Of a DNA stretch of 64,000 nt, positions 1 to 64,000 are shown in pieces. Source of the DNA: Halalkalicoccus sp. CG83 (GTDB lineage: Archaea; Halobacteriota; Halobacteria; Halobacteriales; Halalkalicoccaceae); contig NZ_JAZDDH010000001.1 in the NCBI RefSeq assembly GCF_037081715.1, forward strand, positions 558,001 through 622,000. Direction: 5' to 3'. Position 1 is the first letter of the stretch; every line of letters starts with the position of its first letter. Position numbers and translations under genes: made by a program. The notes under the pieces are model-generated. The model did no database searches. It had not been told where the DNA came from and saw only the letters and a list, made by a program, of their open reading frames with translations.

Positions 1-429
1 GAACGTGCGAAGCAGATCCTCGTCCTCTCGACGGGCAAGAACGTCGCGCCCGGGCCGCTCGAGGACGCGTTCGCCGCGAGCGACGTCGTCGAGCAGTGTC
101 TGGTGATGGGCGACGGTCGGAAGTTCGTCTCGGCGCTGATCGTCCCCAACGTCGAGGGTCTCCGCGAGTGGGCCGCGAGCGAGGGGATCGACCTGCCCGA
201 GGACGACCGCGACCTCCGTCGGGATGACCAGGTCCGAGAGCGGATCGAGGAGGAGGTCGACCGGGTCAACGAGCGCTTCGGGTCCCACGAGCGGATCAAG
301 CAGTTCCGTCTCGTCTCCGAGGAGTTCACCGAGGAGAACGGCATGCTCACGCCGACGATGAAGAAGAAACGCCGCAACATCCTCGATCGATTCGCCGACG
401 AGATCGAGTCGACCTATCAGAAAGAGTAG
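1..429 (+). CDS. AMP-dependent acyl-CoA synthetase, C-terminal part (partial)
   Basis: The frame is open from the first base of the window, so the gene begins outside it; 142 residues are visible. The sequence matches the C-terminal lobe of long-chain fatty acid:CoA ligases: an STGKNVAPGPLE segment corresponding to the hinge that follows the adenylation domain, then GDGRKFVSALIVPN, then a basic tail (TPTMKKKRRNILDRF) carrying the conserved lysine region. Members of the family activate fatty acids to acyl-CoA with ATP. Substrate specificity cannot be read from this fragment. Nothing downstream appears to be co-transcribed with it. Confidence 0.85.
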   Translation, partial: ERAKQILVLSTGKNVAPGPLEDAFAASDVVEQCLVMGDGRKFVSALIVPNVEGLREWAASEGIDLPEDDRDLRRDDQVRERIEEEVDRVNERFGSHERIKQFRLVSEEFTEENGMLTPTMKKKRRNILDRFADEIESTYQKE

Positions 430-431
430 GT

Positions 432-757
432 GTGTTCAGTGACTCACCGTCGGCGTTCTTGCCGAACGGCACGACAACTCCACGGGCGACTTCCGGAGCA
501 CGACCCGTTTCCGTCCTGCGCCCTCGACGGTCGTATCGGAGAGGACGACCGTTGCCCCGTACCGGCCTGGCGGGCGTTTCTCGGTGCTCTGATCGCTTCT
601 CGCCGAGGACCTCCCGAACCGGTGTCTGATTCGCGCTGGTGGGACGCGACGGCGAGAACCGGGTTCCCGACGCCGACGACACGCCCCAGTACGGCGACCA
701 CGTCACCTTCCTCGGCCAGATCGAGGCGGTCCGGGAGGCCGTCAGTTGGCTTCACCC
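432..757 (+). pseudogene. Decayed RCK/TrkA-C domain gene remnant
   Basis: No intact gene lies between the acyl-CoA synthetase and the phasin-like gene. Reading the single forward frame 432, 435 and so on gives two stretches that resemble TrkA-C (RCK C-terminal) domains: PSAFLPNGTTT...VSVLRP near 450-520, and FALVGRDGENRVPDADD followed by YGDHVTFLGQIEAVREAVSWLHP near 630-755. An in-frame TGA at 627-629 separates them, and the stretch between has lost all domain character. In intact proteins such paired domains bind nucleotide or ligand and gate potassium or other cation transport. I infer a remnant of a two-domain regulatory protein. The domain match is by eye only. Confidence 0.4.
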
Positions 758-914
758 CTCCCCCCGACTGACTCCTCATCACTCCGATCGACTTCCCTCA
801 CCGGAGGGTACTGTCAACGTAATACCGTGTCATATGATAACATTGATGTAGACGGTCGGTGAAGAGCAACGCGAACGGCCGCCGACCAGTCAACGACCAC
901 GAGCGAGACAACCC

Positions 915-1484
915 ATGCCTGACCAGAATTCCGGCCCACTGACGAACGTGTTCGAGCTTCAGCGTACCGCCATCGAACAGAGCCGCGACGCCTTCGAGCA
1001 GATGATCGACTTCCAACTGCAGTTCACCGACGCGGTCGTCTCCGGCACGGAGGCGACCAGTGAGCTCTACTTACAGGGTATCGAGACGAGTCGGAAGGCG
1101 CTACACAGCTATCTGGACGCCGTCGACGCAACGCTCCCCGGCTCCGACGACGCCGTCGCCCAGATCCGGGACACGATCGACGAACAGTTCGACCGGCTAG
1201 AGGACCAACAAGAGGAGGCGATGGCTGCGATGGAGGAAAGCATCGACGAAACCGAGGACGCCTCGGAGGTCTACCTCGACTCGCTGGACGACCAGCTCGA
1301 CGTTCTGATCGACGCCCACGAGCAGACCGAGGAACGGACCGTCGAGGCCCTCGAGCAGATCGAAACACAGGTCGAACGGATTCAGGAGGAAGGCCAGGAA
1401 CAGGCCGCCAGACAGGCCGAAGAGCTCCAGGAACGCGTCCAGGACTTCCAGGAGCAGATGCAGTCGACCAGTTCCGAGGACTGA
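915..1484 (+). CDS. Phasin-like acidic coiled-coil protein
   Basis: A 189-residue protein with no signal peptide or membrane segment. It is almost entirely amphipathic helix rich in Glu, Gln and Asp; the last 90 residues (LEQIETQVERIQEEGQEQAA...) look like a continuous coiled coil. The opening (NVFELQRTAIEQSRDAFEQMIDFQLQFTDAV) resembles haloarchaeal PhaP-type phasins, which coat polyhydroxyalkanoate granules, and the helical part of PhaE. No phaC, phaE or phaB gene is present in the window, so the phasin role rests on resemblance alone. About 85 bp upstream are AT-rich elements (near 818-845) that could serve as a promoter, leaving a leader of some tens of bases. Confidence 0.5.
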   Translation: MPDQNSGPLTNVFELQRTAIEQSRDAFEQMIDFQLQFTDAVVSGTEATSELYLQGIETSRKALHSYLDAVDATLPGSDDAVAQIRDTIDEQFDRLEDQQEEAMAAMEESIDETEDASEVYLDSLDDQLDVLIDAHEQTEERTVEALEQIETQVERIQEEGQEQAARQAEELQERVQDFQEQMQSTSSED

Positions 1485-1705
1485 GACACGGAGCGGGTTC
1501 CCCCGATCTACCCAATATGACGGGAAGTTCTCCCACGGTAACGGACAACAGCCGCGCACTGGCTGGAGTGCTCTGGATAAAGCTGGCGCCTGAGACGGTG
1601 CCTACTCCAAAAGCCGCCGAATCGTCGTCTACGAATCCGTTCTCCGAGAAGACAGAGTGCGACTCGTATCCCGTCTACGACCGTCTTACAGCGGTGAAGG
1701 AACCG

Positions 1706-2707
1706 TTAGGCGAACTTCGCTTCGAGAAGCGTCACTAACAGATAGGCCGCCAACCGTTGTGTGCCCTCCGTGGAATCGTAGGGCGGCGAGACCTCCATCA
1801 GGTCGACCGCGCCTACCGCGTCGTGGCTTCCGAGCACGCGCATCGCGGCGAGCGCCTCGCGCGCGGAGAGGCCGCCGGGGACCGGCGTACCGGTACCGGG
1901 GGCGACGGACGGGTCGACCCCGTCGATGTCGAAGGTGACGTACACCGCGTCCGTTCCGTCGGCGGCCGCCGAGACCGCTCGCTCGACGACCCGTTCGATC
2001 CCCGTTTCTCGTACTTCGTCCATCGTGAAGAGGTTCAACCCCACCTCGTCGGCGAACTCGAAGAAGTCGGGACTCTCGTAGCCGCGGATCCCGACCTGGC
2101 TGACGTACTCGTACTCCGTATACGAGGACTCGGCGGCGTGGTGGGTGCTCGAGCCATGGAAATGCTCGCCGAAGACGGCACTTTCGGAAACGGTGTCGGT
2201 GTGGGCGTCGATCTGGACTAATCCGACTGAATCGGCGCCGCTTCCCTCAGCGAACCCCTCGAAGGAGGGGTACGTACAGTAGTGGTCGCCCCCGAGGAGC
2301 ACGGGAAACGCCTGCTCGGCGACCGTCGCGACGTGCGCCCGGACGCTCTCCGCGGTCGTCTCGTGGTCCATCGGAAATATCGGAACGTCCCCGCAGTCGG
2401 CGATCGAGAACGAGGAGAGATCGACCTGCTCTCCCGTGCTCACGTTCGTCAGCCCGCCCTTGTAGCCCGAGAGGTACGCCCACCAGCCGCTGGCCCGGCG
2501 GATCGCCTCGGGGCCGTAGCGCGCGCCGGGGCGGTTGCTCACCGCGCCGTCGTAGGGCGCGCCGAGCACGCCCACGTCGAACGCGTCGAGCGTCTCTACC
2601 CCGTTCGGCTCGCCCTTCAGGAACGTGTTGAGGCCGGCGTACGCGAGCTCGACGTTCGATCCCGACACCCGATTACGGAACGCGGCGGCCGGCGAGCCGT
2701 CGCTCAT
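1706..2707 (-). CDS. Agmatinase-family ureohydrolase
   Basis: A 333-residue arginase/agmatinase-superfamily enzyme. The binuclear manganese signatures are visible: LLGGDHYCTY, the DAHTDT motif, and FDIDGVDPSVAPGTGTP. Family members hydrolyse guanidino compounds (agmatine, guanidinobutyrate, arginine and relatives) to urea and an amine. DAHTD is found in several subgroups, so the substrate is uncertain. Agmatinase is the commonest archaeal role, feeding polyamine or agmatidine metabolism. The length is normal. The ATG start overlaps the stop of a short upstream ORF (ATGA), and the nearest TATA element lies about 140 bp upstream, so translation is probably coupled to that leader. Confidence 0.8.
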   Translation of the reverse strand: MSDGSPAAAFRNRVSGSNVELAYAGLNTFLKGEPNGVETLDAFDVGVLGAPYDGAVSNRPGARYGPEAIRRASGWWAYLSGYKGGLTNVSTGEQVDLSSFSIADCGDVPIFPMDHETTAESVRAHVATVAEQAFPVLLGGDHYCTYPSFEGFAEGSGADSVGLVQIDAHTDTVSESAVFGEHFHGSSTHHAAESSYTEYEYVSQVGIRGYESPDFFEFADEVGLNLFTMDEVRETGIERVVERAVSAAADGTDAVYVTFDIDGVDPSVAPGTGTPVPGGLSAREALAAMRVLGSHDAVGAVDLMEVSPPYDSTEGTQRLAAYLLVTLLEAKFA

Positions 2708-2817
2708 CGTCCGCCACCCCTCTGCTCTCCGCCCCGTTCGCGTTCGATGTCGTCGCGGGAACGTGCCGCTCGGTCGGTCCCGAACGAACCGGCGGCGCCA
2801 TCGGCTGGCTCTGACAT
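2704..2817 (-). CDS. Short leader ORF coupled to the agmatinase gene (37 aa)
   Basis: An ATG at 2817 (minus strand) opens a 37-codon hydrophilic ORF (starts MSEPADGAAG, ends GGEQRGGGR). Its TGA overlaps the ATG of the agmatinase gene as ATGA. A TATAAA element at 2842-2847 lies about 27 bp before this ATG, the usual haloarchaeal TATA-to-start distance, so the transcript should begin at the leader ATG itself. I recognise no family. It is one of six such arrangements in the window. It could instead be untranslated 5' leader; the overlap and promoter position argue otherwise. Confidence 0.45.
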   Translation of the reverse strand: MSEPADGAAGSFGTDRAARSRDDIERERGGEQRGGGR

Positions 2818-3116
2818 GGTTCGAACGGCGTGGAGTGACCGTTTATACGTTGTGCGCGGATTCCGGAGCGTTCGATCGTCACGGCCCACCGATCAGTCGA
2901 CCGGCCGTGCGCCCGGCCGCTTGCTCGACCGTCCTCAGCGTCACGGTGGTCGTCGCGGAGCGTGGCGGTCTACGACTTCGGCTCGGATTTCTCCTTCCTC
3001 TGGACCGGCCTCGAGCCTCGCGGGTTCGCCGTCGCAAGAGAAGCTCGAACGCTGGCTTCGAGCATCGAGTCGGACAGCCCGAGCACCTTTATCCGCGAAC
3101 GTCGTGATTGATACGC

Positions 3117-4838
3117 ATGCTCCACGCCGAGGGCCCGCTCCTGTCGATCGACCTGACCGAACGCACCGTCGAGACCGAGGAGATCGACGACGTTCTCGAG
3201 TCGTTCATCGGCGGCCGCGGGGTAGCGACCGCGCTCGCACACGACCGCCTGCCGTTCGACGCCGACCCGCTCGGCCCGGAGAACCGCCTCTATCTCGCGA
3301 CCGGCCCGATGCAGCTCTCCCGGATGAGCTTCACCGGCCGTACGAACGCGACCGCCATCTCGCCGCTGACCGGCGGGCTGGCCTCCTCGAACGCCGGCGG
3401 CTTCATCTCGCGTAACTTCGCGGGCGCTGGCTACAGCGCCGTCGAGATCAGCGGCGAGAGCGACGAGCTCCTCGTGGTCCACGTCACCGACGAGGTCGAC
3501 GAGTCCGACTCGTCGGGCAGCCAGACGGAGTCTGGTCCTCGTGTCGAGTTCGAGGCGGTGCCCGACCTCGAGGGAGCGGAGGTTCCCGCGGTGACCGACT
3601 ACCTCCGCGATTCGCACGGTCTGGGCGCCGAACACGTCGCGGCGATCGGCCCCGCCGGCGAGAACCTCGTCAGGTTCGCCTCGATCATGACGAGCGAGAG
3701 CCGGGCGTTCGGCCGCGGCGGGCTGGGCGCCGTCCTGGGCGCGAAGAACCTGAAGGCGATCACGTTCGACGGCGAGTCGCATCCCGAGATCGAGATCGAC
3801 CCCGTCCAGATGGAGGTCCACGGCGAGGCCGGCCGGAGCGACCACATCATGAAGCGCCAGGGAACGACGAGCGTCACGGACCTCGCCAACGAGGTGAACG
3901 GGATGCCCACCCGCTTCTTCTCGGAGCAGTCGTTCGAGGGGATCGAGGGGATCAACGGCGACGCGGTCGAGTCGAAGAAGTTCAAGAAGGGCACCTGCTC
4001 GTCGTGCGCGTTCGCCTGCAAACTCCCGACGAAGGACGAGGAGCGCGGCGTCGAGACCGAGGGCCCCGAGTTCGAGACGGTGATGGCGTTCGGCTCGAAC
4101 TGCGCGGTCGACGACATCGTCGACGTGATGCAGTCGAACGAGCTCTGCGACCGGCTCGGGATGGACACGATCTCCTGTGGCAACACCGTCGCGGCGTACC
4201 TCGCGAGCGAGGAGCGCTTCGGCGACGTCGAACTGATCCACGAGACCGTCGAGAAGATCGCCCATCGCGAGGGGATCGGCGACACCCTCGCCGAGGGGAT
4301 CGCGCGCTGTCACGACGAGCTCGGCGTGCCCAACTGGACGACCAAGAACCTCGACTTCGCCGCCCACGAGGGCCGAACCCTCCACGGCCAGGGGCTCGCC
4401 TACGCCGTCGCGAACCGCGGGGGCGATCACATGTACTCGACCTTCTACGCCTGGGAGTACCCGCTGGTCGACAAGAGCGAGGCGTTCCCTCAGGACGGCT
4501 TCGAGGGCAAGCCGCCCGCGGTCGCCGAACAGGAGAACACCCGCGCGCTCGAGGACTGCGGCGTGATCTGTCGGTTCTCGCGCGGAATGATGAACCCCGA
4601 GCGCTACGAGGCGCTGTTCGGCGCCGACTACGACGAACTGCTCGACGTGGGCGCCCGGATCGTCGAACTCGAGCGCCACTTCAACAACCGGCGCGGTTTC
4701 GACCGTTCGGACGACGAGCTTCCCTACGATCTCGAGGGCATCGAGGAGGCGATCTCCGAGTACTACGAGGTCCGCGGCTGGAACGACGACGGCACCGTCC
4801 CCGGGGGTACCGTGGGGGACACGCCCGCCGACGACTGA
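3117..4838 (+). CDS. Aldehyde ferredoxin oxidoreductase (tungsten)
   Basis: A 573-residue AOR-family enzyme, close to the usual 600. Such enzymes oxidise aldehydes to carboxylic acids with ferredoxin, using a tungsten-bispyranopterin and a [4Fe-4S] cluster. Visible are the N-terminal GGRGVA pterin region, an FGRGGLGAVLGAKNLKAI segment, the cluster motif CSSCAFAC (C-x2-C-x3-C), and a late cysteine in LEDCGVICRFSRG that would supply the fourth ligand. ATG 3117 is preferred over TTG 3108 because a TTTATC element at 3088-3093 lies 27-29 bp before it, giving a leaderless mRNA. The gene stands 110 bp before eutB, so acetaldehyde made from ethanolamine is a plausible substrate (inference). Confidence 0.88.
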   Translation: MLHAEGPLLSIDLTERTVETEEIDDVLESFIGGRGVATALAHDRLPFDADPLGPENRLYLATGPMQLSRMSFTGRTNATAISPLTGGLASSNAGGFISRNFAGAGYSAVEISGESDELLVVHVTDEVDESDSSGSQTESGPRVEFEAVPDLEGAEVPAVTDYLRDSHGLGAEHVAAIGPAGENLVRFASIMTSESRAFGRGGLGAVLGAKNLKAITFDGESHPEIEIDPVQMEVHGEAGRSDHIMKRQGTTSVTDLANEVNGMPTRFFSEQSFEGIEGINGDAVESKKFKKGTCSSCAFACKLPTKDEERGVETEGPEFETVMAFGSNCAVDDIVDVMQSNELCDRLGMDTISCGNTVAAYLASEERFGDVELIHETVEKIAHREGIGDTLAEGIARCHDELGVPNWTTKNLDFAAHEGRTLHGQGLAYAVANRGGDHMYSTFYAWEYPLVDKSEAFPQDGFEGKPPAVAEQENTRALEDCGVICRFSRGMMNPERYEALFGADYDELLDVGARIVELERHFNNRRGFDRSDDELPYDLEGIEEAISEYYEVRGWNDDGTVPGGTVGDTPADD

Positions 4839-4948
4839 GGACCGTACGCCGCTCCACGGAAGCGCAACCGGGCTTTCGTGACCGCAACTGCGCTTTGATA
4901 GCACGGGGCGAACGGTGAAGTGCACGCCTCGCCTACCCCTCGGGCGAG

Positions 4949-6307
4949 ATGTCGACAGAGCCGATTTCGAAGGGAACGGGGGAGTTCGACTCGCTTCGAG
5001 CGGTGTTGGCGAAGGCGAACGAGCGAAAGACCGGCGACGAACTCGCTGGAATCGCGGCGGACTCCGACGCCGAACGAGTCGCCGCCAAACGCGCGCTCGC
5101 CGGAACCACCCTCGAGACGCTCCGGGAGAACCCGGTCGTCCCCTACGAGGAGGACGAGGTGACCCGCGTCATCCAGGACGCGGTCCGCGAACCGGTCTAC
5201 GAGCGCATCAAGGAGTGGACCGTCTCCGACCTCCGGGAGTTCCTGTTGAGTGCGACCGATCGCGAGATCCGCGCGATCCGTGCGGGGCTCACCAGCGAGA
5301 TGATCGCCGCGGTGACGAAGCTGATGTCGGCGATGGACCTCGTGCTCGCGACCTCGCGCATGACGGTCACGGCACGGTGTAACGCCATGGTCGGCGAGCA
5401 AGGGACGCTCTCGTTTCGCCTCCAGCCCAACGACCCGTCCGACGACGTCGACCGGATCCTCGACGGCGTCCGCGAGGGGCTCTCCTACGGCGTCGGCGAC
5501 GCGGTGATCGGGATCAACCCCGTCGAGGACGGCGTCGCGACGACGACCCGGATTCTGGAGGCGACCCACGAGTTCATCGAGGCACACGACGTGCCGACGC
5601 AGAACTGCTGTCTCGCACACGTCAGTACCCAGCTCGACGCGATCCGGGAGGGTGCGCCCGCCGATCTGCTCTTTCAGAGCCTCGCGGGCACCGAGACCGG
5701 AAACGACGAGTTCGGCGTCGACGTCGCGCTGCTCGACGAGGCCCACGAGGTCGCCCAGCGCCACTGTACCTCGTCGGGACCGAACGTCACCTACTTCGAG
5801 ACCGGCCAGGGCTCGGAGCTCTCGGGCGACGCCCACCACGGCGTCGATCAGCTCACCCTCGAGGCGCGCTGTTACGGCCTCGCGAAACGCTACGACCCGT
5901 TTCTCGTCAACACGGTCGTCGGGTTCATCGGCCCCGAGTACCTCTACGACGGCAAGCAGGTGATCCGCGCCGGCCTCGAGGACGTGTTCATGGGGACGCT
6001 CCACGGAATTCCGATGGGGATCGACGCATGCTACACCAACCACATCCAGGCCGATCAGGACGACGTCGAGGCGCTCTCGATGCTGCTGAGCGCGGCGGGG
6101 GCGAACTTCTTCATCACCGTCCCGATGGGCGACGACGTGATGCTCAACTACCAGTCCAACAGCTACCACGACGCCGCGGCGCTCCGGGAGCTGTTCGATC
6201 TGCGCCCGGCGCCCGCGTTCGAGACGTGGCTCGAGGAGCGTGGCTTCCTCGAGGACGGCCGGCTGACCGATCGGGCGGGCGACCCGACGGTCCTCGCGGG
6301 ACCATGA
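4949..6307 (+). CDS. eutB: Ethanolamine ammonia-lyase large subunit
   Basis: A 452-residue protein, matching the family length of about 453. With EutC and adenosylcobalamin it cleaves ethanolamine to acetaldehyde and ammonia. EutB signatures include LTSEMIAAVTKLMSAMDL, GTLSFRLQPNDP, GDAVIGINPV, QNCCLAHVSTQ and a C-terminal IDACYTNHIQADQDD region that belongs to the TIM-barrel active site. The residues around the substrate pocket appear intact. The stop overlaps the eutC start (ATGA). Upstream, a TTTGATA element at 4894-4900 may give a separate promoter with a leader of roughly 25 bases. This is unrelated to the 'EutB' of bacterial ectoine operons. Confidence 0.93.
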   Translation: MSTEPISKGTGEFDSLRAVLAKANERKTGDELAGIAADSDAERVAAKRALAGTTLETLRENPVVPYEEDEVTRVIQDAVREPVYERIKEWTVSDLREFLLSATDREIRAIRAGLTSEMIAAVTKLMSAMDLVLATSRMTVTARCNAMVGEQGTLSFRLQPNDPSDDVDRILDGVREGLSYGVGDAVIGINPVEDGVATTTRILEATHEFIEAHDVPTQNCCLAHVSTQLDAIREGAPADLLFQSLAGTETGNDEFGVDVALLDEAHEVAQRHCTSSGPNVTYFETGQGSELSGDAHHGVDQLTLEARCYGLAKRYDPFLVNTVVGFIGPEYLYDGKQVIRAGLEDVFMGTLHGIPMGIDACYTNHIQADQDDVEALSMLLSAAGANFFITVPMGDDVMLNYQSNSYHDAAALRELFDLRPAPAFETWLEERGFLEDGRLTDRAGDPTVLAGP

Positions 6308-7050
6308 GCGAACAGCGGGCGCCGGACGATGAGGACGACGCACTCGAACGGATCGCGTCGCGCTCGCCCGCTCGTCTCGGCGTCGGCCGCGCGGGTCCCC
6401 GACCGCGGACCGAGACACTGCTCGAGTTCCGCGAGGACCACGCGACCGCCCGCGACGCCGTGCTCACGCGGGTCGATGACGCGCTGCTCGAGGAACTCGG
6501 CCTCGTTCGGGTGCGAAGTCTCGCAAGCGACAAGGAGGAGTTCCTCGCACGGCCGGATCGCGGCCGCGAGATCTCCCCGGAGACCGCCGAAACCCTGCGT
6601 GAGTGCTGCGAGCACGACCCGCAGGTGCAGATCGTCGTCAGCGACGGGCTCAGCTCCACCGCGGTCGAGGCGAACCTCCCCGACCTGCTCCCCGTCCTGC
6701 TTGAGGAGCTCGGGGATGGAGAGCTCGACGTCGGCACGCCGGTGTTCGTCGAGTACGGCCGCGTCGACGTGATGGACGCGATCGGCGAGGAGCTCGGCGC
6801 CGAGAGCTGCGTGATCCTGATCGGCGAGCGTCCCGGGCTGGCGACCGCCGAGAGCCTGAGCGCCTACTTCGTCTACGGCCCCGAGCGGGGGACGCCCACC
6901 TCGCGAAAGTCGGTCGTCTCCAACGTCCACCCCGGCGGGCTCCCGCCGGTCGAGGCCGGCGCACAGATCGCCGACCTGCTCGCGGAGATGTGCGAGAAAC
7001 GCGCGAGCGGGCTCGAACTGCGCGAGGACGACCGTGAGTTCGCCACCTGA
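6304..7050 (+). CDS. eutC: Ethanolamine ammonia-lyase small subunit
   Basis: A 248-residue cobalamin-binding subunit. It starts at the ATG that overlaps the eutB stop. Family landmarks are IASRSPARLGVGRAGPRPRT near residues 14-33, ALLEELGLVRVRSLASDKEEFLARPDRGR, IVVSDGLSSTAVEANL, a VLIGERPGLATAESLSAYFVY stretch that contacts the nucleotide loop of B12, and SNVHPGGLPPVEAG near the end. It forms the hexameric EutBC complex. Overlap on both sides indicates a translationally coupled eutB-eutC-eutA unit. Confidence 0.92.
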   Translation: MSEQRAPDDEDDALERIASRSPARLGVGRAGPRPRTETLLEFREDHATARDAVLTRVDDALLEELGLVRVRSLASDKEEFLARPDRGREISPETAETLRECCEHDPQVQIVVSDGLSSTAVEANLPDLLPVLLEELGDGELDVGTPVFVEYGRVDVMDAIGEELGAESCVILIGERPGLATAESLSAYFVYGPERGTPTSRKSVVSNVHPGGLPPVEAGAQIADLLAEMCEKRASGLELREDDREFAT

Positions 7051-8461
7051 GACGTCCGAGACGCTGACGAGCGTCGGGATCGACGTCGGAACGACCACGA
7101 CGCAGGTCGTCGTGAGCGACCTCAGGGTTCGGACGACCGGCGCCGGCGGCGCGGCCCGCCCCGAGATCGTCGAGCGGACGGTCCGCCACCGGGGCGCGAT
7201 CCACGGGACGCCGCTCTCGAGTCCGGAGACGGTCGACGTCGAGGCCGTCGCCGCCCTCGTCGAGGGCGAACTCGAGGCGGCCGGACTGAGTTCGAGAGGG
7301 ATCGACACTGGCGCGGTGATCGTCACCGGCGAGGCGGCGCGCAAGCGAAACGCCGAGGCGCTCGCGAACCGGCTCGCCGACGGGAGCGGCGACTTCGTCG
7401 CCGCGAGCGCGGGCGCAGCTCTGGAAGCGATCCTCGCCGGGCGGGGCTCGGGCGCCGCCGCGCGAGCCGAGGAACGCGGTGAGACGGTCGCGAACGCGGA
7501 CGTCGGCGGCGCGACGACGAACGTCGCGATCTTCGAGGGCGGGGCGGTCCGCGAGACGCGCTGTCTCGACGTCGGCGGGCGACTCCTCACGCTCGAGGCG
7601 GGGGTCGTGACCGACCTCACGGAGCCCGCCCGCCGGCTCTGTGAGGCGATCGGACTCCCGATCGAACCCGGCGACGAACCCTCGGCCGACGAGCTTCGAA
7701 CGCTTGCCGGCGCGATGGCCGATCGGATCGTCGACTCTCTCGTCGGCCCGCCGTACGACGCGCTTACCCGCGAGCTCGCGATCGGGATGCTGCCCGACGA
7801 ACCCGTCGAGTACGACGCGGTGGTCTTCACCGGCGGCGTCGGGCGGCTGTTCGACGCCGATGTCGACTCCGGGGAGTACGGTGACGTCGGCCCCCTGCTC
7901 GCGTCGGCGCTCTCGGATCGGATCGCCGATTCGGGGCTCCCCGTCAGACGGCTCGCGGAGGACATCCGGGCGACGGTCGTCGGTGCGGGCAGCCACGCGA
8001 CGACGCTCAGCGGGCGGACCGTCCGCTTCGATCCCGATCGGCTCCCCCTTCGCGACCTGCCGGTCGTCTCTGCGGGCGACTGTTCGGAACTCGAGGATGG
8101 CGCGCTCGAAGCACGTTTCGAGGCCGCCGCTCGGTCGGCTGCCGAACGCCACCCGGGGACGGCGTACGCGCTCGCGATCGACGACGTGGGATCGCTCTCG
8201 TACGACCGATTGGGCGCGCTCGCCGACGCGCTCGTGCGCGTCGTGGACGACGCGATGCCGGCGGTGCTCCTGACGCGTCAGAACTGCGCGAAGGCGCTCG
8301 GCGGCGCGGTCGCCCGTCGCCTCGACGCCCCCGGACCGATCGCGATCGACGAGGTCGGCGCGGCGGACGGCGACTACCTCGACGTCGGCGAGCCGATCTC
8401 GGGCGGGGAGGCCCTCCCGGTCGTCGTCAAGACGCTCGCGTTCGGCGCATCGTCACGGTGA
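7034..8461 (+). CDS. eutA: Ethanolamine ammonia-lyase reactivating factor
   Basis: A 475-residue EutA-family ATPase of the actin/Hsp70 fold. It reactivates EutBC by exchanging damaged cobalamin for fresh adenosylcobalamin with ATP. The N-terminal phosphate-1 loop SVGIDVGTTTTQVVVSDL, a second phosphate loop NADVGGATTNVAIFEGG and the adenosine region AVVFTGGVGRLFD are visible. GTG 7034 is the start; it overlaps eutC by 17 bp. The presence of EutA supports a working, self-maintaining lyase rather than a stray gene pair. No shell-protein genes (EutS/K/L/M/N) or EutE/D/G follow. Confidence 0.9.
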   Translation: MSSPPETSETLTSVGIDVGTTTTQVVVSDLRVRTTGAGGAARPEIVERTVRHRGAIHGTPLSSPETVDVEAVAALVEGELEAAGLSSRGIDTGAVIVTGEAARKRNAEALANRLADGSGDFVAASAGAALEAILAGRGSGAAARAEERGETVANADVGGATTNVAIFEGGAVRETRCLDVGGRLLTLEAGVVTDLTEPARRLCEAIGLPIEPGDEPSADELRTLAGAMADRIVDSLVGPPYDALTRELAIGMLPDEPVEYDAVVFTGGVGRLFDADVDSGEYGDVGPLLASALSDRIADSGLPVRRLAEDIRATVVGAGSHATTLSGRTVRFDPDRLPLRDLPVVSAGDCSELEDGALEARFEAAARSAAERHPGTAYALAIDDVGSLSYDRLGALADALVRVVDDAMPAVLLTRQNCAKALGGAVARRLDAPGPIAIDEVGAADGDYLDVGEPISGGEALPVVVKTLAFGASSR

Positions 8462-8532
8462 GTCGTCGAGGCGGATATCGCCGGTCGTAGTGATTTCGTG
8501 CCGGCTCGTTCGACGGAGGAGCAACGATTATA

Positions 8533-8555
8533 ATCCGGGATACAGAATCCCGGAT
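8533..8555. promoter_or_regulatory. Perfect 9-bp inverted repeat operator between TATA and start of tctC
   Basis: ATCCGGGAT at 8533-8541 and its exact reverse complement ATCCCGGAT at 8547-8555 are separated by 5 bp. The element overlaps the end of an ATTATAA box (8527-8533) and ends 2 bp before the ATG at 8558, so it fills the space where RNA polymerase would start. Such placement is typical of a repressor site. The nearest candidate regulator is the FilR1-type protein encoded at 12781-13560. A hairpin at the mRNA 5' end is an alternative only if transcription starts further upstream than the TATA predicts. Confidence 0.6.
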
Positions 8556-8557
8556 CG

Positions 8558-9580
8558 ATGTCGAGAACCGACAACGTATCTCACGGACGTATCGGTCGAC
8601 GCGCGTATCTATCCGGACTCGGAGCCGCGGGGATCGGGACGTTCGCCGGCTGTGTTGGCGACCTGGAGGGCGACGAAGAGGAGTTTCCCGCACAGGACAT
8701 CGAGATGATCTGCCCGTGGGACGCCGGCGGGGGGACCGACCAGACAGGCCGGCAGCTGGCGGATCTCGGGGAGGACCACCTCGACACGTCGTTGTACGTG
8801 AGCAACCAGACGGGCGGGAGCGGTAGCGTTGGCTTCAACGAGATCGCGAACGCCGAACCGGACGGCCACACCGTCGGCGTCACCACCGTCGAGATCTGTA
8901 CGATCTCCCATCTCGGGATCGCCGAGGTCAACCACGAGGACCTCGACGCCGTAATGCAGTACAACTTCGATCCCGCCTCGCTCACCGTCCACGAGGACGC
9001 ACCGTACGGCAGCCTCGAGGAGTTCGTCGACTACGCCGAGGAGAACCCCGGCGAGATCAGCGTCTCGAACTCCGGCACCGGCGCGATCTGGCACCTCTCC
9101 GCGGCGGGGTTCGCCCAGGAGGCGGGCATCGAACTCGATCACGTCGGCTACGACGGCGGCGAACCCGCCACGCAGGCGGTCGTCAGCGGCGAGGTGCAGG
9201 CGACGACCGCCAGCGCCGCCGAGGTCGCCCCGCAGGTCCAGGACGGTCCCCTCGAGATCCTCTCGGTGTTCGGTGAGGAGCCGGTGAACATCTTCCCCGA
9301 CGTCCCGACGCTCCCCGATCAGGGCTACGACTTCGTGATGGGCGCGTGGCGCGGGCTGACGGTCCCGTCGGGAACGTCGGAGGACCGGATCGGAACCCTC
9401 GAGGACGCCTTCACCCAGGTCTACGAATCCGAGGAGTTCCAGTCGTTCATGGAGGAGCGCGGGTTCGGGCTGGTCTACCGCGACGCCGAGGAGTTCGGCG
9501 AGTTCATGGACTCGGAGTACGACCGCTTCGGCGAGGTCATCGACGAACTCGGGTTGGCCGGCAGCGAGGGTGACGGGTAG
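8558..9580 (+). CDS. tctC: TctC-type substrate-binding lipoprotein of a tripartite tricarboxylate transporter
   Basis: A 340-residue periplasmic-type receptor of the TTT/Bug family. A twin-arginine motif (RR at residues 14-15) is followed by a short hydrophobic run and a lipobox Cys at residue 32 (FAGC), so it should be exported folded and lipid-anchored outside the membrane. IEMICPWDAGGGTDQTGRQL is the diagnostic Bug-family ligand loop. The ligand is unknown; family members bind carboxylates such as citrate, aromatic acids or short acids. The ATG is about 28 bp after the TATA box, hence leaderless. It heads a tctC-tctB-tctA operon. Confidence 0.88.
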   Translation: MSRTDNVSHGRIGRRAYLSGLGAAGIGTFAGCVGDLEGDEEEFPAQDIEMICPWDAGGGTDQTGRQLADLGEDHLDTSLYVSNQTGGSGSVGFNEIANAEPDGHTVGVTTVEICTISHLGIAEVNHEDLDAVMQYNFDPASLTVHEDAPYGSLEEFVDYAEENPGEISVSNSGTGAIWHLSAAGFAQEAGIELDHVGYDGGEPATQAVVSGEVQATTASAAEVAPQVQDGPLEILSVFGEEPVNIFPDVPTLPDQGYDFVMGAWRGLTVPSGTSEDRIGTLEDAFTQVYESEEFQSFMEERGFGLVYRDAEEFGEFMDSEYDRFGEVIDELGLAGSEGDG

Positions 9581-9589
9581 CGACTCCGA

Positions 9590-10087
9590 ATGGTTCGTCG
9601 ACTCCCACATTCGGATCTGATCGCCGCCGGGGCGTTGCTCGCGCTTTCTGCGGGCGTCTTCGCCGTTAGCGCCGGCTTTCCCGGCGGCCGGAGCGGCGAT
9701 CCCGGCCCGGCGTTCTTTCCGCGGCTCGTCGTCGGCTCGATCGCGCTGCTCGCGGTGGTTCAGGCGGTCCAGTACGCCCGAAGCGACCGTCGAACGGTCC
9801 ACGAGATCGACGCCGCCACGACCCGGCGGGTCGCGCTCGTGGCGGCGTTTCCGGTGGTGTACGTGTTCGTCATGCCGTTCGTCGGCTTCCTACTCACGAC
9901 GATCGGCTTCCTCGCGGCGTTCATGTGGTACTCCGGAGCGCGATCGATCCCGGCCATAACGGGGGGTTCCGTCGGCGTCACGTTGGTGTTGCACTACGTC
10001 TTCGCGGAGTTCTTTCGCGTTCCGCTTCCGGAGGGGATCGTTCCGATCGCCCGGCTGTTGCCGTCGCTCTGGATCGGGGTGATCTGA
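9590..10087 (+). CDS. tctB: TctB-type small membrane subunit
   Basis: A 165-residue protein with about four hydrophobic segments (around residues 10-30, 45-60, 80-100 and 118-140), matching the TctB family, the small partner of the TctA permease. The ATG is 9 bp after the tctC stop and the stop is 1 bp before the tctA start, so the three genes form one transcript. An FPGGRSGDPGPAFFPRLV segment after the first helix is typical of the family. Confidence 0.82.
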   Translation: MVRRLPHSDLIAAGALLALSAGVFAVSAGFPGGRSGDPGPAFFPRLVVGSIALLAVVQAVQYARSDRRTVHEIDAATTRRVALVAAFPVVYVFVMPFVGFLLTTIGFLAAFMWYSGARSIPAITGGSVGVTLVLHYVFAEFFRVPLPEGIVPIARLLPSLWIGVI

Positions 10088-10088
10088 C

Positions 10089-11579
10089 GTGGGGGTCGTC
10101 GACTTCTTCGCCGCGGGCGCGCAGCTGGTGTTCGAACCGGTCGCGCTCGCGATGATCGTGATCGGCGTCGTCGTCGGACTAACGATGGGGTCGCTTCCGG
10201 GCATGACCGCCACGATGACCGTCGCCGTGCTCGTCTCGTTCACCTTCGGGATGGAGCCCGCCCAGGGGATGATGCTGCTTTTGGGCATCTACGGCGGCGC
10301 GCTGTACGCGGGGTCGATCCCCGCGATCCTCATTCGCACGCCCGGCACTCCGAGCGCCGCCGCGACGGTGTTCGACGGCTTCCCGCTGGCCGAGCAGGGA
10401 AAGGCAGGCCGCGCGATCGGCATCGCCACCGTAGCGTCGTTCGTCGGCGGCGCGATGAGCGTGGTGTTCCTCGCGCTGCTCGCGCCCCAGATCGCCACCG
10501 TCGCGCTCGCCTTCGGATCACCGGAGTACTTCGCGCTCGCGGTCTTCGGACTGACGATCATCGCGAGCATCAGCGGCGATTCGGTCGTAAAGGGGCTGCT
10601 CTCGGGGCTGCTCGGCATGTTGCTCGCGACGGTCGGACTCGACCCGAACCTCGGTTTCCCGCGCTTCTCGCTCGGATTCGAGGCGCTCACCGCCGGGATC
10701 CAGTTCATCGCCGTGATGATCGGACTGTTCGGCATCGCCGAGGGGTTGAATCGCTACCGTGCGGGCATCGAGACGACCGAGGTCGAACAGGACCTCACGA
10801 GCGTGCTCCCGACGCTCGAGGACCTGAAGAACATCCGCAACGTCACGCTCGGATCGGGACTCGCGGGCACGTTCATCGGCTCGATCCCGGGTGCGGGCGG
10901 CGACATCGCCTCGTTCGTCACCTACAGCGAGGCCAAACGCTGGGCGAGCGACGCCACTCCGCCCTTCGGCGAGGGGAACGTCCTCGGGGTGGCTGCGGCC
11001 GAATCGGGTAACAACGCGAGCACCGGTGGCGCGCTCATTCCGACGCTCACGTTGGGGATCCCCGGCGACTCGGTGACCGCGATCCTGATCGGGGCGTTGT
11101 TGGTTCACGGCCTCCAGCCCGGCCCGGGGCTGTTCCGCGACGAACCCGGACTGGTGTACGCGATCTTCATCGGCTTCTTCCTCGTCTACGTGCTGATCCT
11201 CGTCTTCGGGTTGATCGGCGCGCGCTACTGGGCGCGGCTGATCGACTTTCCCGCGATGTACCTCTGGCCGTGTATCTTCGTCCTCTGTGTCGTCGGCGCG
11301 ATCGCCCTTCGAGGAAACCTGCTCGACGTCTGGGTGATGCTCGGCGCAGGCGTGTTAGGATATCTCATGCGAATGGACGACTACCCCCTCGCGCCGATGG
11401 TGCTCGGGCTCATCCTCGCGCCGATCGCCGAGTCGAACCTCCGCCGGTCGCTACAGATCTCCAACGGCTCGCTCGACGTCATCTACACGAGCCCCCTCGC
11501 GATGGTGATACTCGCCCTCGCCGTCCTCTCGCTGTTCTCGCCGTTCGTCCGGGAGCTCGTCGGCCGCTACCGGGCGTGA
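10089..11579 (+). CDS. tctA: TctA-type large membrane permease subunit
   Basis: A 496-residue protein with about 12 membrane segments. Conserved TctA loops are present: GLTMGSLPGMTATMTVAVL near the N terminus, YAGSIPAILIRTPGTPSAAAT, and the second repeat GTFIGSIPGAGGDIASFVTYSEAKRWA...PFGEGNVLGVAAAESGNNA. It forms the Na+- or H+-coupled channel that takes substrate from the lipoprotein receptor. GTG 10089 is used because it sits directly after the tctB stop. The duplicated PG-rich loops show the internal repeat usual for this family. Confidence 0.92.
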   Translation: MGVVDFFAAGAQLVFEPVALAMIVIGVVVGLTMGSLPGMTATMTVAVLVSFTFGMEPAQGMMLLLGIYGGALYAGSIPAILIRTPGTPSAAATVFDGFPLAEQGKAGRAIGIATVASFVGGAMSVVFLALLAPQIATVALAFGSPEYFALAVFGLTIIASISGDSVVKGLLSGLLGMLLATVGLDPNLGFPRFSLGFEALTAGIQFIAVMIGLFGIAEGLNRYRAGIETTEVEQDLTSVLPTLEDLKNIRNVTLGSGLAGTFIGSIPGAGGDIASFVTYSEAKRWASDATPPFGEGNVLGVAAAESGNNASTGGALIPTLTLGIPGDSVTAILIGALLVHGLQPGPGLFRDEPGLVYAIFIGFFLVYVLILVFGLIGARYWARLIDFPAMYLWPCIFVLCVVGAIALRGNLLDVWVMLGAGVLGYLMRMDDYPLAPMVLGLILAPIAESNLRRSLQISNGSLDVIYTSPLAMVILALAVLSLFSPFVRELVGRYRA

Positions 11580-11630
11580 GGCCTCGGACGACGTGAAGGT
11601 TTTTCCACGTCCCCTCCGTCGATCGACGCG

Positions 11631-12581
11631 ATGCGAGTCGTCGTCACCGACTACAACTTCGAGGACCTGGGGATCGAGCGCGAGGTGCTCGAGTCGATCG
11701 GCGCGGAGGTCGTCGGCGCGGACGCCGAAAGCGAGGCGGAGGTCCGCGAGGCCGTCGAGGGCGCCGACGCACTGTTGAACCAGTACGCTCCGGTCGGTCC
11801 CCCCGTCTTCGACGCCGCTCCCGACCTGCGGGCGGTCGGCCGGTACGGCGTCGGCGTCGACACCGTCGATCTCGACGCCGCGACCGACCACGGGGTGTGG
11901 GTCCTCAACGTTCCGGACTACTGTGAGGACGAGGTCTCGACGCACGCCCTCTCGCTGCTTCTTGCCTGCGAGCGCCGGGTGGCGCGGTTCGATAGCGCGA
12001 TCGAGGACGGCGAGTGGGACTGGAAGGGCGGTCGGCCGATCTACCGCCAACGCGGCCGGACCCTCGGACTCGCGGGCTTCGGGAAGATCCCCCGCCGGCT
12101 CGCGGCGAAGGCCTCGGCGCTGGGGATGGACCCCGTCGCCTACGACCCCTACGTCGACCGCGAGGAACTCGCCGACCACGGCGTCGAGAAGGTCGACTTC
12201 GAGGCGCTGCTTGAGCGCTCGGACGCGATCTCGGTCCACACGCCGCTGACCGACGAGACCCGCGGCCTGTTCGACCGCGAGGCGTTCGAGGCGATGGACG
12301 AGGAGAGCGTGATCGTCAACACCGCCCGCGGCGCGGTGATCGACGCCGAGGCGCTCGCGGACGCGCTCGAGGCTGGCGAGATCCGAGGGGCGGGCCTCGA
12401 CGTCCTTCCCGAGGAACCCCCTGATGACTCGCCGCTGGTCGGTCGCGACGACGTCGTGCTCACGCCCCACGTCGGCTGGTACTCCGAGGAGTCGATCGTC
12501 GAGCTTCGACGGACGGTCGCCGAGGACGTCGCACGCGTCCTCGAGGGCGAGGAACCCGCGAACCCGGTCAACGAACTCTGA
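11631..12581 (+). CDS. D-isomer-specific 2-hydroxyacid dehydrogenase (CtBP-like)
   Basis: A 316-residue NAD(P)-dependent dehydrogenase that interconverts 2-hydroxy and 2-oxo acids. Visible are VGRYGVGVDTVDLDAA, the nucleotide-binding LAGFGKIPRRLAAKA (a divergent GxGxxx loop with Pro where Gly is usual), VNTARGAVIDAEAL with the catalytic Arg, LDVLPEEPP with the Glu, and TPHVGWYSEES with the His. The loop matches the C-terminal-binding-protein subgroup rather than SerA. A TTTTTCC stretch near 11598 lies about 30 bp upstream, suggesting its own leaderless transcript. Its position after tctA hints that the transported ligand may be a hydroxy acid (weak inference). Confidence 0.82.
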   Translation: MRVVVTDYNFEDLGIEREVLESIGAEVVGADAESEAEVREAVEGADALLNQYAPVGPPVFDAAPDLRAVGRYGVGVDTVDLDAATDHGVWVLNVPDYCEDEVSTHALSLLLACERRVARFDSAIEDGEWDWKGGRPIYRQRGRTLGLAGFGKIPRRLAAKASALGMDPVAYDPYVDREELADHGVEKVDFEALLERSDAISVHTPLTDETRGLFDREAFEAMDEESVIVNTARGAVIDAEALADALEAGEIRGAGLDVLPEEPPDDSPLVGRDDVVLTPHVGWYSEESIVELRRTVAEDVARVLEGEEPANPVNEL

Positions 12582-12780
12582 GGTCGAAGCGACCCGTCTC
12601 AGGACTCGACCGACGCGCCTCGCGCCGCCGCTGTCGTCGGATTCGGTCGTGGGTTCGCCGCTTCCCCGGGACGGCTCGAACCGCCTCGATGACCGCGAAC
12701 GTGACTCGGTCTCGCCGTTCTCCCGCGGACGTCTCGAAGTTCGGTACGATCGTGGCCGACGGAGCCGCCGTTCGTCGGGT

Positions 12781-13560
12781 TCAGGACTCAGGAGACGTGA
12801 TCTCTCCTCCGGTCTCCCGGTATCGATCGAGATGCGCCCGCGCCCACTCGGTGGCGCGATCCGCCTCCAGCGTGATCGAGCCGCGGACGTCGCCGTCGTC
12901 GTGGACGCCGATCCAGACCACCCGTTCGTCGAACAGCGCGAGCACGACGCCCAGGCCCCGTTCAGGCGGGATCCGCCGAAGCGTGGCGTTCTCCGCCGCG
13001 AGCGCGTCTCCGAGCTCGTCGTCGTAGTTCGCCCGGAGCCGATCGACGAGGGGGCCGTCGAGGAACAGTTCGACCTCGGTCCCGCCCGTGGTGATCCGCC
13101 GGTGGAGGACGGCGATCGACGAGGGGAACGCGACCGGCATGTAGCAGCGCGTTCGATCGTGGGTCTCGATCAGCTCCTCGAACCGGTCGAGCGGTTCGTG
13201 AGGGATGGGTCGTTCGGCGAGGACGACCTCCGCGCCGTCGAGGACCTCCGGTTCGATTTCGAACCCCGCCGGGAGTAGAACCAGGAGCTCGCGGGCGCGA
13301 TCGAGCGTCTCGAACCGATCCACGAGCCGACGGAACTCCGCGTAGGCGAGTTCGCCGAACAGCGTCAGCGCGTACCCCTCGTCGGTTCGCTCGAGGACGT
13401 CGGCCGATTCGAGCTCGCGAACCGCACGGTCGACCGTGGCTCGGGAGACGTCGAGCCGCTCGGTGAGCTCTCGTTTCTCGACGATTCCCTCCCCGACGCG
13501 CTCGATCAGCTCCGTGCGCCGAAGGAGCTTCTCGAGGAGGGTTCGTTCGGAGCTACTCAT
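12781..13560 (-). CDS. FilR1-type winged-helix transcriptional regulator
   Basis: A 259-residue cytoplasmic protein. Residues about 25-65 form a winged helix-turn-helix (EKRELTERLDVSRATVDRAVRELE). The rest (LLVLLPAGFEIEPEVLDGAEVVLAER...) matches the FilR1/MTR domain of archaeal regulators, including the typical VELFLDGPLVDRLRANY segment. Haloarchaea have many such one-component regulators of metabolism and transport. A GACTTTTG element on the minus strand at about 13585-13592 gives a leaderless start at 13560. The target is unknown; the adjacent tct operon with its palindromic operator is the nearest candidate. Confidence 0.8.
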   Translation of the reverse strand: MSSSERTLLEKLLRRTELIERVGEGIVEKRELTERLDVSRATVDRAVRELESADVLERTDEGYALTLFGELAYAEFRRLVDRFETLDRARELLVLLPAGFEIEPEVLDGAEVVLAERPIPHEPLDRFEELIETHDRTRCYMPVAFPSSIAVLHRRITTGGTEVELFLDGPLVDRLRANYDDELGDALAAENATLRRIPPERGLGVVLALFDERVVWIGVHDDGDVRGSITLEADRATEWARAHLDRYRETGGEITSPES

Positions 13561-13813
13561 GGAGGCGATTGAATCCCCATCCGCAAAAGTCTATTCCTTG
13601 ACATTTGTCTCCCAACCGAAATCCGGGACGTCTACGGAGCCCCGAATCACGTCCTCAGATGAACTATTTACCTTTCAGGATGACTAAATCATCCATGACA
13701 TGTCTCTCAGTTTTGTTTTTAGTCCTACTGTTTCAAGCATCACCGTGCGGGATCGCGAATCGGGCGGGACGGGTCGACGGCGTTAATATTCTGGGACCGT
13801 AACGCTAGTGGGA

Positions 13814-15157
13814 ATGAGTGATTCGGCGCTTTCGGTGGTCGAGTTCTTGCTGACGGCTCGCGTCTACAGCGACGACCAGCGCTTCGACGAGAACGACCTA
13901 CCGTCGTCCTACCGAAAGGTGTTCTGGGAGGGCGGCTCGATTGATCGCCCGCTCTCGGTGACCGAGAAGGGTGCCCGTGAGGCGACCGGGGTCGACGAGC
14001 CGTGGGCGGCGGTCTCGGACCTGATGTTCACCCAGCGAGAGGAGTTCTCGGGCTCGATCTCGCTCAACCAGCCCGAGATGGCCACCGAGTGGTTCGCGAC
14101 CCGGACCGACGAAGAACGCCTGGCACACAACCCGACGCTGGCGGCGTACTTCGAGGACGGGGAGTTCGACGTCGAGGCCGACTACGAGGCTGCCCGCGAG
14201 AACGTCAGGCCGATCCAGGCCGATCGGATGTGGATCGACAACCTGCTCGAGACCTACTTCGACGCCGACGACGAGGAGGAGGCGGAGATGCTCGATCTCG
14301 TCGACATCCGCGCGCCCGAGGAGATCGAGACCACGCTCGATGACCTCGTGCTGACGACGAACCAGGAGAGCGAAATCAACAAGATCGTCAAGGCGATCGA
14401 GCACCGCGAGTATCTCGCGCAGATCGGACTTCGGGAGATCGGCAAACTGCTGTTCGTCGGTCCGCCCGGCACCGGCAAGACGACGACGTCACGGGCGCTC
14501 GCACACGACCTCGACCTGCCGTTCGTCGAGGTGAAGCTCTCGATGATCACCTCGCAGTACCTCGGCGAGACCGCGAAGAACGTCGATAAGGTGTTCGAGG
14601 TGGCGAAACGCCTCTCGCCGTGCATCCTCTTCATCGACGAGTTCGACTTCGTCGCCAAGACCCGACGCAGCGACGAACACGCCGCGATCAAGCGCGCGGT
14701 GAACACGCTGCTCAAGAGCATCGACGAGGTGAGCCTGATCCAGGACGACGTGCTGTTGATCGGCGCGACCAACCACCCCGACCAGCTCGACGCCGCCGCC
14801 TGGCGCCGCTTCGACGAGATCGTCAACTTCCCCAAGCCCGACCACCGGATGCGTGCGGACATCTTCTCGGTGATCACCCGCGAGATGGAGATCTCGGGCT
14901 ACGATCCCGAGGAGATCGCCGAACGCACCGACGGCCTCACCGGCAGCGACCTCCGGATGGTGCTTCGCGAGGCCGTCCTCGAGGCGCTCACCGAGAACCG
15001 CCGCACGCTCACCCAGCGCGACCTGCTCGACGCGATCGACGACTTCGAGGAGCGAAACACGTTGAAGGACCTCGACATGATCGAGGGCGACCACGAGGCG
15101 CTCGTCGCAGGCGGCACCGGCGGCGACCACGGTCACGACCACGATCACGACCACTGA
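13814..15157 (+). CDS. AAA ATPase with C-terminal His-rich tail
   Basis: A 447-residue protein. Residues 1-190 are an acidic N-terminal domain with no recognised fold. An AAA module follows: Walker A GPPGTGKTT at about 216-224, Walker B CILFIDEFD at about 270-278, a sensor stretch LLIGATNHPDQLDAAAWRRFD, and an arginine-finger and lid region. It ends in GDHGHDHDHDH, a metal-binding-like tail. Related haloarchaeal proteins are cytoplasmic ATPases of unknown substrate. ATG 13814 is preferred to GTG 13808 because the TTAATATT element at about 13782-13789 is 28 bp upstream. An imperfect inverted repeat (GGATGA...TCATCC, 13678-13694) lies further upstream. Confidence 0.85.
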   Translation: MSDSALSVVEFLLTARVYSDDQRFDENDLPSSYRKVFWEGGSIDRPLSVTEKGAREATGVDEPWAAVSDLMFTQREEFSGSISLNQPEMATEWFATRTDEERLAHNPTLAAYFEDGEFDVEADYEAARENVRPIQADRMWIDNLLETYFDADDEEEAEMLDLVDIRAPEEIETTLDDLVLTTNQESEINKIVKAIEHREYLAQIGLREIGKLLFVGPPGTGKTTTSRALAHDLDLPFVEVKLSMITSQYLGETAKNVDKVFEVAKRLSPCILFIDEFDFVAKTRRSDEHAAIKRAVNTLLKSIDEVSLIQDDVLLIGATNHPDQLDAAAWRRFDEIVNFPKPDHRMRADIFSVITREMEISGYDPEEIAERTDGLTGSDLRMVLREAVLEALTENRRTLTQRDLLDAIDDFEERNTLKDLDMIEGDHEALVAGGTGGDHGHDHDHDH

Positions 15158-15176
15158 CGCGGTCACTTCTCGCGTT

Positions 15177-15983
15177 CTACCGCCGTTCTCGAACCGCGAC
15201 GAACCGCAGTCGGCGGTAGGGCGCGACCCACTCTCCGTCCCGAAAGTACCTCCCGCGCAGCATCCCTTCGACCTCGTCGAGTATCTCGTCGCGCTCCGTC
15301 TCGGACACCGGTTCGAGGAACTCCGTCGCGAACATTCCGATCCAGTTTCGGAGGCCGGCCTCGCCGTCGTCGAGCGCCGTCGGCCGGTCGAACAGCGTCG
15401 CGTAGCGAACCTCGAACCCCGCGGACTCCAGGCGCGGGGCGTACTCGCCGACGCTCGGGAAGTACCACGGCGACTCGACGTCGTAGCCCCGCTCGGCGCA
15501 CGCCGATCGGATGGCGTCAGCGAACGGCTCGACGTTGCCGGCGCCGCCGAGTTCCGCGACGAACCGGCCGCCGGGTCGCAGCGCGTCGTGAACCGACGAG
15601 AGGGTCGCGTCGTGATCCGGTTCGGGGATCCAGTGGAGCGCCGCGTTCGAGAAGGCGGCGTCGAACGGCTCGTCGAACTCGGAGGCGAACGATCGTGCGT
15701 CGGCACGAACGAACCGCCGGTCGGGGTAGCTCTCCCGAGCGCGTTCGATCATCTCGGCGGAGGCGTCGAGCCCGACGGCGTCCGCGCCCCGCTCGGCGAT
15801 GGCCTCGGTGAGGTGGCCGGTGCCACAGCCGATATCGAGGATCCGCTCTCCTTCCGCGGGGTCGAGTAGATCGACGACGCCCTCGCCGTACTCGTAGACG
15901 AACGAGTGGTCGTCGTCGTAGGCGTCCGCGCTCCACCCGCGATCCGCGCGTTCCTCGCGGTTTCCGTTCGAGTCCGTGCCCAT
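15177..15983 (-). CDS. SAM-dependent class I methyltransferase
   Basis: A 268-residue protein with the SAM-binding motif ILDIGCGTGHLTEAIAERGA (about residues 48-67), the acidic post-motif VGLDASAEMIERARESYP, then AFSNAALHWIPEPDHD and LRPGGRFVAELGG. The layout resembles trans-aconitate or biotin-pathway type methyltransferases (Methyltransf_11/25). The substrate cannot be assigned. The start is the ATG at 15983; a minus-strand GGCTAACC element about 27 bp upstream supports a leaderless mRNA. It is convergent with the AAA ATPase and divergent from the PhnP-like gene. Confidence 0.85.
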   Translation of the reverse strand: MGTDSNGNREERADRGWSADAYDDDHSFVYEYGEGVVDLLDPAEGERILDIGCGTGHLTEAIAERGADAVGLDASAEMIERARESYPDRRFVRADARSFASEFDEPFDAAFSNAALHWIPEPDHDATLSSVHDALRPGGRFVAELGGAGNVEPFADAIRSACAERGYDVESPWYFPSVGEYAPRLESAGFEVRYATLFDRPTALDDGEAGLRNWIGMFATEFLEPVSETERDEILDEVEGMLRGRYFRDGEWVAPYRRLRFVAVRERR

Positions 15984-16070
15984 CGTCCGGAATTGTCCGG
16001 CCGACCGGTTAGCCGTTGTGCCGACCGCGAACGGAGCATCTATTGTCCCGACGTACGAGGCTCGAACCGA

Positions 16071-16895
16071 ATGCGGATCACGCTCCTGGGCACCGGCGAC
16101 ACGACGGGGACGCCGACGCCGGGCTGTGACTGCGAGACCTGCGAGCGCGCCCGCGAGCGCGGCGTCGAGCGCAGCCGGTTCTCGGTCCACGTCGGAAACG
16201 AGCGGACGGGCGAGTCGCTGCTGGTCGACGCCAGCCCCGACTTCCGCCACCAGTTTCTCACGGAAGGGGTCCCGCTGCCCGACGCGACGGTGATCAGCCA
16301 CGTCCACTTCGACCATCTCGACGGGCTGGGCAACGCCTACCGGCTGTTCGACGACCTGCCGGTCCACGCTGCCGACGAGGTCGACCCCGTGACGGAAGAG
16401 AGCGTCGCCGACACGATCCGCGATAAGTACGCCTACCTCGATCGGATCACCGTCCACGATCGCACGCCGTTCGAGCCGTTTCGGACCTGCGGGCTCGACG
16501 TGACGCTCGTCCCGGTCGATCACCCGCCGATGATCTGTTACGGCCTCGCGATCGAGGACCCCGAGACGGGTGCGAAGCTCTCGCTGACCGGCGATACGAG
16601 CTACGACGTCCCCGAACGCTCGCGGGAGGCGCTCGCCGATCCCGATCTGTTGTTGGCGGACGCGATCGCCCCCGCCTCGCTCTGTGAGCACCACCCCGTC
16701 GGCGGCAGCCACCACGATTCGGCGGGCGTTCCACGTACCTTCGGAACCAAGCACATGACGCGCGAGGGGGCGCTCTCGCTGGCCGATCGGCTGAACGCCG
16801 ATCGCACCCGGCTGGTCCACCTGTCGCATTTCTATCCGGTCGAGGAGGCCTTCGAGGAGCCGCTGGCGATCGACGGGGAGCGCTACCGGCTCTGA
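16071..16895 (+). CDS. PhnP-like metallo-beta-lactamase-fold phosphodiesterase
   Basis: A 274-residue MBL-fold hydrolase. An N-terminal zinc-structural cysteine cluster (GCDCETC) and the metal motif SHVHFDHLDGLGN are both typical of the PhnP / cyclic-phosphodiesterase branch. Later DHPPMICYGLAI, LTGDTSYDVPE and LVHLSHFYP supply the remaining metal ligands. The branch hydrolyses cyclic phosphate esters or related compounds; no phosphonate genes are nearby. The ATG at 16071 is about 28 bp after a CATCTATTG element, so it is probably leaderless. Confidence 0.85.
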   Translation: MRITLLGTGDTTGTPTPGCDCETCERARERGVERSRFSVHVGNERTGESLLVDASPDFRHQFLTEGVPLPDATVISHVHFDHLDGLGNAYRLFDDLPVHAADEVDPVTEESVADTIRDKYAYLDRITVHDRTPFEPFRTCGLDVTLVPVDHPPMICYGLAIEDPETGAKLSLTGDTSYDVPERSREALADPDLLLADAIAPASLCEHHPVGGSHHDSAGVPRTFGTKHMTREGALSLADRLNADRTRLVHLSHFYPVEEAFEEPLAIDGERYRL

Positions 16896-17070
16896 GTCCT
16901 CGGAAACGGACACGCCCTCCCTTATCCGGATTGACGCCGATCGAACCGATTCCCGGCTCGATCGGTACGAGGATCACCTCGATCGCTACGCTGCGGGCAC
17001 CTCTCGGGATGCGAGCGGTCGTAGTTGCAGCGTCAACCCTTTTCGACGGTGATGTCGTACCTCGGGGACG

Positions 17071-17867
17071 ATGGATCGGAGGGACTTCCTCAGAACCGCC
17101 GGAGCCACGGCGGTCGCCGCCGGCGCCGCGGGCTGTTCGACCTCGGACTCCGGGACCGACGCCGACGGGGACGGCAAGTACCCCTATCCCTCGATTCCGA
17201 AGCGCGCGCTCGATGGCTGGACGCTCTCTGACAGGCGCGCCGAGGACGAACGTCGCTGGTTCGGAGGCGTGGGGCTCGATCAGCACACCCGAACGGAGGT
17301 CTACGAGTTCTCGCGGCTCTCCGAGGAGGTGGCGGAGAAGACGCTCGAGCAGTTCGAGGGCGACCTCGGGGCGTTCTTCGCGTCACGGGTGACGTTCGAG
17401 GGCTACGCCTCGTATCTGGCCGACGCCGAGCGGGTCGCGGACGAGGGTCTCGAGGAGATGACTGCGGAGATGGAGACGATGGGGATCACGGACGTGCGAG
17501 GGACCGATCCGAGCGATCCGCGGCCGGCCGTGGCCGACGGGCAGGCGTTCAGGGAGGTGATCGGGACGTATTCGGTCGAGAACCTCTCGCTCGAGACGGA
17601 GCTCCCGGGAGATGCCCGACAGACGTTCGAGGTCGAGGGCGGGGAGGTGTCCTCCGGGGCTTTCTTGCCGCCTGGAAGCCCGGCCGGCGGACGGCGTACG
17701 TCGCAGGCGGTGCGTACCCCGACGGCGACTTCGCGCGCGAGTCCGCGGTGAGCGTCACCGGCGACGGACGGGGGGACGGCATCGACGTGACGGTGAACGT
17801 CGACCTCAACCTCGAGCCCGAGGCGTACCGCACGGAGCTCGTCGATCTCGTCGAGCGCGTGGAGTGA
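17071..17867 (+). pseudogene. Tat lipoprotein gene with a single frameshift (DUF, unknown function)
   Basis: The first frame encodes a twin-arginine lipoprotein: MDRRDFLRTAGATAVAAGAAGC, lipobox Cys at about 22, then about 195 residues of mixed helix. Near 17659-17661, in a run of four G, the natural reading moves to the frame one base earlier. That frame continues FLAAWKPGRRTAYVAGG...VDLNLEPEAYRTELVDLVERVE and stops at 17867. One added base would restore a protein of about 265 residues. The gene is either a recent pseudogene or carries a sequencing error. Function is unknown; homologous haloarchaeal lipoproteins have no assigned role as far as I know. Confidence 0.6.
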
Positions 17868-17992
17868 CCCGTCATCGACCCGATCGCGGCGACGGGGTGG
17901 TGAAGGAGACGTTCCACGGCCGGTTCGAGTTCGCCACCCTCCAGGCGACGCCGTGGACGCAGTCGTGTTTCCCTGAGAGCTATTGATAATGG

Positions 17993-18044
17993 TTTAGGCT
18001 CGCCGAAAAACGGAAAGGCCTTTATGCCTTTAGGCGAGCCTAAA
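17993..18044. promoter_or_regulatory. Two DtxR/SirR-like palindromes flanking the TATA box of the ABC receptor gene
   Basis: Box 1 TTTAGGCTCGCCGAAA (17993-18008) and box 2 TTTAGGCGAGCCTAAA (18029-18044) share the core TTTAGGC-N2-GCC. Box 2 is a perfect palindrome with 7-bp arms around 2 bp; box 1 has one mismatch. The TATA element TTTATG (18021-18026) lies between them and the leaderless ATG is at 18049. The form matches the TTAGG...CCTAA sites bound by metal-dependent DtxR-family repressors. Repression when iron or manganese is plentiful is the expected logic. The regulator gene itself is not in the window. Confidence 0.65.
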
Positions 18045-18048
18045 TCCC

Positions 18049-19206
18049 ATGGCACACGGTTCGCAAGGGAGGCTGACGCGACGAAACGTACTGGTATCGG
18101 GCGGGTCGGCACTGGGGCTCTCGCTCGCCGGGTGTACCGGCGGCGGCTCCGAGGGGAACGAGGACGCCGGGACCGACGGCGGCGGGGACGGGGGAGACGG
18201 AGGGAATGGTGGCGACGGTGGGCCGTACACCGTCTCGATGGAGCCGGTCGGCGAGGTCGAGTTCGAGTCGGTTCCCGAGACGTGGATCGCCAACAACGGC
18301 AGCTGGGCGGACATGGGGGTCGCCCTCGGCTACGAGCCGCCCGAGGCCCTCTGGCTCACTGGCCGCTACCACACCCAGTATTACGACGAGATCCCGGACG
18401 TCTCGGTGGACACAAGCGGGATGACGGACCTCTTTCAGGACGGCGTGAGCAAGGAGCTGTTCTACGAACTCGACGCGGACGTTCACGTCATCGACCCCAA
18501 CTTCCTCCTCAACCGTTACGAGGGTTGGGAGCAGGCTGACGTCGACGAGATCACCGAGAACGTCGGCCCCTTCTTCGGCAACAGCATCTTCTCGCGAGGG
18601 TACGAGTGGCACGGCTATCGGTACTACACGCTCTACGAGGCCTTCGAGAAGCTCTCACAGGTCTTCCAGCGAGAGGAGCGCTACGAGGCCTTCGACGAGC
18701 TGCACGGGGAGTTCCAGGGGCGAGTCGAGGAGGTCGTCCCCCCGGAGGAGGAGCGCCCCGAGGTGGCCGTTCTGTGGGCCGATGGCGACCAGCCGGAGTC
18801 GTTCCTGCCCTACCTGATGAACGAGGGGACGAGCTTCAAGCAGTGGCGCGACCTCGGCGTGCGCGACGCGCTCGCGAGCTTGGACGTACAGGACTTCCAC
18901 AGCAGCCGCGGCCAGATCGACTACGAGACGCTGCTCGAGGTCGATCCCGACGTCTTGCTCCTTCGCGGCCAGGAGGCGAAGACCGCCTCCGAGTTCCGGG
19001 AGACCGTCGTCTCGTTCATGGAGGACCACGACGTCGCGAGCTCGCTGAGTGCCGTGGAGAACGGCGAGGTCTATCGGGGCGGCCCGCTCTATCAGGGCCC
19101 GATCACGAACCTCGTCCTCACCGAACGTGCCGCGAATCAGGTCTACGGCGTCGAGGAGGAGCTGTTCGATCGCGAGCGCGTCTCGGAGATCGTCAACGGA
19201 CGATGA
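18049..19206 (+). CDS. FecB/BtuF-type ABC substrate-binding lipoprotein
   Basis: A 385-residue twin-arginine lipoprotein: RR at residues 11-12, lipobox Cys at 29, then a Gly/Asp-rich linker to about residue 60. The mature part is a class III binding protein (TroA/FhuD fold) with two lobes joined by a long helix. Motifs include WIANNGSWADMGVALG and DVLLLRGQEAKTASEF. Such receptors bind iron-siderophore, haem or cobalamin. The DtxR-like boxes at the promoter favour an iron chelate. The stop overlaps the start of the next gene (ATGA); the permease and ATPase follow from a second promoter. Confidence 0.82.
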   Translation: MAHGSQGRLTRRNVLVSGGSALGLSLAGCTGGGSEGNEDAGTDGGGDGGDGGNGGDGGPYTVSMEPVGEVEFESVPETWIANNGSWADMGVALGYEPPEALWLTGRYHTQYYDEIPDVSVDTSGMTDLFQDGVSKELFYELDADVHVIDPNFLLNRYEGWEQADVDEITENVGPFFGNSIFSRGYEWHGYRYYTLYEAFEKLSQVFQREERYEAFDELHGEFQGRVEEVVPPEEERPEVAVLWADGDQPESFLPYLMNEGTSFKQWRDLGVRDALASLDVQDFHSSRGQIDYETLLEVDPDVLLLRGQEAKTASEFRETVVSFMEDHDVASSLSAVENGEVYRGGPLYQGPITNLVLTERAANQVYGVEEELFDRERVSEIVNGR

Positions 19207-19937
19207 CGACCTACGTCGGGCGAGCGCGCACGCGCGTCGAACACGAACGGGACGAGGTCGAGGCGAAACGCGGCGCCTACGATCGGTTCCGAGCCCGCAT
19301 CGAGTCGATCTCGCCGCGGGCCGTCCCTGCCGACGGAGGCGCGACGCTCGTCTCCGCGGCGAGCACGACGACGGCCGGACCGATCCGCGAGGCGTTCGCC
19401 GAGACGATCGCGCCGGTCCACGAGGAGCGCCCGCTCGTGGAGGTGCTCGCGACGGAGCTCGGCGAGGGGATCGCGACCGCGCTCACCACGGACGGCGCGT
19501 CGTCGGCGATCCATCGCGCGACCCGCTCCGAGGCCGACCGACGACGCGCCGAACTCGCCGCGATGGATCGAGCGCTCGGAGCGGAGGCCGACTCGCTGGC
19601 TCGTGCGGACGACGTCGTCGAACCGATTCGCGGGTGGCTGGTCGAGACGAACGAGACACCGCTTTCCCACTGTGGGTTCGAGGAGCTTCGTGCGTACCAC
19701 GAGCGTCTCGCGGGGTTCCGCGAGGACTGTGCGGCGCTGCTCTCCGATCGCCAGGAGCACTTCGGGCGGACCACGAGCGCCGACGGACGAGCCGGGCTTC
19801 GCCACCGCGACCTCGTCGCCCACCTCTACGAGGGGTTTCCGATCGACCACCCGGTGCTCGTCACGCTCGTTCGTCTCGACGAACTGTGTATGGAGTGCCA
19901 ACGGACCGTCCGGGACCACCTCGTCCGTCGGGCGTAG
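19203..19937 (+). CDS. DUF7260-like haloarchaeal protein coupled to the ABC receptor gene
   Basis: A 244-residue soluble helical protein. It resembles haloarchaeal DUF7260 proteins (MTTYVGRARTRVEHERDEVEAKRGAYDRF... and a late PLSHCGFEELRAYHERLAGFREDC). Two cysteines near the end (LDELCMECQRTV, C-x2-C) and one in SHCGFEE could bind metal. The function is unknown. The start ATG overlaps the receptor stop by 4 bp, so it is made together with the receptor under the DtxR-like boxes. A role in metal or siderophore handling is possible but unproven. Confidence 0.7.
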   Translation: MTTYVGRARTRVEHERDEVEAKRGAYDRFRARIESISPRAVPADGGATLVSAASTTTAGPIREAFAETIAPVHEERPLVEVLATELGEGIATALTTDGASSAIHRATRSEADRRRAELAAMDRALGAEADSLARADDVVEPIRGWLVETNETPLSHCGFEELRAYHERLAGFREDCAALLSDRQEHFGRTTSADGRAGLRHRDLVAHLYEGFPIDHPVLVTLVRLDELCMECQRTVRDHLVRRA

Positions 19938-20035
19938 CCTCGAAGCGCGTTCGATCGCGGCTCCGACCTCCTCTCTCGTCGCCGAGACGTCGCTCGTCCC
20001 GTTCTCCGTCCCTCGTGCCTCCGTCCGACGGTCGG

Positions 20036-20051
20036 TTTAGGTCTACCGAAA
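20036..20051. promoter_or_regulatory. DtxR/SirR-like palindrome upstream of the permease transcript
   Basis: TTTAGGTCTACCGAAA has arms TTTAGGT / ACCGAAA (one mismatch from a perfect palindrome) and the same layout as the boxes at 17993-18044. It lies 13 bp before the TATA-like TTTATG at 20064-20069, whose predicted start falls at the ATG at 20091. This ties the permease/ATPase transcript to the same regulator as the receptor gene. Only one box is visible here, against two at the receptor promoter. Confidence 0.58.
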
Positions 20052-20090
20052 AGTCGAAATCGCTTTATGGGTTTGGCGCCCCCACCTTCC

Positions 20091-20186
20091 ATGGCACGAG
20101 ACGCGGCCGAGCGCGGGGGGCCGCTCGACGCGATCGACGGGACGACCCGCGAACGCGCCGGAATCCACGTGCGTGGGACACGATGA
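20091..20186 (+). CDS. Short leader ORF coupled to the FecC-type permease gene (31 aa)
   Basis: The ATG at 20091 sits 22-27 bp after the TTTATG element (20064-20069), so the mRNA should start at this codon. The ORF encodes 31 hydrophilic residues (MARDAAERGG...HVRGTR) and its TGA (20184-20186) overlaps the permease ATG at 20183 (ATGA). There is no Shine-Dalgarno sequence before the permease, so re-initiation after this ORF is the simplest way to reach it. I recognise no family. It belongs to the set of six leader ORFs in the window. Confidence 0.45.
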   Translation: MARDAAERGGPLDAIDGTTRERAGIHVRGTR

Positions 20187-21319
20187 GCGGCGAATCGAGC
20201 CTGGGTTCGAGGACGGACTCGCTCCTCGGGGACCGACGCTTCGCGTGGCTGTTGGATCCGAAGCTCGTGAGCGTCGCGATCGGGAGCGTCGCGGTGGTCG
20301 TCGTCGCCGGACTGATCCAGGTGAGCTTCGGGTCCTACTCCATGACGCTCTCACAGGCGTGGGCGGCGGTGTTCAACCCCGAGGTGGTGTTGAACCGTCA
20401 GGCCTGGAGCGCCTTCCTGTTCGGCGGTGAGATGCCCGAGATGAGCCGCGAGAGCCTCATCATCTGGAACATCCGCCTCCCCAGGGTGTTCGTCGCGATC
20501 CTCGTCGGCATGAACCTCGCGGTCTCGGGAGCGATCTTCCAGGCGGTGACGCGAAACGAGCTCGCGAGCCCGTTCATCCTCGGGGTCTCCTCCGGCGCCG
20601 GACTCGCGATCCTGCTGACGCTCGTGGTCTTCGGGAGCCTGACGGCGTTCCTGCCGCTGATCGCCTCGCTCGGCGGCGCGGGCGCGTTCCTGCTCGTCTA
20701 CGCCATCGCCTGGAAGGGCGGTACCTCGCCCGTACGGCTCGTTCTCGCGGGCGTCATCGTCGGCACGGTGTTCGGGAGCCTCCAGACGGCGCTGTTCTTC
20801 TTCGCCGAGGACGTCGTCGTCGTCCAATCGGCGATCGCGTGGACGACCGGCTCGCTCACGGGCACCGACTGGCAGCAGGTCCGTCTGGCGCTGCCCTGGA
20901 CGCTCGTTTCGATTCCGCTCGCGGTCGCCGGCTCGCGACAGTGTAACGTCCTGCTGCTCGGCGAGCGGACCGCACGCTCACTGGGGATGTCGATCGAGCG
21001 GGTGCGATTCGCGCTCTCGGGCGTCGCCGTCCTCGCCGCCGCGGCGAGCATCGCGGTCGCGGGGATCGTCGGCTTCGTGGGGTTGATCGTCCCGCACGTG
21101 GTGCGCAACCTCGTCGGGAGCGACTACCGGAAGCTGATGGTCGGCTGTCTGTTCGTCGGCCCGGCATTGATGGTCGGCGCGGACGCCGGCGCACGCCTCG
21201 GCATGAGCGTGCTCGTCGGGACGGAGACGCAGATCCCCGTGGGGATCGTCACCGGGCTGATCGGCGGGCCGTACTTCCTGTATCTGATGCGCAGACAGCA
21301 GCACATGGGTGAGATCTGA
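20183..21319 (+). CDS. FecCD/BtuC-type ABC transporter permease
   Basis: A 378-residue permease of the FecCD family with about ten membrane helices. It forms a dimer that moves metal-chelate or cobalamin across the membrane. Landmarks are IIWNIRLPRVFVAILVGMNLAVSGAIFQ, ELASPFILGVSSGAGLAILLT and FVGLIVPHVVRNLVGSDYRKLM; the last is the coupling-helix region that contacts the ATPase. An N-terminal extension of about 30 residues precedes the first helix. The start is the ATG overlapping the leader ORF, and the stop overlaps the ATPase start by 1 bp. Confidence 0.9.
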   Translation: MSGESSLGSRTDSLLGDRRFAWLLDPKLVSVAIGSVAVVVVAGLIQVSFGSYSMTLSQAWAAVFNPEVVLNRQAWSAFLFGGEMPEMSRESLIIWNIRLPRVFVAILVGMNLAVSGAIFQAVTRNELASPFILGVSSGAGLAILLTLVVFGSLTAFLPLIASLGGAGAFLLVYAIAWKGGTSPVRLVLAGVIVGTVFGSLQTALFFFAEDVVVVQSAIAWTTGSLTGTDWQQVRLALPWTLVSIPLAVAGSRQCNVLLLGERTARSLGMSIERVRFALSGVAVLAAAASIAVAGIVGFVGLIVPHVVRNLVGSDYRKLMVGCLFVGPALMVGADAGARLGMSVLVGTETQIPVGIVTGLIGGPYFLYLMRRQQHMGEI

Positions 21320-22197
21320 TGTCGAGAAACGCCATCGAACGCGGCGAACGACGGCGGGAGAAACGAGTCGAATCGCTCGATTCGGGGAGCACCGAGTCGA
21401 CGCACGCGAGCACCCTCGCCGGCGAGGAGCTGGTCCTTCGCTACTCGGGTACCGAGGAGCCGGTCGTCGACGGCGAGTCCCTGGTCGTTCCGTCCGGCGA
21501 GGTGACGGCGCTCGTCGGACCGAACGGGTCGGGAAAGAGCACGCTCTTGAAGGGGCTTGCGAACCAGCTCTCGCCCGATTCGGGATCGGTGCTGCTCGAC
21601 GGCCGTGACGTCCAGTCGCTCGGGACGAAGGAGCTCGCACGCGAGCTCGGCCTGCTCTCCCAGGAGAACGTCTCGCCGGAGTCGATCGGCGTCGAGGAGC
21701 TCGTCCACCACGGCCGGTATCCCCACCGGGGGTTCTTCGAGGGCGTGAGCGAGGAGGACGAGTGTGCGGTCCGCGACGCGCTCTCGCTCGCGGGCGTCGC
21801 CCACCTCCGCGACCGCGAGGTGAGCAGCCTGAGCGGCGGACAGCGACAGCTCGTCTGGATCGCGATGGTACTGGCCCAGGACACCGACGTCCTCCTGCTC
21901 GACGAGCCCACGACCTTCCTCGACCTGCACCACCAGCTCGAGGTGATGGAGATCGTCCGAACCCTCCGGAAGGAGCGCGAGGTCACGGTCGTGCTCGTCC
22001 TCCACGACGTCGAGCAGGCCGCCCGGTACGCAGATCACCTGATCGCGCTCAGGGACGGGACGATCCACGCTCGCGGCCCCCCCGAGGAGGTCGTCACCGA
22101 GGAGCTGCTCGCGGAGGTGTTTCGGGTGGAGGCGACCGTCGAGCAGGACGCCGAAGGCCCGCGGGTCACGCCGCACGGGCCCCTACACGAGGGTTAG
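21319..22197 (+). CDS. FecE/BtuD-type ABC transporter ATP-binding protein
   Basis: A 292-residue ATPase. Walker A GPNGSGKST (about residues 70-78), signature LSGGQRQLVWIAMVLAQ, Walker B DVLLLDEPTTFLDLHHQ, and the switch His in VLVLHDVEQAARYAD are all intact. About 35 residues rich in Arg and Glu precede the domain, longer than typical. It powers the neighbouring permease. The start overlaps the permease stop (TGATG), and the 3' end overlaps the convergent DUF5787 gene by 4 bp. Confidence 0.9.
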   Translation: MSRNAIERGERRREKRVESLDSGSTESTHASTLAGEELVLRYSGTEEPVVDGESLVVPSGEVTALVGPNGSGKSTLLKGLANQLSPDSGSVLLDGRDVQSLGTKELARELGLLSQENVSPESIGVEELVHHGRYPHRGFFEGVSEEDECAVRDALSLAGVAHLRDREVSSLSGGQRQLVWIAMVLAQDTDVLLLDEPTTFLDLHHQLEVMEIVRTLRKEREVTVVLVLHDVEQAARYADHLIALRDGTIHARGPPEEVVTEELLAEVFRVEATVEQDAEGPRVTPHGPLHEG

Positions 22198-23144
22198 AAC
22201 CAATCTAAGCCGACCTGCCGTCGCCTCCGCCCCGTCGGATTCCGCACCCACGGCGTCCGGCGATCGCGCTCGGCCTCGGGGTCCACTTCGGGCGCCTCCC
22301 CGCTCTCGTACCCCGGACACGACGGGCCACACCCGCCCGGGTCGACGATCCGGTCGTAGTACGAGCAGTAGGGGACGCTCGCGCCGGCGACCTCGCCGAT
22401 CGCGGCGTTCGCACACGTCGGCGGCCCGACCCGCCAGCCCCTTCCGTAGGCTCGTTCGGCGATCCGCCGGCGTTTGCGGGCCTTCGCCGCCGGCGAGACG
22501 AACGAGACGTCCGTTCGGAGGGGACGCCGCTCGCCGAGTTCGACGCCCCACCCCTCGGACGAGAGGCGGGTCGGTTCCTTGACCACCTCGCGTTCGCCGT
22601 CGACGAACCGCCAGACGCCGACCTCCTCGGGGAGCCGGTTGAGGTGGGCGCGGGTGACGTAGCTCTCCGTCGCGAGCACCACCTCGTCGACCAGCCCGAG
22701 GCTCACGTCGAAACGAAGCTGGCGCTCGAGGTCGCCCGGGTTCGAGAGGTCGGGCTTGTTCTCGATCGCCGTAATCGTCGAGAACCAGTCGGGATATCTC
22801 GTCGCTCGGCGGACGAACTCGCGTCCGTCGCGGCGCTCGCGTTCGAAGAAGCCGATCTCGACGGCGCGGTCGACGGCCTCGCGCGCCCAGTCGGGGTCGG
22901 CGTCGAGGGCGTCCCGCCAGTAGCGCGCCCGTCCGGTTCCGACGTCGGACTCGATCGCGAGTCCGGGGATCGAGTCGGCGGTGATCGCCGCCCGCTCGTC
23001 GAACTCGGGGCCGGGCTCGAGGCGGACGACGTCGAGGATCCGGCTTCCGGGGGAGCGGACCGCGCCGCCAAGCTGTCGGGCGACGATCCCACCCTCGCGC
23101 TCGAGGCGGGCACAGAGGGACAGCTCGAAGGCGAACTCGCGCAC
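22194..23144 (-). CDS. DUF5787 protein, possible PD-(D/E)XK nuclease with Cys cluster
   Basis: A 316-residue protein starting at GTG 23144 (VREFAFELSLCARLE...), the family's usual N terminus. Longer readings to 23234 add about 30 residues that look like translated upstream DNA. The core has SRILDVVRLEPGPEFDERA, then STITAIENKPDLSN with an E-x-K, then LERQLRFDVSLGLVDEVVLATES. These are spaced like motifs II, III and the Gln motif of PD-(D/E)XK nucleases. Near the C terminus four cysteines (PTCANAA, PYCSYYD, GGCGPSCPGY) could hold a metal or Fe-S cluster, as in Cas4/AddB-like enzymes. The nuclease idea is my inference. Confidence 0.72.
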   Translation of the reverse strand: MREFAFELSLCARLEREGGIVARQLGGAVRSPGSRILDVVRLEPGPEFDERAAITADSIPGLAIESDVGTGRARYWRDALDADPDWAREAVDRAVEIGFFERERRDGREFVRRATRYPDWFSTITAIENKPDLSNPGDLERQLRFDVSLGLVDEVVLATESYVTRAHLNRLPEEVGVWRFVDGEREVVKEPTRLSSEGWGVELGERRPLRTDVSFVSPAAKARKRRRIAERAYGRGWRVGPPTCANAAIGEVAGASVPYCSYYDRIVDPGGCGPSCPGYESGEAPEVDPEAERDRRTPWVRNPTGRRRRQVGLDWF

Positions 23145-23221
23145 GGGTTCGGTAGGCGTTCGAGCGACAAAAGCCCGCCGTGGAGCGACAGGTCTAACCG
23201 CTCGCTTTCGAAGTAGGGGGT

Positions 23222-23860
23222 ATGCACCAGCCATCTCGACGAACGTTCCTCGCGGCCGCCTCCGCCGGCGTCGCGGGGCTCGCCGGCTGTCTCGGCGGTG
23301 GCGGCGGCGAGAGCGAGGGACGCGACTGCTCGGACGAGCAGCGGAGCGTCGAGGTGCCGGCCGCGGGCGACCCCGACAGCGACGTGACCGTCGCGGCCTA
23401 CGAGGACTTCGCGTGTCCCGGCTGTCGGGAGTACGTCCTGAACGTCCTTCCGCGGATCGAGGACGAGTACGTCGAGCCCGGGGAGATCGCCTACGAGCAT
23501 CGCGATCTCCCGATACCGGTCGACGAGGAGTGGTCCTGGAAGGTGCCCAACGCCGCCCTCGTCGTCTTCGAGGAGGCGGGACAGGAGGCGTACTACGAGT
23601 TCATCCCGAACGCCTACCAGCACCAGGGCGACTACTCCGAGGAGACGGTCGTCGACGTCGCCACGGATCTCGGCGCCGACGAGAGCGCCGTCAGGGACGC
23701 TCTCGAGTCGGAACCGTTCTGCGAGCAGCTCAACGAGAGCCGCTCGGCGGCGCTGGATCGCGGCGTCGAGGCCACCCCGACGGTGTTCGTCAACGACCAG
23801 CAGTTGGAGTCACCCGACGAGCAGGAGCTCCGCGAGGCGATCGAGGCGGAGCTGGGCTGA
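23222..23860 (+). CDS. DsbA/thioredoxin_4-type exported oxidoreductase
   Basis: A 212-residue twin-arginine lipoprotein (RR at 6-7, lipobox Cys at 23). The thioredoxin fold carries the active site CPGC at residues 65-68 in YEDFACPGCREY and the cis-proline loop ATPTVFVND. Proteins of this type form or isomerise disulfides in exported proteins, or serve as reductants for the respiratory-complex assembly proteins encoded next. It is the first of four redox genes reading the same way (23222-25803). It is divergent from the DUF5787 gene with 77 bp between the starts. Confidence 0.85.
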   Translation: MHQPSRRTFLAAASAGVAGLAGCLGGGGGESEGRDCSDEQRSVEVPAAGDPDSDVTVAAYEDFACPGCREYVLNVLPRIEDEYVEPGEIAYEHRDLPIPVDEEWSWKVPNAALVVFEEAGQEAYYEFIPNAYQHQGDYSEETVVDVATDLGADESAVRDALESEPFCEQLNESRSAALDRGVEATPTVFVNDQQLESPDEQELREAIEAELG

Positions 23861-23910
23861 TCCGACCGGCCAACCAACGAGGCTAACTGTTCGCCCACCC
23901 GAGCGAGCGT

Positions 23911-24606
23911 ATGGACCGGCGTACGTATCTCCGCGGGGCCGCCGTGACCGGGGCGGCGCTCGTCGCCGGCTGTCTGGGGCGGGCCGACGACGAGACCGTC
24001 CTCGACGAGCCCGACGACCAGGGTACCGACAGCGAGAACCTGCCCTACCCCGCCTACGGCGAGACGTTTCCCGAGTCGACGCTGCCCGATCCGCTCCGCG
24101 ACCGGGAGGTCTCGACCGCGGAGTTCGAGGGCGAGCGGGTCGTCCTGATGACGTTCCTCTTCACCCGCTGTCCCGACGGCGTCTGCCCGGCGCTCACGCA
24201 GGTGCTCCGCCACGCGCAGGCCGACGCGATCGAGAACGACTACGCCGACGAGGTCGCGCTGCTCGCGACCACCTTCGACGTCGAACGCGACACCCCCGAG
24301 GTGCTCCGCGAGTACGGCGAGGCCCAGGGCGTCGACTACGAGGCCGAGAACTGGCACTTCCTGCGTCCCGAGAGCGAGGAGCGCGCCCGCGAGGTCGTCA
24401 CGGAGACCTACGGGGTCGAGTATCAGCGCGTCGACCCCGAACAGCTCGAGGGCGACCACTCGGACCACGAGATGGGCGAGTACAGCTTCAACCACTACCC
24501 GATCACCTACCTCGTCAACCGCGAGGGCTACGTCGAGCGCGCCTACGCCGGGGTGCCCGAGACCTCGCGCGTCGTCGAGGACGTCGGGACAGTCGCCGAC
24601 GGCTGA
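23911..24606 (+). CDS. Sco1/SenC-family copper chaperone-like lipoprotein
   Basis: A 231-residue twin-arginine lipoprotein (RR at 3-4, lipobox Cys at 21). The thioredoxin-like core has TRCPDGVCPALTQVL, the Sco copper-binding cysteine pair, here spaced C-x4-C instead of the usual C-x3-C, and FNHYPITYLVNREG with the conserved His. Sco proteins insert copper into the CuA centre of cytochrome oxidase or keep its cysteines reduced. A GGCTAACT element about 27 bp upstream indicates a leaderless start. The stop overlaps the next gene's ATG by 1 bp. Confidence 0.82.
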   Translation: MDRRTYLRGAAVTGAALVAGCLGRADDETVLDEPDDQGTDSENLPYPAYGETFPESTLPDPLRDREVSTAEFEGERVVLMTFLFTRCPDGVCPALTQVLRHAQADAIENDYADEVALLATTFDVERDTPEVLREYGEAQGVDYEAENWHFLRPESEERAREVVTETYGVEYQRVDPEQLEGDHSDHEMGEYSFNHYPITYLVNREGYVERAYAGVPETSRVVEDVGTVADG

Positions 24607-25124
24607 TGCGTCGGCGTGATCTCCTCGCGGGCGCCGCGAGCGCGGGCGTGGTCGGGGTCGGCGCGTGGGCGGTCACCGCCGGATCGCTCGGTAGCGGTCA
24701 CGAGCCGGTGACCCTCGAGACGATCGAGGTTCCCGGGAGCGAGTCCGGCGAGGTCCGGGTGCCCGAACCCGGGAGGGTGAGCTTCCTCGACTTCTTCGGC
24801 ACGTGGTGTGGCCCCTGTGAGACACAGATGCCCGCGCTCGCGGCGGCCCACGGCCGGGTCGAGGGGACGGACGTCCAGTTTCTCTCGATCACGAACGAAC
24901 CGATCGGTCGGACCCTCTCCCGGGAGGAGGTCGCGGCGTGGTGGGCGGAACACGATGGCGCCTGGACCGTCGCCCACGACGCGGACCACCGGCTCACCGA
25001 ACGCCACGACGTGACCCGGCTGCCGACCGCCGTGGTGCTCGACGGCGAGAACAGCGTCACGTGGTCGCACGTCGGGATCGCCGAGGCCGACGAACTGGTC
25101 TCGGCGATCGAGGACGCCCGCTGA
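24606..25124 (+). CDS. TlpA/ResA-type thioredoxin-fold protein
   Basis: A 172-residue protein with an N-terminal twin-arginine-like start (MRRRDLLAGAASAGVVGVGAW). It has no lipobox Cys, so it is either released after cleavage or held by the N-terminal helix. The thioredoxin domain has DFFGTWCGPCETQMPAL with the CxxC site, and RLPTAVVLDGENSV with the cis-proline. TlpA/ResA proteins reduce apocytochrome c or CuA-site cysteines and receive electrons from CcdA, which is encoded 4 bp downstream. Confidence 0.85.
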   Translation: MRRRDLLAGAASAGVVGVGAWAVTAGSLGSGHEPVTLETIEVPGSESGEVRVPEPGRVSFLDFFGTWCGPCETQMPALAAAHGRVEGTDVQFLSITNEPIGRTLSREEVAAWWAEHDGAWTVAHDADHRLTERHDVTRLPTAVVLDGENSVTWSHVGIAEADELVSAIEDAR

Positions 25125-25128
25125 CGCG

Positions 25129-25803
25129 ATGGTCGCCCTCGAACTCCTCGGAACGACGGCGTTCGCGTTCGGGGCCGGGGTCGCGACCTTCTTCTCGCCG
25201 TGTGCGTACCCCTTGTTGCCCGGCTACGTCGGCTACTACGTCTCCCGGGCCGACGCCGACGCGAACCCCGTCGGCGGCGCGCTGGTGAGGGGGCTGGCCG
25301 CCGGCACCGGCGTGCTGGCGGTCTTCGGTACGCTCGCGGCGCTCGCGCTCGCGGTCGGCCAGGCCGGCTTCGAACGGCTCGTGTTGCTCGAGCCGCTCGT
25401 TGGCGCGGCGCTGGTGGCCTTCGGCCTGCTCGTAGCCCTCGATCGGGCCCCCTCGTTCCGGGTCGCCCTGCCCGAGCGTCGAACGAGCGTCCTCGGCTTC
25501 GGAGTGTTCGGCGCGGTCTACGCGCTCGCGGCCGCCGGCTGTGTCGTGCCGATCGTGCTCGGGGTGTTCCTGCGGGCGATCGCCGCGCCGCCGCTGGAGA
25601 CGGCGCTCGTGATGGGCGCGTACGCGGGCGGCGTGAGCCTGCTGATGGTGGCGACGACCGTCGCGACCGGCGTCGGCGTGGCGCTCGGCACGGCGCGGTT
25701 CGTCGGTTACGGCGCCCGGCTGACGCGGCTCGCCGGCGCGGTCATGGTGCTCGCCGGACTCGGCCAGCTGTATCTCTCGGTGTTCGTCCTCGAGGTGCTC
25801 TGA
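25129..25803 (+). CDS. CcdA/DsbD-type transmembrane thiol electron carrier
   Basis: A 224-residue protein with six membrane helices. The two redox cysteines lie in TFFSPCAYPLLPGYVGYY (helix 1) and ALAAAGCVVPIVLGVF (helix 4), each followed by proline as in CcdA. It carries reducing power from cytoplasmic thioredoxin to external thioredoxin-like partners such as the TlpA-like protein just upstream. The spacing of 4 bp indicates one operon with the Sco- and TlpA-like genes, consistent with cytochrome c or cytochrome oxidase maturation. Confidence 0.88.
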   Translation: MVALELLGTTAFAFGAGVATFFSPCAYPLLPGYVGYYVSRADADANPVGGALVRGLAAGTGVLAVFGTLAALALAVGQAGFERLVLLEPLVGAALVAFGLLVALDRAPSFRVALPERRTSVLGFGVFGAVYALAAAGCVVPIVLGVFLRAIAAPPLETALVMGAYAGGVSLLMVATTVATGVGVALGTARFVGYGARLTRLAGAVMVLAGLGQLYLSVFVLEVL

Positions 25804-26014
25804 GCCGGTCAGCGATCGAGGACGAGAAGCGACGAACACCAGCACGCCGACGAGCGAGAGGGGTTGCGTCTACATCCCGTTCCGCACTCGTCGGACGGGG
25901 GCCATCCCCCTCTCGGTCCGTTCGTTCGGCCCGACCGGCCCGCGGTTACGACGCACTCGCCTCTCGAACCGGAAGCGTCTTGGGCCCGAGACGGGTGGCT
26001 ACACGACGATCCGA

Positions 26015-26557
26015 ATGGAGCCCGAACGATCGATCGGTCGTCGCCGATTCGTCTCGCGCGCCGGTGTGCTCTGTCTCCTCGCGCTCGCGGGCTGTACGGA
26101 CGACGGCGAGGACGGCGGTGACGAGAACGCCGACACCGAGGTCACCGCGACGGAGGACGGCAACGGGGAGAACGGAACGGAGGAGGGGATCGAGGCGGGT
26201 GACGAGAACGAGACGGAGGCCGTAGAGGAGGAGCCGCCGGTCCCGGAGATCGAGGGGGCGAACGTCTTCGTCGAGGTCGTCGACGAGGAGGGGGTCCCGG
26301 TCCCCGGCGCGACGGTCACCGTCACCGGCGGCACGTACGACGGGGCGACGTTCGAGACCGACGCCGGCGGCGGCGTGATCCTGCAGGACGTCGAGCCGGG
26401 CGAGTACGTGATCGCCGCGACGACCGACGCGGGCGAGGACGAGCGGGCGGTCTCGATCGAGGAGGAGGAGGACGCGCACGTCACCCTGACGGTTCCGACC
26501 CCGAGAGCGGCGGACAACGAGAGCGACGGGGGGAACGAAACCGAGGACGACGCCTGA
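26015..26557 (+). CDS. Lipoprotein with carboxypeptidase-regulatory-like (Ig-fold) domain
   Basis: A 180-residue twin-arginine lipoprotein (RR at about 8-9, Cys near 28 in LALAGC). An Asp/Glu/Gly-rich linker extends to about residue 75. A single beta-sandwich follows: ANVFVEVVDEEGVPVPGATVTVTGG...GGVILQDVEPGEYVIAATTDAG. This is the CarboxypepD_reg pattern, in which a VxxxGxPVxGAxVxV strand is followed by a FxxxxLxPGxYxxxV strand. An acidic tail ends the protein. Such domains are structural or adhesive. No clear TATA element is visible, and the neighbours give no functional clue. Confidence 0.75.
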   Translation: MEPERSIGRRRFVSRAGVLCLLALAGCTDDGEDGGDENADTEVTATEDGNGENGTEEGIEAGDENETEAVEEEPPVPEIEGANVFVEVVDEEGVPVPGATVTVTGGTYDGATFETDAGGGVILQDVEPGEYVIAATTDAGEDERAVSIEEEEDAHVTLTVPTPRAADNESDGGNETEDDA

Positions 26558-26761
26558 CTCGTCGACCGAACTGCCCGTCGATCCGAGCGGGACCTGCGGC
26601 CGGTTCGGCTCTCGAGGGAGCCTCGACGGGCCGGCCGAGGGACGCGACGGTCGTCCCCGCGGTGAGGGATTTAATGACACGATCGGGACGTTCGTCCGCC
26701 GGAGGCAGGTGAGAACAGTAGGTTTATCAAGCGTTCGAGGCAAGGGTGAGCAAATTACTCC

Positions 26762-28009
26762 ATGGAGGCAACCTTGACGACACAAACGCAACAACCGGAG
26801 GTGAACATCGGACTCGTCGGCCACGTCGACCACGGGAAGACGACGCTCGTGCAGGCGCTTTCCGGGTCGTGGACCGACCAGCACTCGGAGGAGATGAAGC
26901 GCGGTATCTCGATCCGGCTGGGATACGCCGACGCGACGCTCCGGCGCTGTCCGGGCGTCGAGGAGCCCGGGTGTTACACCATCGAGGAGACCTGCCCCGA
27001 CGGCAGCGAGAGCGAGGTCCTTCGGACGGTGTCGTTCGTCGACGCGCCGGGCCACGAGACGCTGATGGCGACGATGCTCTCGGGCGCGTCGATCATGGAC
27101 GGCGCCGTGCTGGTGGTGAGCGCCACCGAGGACGTCCCCCAGCCCCAGACCGAGGAACACCTGATGGCGCTCGACATCATCGGAATCGAGAACATCGTCA
27201 TCGCCCAGAACAAGGTCGACCTCGTCGACCGCGAACGCGCAGAGCAGAACCACCAGCAGATCCAGGAGTTCGTCTCGGGAACGGTCGCGGAGGACGCCCC
27301 GATCGTCCCGATCAGTGCCCAGCAGGAGGTCAACATCGACCTGCTGATCAACGCGCTCGAGGAGGAGATCCCCACGCCCGAGCGCAACCCCGGCGCCGAC
27401 ACCCGGATGCACGTCGCGCGGAGCTTCGACATCAACCGTCCGGGAACGACCTGGCAGGACCTCACCGGCGGCGTGATCGGCGGCAGCCTCGTCTCCGGCC
27501 GCCTGACGGTCGAGGACGAACTCGAGATCCGCCCCGGCCGCGAGGTCGAGGAGGGCGGCCAGTCGGAGTGGCAGTCGATCCACACCGACGTCCGGTCGGT
27601 GCAGGCCGGCGGCACCCAGGTCGACGAGGCCACCCCCGGCGGCCTGCTCGGCGTCGGCACCGGCCTCGATCCGAGCCTGACGAAGGGCGACGCGCTCGCG
27701 GGCCAGATCGCGGGCACGCCCGGCACGCTCCCGCCCACCTGGGAGTCGTTCACCATGGACGTCGACCTCCTCGAGCGCATCGTCGGCGCCGAGGAGGGCG
27801 AGACCGTCGAGGAGATCAGCACGGGCGAGCCGCTGATGATGACGATCGGCACCGCCACGACCGTCGGCGCGGTCACGAGCGCCCGCGAGGGCGAGTGTGA
27901 GGTCAGCCTCAAGCGACCCGTCTGTGCGCCGGACGGCGCGAAGATCGCGATCAACCGCCGGGTCGGGACGCGCTGGCGGCTCATCGGCATCGGGACGCTG
28001 AAGGAGTAG
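26762..28009 (+). CDS. eif2g: Translation initiation factor aIF2 subunit gamma
   Basis: A 415-residue GTPase that carries Met-tRNAi to the small ribosomal subunit in the aIF2 complex. The G1 loop GHVDHGKTT lies at residues 20-28; switch II is [15 protein letters not shown], and NKVD (G4) and SAQQEVN (G5) follow. A cysteine-bearing insert ([18 protein letters not shown]) corresponds to the zinc knuckle. EF-Tu-like domains II and III fill the rest. The TATA-like TTTATCA at 26723-26729 gives a leader of about 10 bases. It heads the run aIF2-gamma, PIN, Rpo7, Spt4, dephospho-CoA kinase. Confidence 0.97.
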
Positions 28010-28393
28010 ATGGGCGCGGTCTGTATGGACACCAACGCGCTGATGATGCCGATCGAATCCGGCGTGCGCGTGTTCGAGGAGCTCGAACGCCTCGTCCCCG
28101 AGGCCGAGCCGGTCGCACCCGAGGCGGTGGTCCGCGAACTTCGCGGACTGGCCGGGGGCGCCGGCGAGGAGGCGGTCGCCGCGAGCGTCGGACTCGACCT
28201 CGTACGCGAACACTGTCGGATCGTCGAGAGCCGGGAATCACACGCTGACGACGCCATCGTCTCGCTCGCCGCCGCGGGCGAGTTCGCGTACGTCGTCACG
28301 AACGACGGCCCGCTGCGCGGGCGCCTGCTCGACGCCGGCGTTCCAGTAATTGGTTTAAGGGGCCGGAACAAACTCGAAGTCACTCAACCATAA
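28010..28393 (+). CDS. PIN-domain protein (Fcf1/VapC-like)
   Basis: A 127-residue PIN-domain nuclease-like protein that starts immediately after the aIF2-gamma stop. Catalytic acids are visible in CMDTNALMMPIESG (first Asp), AVVRELRGLAG (Glu) and HADDAIVSLAA (Asp pair), with VVTNDGPLRGRLLDAGVPVIGLRG typical of the C-terminal strand. The same gene lies between aIF2-gamma and Rpo7 in other haloarchaea as far as I recall, so it is likely a conserved RNA-processing or ribosome-related protein rather than a mobile toxin. An alternative ATG lies five codons downstream. Confidence 0.85.
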   Translation: MGAVCMDTNALMMPIESGVRVFEELERLVPEAEPVAPEAVVRELRGLAGGAGEEAVAASVGLDLVREHCRIVESRESHADDAIVSLAAAGEFAYVVTNDGPLRGRLLDAGVPVIGLRGRNKLEVTQP

Positions 28394-28394
28394 C

Positions 28395-28967
28395 ATGTAC
28401 AAACGGGTTACACTCAAGGACACGGTCGAGGTGCCGCCGGAGAAGCTGGCGGACGTCTCGACCGACATGGTCCGCAAGCTGCTTCAGGACAAGCTCGAGG
28501 GTCGTATGGACGCGGGCGTCGGGTCGGTCGTCTCGGTCGTCGACGTTCGGGACATCGGGACGGGTGCCGTCCTCCCCAACCGACCCGGCGTCTACTACGA
28601 GGCGGAGTTCGACGCCGTCACGTTCGACCCCGAGATGCAGGAGGTGATCGACGGAACGGTCGTAGAAGTCGTCGAGTTCGGCGCGTTCATCGGGATCGGC
28701 CCCGTCGACGGGCTGTTGCACGTCTCGCAGATCTCCGACGAGTATCTCTCCTACGACGCCGAGAACCAGCAGCTCGCCTCGACGGAATCGAACCGAACGC
28801 TGGGCGTCGACGACGCCGTGCGCGCCCGGATCGTCACCAAGAGCATCGACGAGCGAAACCCTCGGGACTCGAAGATCGGGCTTACGGCCAAACAACCCGG
28901 CCTCGGCAAGCACGGCTGGCTCGAGGAGGAACGCGAGAGACGCCAGCAGGCGGCGGGTGACGACTAG
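28395..28967 (+). CDS. rpo7: DNA-directed RNA polymerase subunit Rpo7 (E')
   Basis: A 190-residue subunit of the polymerase stalk. The N-terminal RNP-like domain (MYKRVTLKDTVEVPPEKLADVS) is followed by an S1/OB domain (IDGTVVEVVEFGAFIGIGPVDGLLHVSQISDEYL). With Rpo4 it binds emerging RNA and helps promoter opening. An internal TTTAAG element near 28353-28358 lies about 40 bp upstream, so a private promoter inside the PIN gene is possible in addition to read-through. The stop is directly followed by the spt4 start. Confidence 0.96.
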   Translation: MYKRVTLKDTVEVPPEKLADVSTDMVRKLLQDKLEGRMDAGVGSVVSVVDVRDIGTGAVLPNRPGVYYEAEFDAVTFDPEMQEVIDGTVVEVVEFGAFIGIGPVDGLLHVSQISDEYLSYDAENQQLASTESNRTLGVDDAVRARIVTKSIDERNPRDSKIGLTAKQPGLGKHGWLEEERERRQQAAGDD

Positions 28968-29165
28968 ATGGCGCGGACCCGACTCGTCTGTCGTGACTGC
29001 CATCGGGTGCTCGACCCCGACGTCAACACCTGTCCCAACTGCGGATCGACCTCGCTCACCGAGGACTGGGCCGGCTACGTCGTCATCGCCCACCCCGAGG
29101 AGAGCGAGATCGCAAAGGAGATGCAGGTGACCGAACCCGGCGAGTACGCGCTGAAGGTCCGGTGA
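28968..29165 (+). CDS. spt4: Transcription elongation factor Spt4 (RpoE'')
   Basis: A 65-residue zinc protein. The cysteines LVCRDCHRVL and DVNTCPNCGS make the four-Cys zinc site. The following strand and helix (EDWAGYVVIAHPEESEIAKEM) match Spt4, which binds the NGN domain of Spt5 and aids elongation. It follows rpo7 without a gap, and its TGA overlaps the next start, so it is part of one transcript. Confidence 0.95.
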   Translation: MARTRLVCRDCHRVLDPDVNTCPNCGSTSLTEDWAGYVVIAHPEESEIAKEMQVTEPGEYALKVR

Positions 29166-29743
29166 TGGGCGCCGGCGGCTCCGATCCCGACGCCGACCCG
29201 GAGGCTGCGGTCGTCCTCTCGCTGCCCGACTCCCTCCGGGGGGCGTTCAAGGACCCGCTGGGACCGATCGAGACCGACGCCGAACGCCTGGCCGGCGACG
29301 TCGTCGGCCCGCTCGTGACGGTCGGCGACGTCGTCACCTACCACTTCGAGCGGATCGGCCACACCCCGGACGTCGCGGTGGTCGACGGGCTCACCGAGCG
29401 CGATGCGGTCGACGACGACGTCGCCCGGACGCTCGAGGCGAGCGACGCCCGTCCGCGGGAGGCGACCAACCCAGCGGCGACCCTCTCGGCGTCGATACTC
29501 CGGACCCTTCGGGCTGCGATGGAGGCGCCCGAGCCGACCGTGATCGACGTCGACGGCGAGGAGGACCTCGTGACGCTGCCCGCGATCGCGATCGCGCCCG
29601 AGGGCGCGAGCGTCGTCTACGGTCAGCCCGGCGAGGGAATGGTCCACGTACGGGTGGACGAGGACGTCCGCGAGCGGGCGCGGGGGCTGCTCGATCAGAT
29701 GGACGGCGATCGAGAGCGGGCGTGGGAACTGCTGGAAGGATGA
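29165..29743 (+). CDS. GTP-dependent dephospho-CoA kinase (DUF359)
   Basis: A 192-residue protein of the archaeal DUF359 family, shown in Thermococcus to make coenzyme A from dephospho-CoA with GTP. Conserved points are the VLSLPDSLRGAFKDPLGPI start, GDVVTYHFERIGHTPDVAVVDGLTERD, EATNPAATLS, IDVDGEEDLVTLPAIAIAPEGASVVYGQPGEG and a final VDEDVRERA. ATG 29165 is chosen; GTG 29162 one codon earlier is equally possible. It overlaps the spt4 stop by 1 bp and ends the informational operon. Confidence 0.88.
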   Translation: MGAGGSDPDADPEAAVVLSLPDSLRGAFKDPLGPIETDAERLAGDVVGPLVTVGDVVTYHFERIGHTPDVAVVDGLTERDAVDDDVARTLEASDARPREATNPAATLSASILRTLRAAMEAPEPTVIDVDGEEDLVTLPAIAIAPEGASVVYGQPGEGMVHVRVDEDVRERARGLLDQMDGDRERAWELLEG

Positions 29744-29780
29744 CGTCCCCGTAGGCGGTTCCGAGGACGATTCGGATCGT

Positions 29781-30575
29781 ATGCCGGCGTCGTCACGGAC
29801 GCCGACCGTGAGGAGATCGCACTCAGTGACTGCAGGGAATCAGCACCGCCCGGACGGGGAGGAACGCGACGACGGGGAGCCGACGGGCCGGACCGTCACG
29901 TTCGACCGTCACGGGGTTCGTGCTGGCTTTCTCACGACGCTCCCGATCGCCGTCGGAGTCGGCGGCTACGGGATCGCCTTCGGCGTGCTCGCCGCCCGGG
30001 CCGGACTGAGCGCCGCGGAGGCGGCGCTGATGAGCGCGACCGTCGTCGCGGGCGCCTCCCAGATCGTCGCCGTCGAACTCTGGGCCGAGCCGATCCCGAT
30101 CGCGACGATCCTGCTCGCGACGTTCGCGATCAACCTCCGCTACTCGCTGATGGGCGCGGCGCTCCAGCCGTGGTTCAGCCAGCTCTCGGCGAAGCAGGCC
30201 TACGGTAGCCTCTTTCTCATGGCCGACGAGAACTGGGCGCTGACGATGCGCGATCTCAGGTCGGGCAGCGGCCGGGGGGCGTTCCTCCTCGGGAGTGGCA
30301 TCGCCGTCTGGACGTTCTGGGTCGGCTCGACGGTCCTCGGAACGATCGCCGGCGGGGTGATCGGCGATCCCGCGGTCTACGGCATCGACTTCATCCTGGC
30401 GGCCGTCTTCGTCGCGCTCGCGGCCGAACTCTGGAAGGGTCGTTCGTCGCTCGTCCCCTGGACCGTCGCGCTCGTGACCGCGCTGCTCGCGGCCGAACTC
30501 CTCCCTGGCCAGTGGTACATCCTCGCCGGTGGAGCGGTCGCCGGCGCCGTCGAGGTGATCCGCTACGATGAGTGA
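29781..30575 (+). CDS. azlC: AzlC-family branched-chain amino acid exporter, large subunit
   Basis: A 264-residue membrane protein. An unusual hydrophilic N terminus of about 48 residues precedes the AzlC core: RAGFLTTLPIAVGVGGYGIAFGVLAARAGLS, then AINLRYSLMGAALQPWF (the RYxLM loop is diagnostic) and FLMADENWALTM. With AzlD it exports branched-chain amino acids or analogues. The long leader sequence makes the start uncertain; a later start near the core is possible. The end overlaps azlD by 8 bp. Confidence 0.85.
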   Translation: MPASSRTPTVRRSHSVTAGNQHRPDGEERDDGEPTGRTVTFDRHGVRAGFLTTLPIAVGVGGYGIAFGVLAARAGLSAAEAALMSATVVAGASQIVAVELWAEPIPIATILLATFAINLRYSLMGAALQPWFSQLSAKQAYGSLFLMADENWALTMRDLRSGSGRGAFLLGSGIAVWTFWVGSTVLGTIAGGVIGDPAVYGIDFILAAVFVALAAELWKGRSSLVPWTVALVTALLAAELLPGQWYILAGGAVAGAVEVIRYDE

Positions 30576-30882
30576 AGCATTATCGCTCGACCCGCTCGTC
30601 GTCGGCGTCGTGCTCGCGATGGCCGTCGTGACGTTCGTCACGAAGGTCGGCGGGCTGTGGCTGCTCAGCCGATTCGAGGTGAGCGATCGGCTCGAGAGCG
30701 GTATCTCCGTGCTTCCCGGCGCGATCGTGATCGCGATCCTCGGACCGGAACTCGCCGAAGGCGGTCCGGCGGAGTGGGCCGCGGCGGGCCTCACGCTGCT
30801 GGTGATGTGGCGAACGGGGAACATCCTGCTCGCGCTGATCGCCGGCGTGGTCGGCGTCGTGGCATTCAGGGCGCTCGCATAG
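30568..30882 (+). CDS. azlD: AzlD-family small membrane subunit
   Basis: A 104-residue protein with about four hydrophobic segments. It matches AzlD: VLAMAVVTFVTKVGGLWLLSRFEVSDRLESGISVLPGAIVIAIL, then a second pair of helices. It pairs with the large AzlC subunit in amino acid export. The overlapping start (ATG inside the end of azlC) indicates coupled translation and roughly equal amounts of the two subunits. Confidence 0.85.
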   Translation: MSEALSLDPLVVGVVLAMAVVTFVTKVGGLWLLSRFEVSDRLESGISVLPGAIVIAILGPELAEGGPAEWAAAGLTLLVMWRTGNILLALIAGVVGVVAFRALA

Positions 30883-30966
30883 TCGGGCCCGGGGCTACCG
30901 ATCGACGTTTCAGGATCCCGCCAGGAAACGGGTGATGTCGATACCGGATCGCCCTCCGACCCGAAC

Positions 30967-32109
30967 TCAGATCTCGTTGAGCTTCCGCAGGAGCTGACCC
31001 TCGTACTCCTCGTCGCTCTGGATCCCCTTCATCTCGAGGACGTTCCGTTCGAGCTTATCGAGCGCGACGTGGAAGGCGGCGTCGGCGCCGTAGCCCTCGC
31101 CGCTTCCGGCGACCTGTCCGCGGTTGGTCCGAACGCGGATCTGACACTGGATCAGCGGCGTCCCGCGGAGCTTCTCCTTGTGTTTCTGGAAGCGAACGTG
31201 GGCGTGGTGGACCTGCATCTCGCGGTACTTGTCGGTGACCCGGGCGATGTCCGTGCGGATGTCCTCCCGGGAGATGGCGTCGAGCAGGTCGATGTTGGTG
31301 ATCTGGACGTCCATCGCCTCCTCCTCGGTGAACGTGAGCGCACGAAGCACGTCCGTCTTGGTGACGACGCCGCCGACCTGGCGGTCGTTCGCGTCGAGCG
31401 TGACGACCAGCCCGTTGTAGTCGTCGTCGAACATCCGCGAGACGGCGGCGCTGACGGCCTCCTCGGGATCGGCGGTCCCGACGGGGCTGTTCATCACGTC
31501 GTAGACCGGAATGTCGAGGATCCGTTCGATGTCGCCCGCCCGGTCGCCGACGGTCGCCTTGTCCATGTCCCGGATGATGACGTCACGGAGGTCGTGAGTC
31601 GTGACGATGCCCTCGAGCCGGCCGTCGTCCGAGAGCACCGGCAGCCGGGAGATGCCGTGTTCGCGAAGCATGTTGATCGCCTGCCCGACCGTGGTGTCGC
31701 GGTTGACCGTGACGACGTCCTCGGTGTAGATCTGCTCGACGGTGATCGCGTCGAGGTGTTCGAGCACCGCCTCGAGGATGGCGTCGGCGGTGATGAGACC
31801 CGAGAGATCCTCGCCGTTGAAGACGGGCGCGGCCTTGGTGCCGCCCTCGACGAGCATCCGCGCGACCTCGCGGATGTCCTCGGCGCGGTCGATACGCGGT
31901 GCCGAGCGCATGAACGCCGAGGCCTTCGTGTTGTCTTCGACGTGGGACTGGAGGATCTGGCGCTCGGTCACGATCCCCGCGTACTCGCCGTCGTCGGTGA
32001 TCACAATCGCCTTGGGGTTCGATTCCTCGAAGGCGGCCCGGATCTTCCCGAAGCGTTCGCCGACGTCGGCCTCGGTGTAGTCGGTAGTCGCAATATCAGC
32101 GATATCCAT
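30967..32109 (-). CDS. Four-CBS-domain protein with C-terminal ribosome-hibernation (HPF-like) domain
   Basis: A 380-residue cytoplasmic protein. Two Bateman modules (four CBS repeats, about residues 1-270) bear the usual VxxGIVTxxD ends (e.g. LEGIVTTHDLRDVI). Residues about 280-380 (DVQITNIDLLDAI..., VHHAHVRFQKHKEKLRG, GYGADAAFHVALDKLERNVLEMK) resemble the beta-alpha fold of HPF/RaiA proteins, which park ribosomes in an inactive state. CBS pairs bind adenine nucleotides, so the protein may link energy state to ribosome hibernation (inference). A CCTAAAC element about 70 bp upstream suggests a leader that contains a 9-codon ORF. Confidence 0.85.
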   Translation of the reverse strand: MDIADIATTDYTEADVGERFGKIRAAFEESNPKAIVITDDGEYAGIVTERQILQSHVEDNTKASAFMRSAPRIDRAEDIREVARMLVEGGTKAAPVFNGEDLSGLITADAILEAVLEHLDAITVEQIYTEDVVTVNRDTTVGQAINMLREHGISRLPVLSDDGRLEGIVTTHDLRDVIIRDMDKATVGDRAGDIERILDIPVYDVMNSPVGTADPEEAVSAAVSRMFDDDYNGLVVTLDANDRQVGGVVTKTDVLRALTFTEEEAMDVQITNIDLLDAISREDIRTDIARVTDKYREMQVHHAHVRFQKHKEKLRGTPLIQCQIRVRTNRGQVAGSGEGYGADAAFHVALDKLERNVLEMKGIQSDEEYEGQLLRKLNEI

Positions 32110-32205
32110 CGTAACGGTCTCACTTCATCGTCCTCCGTAATCAACGTTAGTCATTCCCACGGTATCTCCGCCACCGTTTAGGCGGTTCCGACCCTCGACC
32201 GGAGC

Positions 32206-32523
32206 ATGCGACCCGACATCACGGTCCTCGGGCAGTATACGTATCTCGCGACGATCGTCTTCTGGGGCTCGATCGCCGCCGTCCTCCTGCGCCGGGCCGG
32301 CGCGCTCCGCCGAGCGGCGAAGACCGTCCTGTTGCTCTACCCGGTCGCGTACGTCTGGGACTGGTACACCCTCGAGGTCGGCGTCTTCGACATCATCGAG
32401 CGCACCGGAATCGACGTCGCGGGCATCCCCCTAGAGGAGCACTGCTTCATCGTGGTCGTCCCGTCGCTCACCATCGCGTTCCACGAGACTGTTCACGGCG
32501 AGCCGGGTTCGTCGTCGGACTGA
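32206..32523 (+). CDS. Single lycopene-cyclase domain (CrtYc/d-like) membrane protein
   Basis: A 105-residue protein with three membrane helices: ITVLGQYTYLATIVFWGSIAAVLL, then TVLLLYPVAYVWDWYT, then CFIVVVPSLTIAF. The IPLEEHCF loop corresponds to the conserved P-x-E-E motif of the heterodimeric-type lycopene/carotenoid cyclase domain. Archaeal cyclases of this type usually contain two such repeats in about 230-260 residues; here only one is present and no second copy is seen nearby. A GTTTAGG element about 27 bp upstream gives a leaderless start. It could be half of a heterodimer or a diverged relic. Confidence 0.75.
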   Translation: MRPDITVLGQYTYLATIVFWGSIAAVLLRRAGALRRAAKTVLLLYPVAYVWDWYTLEVGVFDIIERTGIDVAGIPLEEHCFIVVVPSLTIAFHETVHGEPGSSSD

Positions 32524-33227
32524 TCGCGACTGACGACGAACACCGGTACGGACGTCGCCTGGAGCAGCCGCTCGGGGCGGTCCCCGACGAAGAGATCGCG
32601 AAGCGACGGTGCGGCCTCGCCGATCACGACCGCGTCGTGAGTCGAGGCGATCTCCGCGATTCGCGGCACCGAACGTTCGCCGATCGCGACCTCGAGTTCG
32701 AACAGCGACGGGTCGAGGCCGCGCTCGACCAGTCGTTCGCGAGCCCCCCGAAGGAGGAGCTCGCTCTCGTCGCGGTACTCCTCCTCGCTCGCGACGTGGA
32801 CGAGCGTTACCCCCACCGTCACCTCGCGAACCAGCGTGACGACGAACTCGACGATCCGATCGAGGGCGGCGTCGCCGTGAAGCGGGACGAGCACCCGTTC
32901 GAGACGTTCGATCGGTCCCGGCCTGAGGACCGCGTCGGTTTCGTGTTGATCCCGCACCCGATCGATCGTCTCCTCGTGGTCGGGCGTGAACACCAGCATC
33001 GACTCGATCGACCGCCCCTCGGCGACGAACGGCGCCGCGAGCGTCTCGACCCGTGCGGTCGCCTCCTCCTCGCGCTGCTCGCGCGCCTGTTCGACGGGCG
33101 TCTGTTCGGGGATCGGAAAGTAGCCGAGCAACAGGACGTCGAACGGCTCGAGAAGGGTCAGGAGCTCGGGCGAGGGTTCCGGGTCGCTCGAGACGTCCAC
33201 CGGAACGAGCACTCGCGGACGGGACAT
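32493..33227 (-). CDS. Tandem universal-stress-protein (UspA) domains
   Basis: A 244-residue protein with two Usp folds. The first (RVLVPVDVSSDPEPSPELLTLLEPFDVLLLGYFP) is degenerate. The second (ERVLVPLHGDAALDRIVEFVV...VTLVHVASEEE...AVVIGEAAPSLRDLFVGDRPERLLQATSVPVFVV) keeps the G-x2-G-x9-(S/T) type nucleotide loop in diverged form. The gene lies just downstream of the amino acid permease, reading the same way, a pairing common in haloarchaea where the Usp partner is thought to modulate the carrier. Its 3' end overlaps the convergent cyclase-domain gene by 31 bp. Confidence 0.82.
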   Translation of the reverse strand: MSRPRVLVPVDVSSDPEPSPELLTLLEPFDVLLLGYFPIPEQTPVEQAREQREEEATARVETLAAPFVAEGRSIESMLVFTPDHEETIDRVRDQHETDAVLRPGPIERLERVLVPLHGDAALDRIVEFVVTLVREVTVGVTLVHVASEEEYRDESELLLRGARERLVERGLDPSLFELEVAIGERSVPRIAEIASTHDAVVIGEAAPSLRDLFVGDRPERLLQATSVPVFVVSRDQSDDEPGSP

Positions 33228-33273
33228 GGATACCCTTCAGTTCAGCCGGCGCGGGTATGAACGTTCGGGAGCC

Positions 33274-34617
33274 TCAGTCGTGGGCGCCCTTCAGCCGGAC
33301 GTCGCGGCCGTACGCGAGGTACCAGCCGGCAGCCCCCAGTAGCACGAGGAGGCCGACGACCTGCGAGAGGGGCGCCATGAAGGCGATCAGTCCGAAGCTG
33401 GCCGCGGCGCCCACGAGCGGCAACACCGGCGAGCCGGGCGCGCGGAAGTCGGGATCGTACCAGTCGGGATCGGTTCGGCGAAGCTGGACGAGCGTCACGC
33501 AGATCAGCCCGTACATCACCAGGTGGAGAAAGGAGGCGACCTCCGCGAGCACCTCGACTCGTCCGGTCAGAACGAGCAGGGCGATCGGCCCGCTCGCGAG
33601 CAGCACGGCGACGTGGGGCGTGTTGTAACGCCGGTTGAGCGTTCCGGCTTCCCCGGGGAGCAGGGCGTCGCTGCTCAGCGCGTAGATCGCCCGCGACGCC
33701 GAGAGGATCGAGGCGTTGGCGCTCGAGACGGTCGCGAGTAGGCCCGCGACGAGGATGGCGAGTGCGCCCGCGATACCGACGTAGCTGCGTGCGACCTCGA
33801 CGGGTGCGGTCTCGCCGAGCTCGGCGAGCCGCGCGCTGCCGAACGCGCTGGTCGAGACGTAGATCATCGTCACGTAGAGGACGCCGACGACGAGGACGCT
33901 CCCCACCATCGCGATCGGAAGGTTCCGACCCGGATCGCGGATGTCGCCGGCGACGGTCGCGACCTGGACGAACCCCAGATAGGAGGTGAAGACGAGTGCT
34001 GCGGTGGTGAAGACTGGGGCGATCCCGTAGGGGATGAACCGTTCCGGAGGGCTGGGCGCCCCGATGACGCCCAGCGAGTCGAGCATGCCGTAGGAGAGGA
34101 AGGCGACGAGGATGCTCAGCAGGAGGGCGACGATGACGTTCTGTAGCTCGCCGGCCTTCTCGGTTCCGCCGATGTTCACCGCCGTGAGGAGGACCGCGCC
34201 CGCGAGCGCGATGGCCGTGACGACCGTACCGCCGCCGCCGGCCCCCAGCAGGGCGGCGGCGTACTCGCCGAAGCCGACGAGGTAGAACGCCGAGGCGAAG
34301 ACGAGCCCGATCCAGAGGCTAATGCCGACGACGCAGCCCGGGAGCGTGCCGAACCCCCGCGAGATGAAGTAGTAGCCGCCGCCGCTCTTGGGCATCGCGG
34401 TCGCGAGCTCCGAGGCCGGAAGCGCGACCAGCAACGCGATGAGCGCGCCGATCCCGAACGAGACGGTCGCGGCGAGCCCCGCCCGTCCGGCCGCGATCCC
34501 CGGGAAGACGAAGATGCCCGCGCCGATCATCGTTCCGATTCCGATGCCGAGTGCCGCGCCGAGCCCGAGGGTGCGTTCGAGTTCGGACTCGGTCTCGACG
34601 GTGATCTCCGGGGCCAT
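33274..34617 (-). CDS. APC-superfamily amino acid permease
   Basis: A 447-residue permease with 12 membrane helices. The helix 1 motif GLGAALGIGIGTMIGAGIFVFPG carries the unwound GTMIGAGIF substrate site, followed by ALPASELATAMPKSGGGYYFISRGFG. The family imports amino acids or exchanges them for polyamines; specificity is not readable. A CTATAAGG element on the minus strand at 34643-34650 lies 29 bp before the ATG, so the mRNA is leaderless. The Usp gene follows 46 bp downstream. Confidence 0.88.
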   Translation of the reverse strand: MAPEITVETESELERTLGLGAALGIGIGTMIGAGIFVFPGIAAGRAGLAATVSFGIGALIALLVALPASELATAMPKSGGGYYFISRGFGTLPGCVVGISLWIGLVFASAFYLVGFGEYAAALLGAGGGGTVVTAIALAGAVLLTAVNIGGTEKAGELQNVIVALLLSILVAFLSYGMLDSLGVIGAPSPPERFIPYGIAPVFTTAALVFTSYLGFVQVATVAGDIRDPGRNLPIAMVGSVLVVGVLYVTMIYVSTSAFGSARLAELGETAPVEVARSYVGIAGALAILVAGLLATVSSANASILSASRAIYALSSDALLPGEAGTLNRRYNTPHVAVLLASGPIALLVLTGRVEVLAEVASFLHLVMYGLICVTLVQLRRTDPDWYDPDFRAPGSPVLPLVGAAASFGLIAFMAPLSQVVGLLVLLGAAGWYLAYGRDVRLKGAHD

Positions 34618-34664
34618 ACCGACGTGAGTGTCGGTCAGTCCTTATAGTTCGTCGGTGCCGAGGG

Positions 34665-34964
34665 TCAGAGGGTCCTGCCGCACTCGTGACAGGCGTCCAT
34701 CCCGGCGGCGTTGATCGTCCCACAGGAGGGACACCGGAGGACGTTCGATTCGGTTCCGGTGACCTCCTCGACGAACGACGCAAGCGAGTGCGAGCGCTCG
34801 ACCTGGCGGAGTTCCTCCTCGGTCAGCAGGCGATAGATCAGCTCCTCGTCGCCCATCGCCTCGAGCAGGCGGACCAGTCCGAGGAATAGGAGCGTAGGCA
34901 TGACGATCACGAAGACCGCGACCGCCAGCCGGAAGGCCATCGTCAGGCCGCTCGCCTCCTCCAT
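34665..34964 (-). CDS. Small membrane-anchored zinc-ribbon protein
   Basis: A 99-residue protein. One hydrophobic segment (FRLAVAVFVIVMPTLLFLGLVRLLEAM) near the N terminus is followed by a helical linker and a C-terminal zinc ribbon LRCPSCGTINAAGMDACHECGRTL (two CxxC pairs). Similar proteins are widespread in haloarchaea and have no known role. A CTTACTTG element about 25 bp upstream fits a leaderless start at 34964. It is divergent from the leader ORF and coiled-coil gene at 35045-35520. Confidence 0.75.
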   Translation of the reverse strand: MEEASGLTMAFRLAVAVFVIVMPTLLFLGLVRLLEAMGDEELIYRLLTEEELRQVERSHSLASFVEEVTGTESNVLRCPSCGTINAAGMDACHECGRTL

Positions 34965-35044
34965 AGGGACGTGTTGGCGTGGAACAAGTAAGCGGTGTCG
35001 CCCCGAAGGGGTGGATATTACCGTGCCGAGCGCCGAATCGACGT

Positions 35045-35098
35045 ATGCACACGAATCGAGGAGCCGTAGCCGTGCGGCGAGCGGGTGATGCGGAATGA
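35045..35098 (+). CDS. Short leader ORF coupled to a coiled-coil membrane gene (17 aa)
   Basis: The ATG at 35045 lies about 28 bp after a GGATATTA element (35013-35020). The 17-codon ORF (MHTNRGAVAVRRAGDAE) ends in a TGA at 35096-35098 that overlaps the ATG of the next gene (35095) as ATGA. No Shine-Dalgarno sequence precedes that gene. It is the shortest of the six leader ORFs, so chance is hardest to exclude here, but the promoter spacing and overlap are the same as in the others. Confidence 0.4.
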   Translation: MHTNRGAVAVRRAGDAE

Positions 35099-35520
35099 AC
35101 GCGGGACGCGTCGACGCGCTGGTCGACCTCGCCTACGGCGTACTGATCTTCGTCTCGGTGGTGCTCATCGTCTACGTCGGGACGACGGTGGGCGCGGCGT
35201 TCGGATTCGGCGTCCTCGCCTCCTACGCGATCCACGTCGTCTGGAAGATGGCGCGGTTCGATCCGGAGTGGATGACCCAGGAGGTCACCGAGGAGGTGAC
35301 GGAGGAGGTCACCGAGAACGTCGAGCGGACGGTCGAGGGCCAGCTCGACGAGGTCGCGAAACAGCTCGAGAGGGTCAACGAACGGATCGACCGCCGACCG
35401 AAGAGCGAGGAGTTCGAGGAGAAGATCGACGAGGTCACCGAGAAGGTCGAGGAGGAAACCCAAGACCCGAATCGCGGCTCGTCGACCGACGGGGAGTCCT
35501 CGAACGGATCTAGAGCATAG
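35095..35520 (+). CDS. Small membrane protein with coiled-coil tail, unknown function
   Basis: A 141-residue protein. Two close hydrophobic segments (residues about 8-50) are followed by the repetitive helix WMTQEVTEEVTEEVTENVERTVEGQLDEVAKQLERVNERID, an acidic coiled coil, and a Ser/Gly-rich end. The topology suggests a membrane hairpin with a cytoplasmic coiled coil. I recognise no family. The start overlaps the leader ORF stop. Confidence 0.6.
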   Translation: MNAGRVDALVDLAYGVLIFVSVVLIVYVGTTVGAAFGFGVLASYAIHVVWKMARFDPEWMTQEVTEEVTEEVTENVERTVEGQLDEVAKQLERVNERIDRRPKSEEFEEKIDEVTEKVEEETQDPNRGSSTDGESSNGSRA

Positions 35521-35617
35521 GACGCCGGACTGTCCTCTGAGCGACAATGCCGCGAGCGGTAGAACGGCTCGACCATCGGGAGAGCCGTTCGCTTTTGCTC
35601 CATCTTTTACCAGCGTT

Positions 35618-35668
35618 CGCAAGACGCAAAGCGTCTTGCGCGCCAATCAGAACGCATCGCGTTCTGAT
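35618..35668. repeat. Two adjacent perfect 10-bp hairpins with 3-nt loops
   Basis: CGCAAGACGC-AAA-GCGTCTTGCG (35618-35640) and ATCAGAACGC-ATC-GCGTTCTGAT (35646-35668) are both perfect inverted repeats with 10-bp arms and 3-nt loops, 5 bp apart. They lie downstream of the coiled-coil gene and upstream of the tRNA-fragment array. Neither is followed by the T-run expected of a terminator. Their geometry matches the hairpins inserted in trpG at 39872-39956. Confidence 0.75.
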
Positions 35669-35710
35669 GACGACTGAGCGAAGTGAAGGAGCACAGCAGA
35701 AGGTGGCTTA

Positions 35711-35982
35711 GGGCGGATTTGAACCGCGAGGACTCGCTCCGCTCGCCCTCTGGATTCAAACCGCCCACCGCCTCGATTCACCGACACGGCGTTGCTCACA
35801 CACGCTCGCTATCGCTCGCGGTATTCGCAGGGAGGTGCCGGAGAAATCTCGGTGGGTTGGGGCGGATTTGAACCTCGGTCGTTTCGCTCACTTCGTTCGC
35901 TCCACTCCCTGCTTCAAATCCTTCGTACCCATTTCGGCAGTACAGACTCCTCGCTTCGCTCGTCGTATTGTACTGCCAGAAA
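35711..35982. repeat. Iterated tRNA-Val 3'-end fragments with imperfect hairpins (attachment-site-like array)
   Basis: Two copies of the 3' part of the tRNA-Val gene precede the intact gene in the same orientation: 17 bp at 35711-35727 (GGGCGGATTTGAACCGC) and 22 bp at 35853-35874, identical to 35983-36004. Each copy is followed by a CGCTTCGCTC-like stretch and then by a partial reverse complement (ATTCAAACCGCCC at about 35754-35766, TTCAAATCC at about 35913-35921), so each can fold back. A third hairpin (CATTTC-GGCAGTACA / TGTACTGCC-GAAATG type, about 35930-35986) joins the intact tRNA. No protein-coding gene is visible from 35521 to 35982. Confidence 0.65.
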
Positions 35983-36057
35983 TGGGTTGGGGCGGATTTG
36001 AACCGCCGGCCTCCTCCATGTCAAGGAGGTGTCATAGCCTGACTAGACCACCAACCC
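35983..36057 (-). tRNA. tRNA-Val (anticodon GAC)
   Basis: On the minus strand the acceptor stem GGGTTGG pairs with CCAACCC (forward 35984-35990). The anticodon stem CCTCC/GGAGG encloses the loop TTGACAT with anticodon GAC, and the T-arm is GGCGG-TTCAAAT-CCGCC. The discriminator is A at 35983, and no CCA is encoded. No intron is present. Short copies of the 3' end lie just downstream of the gene, which suggests past use as an integration target. Long reading frames across this stretch are artefacts of the tRNA sequence. Confidence 0.95.
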
Positions 36058-36191
36058 TCGCCACTGCGTGCAGTTTCGGATATCCCTTCCGAGTAGTTGA
36101 AGGTTTCGAAACGGAGAACTGAGGACGACACGCTTAAGTTGATGTACTAGTTTGTTCATTATAAGACGAAACCGTACATCGAGGATCACTC

Positions 36192-37196
36192 ATGCAGAAC
36201 ACAATCGAGCGCGTGACGGACGGCGAATCGCTGGACCAGGAGCAGGCACGGGCCGCCGCGACGGCGGTCTTCGAGGACGCGACCGAGGCACAGATCGGCG
36301 CGCTGCTCGCGGCGCTCCGTGCGAAGGGCGAGACCGAGGCGGAGATCGCGGGGTTCGCGGAGGGGATGCGCGACGCCGCGCGGACGATCGCGCCCGACCG
36401 GAGCCCGCTGGTCGACACCTGTGGGACCGGCGGCGACGACTACGACACGATCAACGTCTCGACGACGAGCGCGATCGTCGCGGCGGGCGCCGGCGTCGCG
36501 GTCGCGAAACACGGCAACTACTCGGTCTCCTCCTCGTCGGGCAGCGCGGACGTGCTCGAACGGCTGGGCGTGGAGATCGACGCCGAGCCCCCGGCGGTCG
36601 AGCGGGCGATCGAGGAGGACGGGATCGGGTTCATGCTCGCTCCGGTCTTTCACCCCGCGATGAAGGCCGTCATCGGCCCGCGGAAGGAACTGGGCATGCG
36701 GACGATCTTCAACGTGCTCGGCCCGCTGACCAACCCGGCGGGCGCGAACGCCCAGATCGTCGGCGTTTACGACCCCGACCTCGTCCCCGTACTCGCTCGA
36801 GCGCTCTCGCGCATGCCGGTCGAACGGGCGCTGGTCGTTCACGGCTCCGGGATGGACGAGATCGCGATCCACGGCGAGACGACCGCCGCGGAGGTCTCCG
36901 GCGAGGAGATCGAGGAGTATACCATCGCACCCGCCGATCTCGGCCTCGAGGAACGACCGGTGAGCGCGGTCGCGGGCGGTACGCCGGAGGAGAACGCAGC
37001 CGATCTCGAGGGGATCGTGACCGGCGACGTCGACGGGGCGAAACGCGAGATCGTCCTCGCGAACGCCGGCGCGGCGATCTACCTCGCGGGCGAGGCCGAC
37101 TCGCTCGCCGAGGGTGCCGAGGTCGCCGCGAACGCCATCGACGAGGGCGGGGCCGCGACGAAGCTCGAACGAATGCGTCGGACGATCACGCAATGA
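36192..37196 (+). CDS. trpD: Anthranilate phosphoribosyltransferase
   Basis: A 334-residue enzyme that joins anthranilate to phosphoribosyl pyrophosphate, the second step of tryptophan synthesis. Motifs: VDTCGTGGDDYDTINVSTTSA (PRPP site), AKHGNYSVSSSSGSADVLE, and FMLAPVFHPAMKAVIGPRKELGMRTIFNVLGPLTNPA. A TTATAA box at 36159-36164 is 28 bp before the ATG, so the operon mRNA is leaderless. Its stop overlaps the trpF start (ATGA). The order trpD-trpF-trpE-trpG is the usual haloarchaeal anthranilate operon, separate from trpCBA. Confidence 0.96.
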   Translation: MQNTIERVTDGESLDQEQARAAATAVFEDATEAQIGALLAALRAKGETEAEIAGFAEGMRDAARTIAPDRSPLVDTCGTGGDDYDTINVSTTSAIVAAGAGVAVAKHGNYSVSSSSGSADVLERLGVEIDAEPPAVERAIEEDGIGFMLAPVFHPAMKAVIGPRKELGMRTIFNVLGPLTNPAGANAQIVGVYDPDLVPVLARALSRMPVERALVVHGSGMDEIAIHGETTAAEVSGEEIEEYTIAPADLGLEERPVSAVAGGTPEENAADLEGIVTGDVDGAKREIVLANAGAAIYLAGEADSLAEGAEVAANAIDEGGAATKLERMRRTITQ

Positions 37197-37840
37197 CGCG
37201 GGTGAAGCTCTGCGGACACGCCCGCGAGGCCGACGTCGAGGCGTCGGTCCGCGCCGGCGCCGACGCGATCGGCGTCATCAGCGAGGTGCCCGTCGACAGC
37301 CCTCGGACGGTGGGCGCGGATCGGGCCGCGACGCTGCTGGACGCCGTCCCGCCGCTGGTGACCGGCGTCCTCGTCACGATGCCCGCGACGCCCGAGGAGG
37401 CCGTCGACCTCGTCGAGCGGACCCGGCCCGACGTCCTCCAGATCCACGGCCCGTTCTCCCCCGAGGACCTACGGACCGTCCGCGAGACGATCGCCCGCCC
37501 GGTGATCAAGTCCGTCGACGCCGCCGATCCCGACTCGGCCCACCAGTTCGACGGCGTCGCGGACGCGCTGCTCGTCGACTCGACCGACGCGGCGGGCGCG
37601 GGCGGCACCGGGCGAACCCACGACTGGGAACGCACCCGCGAGCTCGCGGCCGACCTCGACTCACCGGTGATTCTCGCCGGCGGGCTCACCCCCGAGAACG
37701 TCGCCAGGGCGGTCGGGACGGCGCGACCGTTCGGCGTCGACGTCGCGAGCGGGATCGAGCGCGAGGGCGGCGTGAAGGACTCCGATCTCGTGGAGCGCTT
37801 CGTCCGTGAGGCGACCGGTCGGCGGGTGATCGCGGAGTGA
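37193..37840 (+). CDS. trpF: Phosphoribosylanthranilate isomerase
   Basis: A 215-residue TIM-barrel enzyme performing the Amadori rearrangement, the third step of tryptophan synthesis. VKLCGHAREADVEASVRAGADAIGVI supplies the catalytic Cys; DVLQIHGPFSPEDL, DALLVDSTDAAGAGGTGRTHDW (phosphate site and catalytic Asp) and VILAGGLTPENVARAV follow. VKLCGH replaces the more common VKICGI. It overlaps trpD at the start and trpE at the end by 4 bp each. Confidence 0.95.
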   Translation: MTRVKLCGHAREADVEASVRAGADAIGVISEVPVDSPRTVGADRAATLLDAVPPLVTGVLVTMPATPEEAVDLVERTRPDVLQIHGPFSPEDLRTVRETIARPVIKSVDAADPDSAHQFDGVADALLVDSTDAAGAGGTGRTHDWERTRELAADLDSPVILAGGLTPENVARAVGTARPFGVDVASGIEREGGVKDSDLVERFVREATGRRVIAE

Positions 37841-39384
37841 TCTCCCGCGAGGCGTTCCGCGGGCTCGTCGATCGTGAGGAGCCGGTCGTCGTCCACGTCG
37901 CGGCCGAACTCGACGTCGGGACGACGCCGCTCGCCGCCTACGCCGCGCTCGCCGCGGACGGCGAGTACGGCTTCCTCCTCGAGAGCGCGGAGAAGGTCGC
38001 CTCCTCGGATCCCGACGGGGCGTTCCAGCCGGCGGACGCGAACCCCGGTCGCCACGCCCGCTACTCGTTCGTCGGCTTCGACCCCGAGGCGGTCGTCACC
38101 GTCGACCCCGACGACGTTCGATTGGAGCTGCTCGGCGACGACCGGCTCGAGGGGCTGATGACCGACGGCGGGGGCGACACGCTCGACGCGCTCCGCGGGG
38201 CGCTCCCCGACGTCCCTCGGGTCGGATTTCCCCGGGGCGGTCACCTCCACGGCGGACTCGTCGGCTTTCTCGCGTACGACGCGGTCTACGACCTCTGGCT
38301 CTCGGAGGTGGGCGTCGAACGCCCCGACTCGCCGACGCCCGACGCGCAGTTCGTCCTGAGCACGCGGACGCTCGCCTTCGACGAGGTCGAGGGAAGCCTG
38401 ACGCTCTCGCTCACGCCCGTGGTCTTCCCCGAGGACGATCCCGACGACGTCTACGAGACGCTCACAGAGGAGGTCGAGCGGGTGCGTTCGGCCCTCGACG
38501 ACGCCGTGGTCCCCGAGAACGGCGGGTTCACTCGGGAGGACTCGCGGGCAGGTCCGCGCGAGGAGTACGAGGACGCCGTTCGCCGCACGAAGGAGCACGT
38601 CCTCGACGGCGACGTCTACCAGGGCGTGATCTCCAGAACGCGCGAACTCCGCGGCGAGATCGATCCTCTGGGACTGTACGAGTCGCTCCGGGAGGTGAAC
38701 CCCTCGCCATACATGTACCTCCTGAACTACGGCGAGCGGACCGTCGTCGGCGCGAGCCCCGAGACGCTGGTCTCGGTGCGCGACGGCCTCGTGACGAGCA
38801 ATCCGATCGCCGGCACCTGCCCTCGCGGGACGAGCCCCGTCGAGGACCGTCGGCTGGCGGGCGAGATGCTCGCCGACGACAAGGAGCGCGCCGAGCACAC
38901 GATGCTGGTCGATCTGGCGCGAAACGACGTCCGCCGGGTCTCGGAGCCGGGATCGGTTCGGGTCGAGGAGTTCATGAACGTGCTCAAGTACAGCCACGTC
39001 CAGCACATCGAGAGCACCGTGACGGGCGAACTCGCCGCCGAGGCCGACTGTTTCGACGCGATCCGGGCGTCGTTTCCCGCGGGGACGCTCTCGGGTGCGC
39101 CGAAGATCCGCGCGATGGAGATCATCGACGAACTCGAGCTCGAGCCCAGAGGGCTGTACGGCGGCGGGGTCGGCTACTGCTCGTGGACCGGCGACGCCGA
39201 TATGGCGATCGTGATCCGGACGGCGACGATCGAGCACGGCGACCCCGACCGGGTGACGGTGCGCGCGGGTGCGGGCATCGTCGCCGACAGCGACCCCGCC
39301 GCGGAGTACGAGGAGACCGAGTCGAAGATGGACGGCGTGCTCGAGGCGATCGAGCGGATCGAGCTCTCGGAGGTGGCCCAGTGA
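37837..39384 (+). CDS. trpE: Anthranilate synthase component I
   Basis: A 515-residue enzyme that converts chorismate to anthranilate using ammonia from TrpG. The N-terminal regulatory domain (LLESAEKVASSDPDG..., with the LLES feedback-binding motif for tryptophan) precedes the chorismate-binding catalytic core: PSPYMYLLNYGERTVVGASPETLV, TCPRGTSPVEDRRLAGEML, DLARNDVRRVSEPGSV, and GTLSGAPKIRAMEIIDELE. The GTG start overlaps the trpF stop. The presence of LLES suggests normal feedback inhibition by tryptophan. Confidence 0.96.
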   Translation: MISREAFRGLVDREEPVVVHVAAELDVGTTPLAAYAALAADGEYGFLLESAEKVASSDPDGAFQPADANPGRHARYSFVGFDPEAVVTVDPDDVRLELLGDDRLEGLMTDGGGDTLDALRGALPDVPRVGFPRGGHLHGGLVGFLAYDAVYDLWLSEVGVERPDSPTPDAQFVLSTRTLAFDEVEGSLTLSLTPVVFPEDDPDDVYETLTEEVERVRSALDDAVVPENGGFTREDSRAGPREEYEDAVRRTKEHVLDGDVYQGVISRTRELRGEIDPLGLYESLREVNPSPYMYLLNYGERTVVGASPETLVSVRDGLVTSNPIAGTCPRGTSPVEDRRLAGEMLADDKERAEHTMLVDLARNDVRRVSEPGSVRVEEFMNVLKYSHVQHIESTVTGELAAEADCFDAIRASFPAGTLSGAPKIRAMEIIDELELEPRGLYGGGVGYCSWTGDADMAIVIRTATIEHGDPDRVTVRAGAGIVADSDPAAEYEETESKMDGVLEAIERIELSEVAQ

Positions 39385-40085
39385 GCGCCGCCGTCGCCCG
39401 CGACCGGCGCGTGCTGTTCGTCGACAACTTCGACTCCTTTACCTACAACCTCGTCGAGTACGTCTCCGAACACGGCGCGGAGACGGAGGTACTCATGAAC
39501 ACCGCGTCGCTCGAGGACGTGCGCGCGGTGGATCCGGACGCCATCGTCATCAGTCCCGGACCGGGCCACCCCGAGAACGACCGGGACGTCGGCGTGACGG
39601 TGCCCGTGCTTCGCGAGGTGAGTCCCGAGGTCCCCACTCTAGGGGTCTGCCTCGGGCTCGAGGCCGCCGTCTACGCCTATGGCGGGAGCGTGGGACGCGC
39701 ACCCGAGCCGATCCACGGCAAGGCGTTTCCCGTCGCTCACGACGGGAAGGGGGTCTTCTCGGGGCTCGAACAGGACTTTCCGGCCGGCCGGTATCACTCG
39801 CTGATCGCCACGGAGGTTCCCGACTGCTTCGAGGTGACCGCGACGACCGATCACGAGGTCTCCGCGAGTAGCGCGGAGCGTGGCTCCGCGGACCGTTCGA
39901 GCGGGCTACGCCCGCTCGAAGACGAAGCGAGCGGAGGCTCGTCGGACTCGTCCGACGGTGGGAGCGAACTCGTGATGGGGATCCGTCACCGCGAACACCC
40001 GATCGAGTGCGTGCAGTTCCACCCCGAGAGCGTACTCACCGGCGTGGGTCACGACGTGATCGAGAACTTCCTACGTGCCGTGTAG
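39381..40085 (+). CDS. trpG: Anthranilate synthase component II (glutamine amidotransferase) with in-frame insertion
   Basis: A 234-residue class I amidotransferase; the usual length is about 190-200. It passes glutamine-derived ammonia to TrpE. VLFVDNFDSFTYNLVEYV, SPGPGHPEN, the nucleophile in LGVCLGLEAAVYAYGG (the usual GHQ is GLE here), AGRYHSLIA, and VQFHPESVLT with the catalytic His-Glu are present. About 35 low-complexity residues (SASSAERGSADRSSG...DSSDGGSE) interrupt the protein between TATTDHEV and LVMGIRHREHP, a surface position, and are encoded by a run of DNA hairpins. The rest is intact, so the enzyme is probably active. Confidence 0.93.
   Translation: MSAAVARDRRVLFVDNFDSFTYNLVEYVSEHGAETEVLMNTASLEDVRAVDPDAIVISPGPGHPENDRDVGVTVPVLREVSPEVPTLGVCLGLEAAVYAYGGSVGRAPEPIHGKAFPVAHDGKGVFSGLEQDFPAGRYHSLIATEVPDCFEVTATTDHEVSASSAERGSADRSSGLRPLEDEASGGSSDSSDGGSELVMGIRHREHPIECVQFHPESVLTGVGHDVIENFLRAV
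39872..39956. repeat. Tandem short hairpins inserted in frame within trpG
   Basis: Successive perfect inverted repeats: CGCGGAGC-GTG-GCTCCGCG (39872-39890), TTCGAGCGGGC-TAC-GCCCGCTCGAA (39896-39920, 11-bp arms), CGAGC-GGAG-GCTCG (39928-39941) and GTCGGAC-TC-GTCCGAC (39941-39956). Together they code for the extra Ser/Glu/Arg/Asp-rich loop of TrpG without a stop or frameshift. The 3-nt-loop design is the same as in the hairpins at 35618-35668. Confidence 0.8.
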
Positions 40086-40274
40086 AAGGGTTGGGAGGAC
40101 GACGGTTCCGAGGTAGAAGGCCACGATCCCGACCACGGTGAGCGTGACGAGACGCCAGGCGAGCTTGAGTAGAAACCGTCCGAGGAGGACCACGACGGCG
40201 AGCACCGCCAGCACCAGAAACAGCAGGCCGGGATCGGTGGTCAGCGCTGCCTCGTACGGCATCGGCGATTCCAT
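40071..40274 (-). CDS. Small membrane protein, unknown function (67 aa)
   Basis: A 67-residue protein with two hydrophobic segments (LLFLVLAVLAVVVLLGRFLLKL and LVTLTVVGIVAFYLGTVVL) joined by a short basic turn. No family is recognised. A CTTATTTATTG element on the minus strand at about 40295-40305 lies roughly 26 bp before the ATG at 40274, which supports a real, leaderless gene. The 3' end overlaps the end of trpG by 15 bp. Confidence 0.65.
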   Translation of the reverse strand: MESPMPYEAALTTDPGLLFLVLAVLAVVVLLGRFLLKLAWRLVTLTVVGIVAFYLGTVVLPTLLHGT

Positions 40275-40414
40275 GAGACGTAGTTATCATAACAATAAAT
40301 AAGTGTTCGGGCTCCGAAACCGGACGGCCAGCCAGACCGGATGTTTCGTTAGAGGAGTTAACGGAGACGCGCTCGCCCCGAGGTTCGAACGACCCGTCGC
40401 GAGTGGACCGAGCG

Positions 40415-41287
40415 TCAGAAGGGATTCTGAATCGCCAACTCGGAGGTGACCTCGATACCGATCTGGCGAAGCAGGTTGCGGGTCATCACGTCGTGGAGAA
40501 ACGTCTGTTCCCGGAGGTCGAGACCGGTACGCGTGACCTCGGTCAACCACAGGTCCATGTTCCGGTCCGCCGAGGCCTTGTGGGTGAGGGCGGGTCTGTC
40601 CTCCGGGATGATGATCCCGACCCGGAGATCGTGGTGCGGGAGGCCGGATCGCCGGCTCAGGTAGTTTTCATTGACGTGTTTAACCGCGTTCGTGGCGTAG
40701 CCGACGGTCCCATCGGTGGGGAAGACCGCCTGGCCGATGCCGCCGCGTCCGTAGATACCCTCAGCGGTGTGCATATCGAGCAGGTAGTCCGGTTCGACTC
40801 GGAGGACCTCGTTCCAGATCGCTCGTGCGATGGGCGTCGTCGGCTCCTCGCCCATGGGGAACTGGCGGTTCAGATCGCCCCTCGGCCCGTGGTTGGTCCC
40901 CTGTTCGACCGCCACCTTGTTCGCCTCGGGGATCACGACCAGCGTGCCGCGATCGATCGCGTACTCGTTCGCGAGATGCGCAGCCTCCACGCCGGCCCGC
41001 TCGTTGCCGTGCATGCCGCCGACGACGAACGCCGTCGGCGACGGGTTCGGCGCCTCGATCGTGTATACCTCGGTCTCGTAGTTGGTCGCCCCGAGGAGCG
41101 TGTGGCGCTCCCGGTCCAGCGTTTCCTCGTCCTTCTGGCGTTCCTGGCGGACCTCCCGACCGTCCTCCCGGTCGTCCGGCGACGAGGCGGGATCCTCGTC
41201 CAGCACCGTCGATCCGAGGACGCTCGCCCCGGCGGCGACGCCGACCGTCCGAAGGAATCCTCGTCGCGAAGGCCTACCGATCATCAT
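40415..41287 (-). CDS. Exported succinylglutamate desuccinylase/aspartoacylase-family (M14-like) zinc hydrolase
   Basis: A 290-residue protein with a twin-arginine signal (RPSRRGFLRTVGVAAGASVLGS) and a charged linker to about residue 60. The zinc site is FVVGGMHGNERAGVEAA (His and Glu) with a third ligand in YLLDMHTAEGIY, and NRQFPMG carries the substrate-binding Arg. Relatives deacylate N-acyl amino acids or trim peptides. Bacterial DoeB (N-acetyl-diaminobutyrate deacetylase) is in this superfamily but is cytoplasmic, so I do not equate them. A GATTATATG element at 41309-41317 is about 27 bp upstream, consistent with a leaderless start. Confidence 0.82.
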   Translation of the reverse strand: MMIGRPSRRGFLRTVGVAAGASVLGSTVLDEDPASSPDDREDGREVRQERQKDEETLDRERHTLLGATNYETEVYTIEAPNPSPTAFVVGGMHGNERAGVEAAHLANEYAIDRGTLVVIPEANKVAVEQGTNHGPRGDLNRQFPMGEEPTTPIARAIWNEVLRVEPDYLLDMHTAEGIYGRGGIGQAVFPTDGTVGYATNAVKHVNENYLSRRSGLPHHDLRVGIIIPEDRPALTHKASADRNMDLWLTEVTRTGLDLREQTFLHDVMTRNLLRQIGIEVTSELAIQNPF

Positions 41288-41520
41288 ACTCGCTAGTGTC
41301 TACTGACTCATATAATCCCGCATCCAGAACGCTCCGCCGATTCGACCCCCTCTCGAAACCGGTCCTCGCCCTCGATATCCGCATACACGTCAAAACTGAC
41401 GAGAGCGACGGTACACCGTCGTCGATACGCCTCCGAACCCTCGTTCCGACGAGGATCGCACACCTGCGAAACCGGCCGCGAAGAGCGTCGTCGACGGTGT
41501 CCGGGGCGTTCGGAGTAGGT

Positions 41521-41700
41521 GTATCAGCTCCACGACCACTTTCACCCCGTTTTGAATGCACTATCGTAGGTCCGTCGCGTCGTATTAGTCGGTGGATCGG
41601 ATGGGAGAAGCCCGACACACGAACTAAATGAACCTACACTCAATATTTCTAACTATGTTTGCGCGAAAGAAGTAAACTTATACTCCCGCGAGCAGAGGGA
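41521..41700. repeat. 180-bp direct repeat, copy 1 (duplicated promoter region)
   Basis: This copy begins GTATCAGCTCCACGACCACT and ends with CAGAGGGA. It is clearly homologous to 42165-42345, with scattered substitutions over its whole length. The best-kept part is the run TTGCGCGAAAGAAGTAAACT at about 41660-41679, directly followed by the TATA-like TTATAC. No recognisable gene lies between 41288 and 41520. The copy is followed by a possible 40-codon ORF from TTG 41702 to the stop at 41824 (weak support) and by the 58-codon ORF at 41858. Confidence 0.8.
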
Positions 41701-41857
41701 ATTGTCGCCGAAACAGGAAGGAAACATCTCACTTGACGACGTTGAACAGCTCATCGTTGTCCTCCCCCACAATCACACACTGTGTGGCGGGCAACGTTCC
41801 AATAGCTGCGACTCTGTCCTCTAGGAGGACACCAAAACGACAAAATTCAAATCAAAC

Positions 41858-42034
41858 ATGACAGGCTCAAACGGCGATCAACTCCGTGATCAGGATCGAT
41901 CTCATTCAGACTCTCTACCACCGACTCATTCCGATGACGATATCCCAACCTATTCGCGGGGATGGAAGAACATCGGACCGGGAGAGGTGATTTTAATCCT
42001 ACTGTTGCTCATCGTTCTCCTTCAAATGGTGTAG
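41858..42034 (+). CDS. Small tail-anchored membrane protein (58 aa), unknown
   Basis: An ATG ORF of 58 residues: a hydrophilic Ser/Asp/His-rich N terminus, then GWKNIGPGEV and a C-terminal hydrophobic stretch of about 13 residues (ILILLLLIVLLQM). It lies in a lower-GC island between the two 180-bp repeats, with codon choice unlike its neighbours (AAC/GAT/TCA-rich). The stretch 41762-41779 (CTCCCCCACAATCACACA) recurs at 42079-42096 on the far side of this ORF. The clear N-hydrophilic/C-hydrophobic layout supports a real membrane peptide, possibly acquired. Confidence 0.45.
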   Translation: MTGSNGDQLRDQDRSHSDSLPPTHSDDDIPTYSRGWKNIGPGEVILILLLLIVLLQMV

Positions 42035-42164
42035 CAGCAGCTCTTTATGATTTAAGCCGGGCGGAACGACGCGAGTCGCTCCCCCACAATCACACATCAC
42101 CACCGTCGTGAACTAACGTAATGAGCGTTGTGGATTAGGCATTGAGCATCGTGTTTGTATTTAG

Positions 42165-42345
42165 GTATCAGCTCCACGACCACTTCCACTCCGCTTTGGA
42201 CACATTATAGTAGGTCCGCCGCGTCGTATCAGTCGGTGGAACGGATGGGAGAACGCCCAACACACGGACCAGACGGATCTATATCGAATGTTTCTAACTA
42301 TGCTTGCGCGAAAGAAGTAAACTTATACTCCCGGGGGCAGAGGGA
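42165..42345. repeat. 180-bp direct repeat, copy 2, containing the nrdJ promoter
   Basis: Homologous to 41521-41700. The TATA-like TTATA at 42323-42327 lies about 33 bp before the leader ATG at 42358, so this copy supplies the ribonucleotide reductase promoter. Sequence just after the repeat differs completely between the two copies, so the duplication ends close to the transcription start. Confidence 0.8.
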
Positions 42346-42357
42346 GGTTCCGTCACA

Positions 42358-42439
42358 AATGGGAGTTTCTCAACCCCAGTTAGAACCACGAATCGCTCGC
42401 TCGATGGGCCCTAGCGTAGCCGAGGTGGTCCGCGCGTGA
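42358..42439 (+). CDS. Short leader ORF coupled to the ribonucleotide reductase gene (26 aa)
   Basis: The ATG at 42358 follows the TTATA element (42323-42327) by about 31-35 bp and encodes 26 residues (MGVSQPQLEP...VAEVVRA). Its TGA (42437-42439) overlaps the GTG of nrdJ (GTGA). The nrdJ start is secure from homology, and no Shine-Dalgarno sequence precedes it, so the ribosome probably arrives by way of this ORF. No family is recognised. Confidence 0.45.
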
Positions 42440-45400
42440 GCCGCGCCGACCTCTCCGCCGAGGAGGTGACCCTCCCGGTGAAGCGCACCGAGGGCGAGAC
42501 CCTCCAGGAGCGACTCACCGCCAACGCCTACGACAACATCCTCCCCGCCCGATATCTCCGGAAGAACGCCGAGGGCGAACTGATCGAGACCCAGGAGGAG
42601 CTCTTCGAGCGCGTCGCGAGGAACATCGCGCTCGCGGAGGCGGTCTTCGAGGCCGAGAAGCGCGACGTCGAGCTCACGGTCACGCCCGACCAGCTCAAAC
42701 CCGACCACCCCCGGCGCGACGAGCTCGCCGCCGAGGTGTTCGGAGCCGGAACGACGGTGGAAGACGATACCGAGACCGAACTCTCCGTCTACAACGTCAG
42801 CAAGTTCACCTACGAGACGATCGTTCCCGAGCTACCCGAGGAGATCCGCGAGCACGTCGAGGAGACGGCCGAGGAGTTCCAGGAGCTGATGGAGCAGCTC
42901 TCTTTCATCCCCAACAGCCCGACGCTGATGAACGCGGGCGACGAGCTCCAGCAGCTCTCGGCGTGTTTCGTCGACTCGCCCGACGACGACATCAGCGACA
43001 TCCACCAGACCGCGAAGGAAGCGGCGGAGGTCTTCCAGTCCGGCGGCGGGATGGGGTATGCGTTCTGGCGACTGCGGCCGTACGGCGATAGCGTGGGAAG
43101 CACGGGCGGGATCGCCTCGGGCCCGATCACGTTCATGCGCACGTTCGACCAGATGTGCGAAACGATCGCCCAGGGCGGCACCCGCCGTGGCGCCCAGATG
43201 GGCGTCATGCGGGTCAGCCACCCCGACGTCATCGAGTTCATCCACGCGAAGAACAAGGACGTCTCGCTGGCGCACACGCTGCGGCTCAACGACCCCGACG
43301 ACTACACCTACACCACCTTCTCGGAGGCTCTGGAGGAGGCCCGCGGGCTGATCGACGACGACGGGCGAGTGCCCAAACACCTCAGGAACGCCGTCGAGGG
43401 CCACCTCTCGAACTTCAACATCAGCGTCGGCGTGACGGACGGCTTCATGGAGGCGCTCTACAACGACGAGGAGTTCACCTTCGAGAACCCCCGGACGGAG
43501 GAACCCCACATCGCGACCGCCGAGACCAAGGAGATGTACTCCCGGTACGGACTCGGCGAGCACGTCACGGTCGGTGAGGAGCTCTCGATCCCCGCCGACG
43601 TCCTCTGGGATCGCATGGTCGAGGGCGCCTACGAGAACGGCGAGCCCGGCGTGATCTACCTCGAGCGAGTCAACAAGGAACACTCGTTCGACGTCGAGGA
43701 ACACCCCGACCACCGAATCCTCGCGACCAACCCCTGTGGCGAACAGCCCCTCGAGGAGTACGAGGCGTGCAACCTCGGTCACATCAACCTCTCGACGCTC
43801 GCTGCCATGGACGCTCCCGACTGGCGTGTCTGGTACGACGAGCACGAGAGCGAGTTCGACTCGTTCGAGGCGGCCGTCAGCGCCTACCTCGAGGAGGCGA
43901 TCGACGTCGAGGAGTTCGACACGCGCATCGCCATGGGAACGCGCTTCCTGGAGAACGTCGTTACGATGTCGGACTTCCCGGTGCCCGAGATCGAGGAGAA
44001 AGTGAGAGAGATGCGAAAGATCGGCCTGGGCATCATGGGGCTCGCGCAGCTCTACATCCAACTCGGCGTACGCTACGGCTCCGAGACGGGCAACGAGATC
44101 GCCCGCCAGCTGATGACCCACATCAACCACGAGTCGAAGTGGACCTCCCACGAACTCGCCACCGAGCGGGGCGTCTTCACCGACTGGGAGGACTCGAAGT
44201 ACGCGAACCCCACCGAGTACGCCGAGTGGTTCGAACACCACACCGGGCTCGACGCGGAGGAGTGGGCCGACGGCTTCCCGATCCGCAACCACAACACGAC
44301 GACGATCGCCCCCACCGGCACCACGTCGATGGTCGGCAACACCACCGGCGGCTGTGAGCCCATCTACAACGTCGCCTACTACAAGAACGTGAGCGACGAC
44401 GTCCAGGGCGACGAGATGCTCGTCGAGTTCGACGACTACTTCCTGCGCGTGCTGGAGGACAACGCGATCGACGTCGATGCCGTGAAGCGCGAGGCACAGG
44501 ACCAGATGAGTAGTAATGAATTCGACGGCGTCGAGGGCCTCGAGACCGTCCCCGACGCGATCGGCGAGCTGTTCGTCGTCACGAGCGACCTCGCCGGAAA
44601 GGACCACGCCGCGGTGCAGTGTGCCTGCCAGTCGGGCGTCGACAGCGCCATCTCGAAGACGTGTAACTTCCCCAACTCCGCCTCGCGCGAGGACATGGAG
44701 GAAGTGTACAGATATATCTACGACAACGGCGGCAAGGGCGTCACCGTCTACCGCGACGGCACCCGGTCGAAGCAGGTGCTCACCACCCGCGCGGACAACG
44801 CGGAGTTCGCCGACGAGGAGGAGGCCGCCGAGGCGTTGATCGAGCAGATCTCGGAGGTCTTCGGTGGGATCGACGAGTTCCTCGACCACGAGGAGGTCCG
44901 CGCCACCATCGAGGGCGAGGTCAGCTTCACCCCCGAGTCGGGCCAGTACGCGAAGAAGCGTACCCGTCCCGACGTGCTCCACGGCGTGACCCAGCGCATC
45001 GACACCGGCTACGGCAAGCTCTACGTCAACATCAACGAGGACGCCGAGGGCCGGCCGTTCGAGCTGTTCGCGAACATCGGCAACTCGGGCGGGTTCACCG
45101 CGAGCTTCACCGAGGCGCTCGCGAAGACTATCTCGACGGCGCTTCGATCGGGCGTCGATCCCGAGGAGATCGCCGACGAACTTCAGGGCATCCGCTCGCC
45201 GAAGGTCGCCTGGGACAAGGGCCAGCAGATCAACTCCATCCCCGACGCGATCGGCACCGCGATGCGCCGATATCTCGACGGCGAGATCGAACGCGCCTAC
45301 CCCAAACAGCAGAACCTCACCGAGCTGGAGGAGACGGCGGAGCCCGAGACCGACGGCGGAGCGGCCGCCGCGATGGGGGACGCCGACTCCGACGCCCATC

Positions 45401-45513
45401 AGGACCTGATCGACGCGGGCGAGAGTCCCGAGTGTCCGGACTGCGGGTCGATGTCGCTCTACTACTCCGAGGGCTGCAAGACCTGCGAGTCCTGTGGCTG
45501 GTCGGAGTGCTGA
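42436..45513 (+). CDS. nrdJ: Adenosylcobalamin-dependent (class II) ribonucleoside-diphosphate reductase
   Basis: A 1025-residue class II reductase that makes deoxyribonucleotides with a B12-derived thiyl radical. Seen are NSPTLMNAGDELQQLSACFVDSPDDD (first active-site Cys), FQSGGGMGYAFWRLRP, GTRRGAQMGVMRVSHPDV, ILATNPCGEQPLEEYEACNLGHINL (the radical-site region), and APTGTTSMVGNTTGGCEP. The C-terminal zinc ribbon CPDCGSMSLYYSEGCKTCESCGW contains the redox cysteines that re-reduce the active site. The length is normal for the fused NrdJ form. The GTG start matches the family N terminus. Confidence 0.95.
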   Translation: MSRADLSAEEVTLPVKRTEGETLQERLTANAYDNILPARYLRKNAEGELIETQEELFERVARNIALAEAVFEAEKRDVELTVTPDQLKPDHPRRDELAAEVFGAGTTVEDDTETELSVYNVSKFTYETIVPELPEEIREHVEETAEEFQELMEQLSFIPNSPTLMNAGDELQQLSACFVDSPDDDISDIHQTAKEAAEVFQSGGGMGYAFWRLRPYGDSVGSTGGIASGPITFMRTFDQMCETIAQGGTRRGAQMGVMRVSHPDVIEFIHAKNKDVSLAHTLRLNDPDDYTYTTFSEALEEARGLIDDDGRVPKHLRNAVEGHLSNFNISVGVTDGFMEALYNDEEFTFENPRTEEPHIATAETKEMYSRYGLGEHVTVGEELSIPADVLWDRMVEGAYENGEPGVIYLERVNKEHSFDVEEHPDHRILATNPCGEQPLEEYEACNLGHINLSTLAAMDAPDWRVWYDEHESEFDSFEAAVSAYLEEAIDVEEFDTRIAMGTRFLENVVTMSDFPVPEIEEKVREMRKIGLGIMGLAQLYIQLGVRYGSETGNEIARQLMTHINHESKWTSHELATERGVFTDWEDSKYANPTEYAEWFEHHTGLDAEEWADGFPIRNHNTTTIAPTGTTSMVGNTTGGCEPIYNVAYYKNVSDDVQGDEMLVEFDDYFLRVLEDNAIDVDAVKREAQDQMSSNEFDGVEGLETVPDAIGELFVVTSDLAGKDHAAVQCACQSGVDSAISKTCNFPNSASREDMEEVYRYIYDNGGKGVTVYRDGTRSKQVLTTRADNAEFADEEEAAEALIEQISEVFGGIDEFLDHEEVRATIEGEVSFTPESGQYAKKRTRPDVLHGVTQRIDTGYGKLYVNINEDAEGRPFELFANIGNSGGFTASFTEALAKTISTALRSGVDPEEIADELQGIRSPKVAWDKGQQINSIPDAIGTAMRRYLDGEIERAYPKQQNLTELEETAEPETDGGAAAAMGDADSDAHQDLIDAGESPECPDCGSMSLYYSEGCKTCESCGWSEC

Positions 45514-45620
45514 GCTCCTAACGCCTTCTTCGTTCTCGCTGCGTTCTCCGTCTCCGTATTCGTCAGCGACGGCGCCGGCTCTCGCGTCCGATCCATAACA
45601 AGAGTTAATAACGATGTATA

Positions 45621-45636
45621 CGGTTCCTGTGTATGG
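45621..45636. promoter_or_regulatory. ATACACAG-type motif at the start of the class III aminotransferase gene
   Basis: The reverse complement of this site reads CCATACACAGGAACCG. It lies between the TTAATAA element (45604-45610) and the leaderless ATG at 45633, overlapping the start codon, a position suited to repression. Very similar sequences occur at 50745, 52724, 56095 and 56161, all at promoters in the same gene island. Confidence 0.5.
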
Positions 45637-46973
45637 ATCGCGAGAGCGCGGAGCCGAGCGTTCGGGGGCTCCCCGGGGAGCGGACTCGAGAGTGGATCGA
45701 GTACCACCATCGCTACTCCGCCCCGAGCGAGCACGCCCACGAGTTCGCCTGGGACGTCTCCGGGGAGGCCGAGGGCCCCTTCTGTACCGATCTCGACGGC
45801 AACGTCTTCCTCGATTTCACCTGTCACATCGGCGCCGCGCCGCTCGGCTACAACAACCCGAAGCTCACCGAGCGGATGGCCGAGTTCGACCTCGTCGACC
45901 CGCTGAAGATCGCCGGCCAGGACTTCTACGCCGGCTCCCGCGGCGGCCCCGAGAACCCCGACATACCGGGGGCCGCCCAGCTCATGGAGCGCCTCGTGGA
46001 GAGCAGCTCCCAGTACGACATGGACACCGTCTTCCTCTCGAACTCCGGCGCCGAGGCGATCGAGAACGCGATGAAGATATCGTATGCGAACACGCCCGAG
46101 CGCAAGTACGGGATCACCTTCCTCGGGGCCTTCCACGGTCGAACCCTCGGAACGCTCTCGATGACGCGCTCGGGCGACGTCTACACGCGGGCGTACCCCG
46201 AGGTCGCCGGCACCCGGACGGTGCCGTTCTGTGAGGACCGCAACTGCGAGCGGTCGACCTGTTCGTGTGGCTTCTTCGCGGGTGGACGCTCCCAGCTCGA
46301 ACGGATGCTCGACCCCGAGCGGGGCTATCTCGATCCCCGGGAAGTCGCCTTCCTGATCCTCGAACCCGTTCAGGGCGTCGGCGGCTATCGGTTCCCGAGC
46401 GATGCGTTCATGGAGGAGGTCCAGCGGGTCTGTGAGACCCACGACGTCCACCTGATCGTCGACGAGATCCAGTCCGGGATGGGCCGGACCGGGGAGATGT
46501 GGGCGGCGGACCACTACGCCATCGAACCCGACGTGATCTGTAGCGCGAAGGCGCTGCGGTCGGGGGCGACGATCTCCCGATCCGAGATATTCCCCGAGGA
46601 GAAGAACCGACTGGGCTCGACCTGGGGCGGCGGCGACCTCGTCGCGGCGGCCCAGGGGGTGTTCACGCTCGACGCGATCGACGACTACGACCTGCTCGAG
46701 AACGCCATCGAGCGGGGACGGCAGGTGAAGGAGCTGATCCGGGACGCCGATACCGACGGCGTGGAGGAGGTCAGGGGGAAAGGGCTGATGCTCGCCGTCG
46801 AGTTCGACTCGAAGGAGCGGCGCAACACCGTCGTGAAGGGGGGACTCGAACGCGGCCTGCTCACGCTCGGGTGTGGCTACAAGACCGTCCGACTGTTACC
46901 GCCGCTCGACGTCACCGAACGAGAGATCGATCTCGGCGTCTCGCTGTTTCTCGACGCGATCGAGGCGGCGTAA
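45633..46973 (+). CDS. Class III aminotransferase (diaminobutyrate/4-aminobutyrate type)
   Basis: A 446-residue PLP enzyme. FLSNSGAEAIENAMKISYAN, FLGAFHGRTLGTLSMTRSG, LILEPVQGVGGYRFPSD, LIVDEIQSGMGRTGEMWA, the PLP lysine in VICSAKALRSGA, and GSTWGGGDLVAAAQ are all present. Relatives act on 4-aminobutyrate, ornithine or 2,4-diaminobutyrate. Between these motifs a Cys-rich insert (CEDRNCERSTCSCGF) is notable and could bind metal. Standing directly before a DoeA-type ectoine hydrolase, it is a candidate DoeD (diaminobutyrate to aspartate semialdehyde). The start is leaderless, 27 bp after the TATA element. Confidence 0.85.
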   Translation: MDRESAEPSVRGLPGERTREWIEYHHRYSAPSEHAHEFAWDVSGEAEGPFCTDLDGNVFLDFTCHIGAAPLGYNNPKLTERMAEFDLVDPLKIAGQDFYAGSRGGPENPDIPGAAQLMERLVESSSQYDMDTVFLSNSGAEAIENAMKISYANTPERKYGITFLGAFHGRTLGTLSMTRSGDVYTRAYPEVAGTRTVPFCEDRNCERSTCSCGFFAGGRSQLERMLDPERGYLDPREVAFLILEPVQGVGGYRFPSDAFMEEVQRVCETHDVHLIVDEIQSGMGRTGEMWAADHYAIEPDVICSAKALRSGATISRSEIFPEEKNRLGSTWGGGDLVAAAQGVFTLDAIDDYDLLENAIERGRQVKELIRDADTDGVEEVRGKGLMLAVEFDSKERRNTVVKGGLERGLLTLGCGYKTVRLLPPLDVTEREIDLGVSLFLDAIEAA

Positions 46974-47041
46974 ATTAACGGATTTCGTTCTCACGATACA
47001 CGAAAACCATAAGTGGCGGGGTGGAGAGTCCCTTCTCGTTA

Positions 47042-48223
47042 GTGATTACCGTGCACCCGTTCGAGCGATCGGAGTACGAGCGACGACTGGAGCGGACGAA
47101 GGACCGAATGCGTGAGGAGGGCCTCGAGACGCTCTTCCTCGCCGATCCGGCGAACATGAACTACCTCTCGGGCTACGACGGCTGGTCGTTCTACGTTCAT
47201 CAAGGGTTAGTGGTCTCGCTGGACCACGACCAGCCCGTCTGGATCGGCCGAAGGATGGACGAGAACGGCGCGAAAGCCACGGTCTGGATCGACCACGAGA
47301 ACCTCCGGTCGTACAGCGACGATCACGTCCACTCGCCGGTCGACAAACACCCGATGGACTTCGTCGCGCGCGTTCTCGAGGAGATGGATCGGGACGACAC
47401 CCGGATCGGCGTCGAGATGGACGCCTCCTACTACACCGCGAAGTCCCACCAGCGTCTCCAGGAGAGACTCCCCGAGGCGACCTTCTCCGACGCGACGCTG
47501 CTGGTGGGCTGGGTCCGCATCAAGAAATCGGACGCAGAGCTCGAGCTGATCCAACAGGCCACCGAGCTCTCGGAGGCGGCGATGCAGGCGGGCATCGACG
47601 CGATCGGCGCCGGAGTACCCGAATCGACCGTCGCCGCGGAGATCTATCACACCCTGATCGAGGGGACCGACGAGTTCGGCGGCGACTACCCCGCGATCGT
47701 CCCGCTGATGCCCTCGGGCGAGCACACGGGGACGCCACATCTCACCTGGTCCGACGAGCCGTTCGAGGAGGGCGATCCCGTGATCATCGAACTCGCGGGC
47801 TGTCGCCACCGGTACCACTCGCCGCTCGCGCGGACCGCCGTGGTCGGCGACGTCCCCGAGGAGATGGGACGGGTCGGCGAGGTCGTCGTCGAGGGGCTGA
47901 ACGCGGCGCTCGACGCCGCGGAACCCGGAGTAACGTGCGAGGCGGTCGAACGGGCCTGGCGCGAGACGATCGCGAGACACGGCATCGAGAAGGCCGATCG
48001 GATCGGCTACTCGATGGGGCTGGGCTACCCGCCGGACTGGGGCGAGCACACCGCGAGCCTGCGCCCCGGCGACGAGACGGTGCTCGAGGAGAACATGACG
48101 TTCCACATGATCCCCGGGATCTGGACCGACGAGCTCGGCGTCGAGATCAGCGAGTCCTTTCGCGTGACCGCGACCGGCGCCGAACGCTTCTCCTCGTTCC
48201 CCCAGCGGGTGTTCTCGGTCTGA
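47042..48223 (+). CDS. doeA: Ectoine hydrolase-like M24 family protein (DoeA-type)
   Basis: A 393-residue creatinase/prolidase-fold protein. NYLSGYDGWSFYVHQGLVVS, IGRRMDENGAKATVWIDHENL, DEFGGDYPAIVPLMPSGEHTGTPHLTWSDEPF and GYPPDWGEHTASLRPGDETVLEENMTFHMIPGIW follow the DoeA pattern closely. The metal-ligand Asp residues of true M24 peptidases are replaced (ELAGCRHRYHSPLARTA), as in metal-free creatinase-type members. DoeA opens the ectoine ring to N-acetyl-2,4-diaminobutyrate. GTG 47042 is placed about 31 bp after a CCATAAG element; GTG 47051 and 47021 are alternatives. Confidence 0.82.
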   Translation: MITVHPFERSEYERRLERTKDRMREEGLETLFLADPANMNYLSGYDGWSFYVHQGLVVSLDHDQPVWIGRRMDENGAKATVWIDHENLRSYSDDHVHSPVDKHPMDFVARVLEEMDRDDTRIGVEMDASYYTAKSHQRLQERLPEATFSDATLLVGWVRIKKSDAELELIQQATELSEAAMQAGIDAIGAGVPESTVAAEIYHTLIEGTDEFGGDYPAIVPLMPSGEHTGTPHLTWSDEPFEEGDPVIIELAGCRHRYHSPLARTAVVGDVPEEMGRVGEVVVEGLNAALDAAEPGVTCEAVERAWRETIARHGIEKADRIGYSMGLGYPPDWGEHTASLRPGDETVLEENMTFHMIPGIWTDELGVEISESFRVTATGAERFSSFPQRVFSV

Positions 48224-48346
48224 CCGGCGGGCCGGGCCGCCCGAGGTGTGACATGGTACCGTTTCCATCGCCGGATACCGACATGAAAAAGTAGTCCAGT
48301 TCCCAACCGACCCATGAGAGCGGTCCCGGACTCGGAGGATTTACTC

Positions 48347-49708
48347 ATGGTAGACCAATACGACCTCGTCATCGTCGGCGGAGGAATCAGCGGCGCATCG
48401 CTGCTCTATACGGTGTCGAAGTTCACCGACATCGAACGGGTGGCGCTCCTGGAGAAGGAGGAGGAGATCGCGGCGATCAACTCCCACCACACCAACAACT
48501 CCCAGACGCTTCACTTCGGCGACATCGAGACCAACTACTCCCGCGAGAAGGCGGAGGAGGTGAACGAGGGGGCCCAACTGCTCGCCGGCTATCTCGAGGA
48601 GGAGGATCCCGACCGGGAGATCCACAGCAAGCGAAGCAAGATGGTGCTGGCGGTCGGCGAGGAGGAGGTCCGGGAGCTCGAGACGAGATACCACGACGAG
48701 GGCTTTTCGGACCTCTATCCGAAGCTCAGGCCGATCGGGCGCGAGGAGATCGCGGAGATCGAGCCGAAGGTCGTCGAGGGACGGGACCCGGAGACGGAGA
48801 TGATGGCCCTCCAGACGTCCGACGGCTACGTCGTCGACTACGGCGAGACCGCGAAGTCGTTCATCGAGAACGCGTGCGCGGAGGCCGGGGTCGACGTCTA
48901 CACGGGCGCAGAGGTGAAGCGGATCGACGAGACCGACGACGGATTCGTCATCGAGTCCGACGCGGGGTGGTTCGAGGCGGAGACGACCGTGGTCGCCGCG
49001 GGATCTCACAGCCTCCAGGTCGCAAGGGAGATGGGCTACGGCGAGGACATGTCCCTGCTCCCCATCGCCGGAAGCTTCTTCCTGGGCGACGACCTCCTGA
49101 ACGGCAAGGTCTACACGCTCCAGATGCAGAAGCTCCCGTTCGCCGCGATCCACGGCGACGCGGACGTCCACGACGATAGCGTCACCCGCTTCGGACCGAC
49201 GGCCAAACTCGTTCCGACGCTCGAACGGGGGCGGCTCTCGACCGTCGAGGACTTCCTCGACGTGTTCGGGCTGAACGCCGATTCGTTCCTGAGCTACGGC
49301 AACGTCCTCGCGGATCGGATCCTGTTGCCGTACGTGCTCAGGAACCTGGTCTACGACGTCCCCGTGGTCGGAAAGCGGGCGTTCCTCCCCCACGTCCGGA
49401 AGGTCGTCCCGAGCGTCGAACTCGACGACATCGAACGGGCCACGGGCTACGGCGGCGTGCGACCGCAGATCGTCGACACCGAGGGGAAGACCCTCGACAT
49501 GGGGGAGGCCAAGATCGTCGGCGAGGACGTCATCTTCAACGTCACCCCCTCGCCGGGCGCATCGACGTGTCTGAAGAACGCCATGCGCGATACCAGGACC
49601 CTGATCGAGTTCCTCGACGGGGAGTACGAGTTCGACGAGGCGGACTTCAGGGCGGAGACGATCGAGAACTTCCCCCGAGAGGAGATGGCGGCCGTCGGGG
49701 ACGACTGA
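48347..49708 (+). CDS. FAD-dependent oxidoreductase (malate:quinone oxidoreductase-like)
   Basis: A 453-residue flavoprotein. The dinucleotide-binding loop DLVIVGGGISGASLLYTV lies at the N terminus, LLEKEEEIAAINSHHTNNSQTLHFGDIET resembles the Mqo/DAO superfamily, and a TVVAAGSHSLQVAREMG loop completes the FAD site. No signal or membrane segment is seen. ATG 48347 follows a GGAGG at 48334-48338, one of the few Shine-Dalgarno-like sequences here; ATG 48314 in the same frame is an alternative that would add 11 residues. The substrate is unknown; a 2-hydroxy acid or amino acid from the neighbouring pathway is plausible. Confidence 0.78.
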   Translation: MVDQYDLVIVGGGISGASLLYTVSKFTDIERVALLEKEEEIAAINSHHTNNSQTLHFGDIETNYSREKAEEVNEGAQLLAGYLEEEDPDREIHSKRSKMVLAVGEEEVRELETRYHDEGFSDLYPKLRPIGREEIAEIEPKVVEGRDPETEMMALQTSDGYVVDYGETAKSFIENACAEAGVDVYTGAEVKRIDETDDGFVIESDAGWFEAETTVVAAGSHSLQVAREMGYGEDMSLLPIAGSFFLGDDLLNGKVYTLQMQKLPFAAIHGDADVHDDSVTRFGPTAKLVPTLERGRLSTVEDFLDVFGLNADSFLSYGNVLADRILLPYVLRNLVYDVPVVGKRAFLPHVRKVVPSVELDDIERATGYGGVRPQIVDTEGKTLDMGEAKIVGEDVIFNVTPSPGASTCLKNAMRDTRTLIEFLDGEYEFDEADFRAETIENFPREEMAAVGDD

Positions 49709-49710
49709 GG

Positions 49711-50688
49711 TTACTCCGGCGCGAACACCACGTTCTCCAACCCCTCGAACGAGTCGGTCTCCTCGAAACGTTCGACGTTGTCGGCGACGATCTCCGCGAG
49801 CCGATCCCAGTGTCTCGGCGTGTGGCCGCCGGTGTGCGGCGTGATCAACACGTTCTCGAACCCCCACAGCACGTGGTTCGGGGGAAGCGGCTCGGGATCG
49901 GTGACGTCGAGCGCCGCTCCCCTGATGCCGTTGAACTGGATCGCGTTCACGAGCGCGTCGGTGTCGACGATGGGCCCGCGCGCGACGTTGATCACCACCG
50001 CCTCCGGGGGGAGGGTCGCGAACTCCGCCTCGCCGATCAGCCCCCTAGTGGTGTCGGTCAGCGGGCAGGCGATCACGAGATACTCGGTTCGTGCGAGCGC
50101 GTCGTGCAGCGCCTCTTCCTCGAAGCCGATCACCTCGTCGGTGGGCCCGCCCTTCTCGGGGGAGTATCGGACCCCGATCGTCTCGACCTCCATGCCCTCT
50201 AGCCGCTGGACGAGCGCCCGGCCGATCGAGCCGAGGCCGACGACCGTCACCGTACTTCCCGTCAGCTCGCCGGACTGGAAGTGACGCCACTCCCGGTTCC
50301 CCTTGCGCCGCCAGCCCTCGTGGAGCCGGCGGGCGAAGACGAGCACGTTGCCGAGCGCCCCCTCCGCGATCCCCGGCGCGTGGATCCCGCCGGCGTTCGT
50401 CACCGTGATTCCCCGTTCGCGGAGCGCGTCCATCGGCAGATGCTCGGTCCCGGCGAACGCACAGGCGAACAGCTCGAGACGGTCGGCGTGCGAGAGCAGC
50501 CCCTCGTCGATCCGGACGCCCGTGACGACCCGCGCGTCCGTGATCAGGTCGCGCTCCTCGCCCGGCGTGCGTGCACGCCGAACCTCGTGGTCGGGCAGGC
50601 GTTCGCGTAGCTCCGCGGCGTACGGCTCCGTGGACAGGCCTTCGGTCCCCTCGCGGAGGACCAGGACGTCGTATGCGTCGTCGGTCAT
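49711..50688 (-). CDS. D-isomer-specific 2-hydroxyacid dehydrogenase
   Basis: A 325-residue NAD(P)H dehydrogenase. VTVVGLGSIGRALVQRLEGM is the coenzyme loop, VVINVARGPIVDTDALVNAI carries the catalytic Arg, LDVTDPEPLPPNHVLW the Glu, and NVLITPHTGGHTPRHW the His. The GPPxxH-type ending and the short catalytic domain resemble the glyoxylate/hydroxypyruvate group. A GACTTTAG element about 30 bp upstream on the minus strand gives a short or absent leader. It is convergent with the FAD oxidoreductase and divergent from the M20 gene. Confidence 0.83.
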   Translation of the reverse strand: MTDDAYDVLVLREGTEGLSTEPYAAELRERLPDHEVRRARTPGEERDLITDARVVTGVRIDEGLLSHADRLELFACAFAGTEHLPMDALRERGITVTNAGGIHAPGIAEGALGNVLVFARRLHEGWRRKGNREWRHFQSGELTGSTVTVVGLGSIGRALVQRLEGMEVETIGVRYSPEKGGPTDEVIGFEEEALHDALARTEYLVIACPLTDTTRGLIGEAEFATLPPEAVVINVARGPIVDTDALVNAIQFNGIRGAALDVTDPEPLPPNHVLWGFENVLITPHTGGHTPRHWDRLAEIVADNVERFEETDSFEGLENVVFAPE

Positions 50689-50744
50689 GGTAACGCTTGG
50701 CTCGATCGCTGGCTCGCCGCTAAAGTCTTCGTGTTCGGCTTCAA

Positions 50745-50759
50745 CGATTCCCGTGTATG
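50745..50759. promoter_or_regulatory. ATACACGG-type motif upstream of the M20 amidohydrolase TATA box
   Basis: The reverse complement reads CATACACGGGAATCG, an ATACAC-core relative of the motif found at the other promoters of the island. It overlaps the upstream edge of the TTTTAAG element (50759-50765) and also lies between this promoter and the divergent dehydrogenase promoter, so one bound protein could act on both genes. Confidence 0.45.
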
Positions 50760-50793
50760 TTTTAAGTAGATGGGGCGACGAGGACGCGTGAGA

Positions 50794-52080
50794 ATGTCAC
50801 GGAGCGCACGGGAGCGGACGATCGACCGCCGCCGCACCCTTCATCGGTATCCGGAGCCGGCCTGGCGGGAGTTCTACACGACGAGCCTGCTGGTCGACGA
50901 GCTCGAGCGGATCGGGGTCGATGAGCTCGCGGTGGGCCGCGAGGCGATGGATCCCGAGAGACGGATGGCCGTTCCCGCCGACGAGGAGCTCCGGCGGTGG
51001 TTCGAGCGAGCGCGGGAGAAGGGTGCCCGCGGGGACGTGCTCGAGGCCTGCGAGGGTGGCTACACCGGCTGTGTGGCCGTCCTCGACCGCGGCGAGGGAC
51101 CCTCGATCGGCCTCCGCGTGGACGTCGACGCGCTGTTCATCGAGGAGGAGACCGACGACCACCGGCCGGCCCGGGAGGGGTTTCGATCCGAGCACGAGGG
51201 GCTGATGCACGCCTGCGGCCACGACGCCCACATGGCGATCGGTCTGGGGACCCTCGAGGCGGTGAAGGAGAGCGACTTCGAGGGGCGGCTGACGGTGTTC
51301 TTCCAGCCCGCCGAGGAGGAGGGTGGCGGCGGACGGCCGATGGCCGAGGGCCCCTACATGGCAGGAATCGAGTACCTGCTCTGCGTCCACGTCGGGCTCG
51401 ATCACCCCTCGGGCGAGGTGGTCGCGGGCATGGAGAAGCCGCTCGCGATGAGCCACCTGAACGCCGAGTTCCGAGGACGGTCGGCCCACGCCGGTAAGGC
51501 GCCGAACGAGGGGGCGAACGCGATCCAGGCGATGGCGACGGCGGTCGGGAACGTCTACGGGATCCCGCGCCACGCGGAGGGCATGACGCGCGTGAACGTC
51601 GGCCGGGTCGAGGCCGGTACCGCGAGCAACGTGATCGCCGAGGGTGCGACGGTCGCCGCGGAGGTGCGCGGCGAGACGACCGCGCTGATGGAGTACATGC
51701 GCGAGCGCCTCGAACGGACCTTCGAAGCGGCCGCCCGGATGCACGACTGCGAGGTCGATCTCCACGTCCATAGCGAGTCGCCCCGGGCCGATAGCGATCC
51801 CGAACTCCGCGACGTCGTCCACGGGGTCGCCCAAGGGGTAGAGGGGGTCGACAGCCCGATCCGGAGCGCCGACTTCGGCGCGAGCGAGGACGCGACCTTC
51901 CTGATGCGGGCGGTTCAGGAGGCGGGGGGACTCGCCTCCTACGTCATCGTCGGTACGGACCACCCCGACAGCCACCACACGCCCCACTTCGACGTCGACG
52001 AGGAGAGCATGGAAACCGCCGTCTCCGTGCTCTCGGGATCCATCGACCGGATCGCGGCCGACCGACCCGTGCGGTCCTAG
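50794..52080 (+). CDS. M20-family amidohydrolase (possible N-acetyl-diaminobutyrate deacetylase)
   Basis: A 428-residue zinc amidohydrolase of the M20D/aminobenzoyl-glutamate-utilisation branch. LRVDVDALFIEEE, MHACGHDAHMAIGLGTLEAV (metal His/Asp), VFFQPAEEEGGGGRPMAEG (general-base and metal Glu pair), FRGRSAHAGKAPNEGANAIQAM (dimerisation domain) and SHHTPHFDVDEESM with the late His are intact. ATG 50794 is chosen because the TTTTAAG at 50759-50765 lies about 30 bp before it; ATG 50770 is possible. No DoeB homologue lies in the island, so this enzyme could remove the acetyl group left by DoeA (inference). Confidence 0.83.
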   Translation: MSRSARERTIDRRRTLHRYPEPAWREFYTTSLLVDELERIGVDELAVGREAMDPERRMAVPADEELRRWFERAREKGARGDVLEACEGGYTGCVAVLDRGEGPSIGLRVDVDALFIEEETDDHRPAREGFRSEHEGLMHACGHDAHMAIGLGTLEAVKESDFEGRLTVFFQPAEEEGGGGRPMAEGPYMAGIEYLLCVHVGLDHPSGEVVAGMEKPLAMSHLNAEFRGRSAHAGKAPNEGANAIQAMATAVGNVYGIPRHAEGMTRVNVGRVEAGTASNVIAEGATVAAEVRGETTALMEYMRERLERTFEAAARMHDCEVDLHVHSESPRADSDPELRDVVHGVAQGVEGVDSPIRSADFGASEDATFLMRAVQEAGGLASYVIVGTDHPDSHHTPHFDVDEESMETAVSVLSGSIDRIAADRPVRS

Positions 52081-52727
52081 TCGGTCAGCTCCTCGACGTG
52101 CCGGTCGCGTTGGACGGCGGCCTCGGCCGCCCGCTCGACGAACGTGTCCATCTGTCCCTTGATCTCGTCGCGCAGCGGAACCGGCGAGAAGTCCTCTGAC
52201 TCCGCGAGCAGCCGGGCGAACGCGCGGAGCTCCCCGTCGGTGATCTCGTCGAATCGGCCCTGGTCGAGCTTCTCGACCACCTCGTCGACGTCGATCCGGC
52301 CCACCGGGTCGACGTTGAACTCCACGTTCACCATCCGGTAGTCCGAACCGGCGAGGGCCTGCTCGCCCTTCGAGACGCCCTGGGCCAGCATGTCCTTAAA
52401 GGGCGTCGAGTAGCCCATCGTCCCCAAGTGGAGGAAGGCGAGCATGTCGACGATCCCCCGGGTGTAGGCGTCACGCTCGGCGTCGTCCGGATCGAACACC
52501 GTCTCGCGGTCGCGGTCGTCGAGGTGGTCGAAGAGGATGGTGAAGTCGAGGATGGCGTTTCTGACCCGGCGTCGAATCCGGTTTCGTTTCTGCTTCTTCG
52601 AGTGCTCGGTGTAGTCGGTCTTGCGACCGAGCAGGAACTCCCGGTCGCTGGGCGTTAGAACACCCCGGTCCCGGTTCGGATCGAGCGCGAGTTCGCCGGT
52701 CGATGCGGCGCTATCGGCGTCTTCCAT
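52077..52727 (-). CDS. Conserved haloarchaeal protein of unknown function
   Basis: A 216-residue cytoplasmic protein. The segment LTPSDREFLLGRKTDYTEHSKKQKRNRIRRRVRNAILDFTILFDHLDDRD (about residues 25-75) is a motif I recall from many haloarchaeal proteins of unknown role, often beside regulatory or transport genes. The rest is helical and acidic. A TTAT-containing AT-rich stretch around 52751-52765 gives a leaderless ATG at 52727, and the ATACACAG motif overlaps the start codon, so it appears to share regulation with the catabolic genes. Its end overlaps the M20 stop by 4 bp. Confidence 0.7.
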   Translation of the reverse strand: MEDADSAASTGELALDPNRDRGVLTPSDREFLLGRKTDYTEHSKKQKRNRIRRRVRNAILDFTILFDHLDDRDRETVFDPDDAERDAYTRGIVDMLAFLHLGTMGYSTPFKDMLAQGVSKGEQALAGSDYRMVNVEFNVDPVGRIDVDEVVEKLDQGRFDEITDGELRAFARLLAESEDFSPVPLRDEIKGQMDTFVERAAEAAVQRDRHVEELTD

Positions 52728-52739
52728 ACACAGATTCCG
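52724..52739. promoter_or_regulatory. ATACACAG-type motif at the start of the unknown-function gene
   Basis: CCATACACAGATTCCG overlaps the start codon of the minus-strand gene (start 52727). It shares 12 consecutive bases (CATACACAGATT) with the site at 56095-56109, nearly 3.4 kb away at another promoter of the island, and 10 with the reverse complement of the site at 45621. The position, between TATA and start, is the same as at 45633. Confidence 0.55.
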
Positions 52740-52800
52740 TGTACGACCTTGGATAACCCTTATGCTTGCTTGTATCGGGACGACGACGCGAACACGGGGT

Positions 52801-54429
52801 TCAGTCGTCGTCGTCGGCGACGGGCGGCGTGTCCGCTGGCGTGCGTCGTTCGGGCCGCGAGCCGATCACCCAGGCGTCGTCCTGGAGGATCACGCGGCCG
52901 TGGGTCGCGCTGAAGTGCTTCGCGAGCCCGAGCATCGCCAGGAAGCAGACGAAGGCGAACGGAGCACCCGTGATGATCGCCGCCGACTGCAGCGCCTCGA
53001 TGCCGCCGATGATCATGAGGATCGCCGCGGTCATCCCCAGCACGACGCCCCAGAAGATGCGGTTGATGTTCGACGGCTGGGCCTTGCCGCCGGTGGTCAT
53101 CATCGAGACGGCGAGCGTCGAGGAGTCCGCCGAGGTGACGAAGAAGGTCGTGACGAGGATCATGAACGCGATCATGAACGCCGTCCCGAGCGGGAACGCC
53201 TCGAAGAGGATGAAGCCGGAGACCTCCGCACCGGCCTCGCCCGCGATCACCGCACCGAAGTCGGCGACGCCGTTGTGCTGGGCCCAGACCGCGGTCCCGC
53301 CGACGAACGTGAACCACGGGATGGTCGCTCCCGACGTCGCGGCGATGCCGGTAAAGGCGACCTCTCGCACGGTTCGGCCACGGGAGATCCGCGCGATGAA
53401 CACGCCGGCGAAGGGCGACCACGAGAGCGCCCACGCCCAGTAGAAGACCGTCCACGCGTTCGCCCACTCCGTACCGCCCTCGACGCCCGCGCCGGTGAAG
53501 AGGCTCATCGAGACGAAGTCGGTGATCATCCCCCCGACCGCCTGCGTCCCGATCAGCAGCAGGAAGGCCGATGGACCGACGATGAAGGTCGCGATCATCA
53601 GGGCCACGAAGAGGATCATGTTGAAGTTCGAGAGTCGCCGGATCCCCTTGTCGACGCCGAGCACCATCGAGATGGTGAACAGCAGCGTCATCATCGTCAC
53701 CACGAGCAGGATGCCCGTGTTGCCGAGGTCGATCCCCCACTGGTAGCTCAGCCCGCTGATGAACTGGCTCCCGATGAACCCGAGCGACGTCGCCACGCCG
53801 CCGATGGTGGCGAACACCGCGAGGACGTCGACCGTCTTGGCGATCGGCCCGTCGAGGTTATCGGCCCCGAGGATCGGCGTGAGCGCCGAGGAGACCCTGA
53901 GAGGGACGTCGTAGTTGTACGTGAAGTAGCCGATCGCGAGCCCCATGATCGTGAACACCGCGAGTTGGGGGAGCGCCCAGTGGAACAGCGTCTGCTGGAT
54001 GGCGATGGTTATCGCCTCGGCCGATCCCCCCGAGACGTCGAACAGCGGCGAGGGCTCGGCGTAGTAGAACAGCGCCTCCGTCGGCCCCCAGAACACGACG
54101 CCCGCCGCGAAGCCCGCTGAGTACAGCATTGTGAAGAAGGAGACGAAGCTGTACTCGGGCGGGTCGTCGCCGAACTTGATCTTCCCCCACGGACCGAGGA
54201 TCAGGAAGATCAGAAAGAGGACGACCAGGAAGACGATCACGAGAAGCGCCCAGTTCAGGTACTGGAGCATCCCCTGGTTGAGGTACGCGATACCGTTCTC
54301 GACGGTGGTGGGACTGATGAAGTAGAGCGCGATGACGCCTACCGTCAGGCCGGCACCGAAGAGGAAGACGATCGGATCGATCTCCTCTCGGAAGCGTCCG
54401 ACCGCCCCGAGGTCGTCGCCGTCGGACAC
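52801..54429 (-). CDS. BCCT-family betaine/ectoine transporter
   Basis: A 542-residue carrier with 12 membrane helices. The BCCT core is clear: GAGLTVGVIALYFISP at the start, MLYSAGFAAGVVFWGPTEALFYYAEPSP, and the tryptophan box WTVFYWAWALSWSPFAGVFIARISRGRTVRE. Family members import glycine betaine, choline, carnitine or ectoine with Na+ or H+. The gene's place inside an ectoine-degradation island suggests ectoine or hydroxyectoine uptake for use as food or for osmoprotection. The GTG start lies 2 bp after the stop of a 41-codon leader ORF. Confidence 0.9.
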   Translation of the reverse strand: MSDGDDLGAVGRFREEIDPIVFLFGAGLTVGVIALYFISPTTVENGIAYLNQGMLQYLNWALLVIVFLVVLFLIFLILGPWGKIKFGDDPPEYSFVSFFTMLYSAGFAAGVVFWGPTEALFYYAEPSPLFDVSGGSAEAITIAIQQTLFHWALPQLAVFTIMGLAIGYFTYNYDVPLRVSSALTPILGADNLDGPIAKTVDVLAVFATIGGVATSLGFIGSQFISGLSYQWGIDLGNTGILLVVTMMTLLFTISMVLGVDKGIRRLSNFNMILFVALMIATFIVGPSAFLLLIGTQAVGGMITDFVSMSLFTGAGVEGGTEWANAWTVFYWAWALSWSPFAGVFIARISRGRTVREVAFTGIAATSGATIPWFTFVGGTAVWAQHNGVADFGAVIAGEAGAEVSGFILFEAFPLGTAFMIAFMILVTTFFVTSADSSTLAVSMMTTGGKAQPSNINRIFWGVVLGMTAAILMIIGGIEALQSAAIITGAPFAFVCFLAMLGLAKHFSATHGRVILQDDAWVIGSRPERRTPADTPPVADDDD

Positions 54430-54431
54430 GG

Positions 54432-54557
54432 TTAGCTCCCCCCGTGACGGCCGTCGACCCGACGACGCACGCTCTTCTCCCCCGCCCCGACCGGGACGTC
54501 GTCCGTCTCCGCTCGACTGTCACTCAGTACCTCCTTTCGTGTGGTGCGTGGTGTCAT
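54432..54557 (-). CDS. Short leader ORF upstream of the BCCT transporter gene (41 aa)
   Basis: The minus-strand ATG at 54557 is about 28 bp after a CTCTTATGC element (about 54583-54591). It opens 41 codons of hydrophilic sequence (MTPRTTRKEV...GRHGGS) ending in TAA 2 bp before the transporter GTG at 54429. Unlike the other five cases the stop and start do not overlap, but the gap is short enough for re-initiation. Alternatively this is a 130-bp untranslated leader. No family is recognised. Confidence 0.42.
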   Translation of the reverse strand: MTPRTTRKEVLSDSRAETDDVPVGAGEKSVRRRVDGRHGGS

Positions 54558-54672
54558 CTACCGATCACACTGACAGGAGCGTGCATAAGAGTTCCGCTTA
54601 CTGTAGATGGCACACACATATTACGTATATTCGCTCTCGGGACGAGGAAAACGCGACGAACGTCGAGACCCC

Positions 54673-56043
54673 TCAGACCGCCCGCGTCGGGGCGACGTGT
54701 TCGATCGCGTCGCAGACGACGTCCATCGCGGTCTCGGCTAGTTCGTGGGTGAGCACGAGCGGCGGCAGCAGGCGCAGGACGCTCCCGTGTCTGCCGGCCG
54801 TCCAGACCAGCACCCCGTGCTCGTAACAGTAGCGCTGGATCGCGTCGACGACCCAATCGGCGGGCTCGCCGTCGAGCGAGAACTCCGCGCCGATGAACAG
54901 CCCCCTCCCGCGGACCTCGGCCAGAAGCGGGTTCGCCTCGCCGGCCTCGCGCAGCCTCTCGCGGAGGTACTCGCCGAGCTCGCGGGCGTGGGCCAGCAGG
55001 TCGTGCTCCTCGACGTACTCGATCGCCCGCGTACCCGCGCGCATCGCGACGACGTGGCCCCGGTAGGTACCGGCGTGGTCGCCCGGTCCCCACGTGTCGA
55101 GCTCCTCGCGATACATCGTCGCCGAGAGGGGAAAGCCGGCTCCCCCCAGAGCCTTCGCCATCGTCATCGCGTCGGGCGTGACGTCGAAGTGCTCGCAGGC
55201 GAACCACTCGCCCGAGCGCCCGAGCCCCGACTGGATCTCGTCGAACACCAGCGGCAGGGCGTTGTCGTCGGCGATCTCGCGAAGTCCCGGAAGGAAACCC
55301 TCAGGGGGGACGACGACGCCGCCCTCGCCCTGGATCGGCTCGACGAAGATGCCCGCGGGGTTCGCGAGCCCGCCGTAGGGGTCCTCGACGATCGCCCGGA
55401 CCTCCTCGAGGGCGTCCTTGGTCGCCTCGTCCTCGCTCTTTCCCTGTCGGAACGCGTAGGGGTAGGGCGCGTGGACGACCTCGGGGAGCAGCGGCGTGTA
55501 GTGGCCCTTGAACTTCCTGTTGGAGGTGAGGCTCATCGCGCCGCTGGTCGGGCCGTGGTACGCCCCGCGGAAGGCGATCAGGCCGTCGCCGCCGGTGTTG
55601 TACTTCGCGAGCTTGATCGCCGCCTCGATCGCGTCGCTGCCGGTCGGCCCGCCGAACACCACCCGGTTGTCACCCGCCAGCTCGCCCGGCGCGATCCGAT
55701 CGAGCGTCTCGATGAGCTCGAGGCGTGCCTCGGTGGGGAAGTCGACGGTGTGGACGAGCTTGTCGGCCTGCTCGTGGACCGCCTCCATCACGTAGGGGTT
55801 CGCGTGGCCGACGTTGAGCACGCCGATACCTGCAAAGAGATCGATGAACGTGTTGCCGTCGGCGTCGCGAAGCGTCGCTCCCCTCCCCTCCTCGAACGCC
55901 AACGGGACGTCGTTGGGGTAGGCGACGGCGCTGCTGTCGATCCGCCGTTGCTTCTCGACCAGTCGCCTCGATTCGGGTCCCGGCACGTCGCCGACGTCCG
56001 GGGCGTCCGTGAAGTGGAGCTCCTCGATCGGTGGTCCTGCCAT
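54673..56043 (-). CDS. Class III aminotransferase (2,4-diaminobutyrate transaminase type)
   Basis: A 456-residue PLP enzyme beginning [11 protein letters not shown]; readings starting further upstream (to 56160) are unlikely. [44 protein letters not shown] is the typical start of diaminobutyrate/GabT-type transaminases. [82 protein letters not shown] and the PLP lysine in [13 protein letters not shown] follow. It would convert diaminobutyrate to aspartate semialdehyde. A TTATTTAT box at about 56065-56072 is about 27 bp upstream, so the mRNA is leaderless. Confidence 0.86.
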
Positions 56044-56081
56044 ACGACGACGATGCCCACCATCGATAAATAAGTTAACGA

Positions 56082-56113
56082 TTATCGCAATCGTCATACA
56101 CAGATTGCGATAA
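56082..56113. promoter_or_regulatory. Perfect 11-bp inverted repeat (two-turn spacing) upstream of the diaminobutyrate transaminase
   Basis: TTATCGCAATC (56082-56092) and GATTGCGATAA (56103-56113) are exact reverse complements separated by 10 bp, giving centres 21 bp apart (two helical turns), as expected for a dimeric or tetrameric regulator. The spacer and right arm contain the ATACACAG motif (CATACACAGATTGCG, 56095-56109). It sits just upstream of the TTATTTAT box of the minus-strand gene and 60-130 bp before the plus-strand transcript, so it could serve both. No regulator gene is adjacent. Confidence 0.62.
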
Positions 56114-56160
56114 CCTCTCCTCCCGATTCGACTCGGTTTCCGTTCCCGTAGCCGCCACAT

Positions 56161-56176
56161 CGGTATCTGTGTGCAG
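56161..56176. promoter_or_regulatory. Degenerate ACACAGATACCG motif upstream of the threonine-dehydratase transcript
   Basis: The reverse complement reads CTGCACACAGATACCG, matching ACACAGATTCCG at 52728-52739 in all but one base over 12. It adjoins the AGTTAAG element at 56175-56181, whose predicted start is the leader ATG at 56206. This gives the fifth promoter in the island with the motif. Confidence 0.42.
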
Positions 56177-56205
56177 TTAAGTGGGTCGGCGGAGATCGGA
56201 CACGT

Positions 56206-56319
56206 ATGTCACTGTCACTTCTCGCCCGCTTGTTCCGGAACGGGAACGGAGGGATCGCCGTACGCGTGCCGATGACACGAGTGCACGTTCCGACGTTCGG
56301 GACGACCGACGACCGATGA
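56206..56319 (+). CDS. Short leader ORF coupled to the threonine-dehydratase-like gene (37 aa)
   Basis: The ATG at 56206 follows the AGTTAAG element (56175-56181) by about 28 bp. The ORF encodes 37 residues ([16 protein letters not shown]...FGTTDDR), slightly hydrophobic and basic at the start. Its TGA (56317-56319) overlaps the ATG at 56316 of the next gene (ATGA). It is one of six similarly placed leader ORFs in the window. No family is recognised. Confidence 0.45.
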
Positions 56320-57578
56320 GCGAGGACGTCCCGCCGGTGTCGCTGGCCGACGTCGAGTCCGCCCACGAACGGATCACGGACGTCGTGAAGCGGACGCCGC
56401 TCGATCGATCGCGGACGTTCGCCGAGGCGAGCGGTGCGGCCTCGGTCGGACTGAAACTGGAGACGTTCCAGCGGACGGGCTCGTTCAAGATCCGCGGGGC
56501 GTACAACTGCATGGCACGGCTCTCTCCCGAACAGCGAAAGCGCGGCGTGATCGCGGCGAGCGCGGGCAACCACGCACAGGGGGTCGCGCTCGCGGGACGG
56601 CTGCTCGACGTCCCGACGACGATCGTCGTCCCCGAAATCACGCCGGCGGCGAAGATCGCCGCCACGCGCGGCTACGGGGCGGAGGTCGTCGTCGAGGGCG
56701 AGATCTACGAGCGATCCTACGAACGCGCGCTCGAACTCGCGGAGCGCGACGACCTGGCGTTCGTCCACCCGTTCGACGACGAGCACGTCATCGCCGGTCA
56801 GGGGACGATCGGGCTCGAACTGCGCGAGCAGTACCCCGAACTCGACACCGTGCTCGTCCCGATCGGCGGCGGCGGGCTGATCTCGGGGATCGCCACCGCG
56901 CTGAACGAGGACGTGCGGGTGATCGGCGTTCAACCTACTGGCGCCGCCCACGCCGCCCCCTCGCTCGAGAAGGGCGAGATCCACGAACTCGCCGACGTCG
57001 ACACCGTCGCCGACGGGATCGCCGACACCCGACTGCTGGAGACGACGTTCGCGGTGATGCGCGAACGCGTCGACGACGTCGTATCGGTGAACGACGGGGA
57101 GATCGCCGCCGCGATGGCGCTGCTCGCCGAGCGGGAGAAGGTGGTCGTGGAGGCGGCGGGCGCGGCGTCGCTCGCGGCGTTGCTCTCGGGAACGCTCGAC
57201 GTCGGAGACGAACACGTCGGCGTGGTGATCTCGGGCGGCAACGCCGACCTCACCGACCACGCCGACCTCGTCCGGACCGGATTGATCGAACTCGGTCGGT
57301 ACGCGACCGTCCGGCTGGCGGTCGACGGGCTCTCGAAACGAGTGCCGTCGATCACGAACCGCCTCGCCGATCACGGCGCGGACCTCGATGACGTTCGGCG
57401 CGGCCGGCGCGCCGGCGGGGACGATCCCAATCGACGGACGCTCGAACTCGGCCTCGAGGGGAGCAGCCCCGACCATCTCCGGGACGTGATCGATGCGCTC
57501 GGCGACCTGGACGGCGTCTCGGTCGTCGACCACGATCTGCGGACGGACGGGCCGTCCGGTCGCCCTGAGCGGACGTGA
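56316..57578 (+). CDS. Threonine ammonia-lyase-like PLP enzyme
   Basis: A 420-residue fold-type II PLP enzyme. The PLP lysine is in LETFQRTGSFKIRGAYN, followed by ASAGNHAQGVALAGRL, VLVPIGGGGLISGIATAL (phosphate loop) and VVVEAAGAASLAALLSG. A C-terminal ACT-like domain (residues about 325-420) is typical of the TdcB/IlvA group. In isolation it would be called threonine dehydratase. In bacterial ectoine/hydroxyectoine operons a homologue (there named EutB) acts on the hydroxyectoine branch, and the shared island and motif make that role possible here. The start is the ATG overlapping the leader ORF. Confidence 0.85.
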   Translation: MSEDVPPVSLADVESAHERITDVVKRTPLDRSRTFAEASGAASVGLKLETFQRTGSFKIRGAYNCMARLSPEQRKRGVIAASAGNHAQGVALAGRLLDVPTTIVVPEITPAAKIAATRGYGAEVVVEGEIYERSYERALELAERDDLAFVHPFDDEHVIAGQGTIGLELREQYPELDTVLVPIGGGGLISGIATALNEDVRVIGVQPTGAAHAAPSLEKGEIHELADVDTVADGIADTRLLETTFAVMRERVDDVVSVNDGEIAAAMALLAEREKVVVEAAGAASLAALLSGTLDVGDEHVGVVISGGNADLTDHADLVRTGLIELGRYATVRLAVDGLSKRVPSITNRLADHGADLDDVRRGRRAGGDDPNRRTLELGLEGSSPDHLRDVIDALGDLDGVSVVDHDLRTDGPSGRPERT

Positions 57579-57677
57579 ACCCACGCGATCCGGCCCGTCA
57601 GCGGGGTAGCCTACCGGTGGTCGTCGAGCGAGCATCGCCGTCCGAACGCTTAGCACGTCGGGTCACTTCCACCCGGT

Positions 57678-57797
57678 ATGGCCGAGACCGCCGGTCGTCC
57701 CTGTCCGGTCTGCGAGGCGCCCATGTACAGTCGCCACTGTAAGTACGTCTGTCCGAACCACGGCGTGGTCTACGACTGTTCGGACACCTTCTACTGA
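57678..57797 (+). CDS. Zinc-ribbon microprotein (39 aa)
   Basis: A 39-codon ORF. Cysteines and histidines are spaced as a small zinc finger: CPVCEAPMYSRHCKYVCPNHGVVYDC, with C-x2-C, then an H-C pair, a C-x2-H, and a final Cys before CSDTFY. The composition is too structured for chance DNA, and haloarchaea encode many such zinc microproteins of under 60 residues. A GCTTAGCA element about 27-30 bp upstream supports a leaderless start at 57678. Its function is unknown; regulators and small-protein cofactors are the usual suggestions. Confidence 0.65.
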   Translation: MAETAGRPCPVCEAPMYSRHCKYVCPNHGVVYDCSDTFY

Positions 57798-57823
57798 GAG
57801 CCACCCCGGAGCGGAGGTCCGGA

Positions 57824-58009
57824 TGTCTCGCCGACGGCGGACGGCTCACGCTCAACGGCGGTGCGCTGCTCGGCCCGCCCGCGTTCGGCCTTCTCACGGA
57901 CCTCGCCGGCTACGGCTCCGCCTGGATCGCGCTCGGTGCCGCGGCGCTGATCGCCACTGCCCTGCTCGCGTCGGTCGAACGGCTGGTCCGGCGAGGGGAA
58001 GCGCTTTGA
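57824..58009 (+). pseudogene. C-terminal fragment of an MFS transporter
   Basis: One frame reads ...LTLNGGALLGPPAFGLLTDLAGYGSAWIALGAAALIATALLASVERLVRRGEAL and stops at 58009. This has the look of the last two membrane helices of a major-facilitator carrier, including the GGALLGPPAFGLLTD loop that links helices 11 and 12. No start codon or upstream helices exist; the stretch begins right after the zinc microprotein. I infer the remnant of a deleted transporter gene. Confidence 0.5.
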
Positions 58010-58032
58010 TGCCGGATCGGAAAGACTGAACG

Positions 58033-58395
58033 ATGGCGGAGGATCCGATCGAGCTGGGCTGTGAACTCCTCGAGAAGCTCGAGGTCCAGGAGCTCTCGGT
58101 CGCCGAGGCGGTCGACCGGATCGAGACGATCACGGCCGATCCGCACCTCACCCGTGAGATCCTCGATACCGCCGAGACGCGTGGGATCATCGAACGAGAG
58201 GACGGGCTCGTCCGTCCCCGAGGCGGCGCGTTCGTTCGCTTCGAGAGCGAGGTCGTCACCAAGGAGGGGGAGTTCACCTGTCGTCGCTGTGGCGCAGGGC
58301 TCTCGACGGGTCACTTCATCCGACTCGAGGCGGGCGAGCTCGGCCCCTTCGGATCCTCGTGTATTCGGAAGGTCACCGGTCGCGATCGCGAGTGA
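58033..58395 (+). CDS. DUF5830-type haloarchaeal zinc protein
   Basis: A 120-residue protein that resembles the haloarchaeal DUF5830 family. Residues 1-70 are helical and HTH-like (ELSVAEAVDRIETITADPHLTREILDTAETRGIIERED). The C-terminal part holds a zinc knuckle FTCRRCGAGLSTGHFIRLEAGELGPFGSSCIRKVTG with three cysteines. The combination suggests a nucleic-acid-binding protein. The TTTGATG element about 27 bp upstream (58005-58011) indicates a leaderless ATG at 58033. The last 23 bp overlap the convergent gene. Confidence 0.72.
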   Translation: MAEDPIELGCELLEKLEVQELSVAEAVDRIETITADPHLTREILDTAETRGIIEREDGLVRPRGGAFVRFESEVVTKEGEFTCRRCGAGLSTGHFIRLEAGELGPFGSSCIRKVTGRDRE

Positions 58396-59284
58396 CGGTC
58401 TCCCGGATTCGCTCGATCGTTCTGCGCTGTTTCTCGAGCAACGCCTCCTGTCTCTCGAGGGCCTCCGAGAGCGCCTCGAGTTCGCCCTCGATCGATTCCG
58501 GCTCGGGGGTCAACTGACCGTTTTCGCCGGGTTCGGTCGGGCGTTCCCCGCGGTCGTCCGTCTCGGAATAGACGACAGCGAGCGGATCGACGCTCGCGAG
58601 CGGGGACGCGTCGACGCCGCTCTCGTTCTCTTTTCCGACGTGGTTCTCCCTCTCCTCCTCGTCCGCCAGATCGTCGATCGACTCGACGCCGTGGTATGCG
58701 CGGATCGCCTCGCGGAGACGCTCCTCAAACGGGCGTGCCCGATCGTTGTGGATCTTGATCCGCTTGCGGCGATCGCCCGTGGAGAGGACGATTCCGGTTG
58801 CGACGCGCCCTCGTTCGACCTCGAGCCCGGTGACGTCCTCGAACGGGAGTTCCTCGTACTCGCCGTCCCAGACGGCCGCACCCACGTGCTCGATCAGCCG
58901 GCGGTCGGTCACCACGGCGGTGAGCTCGTCGAACCGGAACGCCTCGATGAGCCGCTCGTCGGCGCCGATGACGTCGTCGGCCGAGAGGATCCCTGCGAGA
59001 AGCGGACCGAGGACGGTCTCGAGTCGGTCCGGCGGCACCGAGAGCACTCGTTCGTCGCCGGCGTACTCGAGGGTGATCGCGGTCGTCCGACGCCTCTCCG
59101 AGACCGAGATCCGGTCGGCGCTGCGGGGGACCTCCTCGACCGATTCGTCGCTGAGCAGGCTCTCACCTCGATACCGGAGGAGGCGGGTTGGCGTGACGAA
59201 CAGCCGGTCCTCGCCGCCCAGCGGGATGCGATCGACCACCGGCTCGCCATCGAGGTTCGTTCGAACGACGTCGGGGAGGGTCAT
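58373..59284 (-). CDS. DUF7115-like haloarchaeal protein
   Basis: A 303-residue soluble protein. Residues about 1-190 form repeated beta-rich units (VVDRIPLGGEDRLFVTPTRLLRYRGE...AVVTDRRLIEHVGAAVWDGEYEELPFEDVTGLEVERG) like bacterial PH-type domains. An acidic linker follows, and then a terminal coiled coil (ELEALSEALERQEALLEKQRRTIERI). It matches what I recall of DUF7115. ATG 59284 is chosen over 59296 because the AACTTATG element at 59307-59314 is 26 bp before it. The function is unknown. Confidence 0.7.
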   Translation of the reverse strand: MTLPDVVRTNLDGEPVVDRIPLGGEDRLFVTPTRLLRYRGESLLSDESVEEVPRSADRISVSERRRTTAITLEYAGDERVLSVPPDRLETVLGPLLAGILSADDVIGADERLIEAFRFDELTAVVTDRRLIEHVGAAVWDGEYEELPFEDVTGLEVERGRVATGIVLSTGDRRKRIKIHNDRARPFEERLREAIRAYHGVESIDDLADEEERENHVGKENESGVDASPLASVDPLAVVYSETDDRGERPTEPGENGQLTPEPESIEGELEALSEALERQEALLEKQRRTIERIRETVTRDRDR

Positions 59285-59378
59285 ATCCGAATACATCTCT
59301 TAGAAAACATAAGTTAATTGGTGTTTAGTGGGTGGAGATGAGAACCTTCAAGGTAGCCAGCCGACAACCTCGAACCGA

Positions 59379-59529
59379 GCCCGGGTGGCTTAGCTGGACA
59401 TAGCGCCGCACTCATAGGGTTACTGAGATTCGGTGCGGTACGCCTTGGAAGCCTCCCGTTCCCACGGGGCCCGCCGAGCCTCGAACCTGGGACATGCGGA
59501 GATCGAGGGTTCGGAGCCCTCCCCGGGCA
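59379..59529 (+). tRNA. Elongator tRNA-Met (anticodon CAT) with a 77-nt intron
   Basis: The acceptor stem GCCCGGG (59379-59385) pairs with CCCGGGC (59522-59528), with discriminator A at 59529. The anticodon stem CCGCA (59406-59410) is followed by CTCATA, anticodon CAT at 59413-59415. The 3' strand TGCGG is at 59495-59499, so an intron of about 77 nt (59417-59493) follows position 37. The T-arm is GAGGG-TTCGGAG-CCCTC. Haloarchaeal elongator tRNA-Met genes are known to carry an intron at this place, removed by the splicing endonuclease at a bulge-helix-bulge. No CCA is encoded. Confidence 0.92.
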
Positions 59530-59789
59530 CTACTCCTGGCTGGTAGCGGATCATTTCCCTAAACGGTCTCTCGCGAGCCGATCGAGCGGCTTCGAGGGTT
59601 CGACGCTTTCGACGAGTTCAGCGACTTCGAACTGGCAGAAATTTATCCATATAGAAAATACCATAAATTATTAGTTAATCCATCTATGATGATGTGCTAC
59701 AGAATCACTATCCGTTATGCTGACGGCCGTGATACTGAGCTACACCGACCTGCAAACGCCGCCGACGTATAACACTCATCCTCACATTC

Positions 59790-60457
59790 ATGCCAGACCG
59801 ATACACCACACCTTCGAAAGGTAGCTCTGACTGGGACGTACCGATAAACGAAAATTTCGAACGCCTCGATATCGACGTCGAACATCGCGGTTCTGACGAT
59901 GATCGATCAGATATTGTCCCCCAAACCGGAGCTAAATACCTAGCGACGGATACGGGCAACGTATATATCGGAAACGGGACTGCCTGGGAACAGATCGGCA
60001 CATTCAGCGGCACGAGTGGTGAAGGGAGTGGGGATAGTGTTCAGCAACTTCGTGCCGACGGTAACGTCGTTGCTGTCTACAACGGTGGCGTTGACTCGTT
60101 TGATATGAACAATGAATCGCCCGTTCAAACCGCGCTTGACAGATGTGGTGAACACGGCGGTGGTGACGTCTTCTTACCCTATGGTACGATCACTGAGGGC
60201 AATATCACGTTCCACACCAACTGCAACCTGTATGGCAAGTGGGGAGTCAGCGGCAAGGACGCGACGATCAGGACCTGATCCAACGTCCTCCCCCATCGGG
60301 ACGATGCGGTTCTGCATCCCATGACTCCGACGGGGACATCGTCATCGAACGTGGAGGTACAGTCAGCACGACGGCCGGGTCGGCGAAGATCGCTCTCCCA
60401 AATAAAACGATGAAAACACGGATAGGCGAGTCGCTCGACGTAGAACTATGGACCTGA
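59790..60457 (+). pseudogene. Broken beta-helix (pectate-lyase-like/viral tail-like) gene
   Basis: An intact 162-residue start (PDRYTTPSKGSSDWDVPINENFERLD..., then GTAWEQIGTFSGTSGEG, then SPVQTALDRCGEHGGGDVFLPYGTITEGNITF) matches haloarchaeal and viral right-handed beta-helix proteins that begin with a TPSKGTxDW motif. It stops at 60278. A C-terminal-like piece (DGDIVIERGGTVSTTAGSAKIALPNKT...) continues in another frame to 60457. An internal deletion with a frameshift explains both. The DNA is lower in GC than its surroundings and lies 260 bp after the tRNA-Met gene; the AT-rich stretch 59640-59700 between them holds nothing I recognise. A mobile-element remnant is likely. Confidence 0.55.
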
Positions 60458-61380
60458 CGGACGGTCGATTACTCATCACCGGGGGTGCCGGCTTCATCGG
60501 TACCCATCTCACCGAACGACTACTCGCGAACGGAAACGACGTCGTCGTCGTGGACGACCTCTCGAACGGCCGCGAGTCGTGGGTTCCCGACGGCGCGGAA
60601 CTGATCGAGGGCGATCTCACCGATCCCGAGACGATCGACGCCGCGATCGATGGCGAGATCGACGGCGTGTTCCACCTCGCCGCGCGCAAGTCCGTGAAGG
60701 ACGCGAACCCGCGCCGGCAGTTCGAGGCCAACACCGCGATGACCTACAACGTTCTGGAGGCGATGGACGACGCCGGCGTCTCCGAGATCGCGTTCACCTC
60801 CTCGTCGACGATCTACGGGGAGGCGCCCCGCCCCACGCCCGAGGACTACGCGCCGCTCGAGCCGATCAGCGTCTACGGCGCGAGCAAACTCGCCGTCGAG
60901 AGCCTGCTCTCGACGTACGCCCACACCCACGGGATGACGGTGTGGAACTTCCGCTTCGCCAACATCGTCGGGCCGCGGCTTCGCGGCGCGGTGATTCCCG
61001 ACTTCGTCGAGAAGCTCCGCGCGGATCCCGAGACGCTGACCATCCTCGGCAACGGGCTCCAGGAGAAGTCCTACATGTATCTCGAGGACTGCCTCGACGC
61101 GATGTTCCACGTGATCGAACACGCCGACAGGCCGATGAACACATTCAACCTCGGGACGCGGACGACGACGTCCGTCGATCGGATCGCCGACATCGTCAGC
61201 GACGAACTCGGGCTGGAGCCCGAGTACGAGTACACGGGCGGCGAGCGCGGCTGGACCGGCGACGTCCCGAGGATGCGCCTCTCGATCGAGAAGCTCTCCG
61301 GACTGGGATGGGACCCCGAGTTCGAGAGCGATCGGGCGGTACGGGAGACCGCACGCGATCTCGTAGCCGAGGCGGACTGA
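60448..61380 (+). CDS. NAD-dependent sugar epimerase/dehydratase (GalE-like)
   Basis: A 310-residue short-chain dehydrogenase of the extended type. The coenzyme loop LLITGGAGFIGTHLTERLL, VVVDDLSNGRESW, FHLAARKSVKDANPRRQFEANTAM, the catalytic SSSTIYGE and YGASK (Tyr-x3-Lys), and the sugar-binding RFANIVGPRLRGAVIPDFVEKL are present. Family members epimerise or dehydrate nucleotide sugars for glycan synthesis. The length is normal for this group. The first bases overlap the end of the broken beta-helix gene. An AATAAAAC element at about 60400-60407 would leave a leader of roughly 20 bases. Confidence 0.88.
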   Translation: MDLTDGRLLITGGAGFIGTHLTERLLANGNDVVVVDDLSNGRESWVPDGAELIEGDLTDPETIDAAIDGEIDGVFHLAARKSVKDANPRRQFEANTAMTYNVLEAMDDAGVSEIAFTSSSTIYGEAPRPTPEDYAPLEPISVYGASKLAVESLLSTYAHTHGMTVWNFRFANIVGPRLRGAVIPDFVEKLRADPETLTILGNGLQEKSYMYLEDCLDAMFHVIEHADRPMNTFNLGTRTTTSVDRIADIVSDELGLEPEYEYTGGERGWTGDVPRMRLSIEKLSGLGWDPEFESDRAVRETARDLVAEAD

Positions 61381-61627
61381 GCGGCGCTGTCTGAGACGGT
61401 CCGGATCGCTCGGTTGAACGGTCGATGGCACCGGCCACGGCGATCCCAGTGTACGTTCGACCCTATACGGATCGCGTGCTCTACATCGCCTTAGCGCTCA
61501 AGGCGTTCGGAAACCGGCGTATCAACTACCGACGATCCGATGCTCTCTCAGAGCGACGACCCGCCGGTTCCAGCGAGCAACTGACGCGCTCGATTCGCCA
61601 CTGGTCGACCGCCTCGGAGCGGGCGAC

Positions 61628-61924
61628 TCAGAACAGTGACCGGAGCCGGTCGACCACGGAGCTCGAGGAGCCGGAGCGGAACGACGGTCGGGTGACGACG
61701 CTCCCGGGGAGCTTCAACAGCGGCGGACCCGACCCGTCTCGACGTTCGTACTCGGCGACGACGGCCACGAGGTTGCCGACCGCCTCCTCCTCGACCCGCC
61801 CGACCCCGGCACACTCCGTCGCGGGGTCCTCCGCGAACCACATCGGCTCCTCTATGTCGTCGATCGGCGGGCGCCTCTGCTCCACCCAGGCCCGATCGCG
61901 AACGTCGTCCGGGTCGGTGTGCAT
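61628..61924 (-). CDS. Hypothetical haloarchaeal protein (98 aa)
   Basis: An ATG at 61924 (minus strand) opens a 98-residue acidic ORF: MHTDPDDVRDRAWVEQRRPP, then EPMWFAEDPATECAGVGRVEEEAVGNLVAVVAEYERRDGSGPPLLKLPGSVV. The amino acid composition and hydrophobic pattern look like a real haloarchaeal coding sequence, unlike the other frames here. I do not recognise the family. It may be the end of a larger decayed gene, since coding-like fragments in other frames lie just upstream. The interval 61381-61627 shows nothing I recognise. Confidence 0.4.
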   Translation of the reverse strand: MHTDPDDVRDRAWVEQRRPPIDDIEEPMWFAEDPATECAGVGRVEEEAVGNLVAVVAEYERRDGSGPPLLKLPGSVVTRPSFRSGSSSSVVDRLRSLF

Positions 61925-62404
61925 ACCCTCGCCTGGGCCCGGCGGCTGATGTAGCCGTGGGTCCAGGTCACGAGGGTCGTGCTCCGATCGTAGCCGCTCC
62001 GTCGACGCGCCCTGGCCGAGAGCCCGTTGATGGCGTCGCCGTCCGCGACCGAGCGGTCGAAGGATCGGAGCGACGCGTCCCCGAGGAACCACTCGACGCT
62101 CCGGCGTCGATCCCGTACTCGTCGCTCGTGGAGTTCGTGACTTAGCGGGCGAAATGCGACGGCGGGACGTCTTCGAGCGGGCGCTCCACGTGATCGACGC
62201 TGGCGTATCCGTCGCGTATTCGATCCACCGTGGCGACGAATCGATCTCCGCTAGTAGCCCGACTTCCGAACCGGCGAGGTCGGCCGCCGCCTCCGGAACG
62301 AGGCGATCGATTCGAGCGTTTCCGTCGGCCTTTCGTCATCGATCCCGGGCTCGACGCTTCACACGTGTTTCGTAGACCGTTTCACCGAACGGCGAGAACG
62401 GTAC
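61925..62404 (-). other. No intact gene; scattered minus-strand coding-like fragments
   Basis: On the minus strand two frames show protein-like stretches without a usable gene. Around 62142-62250 the string GDRFVATVDRIRDGYASVDHVERPLEDVP recalls DUF3006 (VDRIxDGxA...VExxxxxVPxxxLP) and ends in a stop at 62142. Around 61950-62160 another frame reads SVEWFLGDASLRSFDRSVADGDAINGLSARARRRSGYD. These could be pieces of genes broken by frameshifts. I see no tRNA, repeat array or insertion sequence here. Confidence 0.3.
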
Positions 62405-62435
62405 GCCTAATATCGTGTATGTGTATGTACATAGT

Positions 62436-62696
62436 ATGGGGACCAAAACGATCTCCCTCACCGAGGAAGCCTACGAACGGCTCAAGGCGGCCAAAAAAGA
62501 GGGTGAGAGCTTCTCCGACGTCGTCAATCGGATCTCGCCCGGCGTCCGTCTCGAGGAGTACTGGGGTGTCCTCGACGACGACGCTGCCGACGAACTACGT
62601 GAGACGGTCGCGGAAGGGAGAGATCGCCGAGGAGCCGTACGGTCGGAGCGCCGCGAGCGGATCACGAGCGAACTTTCCGACGACGCCGAGCAGTGA
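62436..62696 (+). CDS. vapB: VapB-type antitoxin (DUF217)
   Basis: An 86-residue protein: MGTKTISLTEEAYERLKAAKKEGESFSDVVNRI is the ribbon-helix-helix-like start of archaeal VapB/DUF217 antitoxins, followed by a charged tail that would wrap the toxin. ATG 62436 is chosen because the CTAATATC element (62407-62414) is about 26 bp upstream; a reading from 62415 would add seven residues before the conserved start. The GTG of the toxin gene overlaps its stop (GTGA), the usual coupled arrangement. Confidence 0.85.
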   Translation: MGTKTISLTEEAYERLKAAKKEGESFSDVVNRISPGVRLEEYWGVLDDDAADELRETVAEGRDRRGAVRSERRERITSELSDDAEQ

Positions 62697-63082
62697 TCCT
62701 CGATACGACGTTCGTCATCGACGTCCTGAACGGCGACCCCGGTGCCGAACGACGGCGGATCGAGCTCGACGAACGGGGAGACGCGGCGGTTTCGGCGGTC
62801 TCCGTCTTCGAGTTAGTCGAAGGTGCGTATCTCTCGAACCGAACTGACGACGAGTTGGCGGCGATCCTCGAATTTCTCTCCCGTCTGCGCGTTCTGCCCG
62901 TCGACGGGGAGATCGCGCTGTTAGCGGGTGAACTGAGCGCGGAATCGATCGGTCGCGGCGAGCGGGTCGAGGCCGAGGACGTGCTGATCGGGGCGACGGC
63001 AGCGAAGAACGACGAGTCGATCCTGACGCGCAACGTCGATCACTTCGACCGACTCGAGGACCTGACTATCGAAACGTACTGA
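62693..63082 (+). CDS. vapC: VapC-type PIN-domain ribonuclease toxin
   Basis: A 129-residue PIN protein. The catalytic acids are in MILDTTFVIDVLNGD (Asp), VSVFELVEGAYLS (Glu), AEDVLIGATAAKND (Asp) and ILTRNVDHFDRL (Asp). VapC toxins cleave tRNA or rRNA and are held inactive by the antitoxin encoded just upstream. The length and active site look complete, so the pair is probably functional. No inverted repeats or transposase accompany it. The 145 bp after it (63083-63227) contain nothing I recognise. Confidence 0.87.
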   Translation: MILDTTFVIDVLNGDPGAERRRIELDERGDAAVSAVSVFELVEGAYLSNRTDDELAAILEFLSRLRVLPVDGEIALLAGELSAESIGRGERVEAEDVLIGATAAKNDESILTRNVDHFDRLEDLTIETY

Positions 63083-63227
63083 ACGGCACGCGCTCCCGAA
63101 GCTACCATCGGTACGTCTGATTACCGGCTCTTCGTCCGATGCACCGTGGATCGAGAACTCGTCGCTCGGGTGCGGTAAACGTCGTATCCAGGTTACATCC
63201 GGCCCGATTTACGGCATGACGTACGGA

Positions 63228-64000
63228 TCACGGATCCCATGACCGGGACTCCGGTAGCGCCTCCATCGCCAGCCAGACGTTCGTCAGCGGGTGGTAGCCG
63301 GGCTCGACCGCCACGCCGCGGTTCGGATCGTCCCGGTCGTGGTCGCGGGCGAGTCGTTCGTACCAGTTGCCGTACTTCGGGTTGATCAGGTGCTCACGGG
63401 CGTACGACCACAGCCGGTCGTACCACTCGATATACGCCTCGTCGTGTGCCGAGAGCAGCGCGCTCGCGCCGATCGCCTCCGCGTGGACCCAGCCGTACTT
63501 GTCGGCGACGACCGGCTCGCCGTCGTCAGTGACGGTGTAGTAGAAGCCGTCGTGCTCCTCGTCCCAGCCGCGCTCCACCGCGCTCTCGAACAGCTCCCGG
63601 GCGCGCTCGAGCAGCCACTCCCGCGGTCGGTGCTCGTGGAGGAGCAATAGCAGCTTCGCCCACTCGACGTGGTGGCCCGGCTGGTAGCCCCACGGTCGGA
63701 ACTGGTGGCGCGGGCTCTCACGATTGTACTCCAGATCGGGCTCCCACTCCTCGGTGTAGTGTTCCCAGAGCAGACCGTCGGTCGCCCGGGTGACCTCGCG
63801 GGTGAACGTCTCGGCGACCGTGAACGCCCGGTCGAGATACTCCTCGCGATCGGTGGCCTCGTGGGCGGCGATCAGCGCCTCACAGGCGTGCATATTCGCG
63901 TTCTGGCCCCGGTAGGACGAGTGCTCGCTCCAGTCCGCGTTCGCCTCGTCGGCGTAGAGGCCGTGTTCGGGCTCGAAGAACCGCTCGTCCATCACCCCGT
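63228..64000 (-). CDS. N-acylglucosamine 2-epimerase (AGE)-family protein, C-terminal part (partial)
   Basis: The frame is open to the right edge, so the N terminus lies outside the window; about 257 residues are visible. The sequence is an (alpha/alpha)6-barrel of the AGE/cellobiose epimerase family: EHSSYRGQNANMHACEALIAAHEAT, QFRPWGYQPGHHVEWAKLLLLLHEH, DKYGWVHAEAIGASALLSAHD and GNWYERLARDHDRDD carry the paired catalytic His residues (NMHA, GHHVEW) and barrel Trp/Glu/Arg residues. Family members epimerise or isomerise mannose, N-acylglucosamine or sulfosugars; the substrate is not decidable here. Confidence 0.85.
   Translation of the reverse strand, partial: GVMDERFFEPEHGLYADEANADWSEHSSYRGQNANMHACEALIAAHEATDREEYLDRAFTVAETFTREVTRATDGLLWEHYTEEWEPDLEYNRESPRHQFRPWGYQPGHHVEWAKLLLLLHEHRPREWLLERARELFESAVERGWDEEHDGFYYTVTDDGEPVVADKYGWVHAEAIGASALLSAHDEAYIEWYDRLWSYAREHLINPKYGNWYERLARDHDRDDPNRGVAVEPGYHPLTNVWLAMEALPESRSWDP

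Follow-up and report, generated by a model that had tools for sequence, protein, structure and literature searches.

The window, the whole stretch of 64,000 nucleotides from Halalkalicoccus sp. CG83 analyzed here, carries an AOR-family gene followed on the same strand by eutB, eutC, and eutA (Table 1). Pfam matches and coordinates confirmed the original prediction of overlapping eut genes 110 bp after an AOR-family gene; all four genes were intact, and the overlaps measured 4 bases for eutB/eutC and 17 bases for eutC/eutA. The tie between the downstream TctCBA genes and eut is uncertain. Orthologues of tctC were located away from eut in the congeners G060, G195, and G215 and adjoined eut in G134, whose eut genes belong to another lineage than those of the window. 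TctCBA as a constant partner of eut was ruled out, since it adjoins eut in 2 of 40 haloarchaeal loci. No cobalamin riboswitch was found in the window, where a tRNA was the sole RNA feature found, and no glutamine-synthetase-family gene was present beside eut in the window.

Table 1. Features of the AOR-eut locus and its flanks, with positions counted from the first letter of the window
Feature	Position	Strand	Remarks
Agmatinase/arginase-family gene	1706..2707	-	Resident AOR neighbour in Halalkalicoccus; same position in L105-L109
TATA-like box of the AOR gene, CTTTATCC	3087..3094	+	About 23-30 nt 5' of the ATG; predicted from the sequence
AOR-family tungstopterin aldehyde:ferredoxin oxidoreductase, predicted	3117..4838	+	573 aa; Pfam AFOR_N/AFOR_C
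Palindromic element upstream of eutB, CTTTGATAGCACGGGGCGAAC	4893..4913	+	Consensus GTTTGGTAAC-N5-RCAAAC
EutB, ethanolamine ammonia-lyase large subunit	4949..6307	+	PF06751, E 1e-202
EutC, ethanolamine ammonia-lyase small subunit	6304..7050	+	PF05985, E 6e-83
EutA, reactivating ATPase	7034..8461	+	PF06277, E 4e-125
TATA-like box of tctC, putative	8528..8534		Separate from the eutBCA element
TctC-TctB-TctA tripartite carboxylate-type transporter	8558..11579	+	Pfam TctC/TctB/TctA; 96 bp past eutA
D-2-hydroxyacid dehydrogenase (PGDH-like)	11631..12581	+	Final gene of the stretch missing from the locus in relatives
FilR1/HVO_A0261-type regulator	12781..13560	-	Resident flank of the locus
AAA ATPase	13808..15157		After the FilR1/HVO_A0261-type regulator, likewise in L107 and L109

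The AOR protein carries both AFOR domains (AFOR_N and AFOR_C, Pfam E 1e-63 and 1e-79), and its best solved relative is the P. furiosus AOR (1aor, E 1e-75). The four Fe-S cysteines (Cys294/297/301/485), the EGPE motif (315-318), and the active-site His438 were invariant among 72 haloarchaeal homologues, and the sequence places the protein clearly in the AOR family. EutB and EutC aligned over nearly their full lengths with the Listeria structure 2qez (E 4e-177) and the E. coli structure 3any (E 3e-63), respectively, so that both lyase subunits are present. All six substrate-site residues of EutB were conserved (R157, Q159, N190, E284, F326, and D359); they correspond to R160, Q162, N193, E287, F329, and D362 of E. 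coli EutB. Adjoining eutBC, EutA scored 418 bits against PF06277 (cut-off 27), and its matches to the NCBIfam EutA models were under the equivalog cut-offs. The sequence thus gives good support to a cytosolic release of acetaldehyde by EutBC, helped by EutA.

BMC shell genes (PF00936) were found in 0 of the 40 eut-bearing haloarchaeal genomes in a search with positive controls, and EutH was not found in the 14 genomes examined, the host included. Only two PF00171 aldehyde dehydrogenases are intact in the host, a third PF00171 gene consisting of remnants with stop codons. Among NCBIfam models, the two intact proteins were closest to succinate-semialdehyde and alpha-ketoglutarate-semialdehyde dehydrogenases, under the cut-offs, and neither was nearest to a model of an acylating EutE-type enzyme. 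The predicted absence of shell genes and EutE therefore held genome-wide, and with EutH also missing the host has none of these three marks of the Eut metabolosome. The locus resembles a short shell-free eut operon in having eutBC without shell genes; no linked aldehyde dehydrogenase or ethanolamine permease was found, the neighbours being AOR and TctCBA. The host has five AOR-family genes, and the four besides that at 3117-4838, together with the two aldehyde dehydrogenases, could be alternative oxidizers of acetaldehyde.

Among 391 Halobacteria, eutB was present in 40. Of the 39 other haloarchaeal eut loci, 13 have an AOR orthologue (66-77% identity) on the eutB strand, no more than about 5 kb upstream of that gene; with the window included, this makes 14 of 40. 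The chance expectation was roughly less than one genome, and the recurrence cannot be due to chance placement, albeit among related genomes. AOR was thus found to accompany eutBCA in several other haloarchaeal lineages but not in the 26 of 40 eut loci without AOR nearby, and four eut genomes had no AOR orthologue anywhere. AOR orthologues were more frequent in eut genomes (36/40) than in the remaining ones (236/351; Fisher p 0.002, uncorrected for kinship). The AOR-linked loci span Halalkalicoccus, a second genus of its family, Natrialbaceae, and the MAG L154. Haloarchaeal EutB overall formed one group in the tree, and the EutB proteins of all AOR-linked loci and of L154 fell into a single clade of 24 (SH-aLRT 97). 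AOR and eutB are parted by an MFS gene on the opposite strand in most Natrialbaceae. The genes for AOR, EutB, EutC, EutA, and an acyl-CoA synthetase formed a tight row in L154, all on the plus strand, with 45 bp from eutA to the synthetase gene, which is broken by a stretch of unknown bases. On paper, this row holds all steps from ethanolamine to acetyl-CoA.

The palindromic element upstream of eutB agreed in the window with 11 of the 13 specified consensus positions. Among 23 loci in the EutB clade, 18 had an element scoring at least 10/13, at -52 to -63 from the eutB start and each with p<=0.02 against random segments, and the element also occurred in several loci of the neighbouring EutB clade. 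It was present alike with AOR, MFS, or another gene upstream of eutB. Because this conserved element lies directly upstream of eutB, a single AOR-eutBCA transcript is doubtful; eutBCA probably has its own regulated promoter/operator and is transcribed separately from AOR. A wider regulon gained no support, as the exact eutB element gave 12 matches in 37 genomes, about the control level, and five of the 12 were eutB promoters themselves. Past the element, the window has a weak TATA-like stretch (GGTGAAG) some 28-34 nt 5' of the eutB ATG, at the position required for a leaderless transcript.

An AOR orthologue was present in about 272 of the 391 haloarchaea (304 matches minus 32 weak ones, counted by hand), mostly eut-less. 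In the Halalkalicoccus relatives L107 and L109, an arginase-family gene, AOR, acyl-CoA synthetase, thiolase, a FilR-type regulator, and an AAA ATPase lie in this order, which is the resident one. In eut-less Natrialbaceae, AOR often precedes an MFS gene, a thiolase gene, and a DUF5806 gene; in eut-bearing Natrialbaceae, eutBCA occupies the corresponding position, and in L046 eutBCA stands immediately before thiolase and AAA, with AOR absent. The window looks like the resident order with the stretch from AOR to FilR swapped for eutBCA-tctCBA-dehydrogenase. The acyl-CoA synthetase orthologue appears to have been lost from the host because its best match there is only 45%, which also rules out a move to another site; the host thiolase (88%) is on a different contig. 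AOR is a general resident of the locus and is not dedicated to ethanolamine, because its orthologues occur mostly in eut-less genomes and its neighbourhood is kept there. A reading of AOR and eut as a dedicated unit is limited by this distribution, by the persistence of the locus without eut, and by the separate element of eutB.

The AOR tree mirrors host families, and eut adjacency needs at least 4 to 7 changes on it. Joint inheritance of AOR and eut as a pair was ruled out, since the AOR tree tracks hosts and eut is missing from most genomes with AOR. A single ancient entry of eutBCA into the AOR locus followed by many losses is the simplest account of the adjacency changes, which recombination via shared flanks may also explain. 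Independent placement of AOR and eut in relatives, which had been named as evidence against their linkage, was found in all five other Halalkalicoccus genomes with an AOR locus that were compared; their eutB genes belong to other lineages. EutB of G134, G195, G215, and G225 formed a clade clearly separate from that of the window, and EutB of G060 fell into a clade more distant still. Because these proteins fall in other clades, the congeners are no proof of a pair separating; they show that eut can occur without an adjacent AOR, not that the pair of the window has split.

We interpret the locus as a shell-free eutBCA module in which the resident general AOR most likely oxidizes the released acetaldehyde, a reading drawn from sequence comparison to which we assign a probability of about 0.5. 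The eutBCA genes would have been placed in an old haloarchaeal aldehyde/acyl-CoA locus with a general, ferredoxin-linked resident AOR, and their own upstream element would switch them. AdoCbl-dependent EutBC would convert ethanolamine to ammonia and acetaldehyde, with EutA reactivating EutBC; AOR would oxidize cytosolic acetaldehyde to acetate, and an AMP-forming acyl-CoA synthetase, encoded by the next gene of the row in one MAG, would convert acetate to acetyl-CoA. We infer these enzyme activities, the hand-over of acetaldehyde, and the co-use of AOR and eut. Consumption of acetaldehyde by AOR is plausible because AORs elsewhere have a micromolar Km and because it fits the L154 row. The occurrence of AOR beside acyl-CoA synthetase and thiolase in the eut-less L107 and L109 suggests a logic of aldehyde to acid to acyl-CoA. 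The shell-free, AOR-linked ethanolamine route of the original prediction thus retains support from the absence of shell and EutE, the recurrent adjacency, the L154 row, and the acetaldehyde Km of AOR, but not its implication that AOR is eut-specific. At somewhat below even odds, we tentatively extend this to a haloarchaeal AOR-EutBCA-acyl-CoA synthetase route, linked wholly or partly in Halalkalicoccaceae, Natrialbaceae, and a related MAG, in which a tungsten enzyme and its partners replaced EutE and the microcompartment.

Passive neighbourhood competes seriously with this reading, as the context of AOR itself is acyl-CoA synthetase and thiolase, and we regard it as possible rather than probable. 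The eutBCA genes would have entered the AOR/acyl-CoA synthetase/thiolase locus at an early date and stayed by conserved synteny; AOR would act on aldehydes of other kinds (e.g., fatty or branched ones), leaving acetaldehyde to another AOR or to a generic NAD(P)-dependent aldehyde dehydrogenase. The acyl-CoA synthetase of the AOR locus was nearest to MbcS, not to acetate-CoA ligase, which agrees with this account, as do the AOR locus kept without eut alongside acyl-CoA synthetase, MFS, and thiolase, the shifting of eut adjacency on a host-like AOR tree, the many loci with eut apart from AOR, and the promoter element of eutBCA. The maintenance of adjacency across several genera and families, the operon-like placing of eutBCA between AOR and the synthetase in L154, and the small number of further aldehyde dehydrogenases in the host argue against it.

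Ethanolamine might also serve mainly as a nitrogen source, with acetaldehyde converted to ethanol via alcohol dehydrogenase or lost, and with AOR unneeded. Shell-free Acinetobacter takes nitrogen from ethanolamine, and its EutBC works without EutE or EutA in Salmonella (PMC9426561); six other haloarchaeal loci have a glutamine-synthetase-family gene (c13) close to eut, a hint in the same direction. This is unlikely here, as the recurrent neighbour is an oxidoreductase and no alcohol dehydrogenase was among the annotated neighbours. Far less credible still is an EutBC-like enzyme acting on another small amino alcohol that is imported by TctCBA and whose aldehyde AOR oxidizes: TctCBA follows eutA in the window and lies beside the other-lineage eut of G134, and EutH, the known ethanolamine permease, is absent, but 6/6 ethanolamine-site residues are kept, TctC orthologues lie elsewhere in three congeners, and TctCBA has its own promoter-like box.

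The proposed shell-free route with AOR as the oxidizer shares parts with several known systems. The short eut operons of Acinetobacter baumannii, Pseudomonas, and Klebsiella likewise have EutBC without a shell and cytosolic acetaldehyde (PMC9426561, PMC3306737); Acinetobacter has the aldehyde dehydrogenase gene ald1 upstream, whereas the window has a predicted ferredoxin-linked AOR, the order eutB-eutC-eutA, and an archaeal host. The order in bacterial relatives was mostly eutA-eutB-eutC, and no AOR was found near bacterial eutB in 55 loci (flanks up to 10 kb). EutB, EutC, and EutA are common to the window and the Eut metabolosome of Salmonella/E. coli and Firmicutes, whereas the window has no shell, EutE, or EutH. 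The acetaldehyde-oxidizing AORs of Thermoanaerobacter X514, Pelobacter, and Pyrococcus furiosus belong to the same family and share the Fe-S cysteines and the active-site Glu/His, but they serve ethanol, acid, or amino-acid metabolism (PMC10816221, PMC4275255). The Thermoanaerobacter enzyme has a Km for acetaldehyde of about 8-10 µM (PMC10816221), and Pelobacter expresses acetaldehyde-oxidizing AORs (PMC4275255). The gamma-glutamylethanolamide (GlnA4) route of Streptomyces is also a shell-free use of ethanolamine and recalls the six haloarchaeal loci with a glutamine-synthetase-family gene close to eut, but it starts by glutamylation, not with EutBC (PMC6529630).

No paper tying AOR to ethanolamine catabolism, archaea included, was found in the library we searched. 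Bacteria with shell-free eutBC have already been described (PMC9426561, PMC3306737), so what is new here is a host among the archaea and the link to AOR. How shell-free bacteria cope with EutBC-derived acetaldehyde is still an open question (PMC9426561), and, if the proposed route is true, oxidation by a ferredoxin-linked AOR would solve this problem by simple chemistry. The route would also give ethanolamine catabolism a firm place in Archaea, and its genes and promoter element make it testable in culturable haloarchaea.

The conserved palindrome upstream of eutB is apparently specific to eut. An inverted repeat in the AOR-eutB gap was also observed, which overlaps or abuts this element.

Features in the window and in compared sequences
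Feature	Coordinates	Remarks
Palindrome GTTTGGTAAC-N5-RCAAAC	window 4893-4913	conserved 5' of eutB in compared loci
Inverted repeat AAGCGCA...TGCGCTT	window 4870-4913	AOR-eutB gap
TctCBA transporter and D-2-hydroxyacid dehydrogenase	window 8558-12581	3' of eutA
Large DNA-methyltransferase-like gene	L154:161-2926	immediately 5' of AOR-eutBCA-ACS row; contains a run of unknown bases
Third aldehyde dehydrogenase of the host genome	G000:C3:40116-40816 (L227, L228)	remnants with stop codons

The Tct transporter beside eut possibly has a role in ethanolamine-related transport. In the congener G134 (locus L045), eut is adjoined by TctABC in divergent orientation, with eutB of a different lineage; the TctC match there was obtained by reading through one stop codon.

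In other haloarchaeal eut lineages (loci L034, L037, L043, L044, L060, and L065), eutBCA was accompanied by a nearby glutamine-synthetase-family gene and, in most of them, by ABC transporter genes. The glutamine-synthetase-family gene may indicate a glutamylation route or a nitrogen link.
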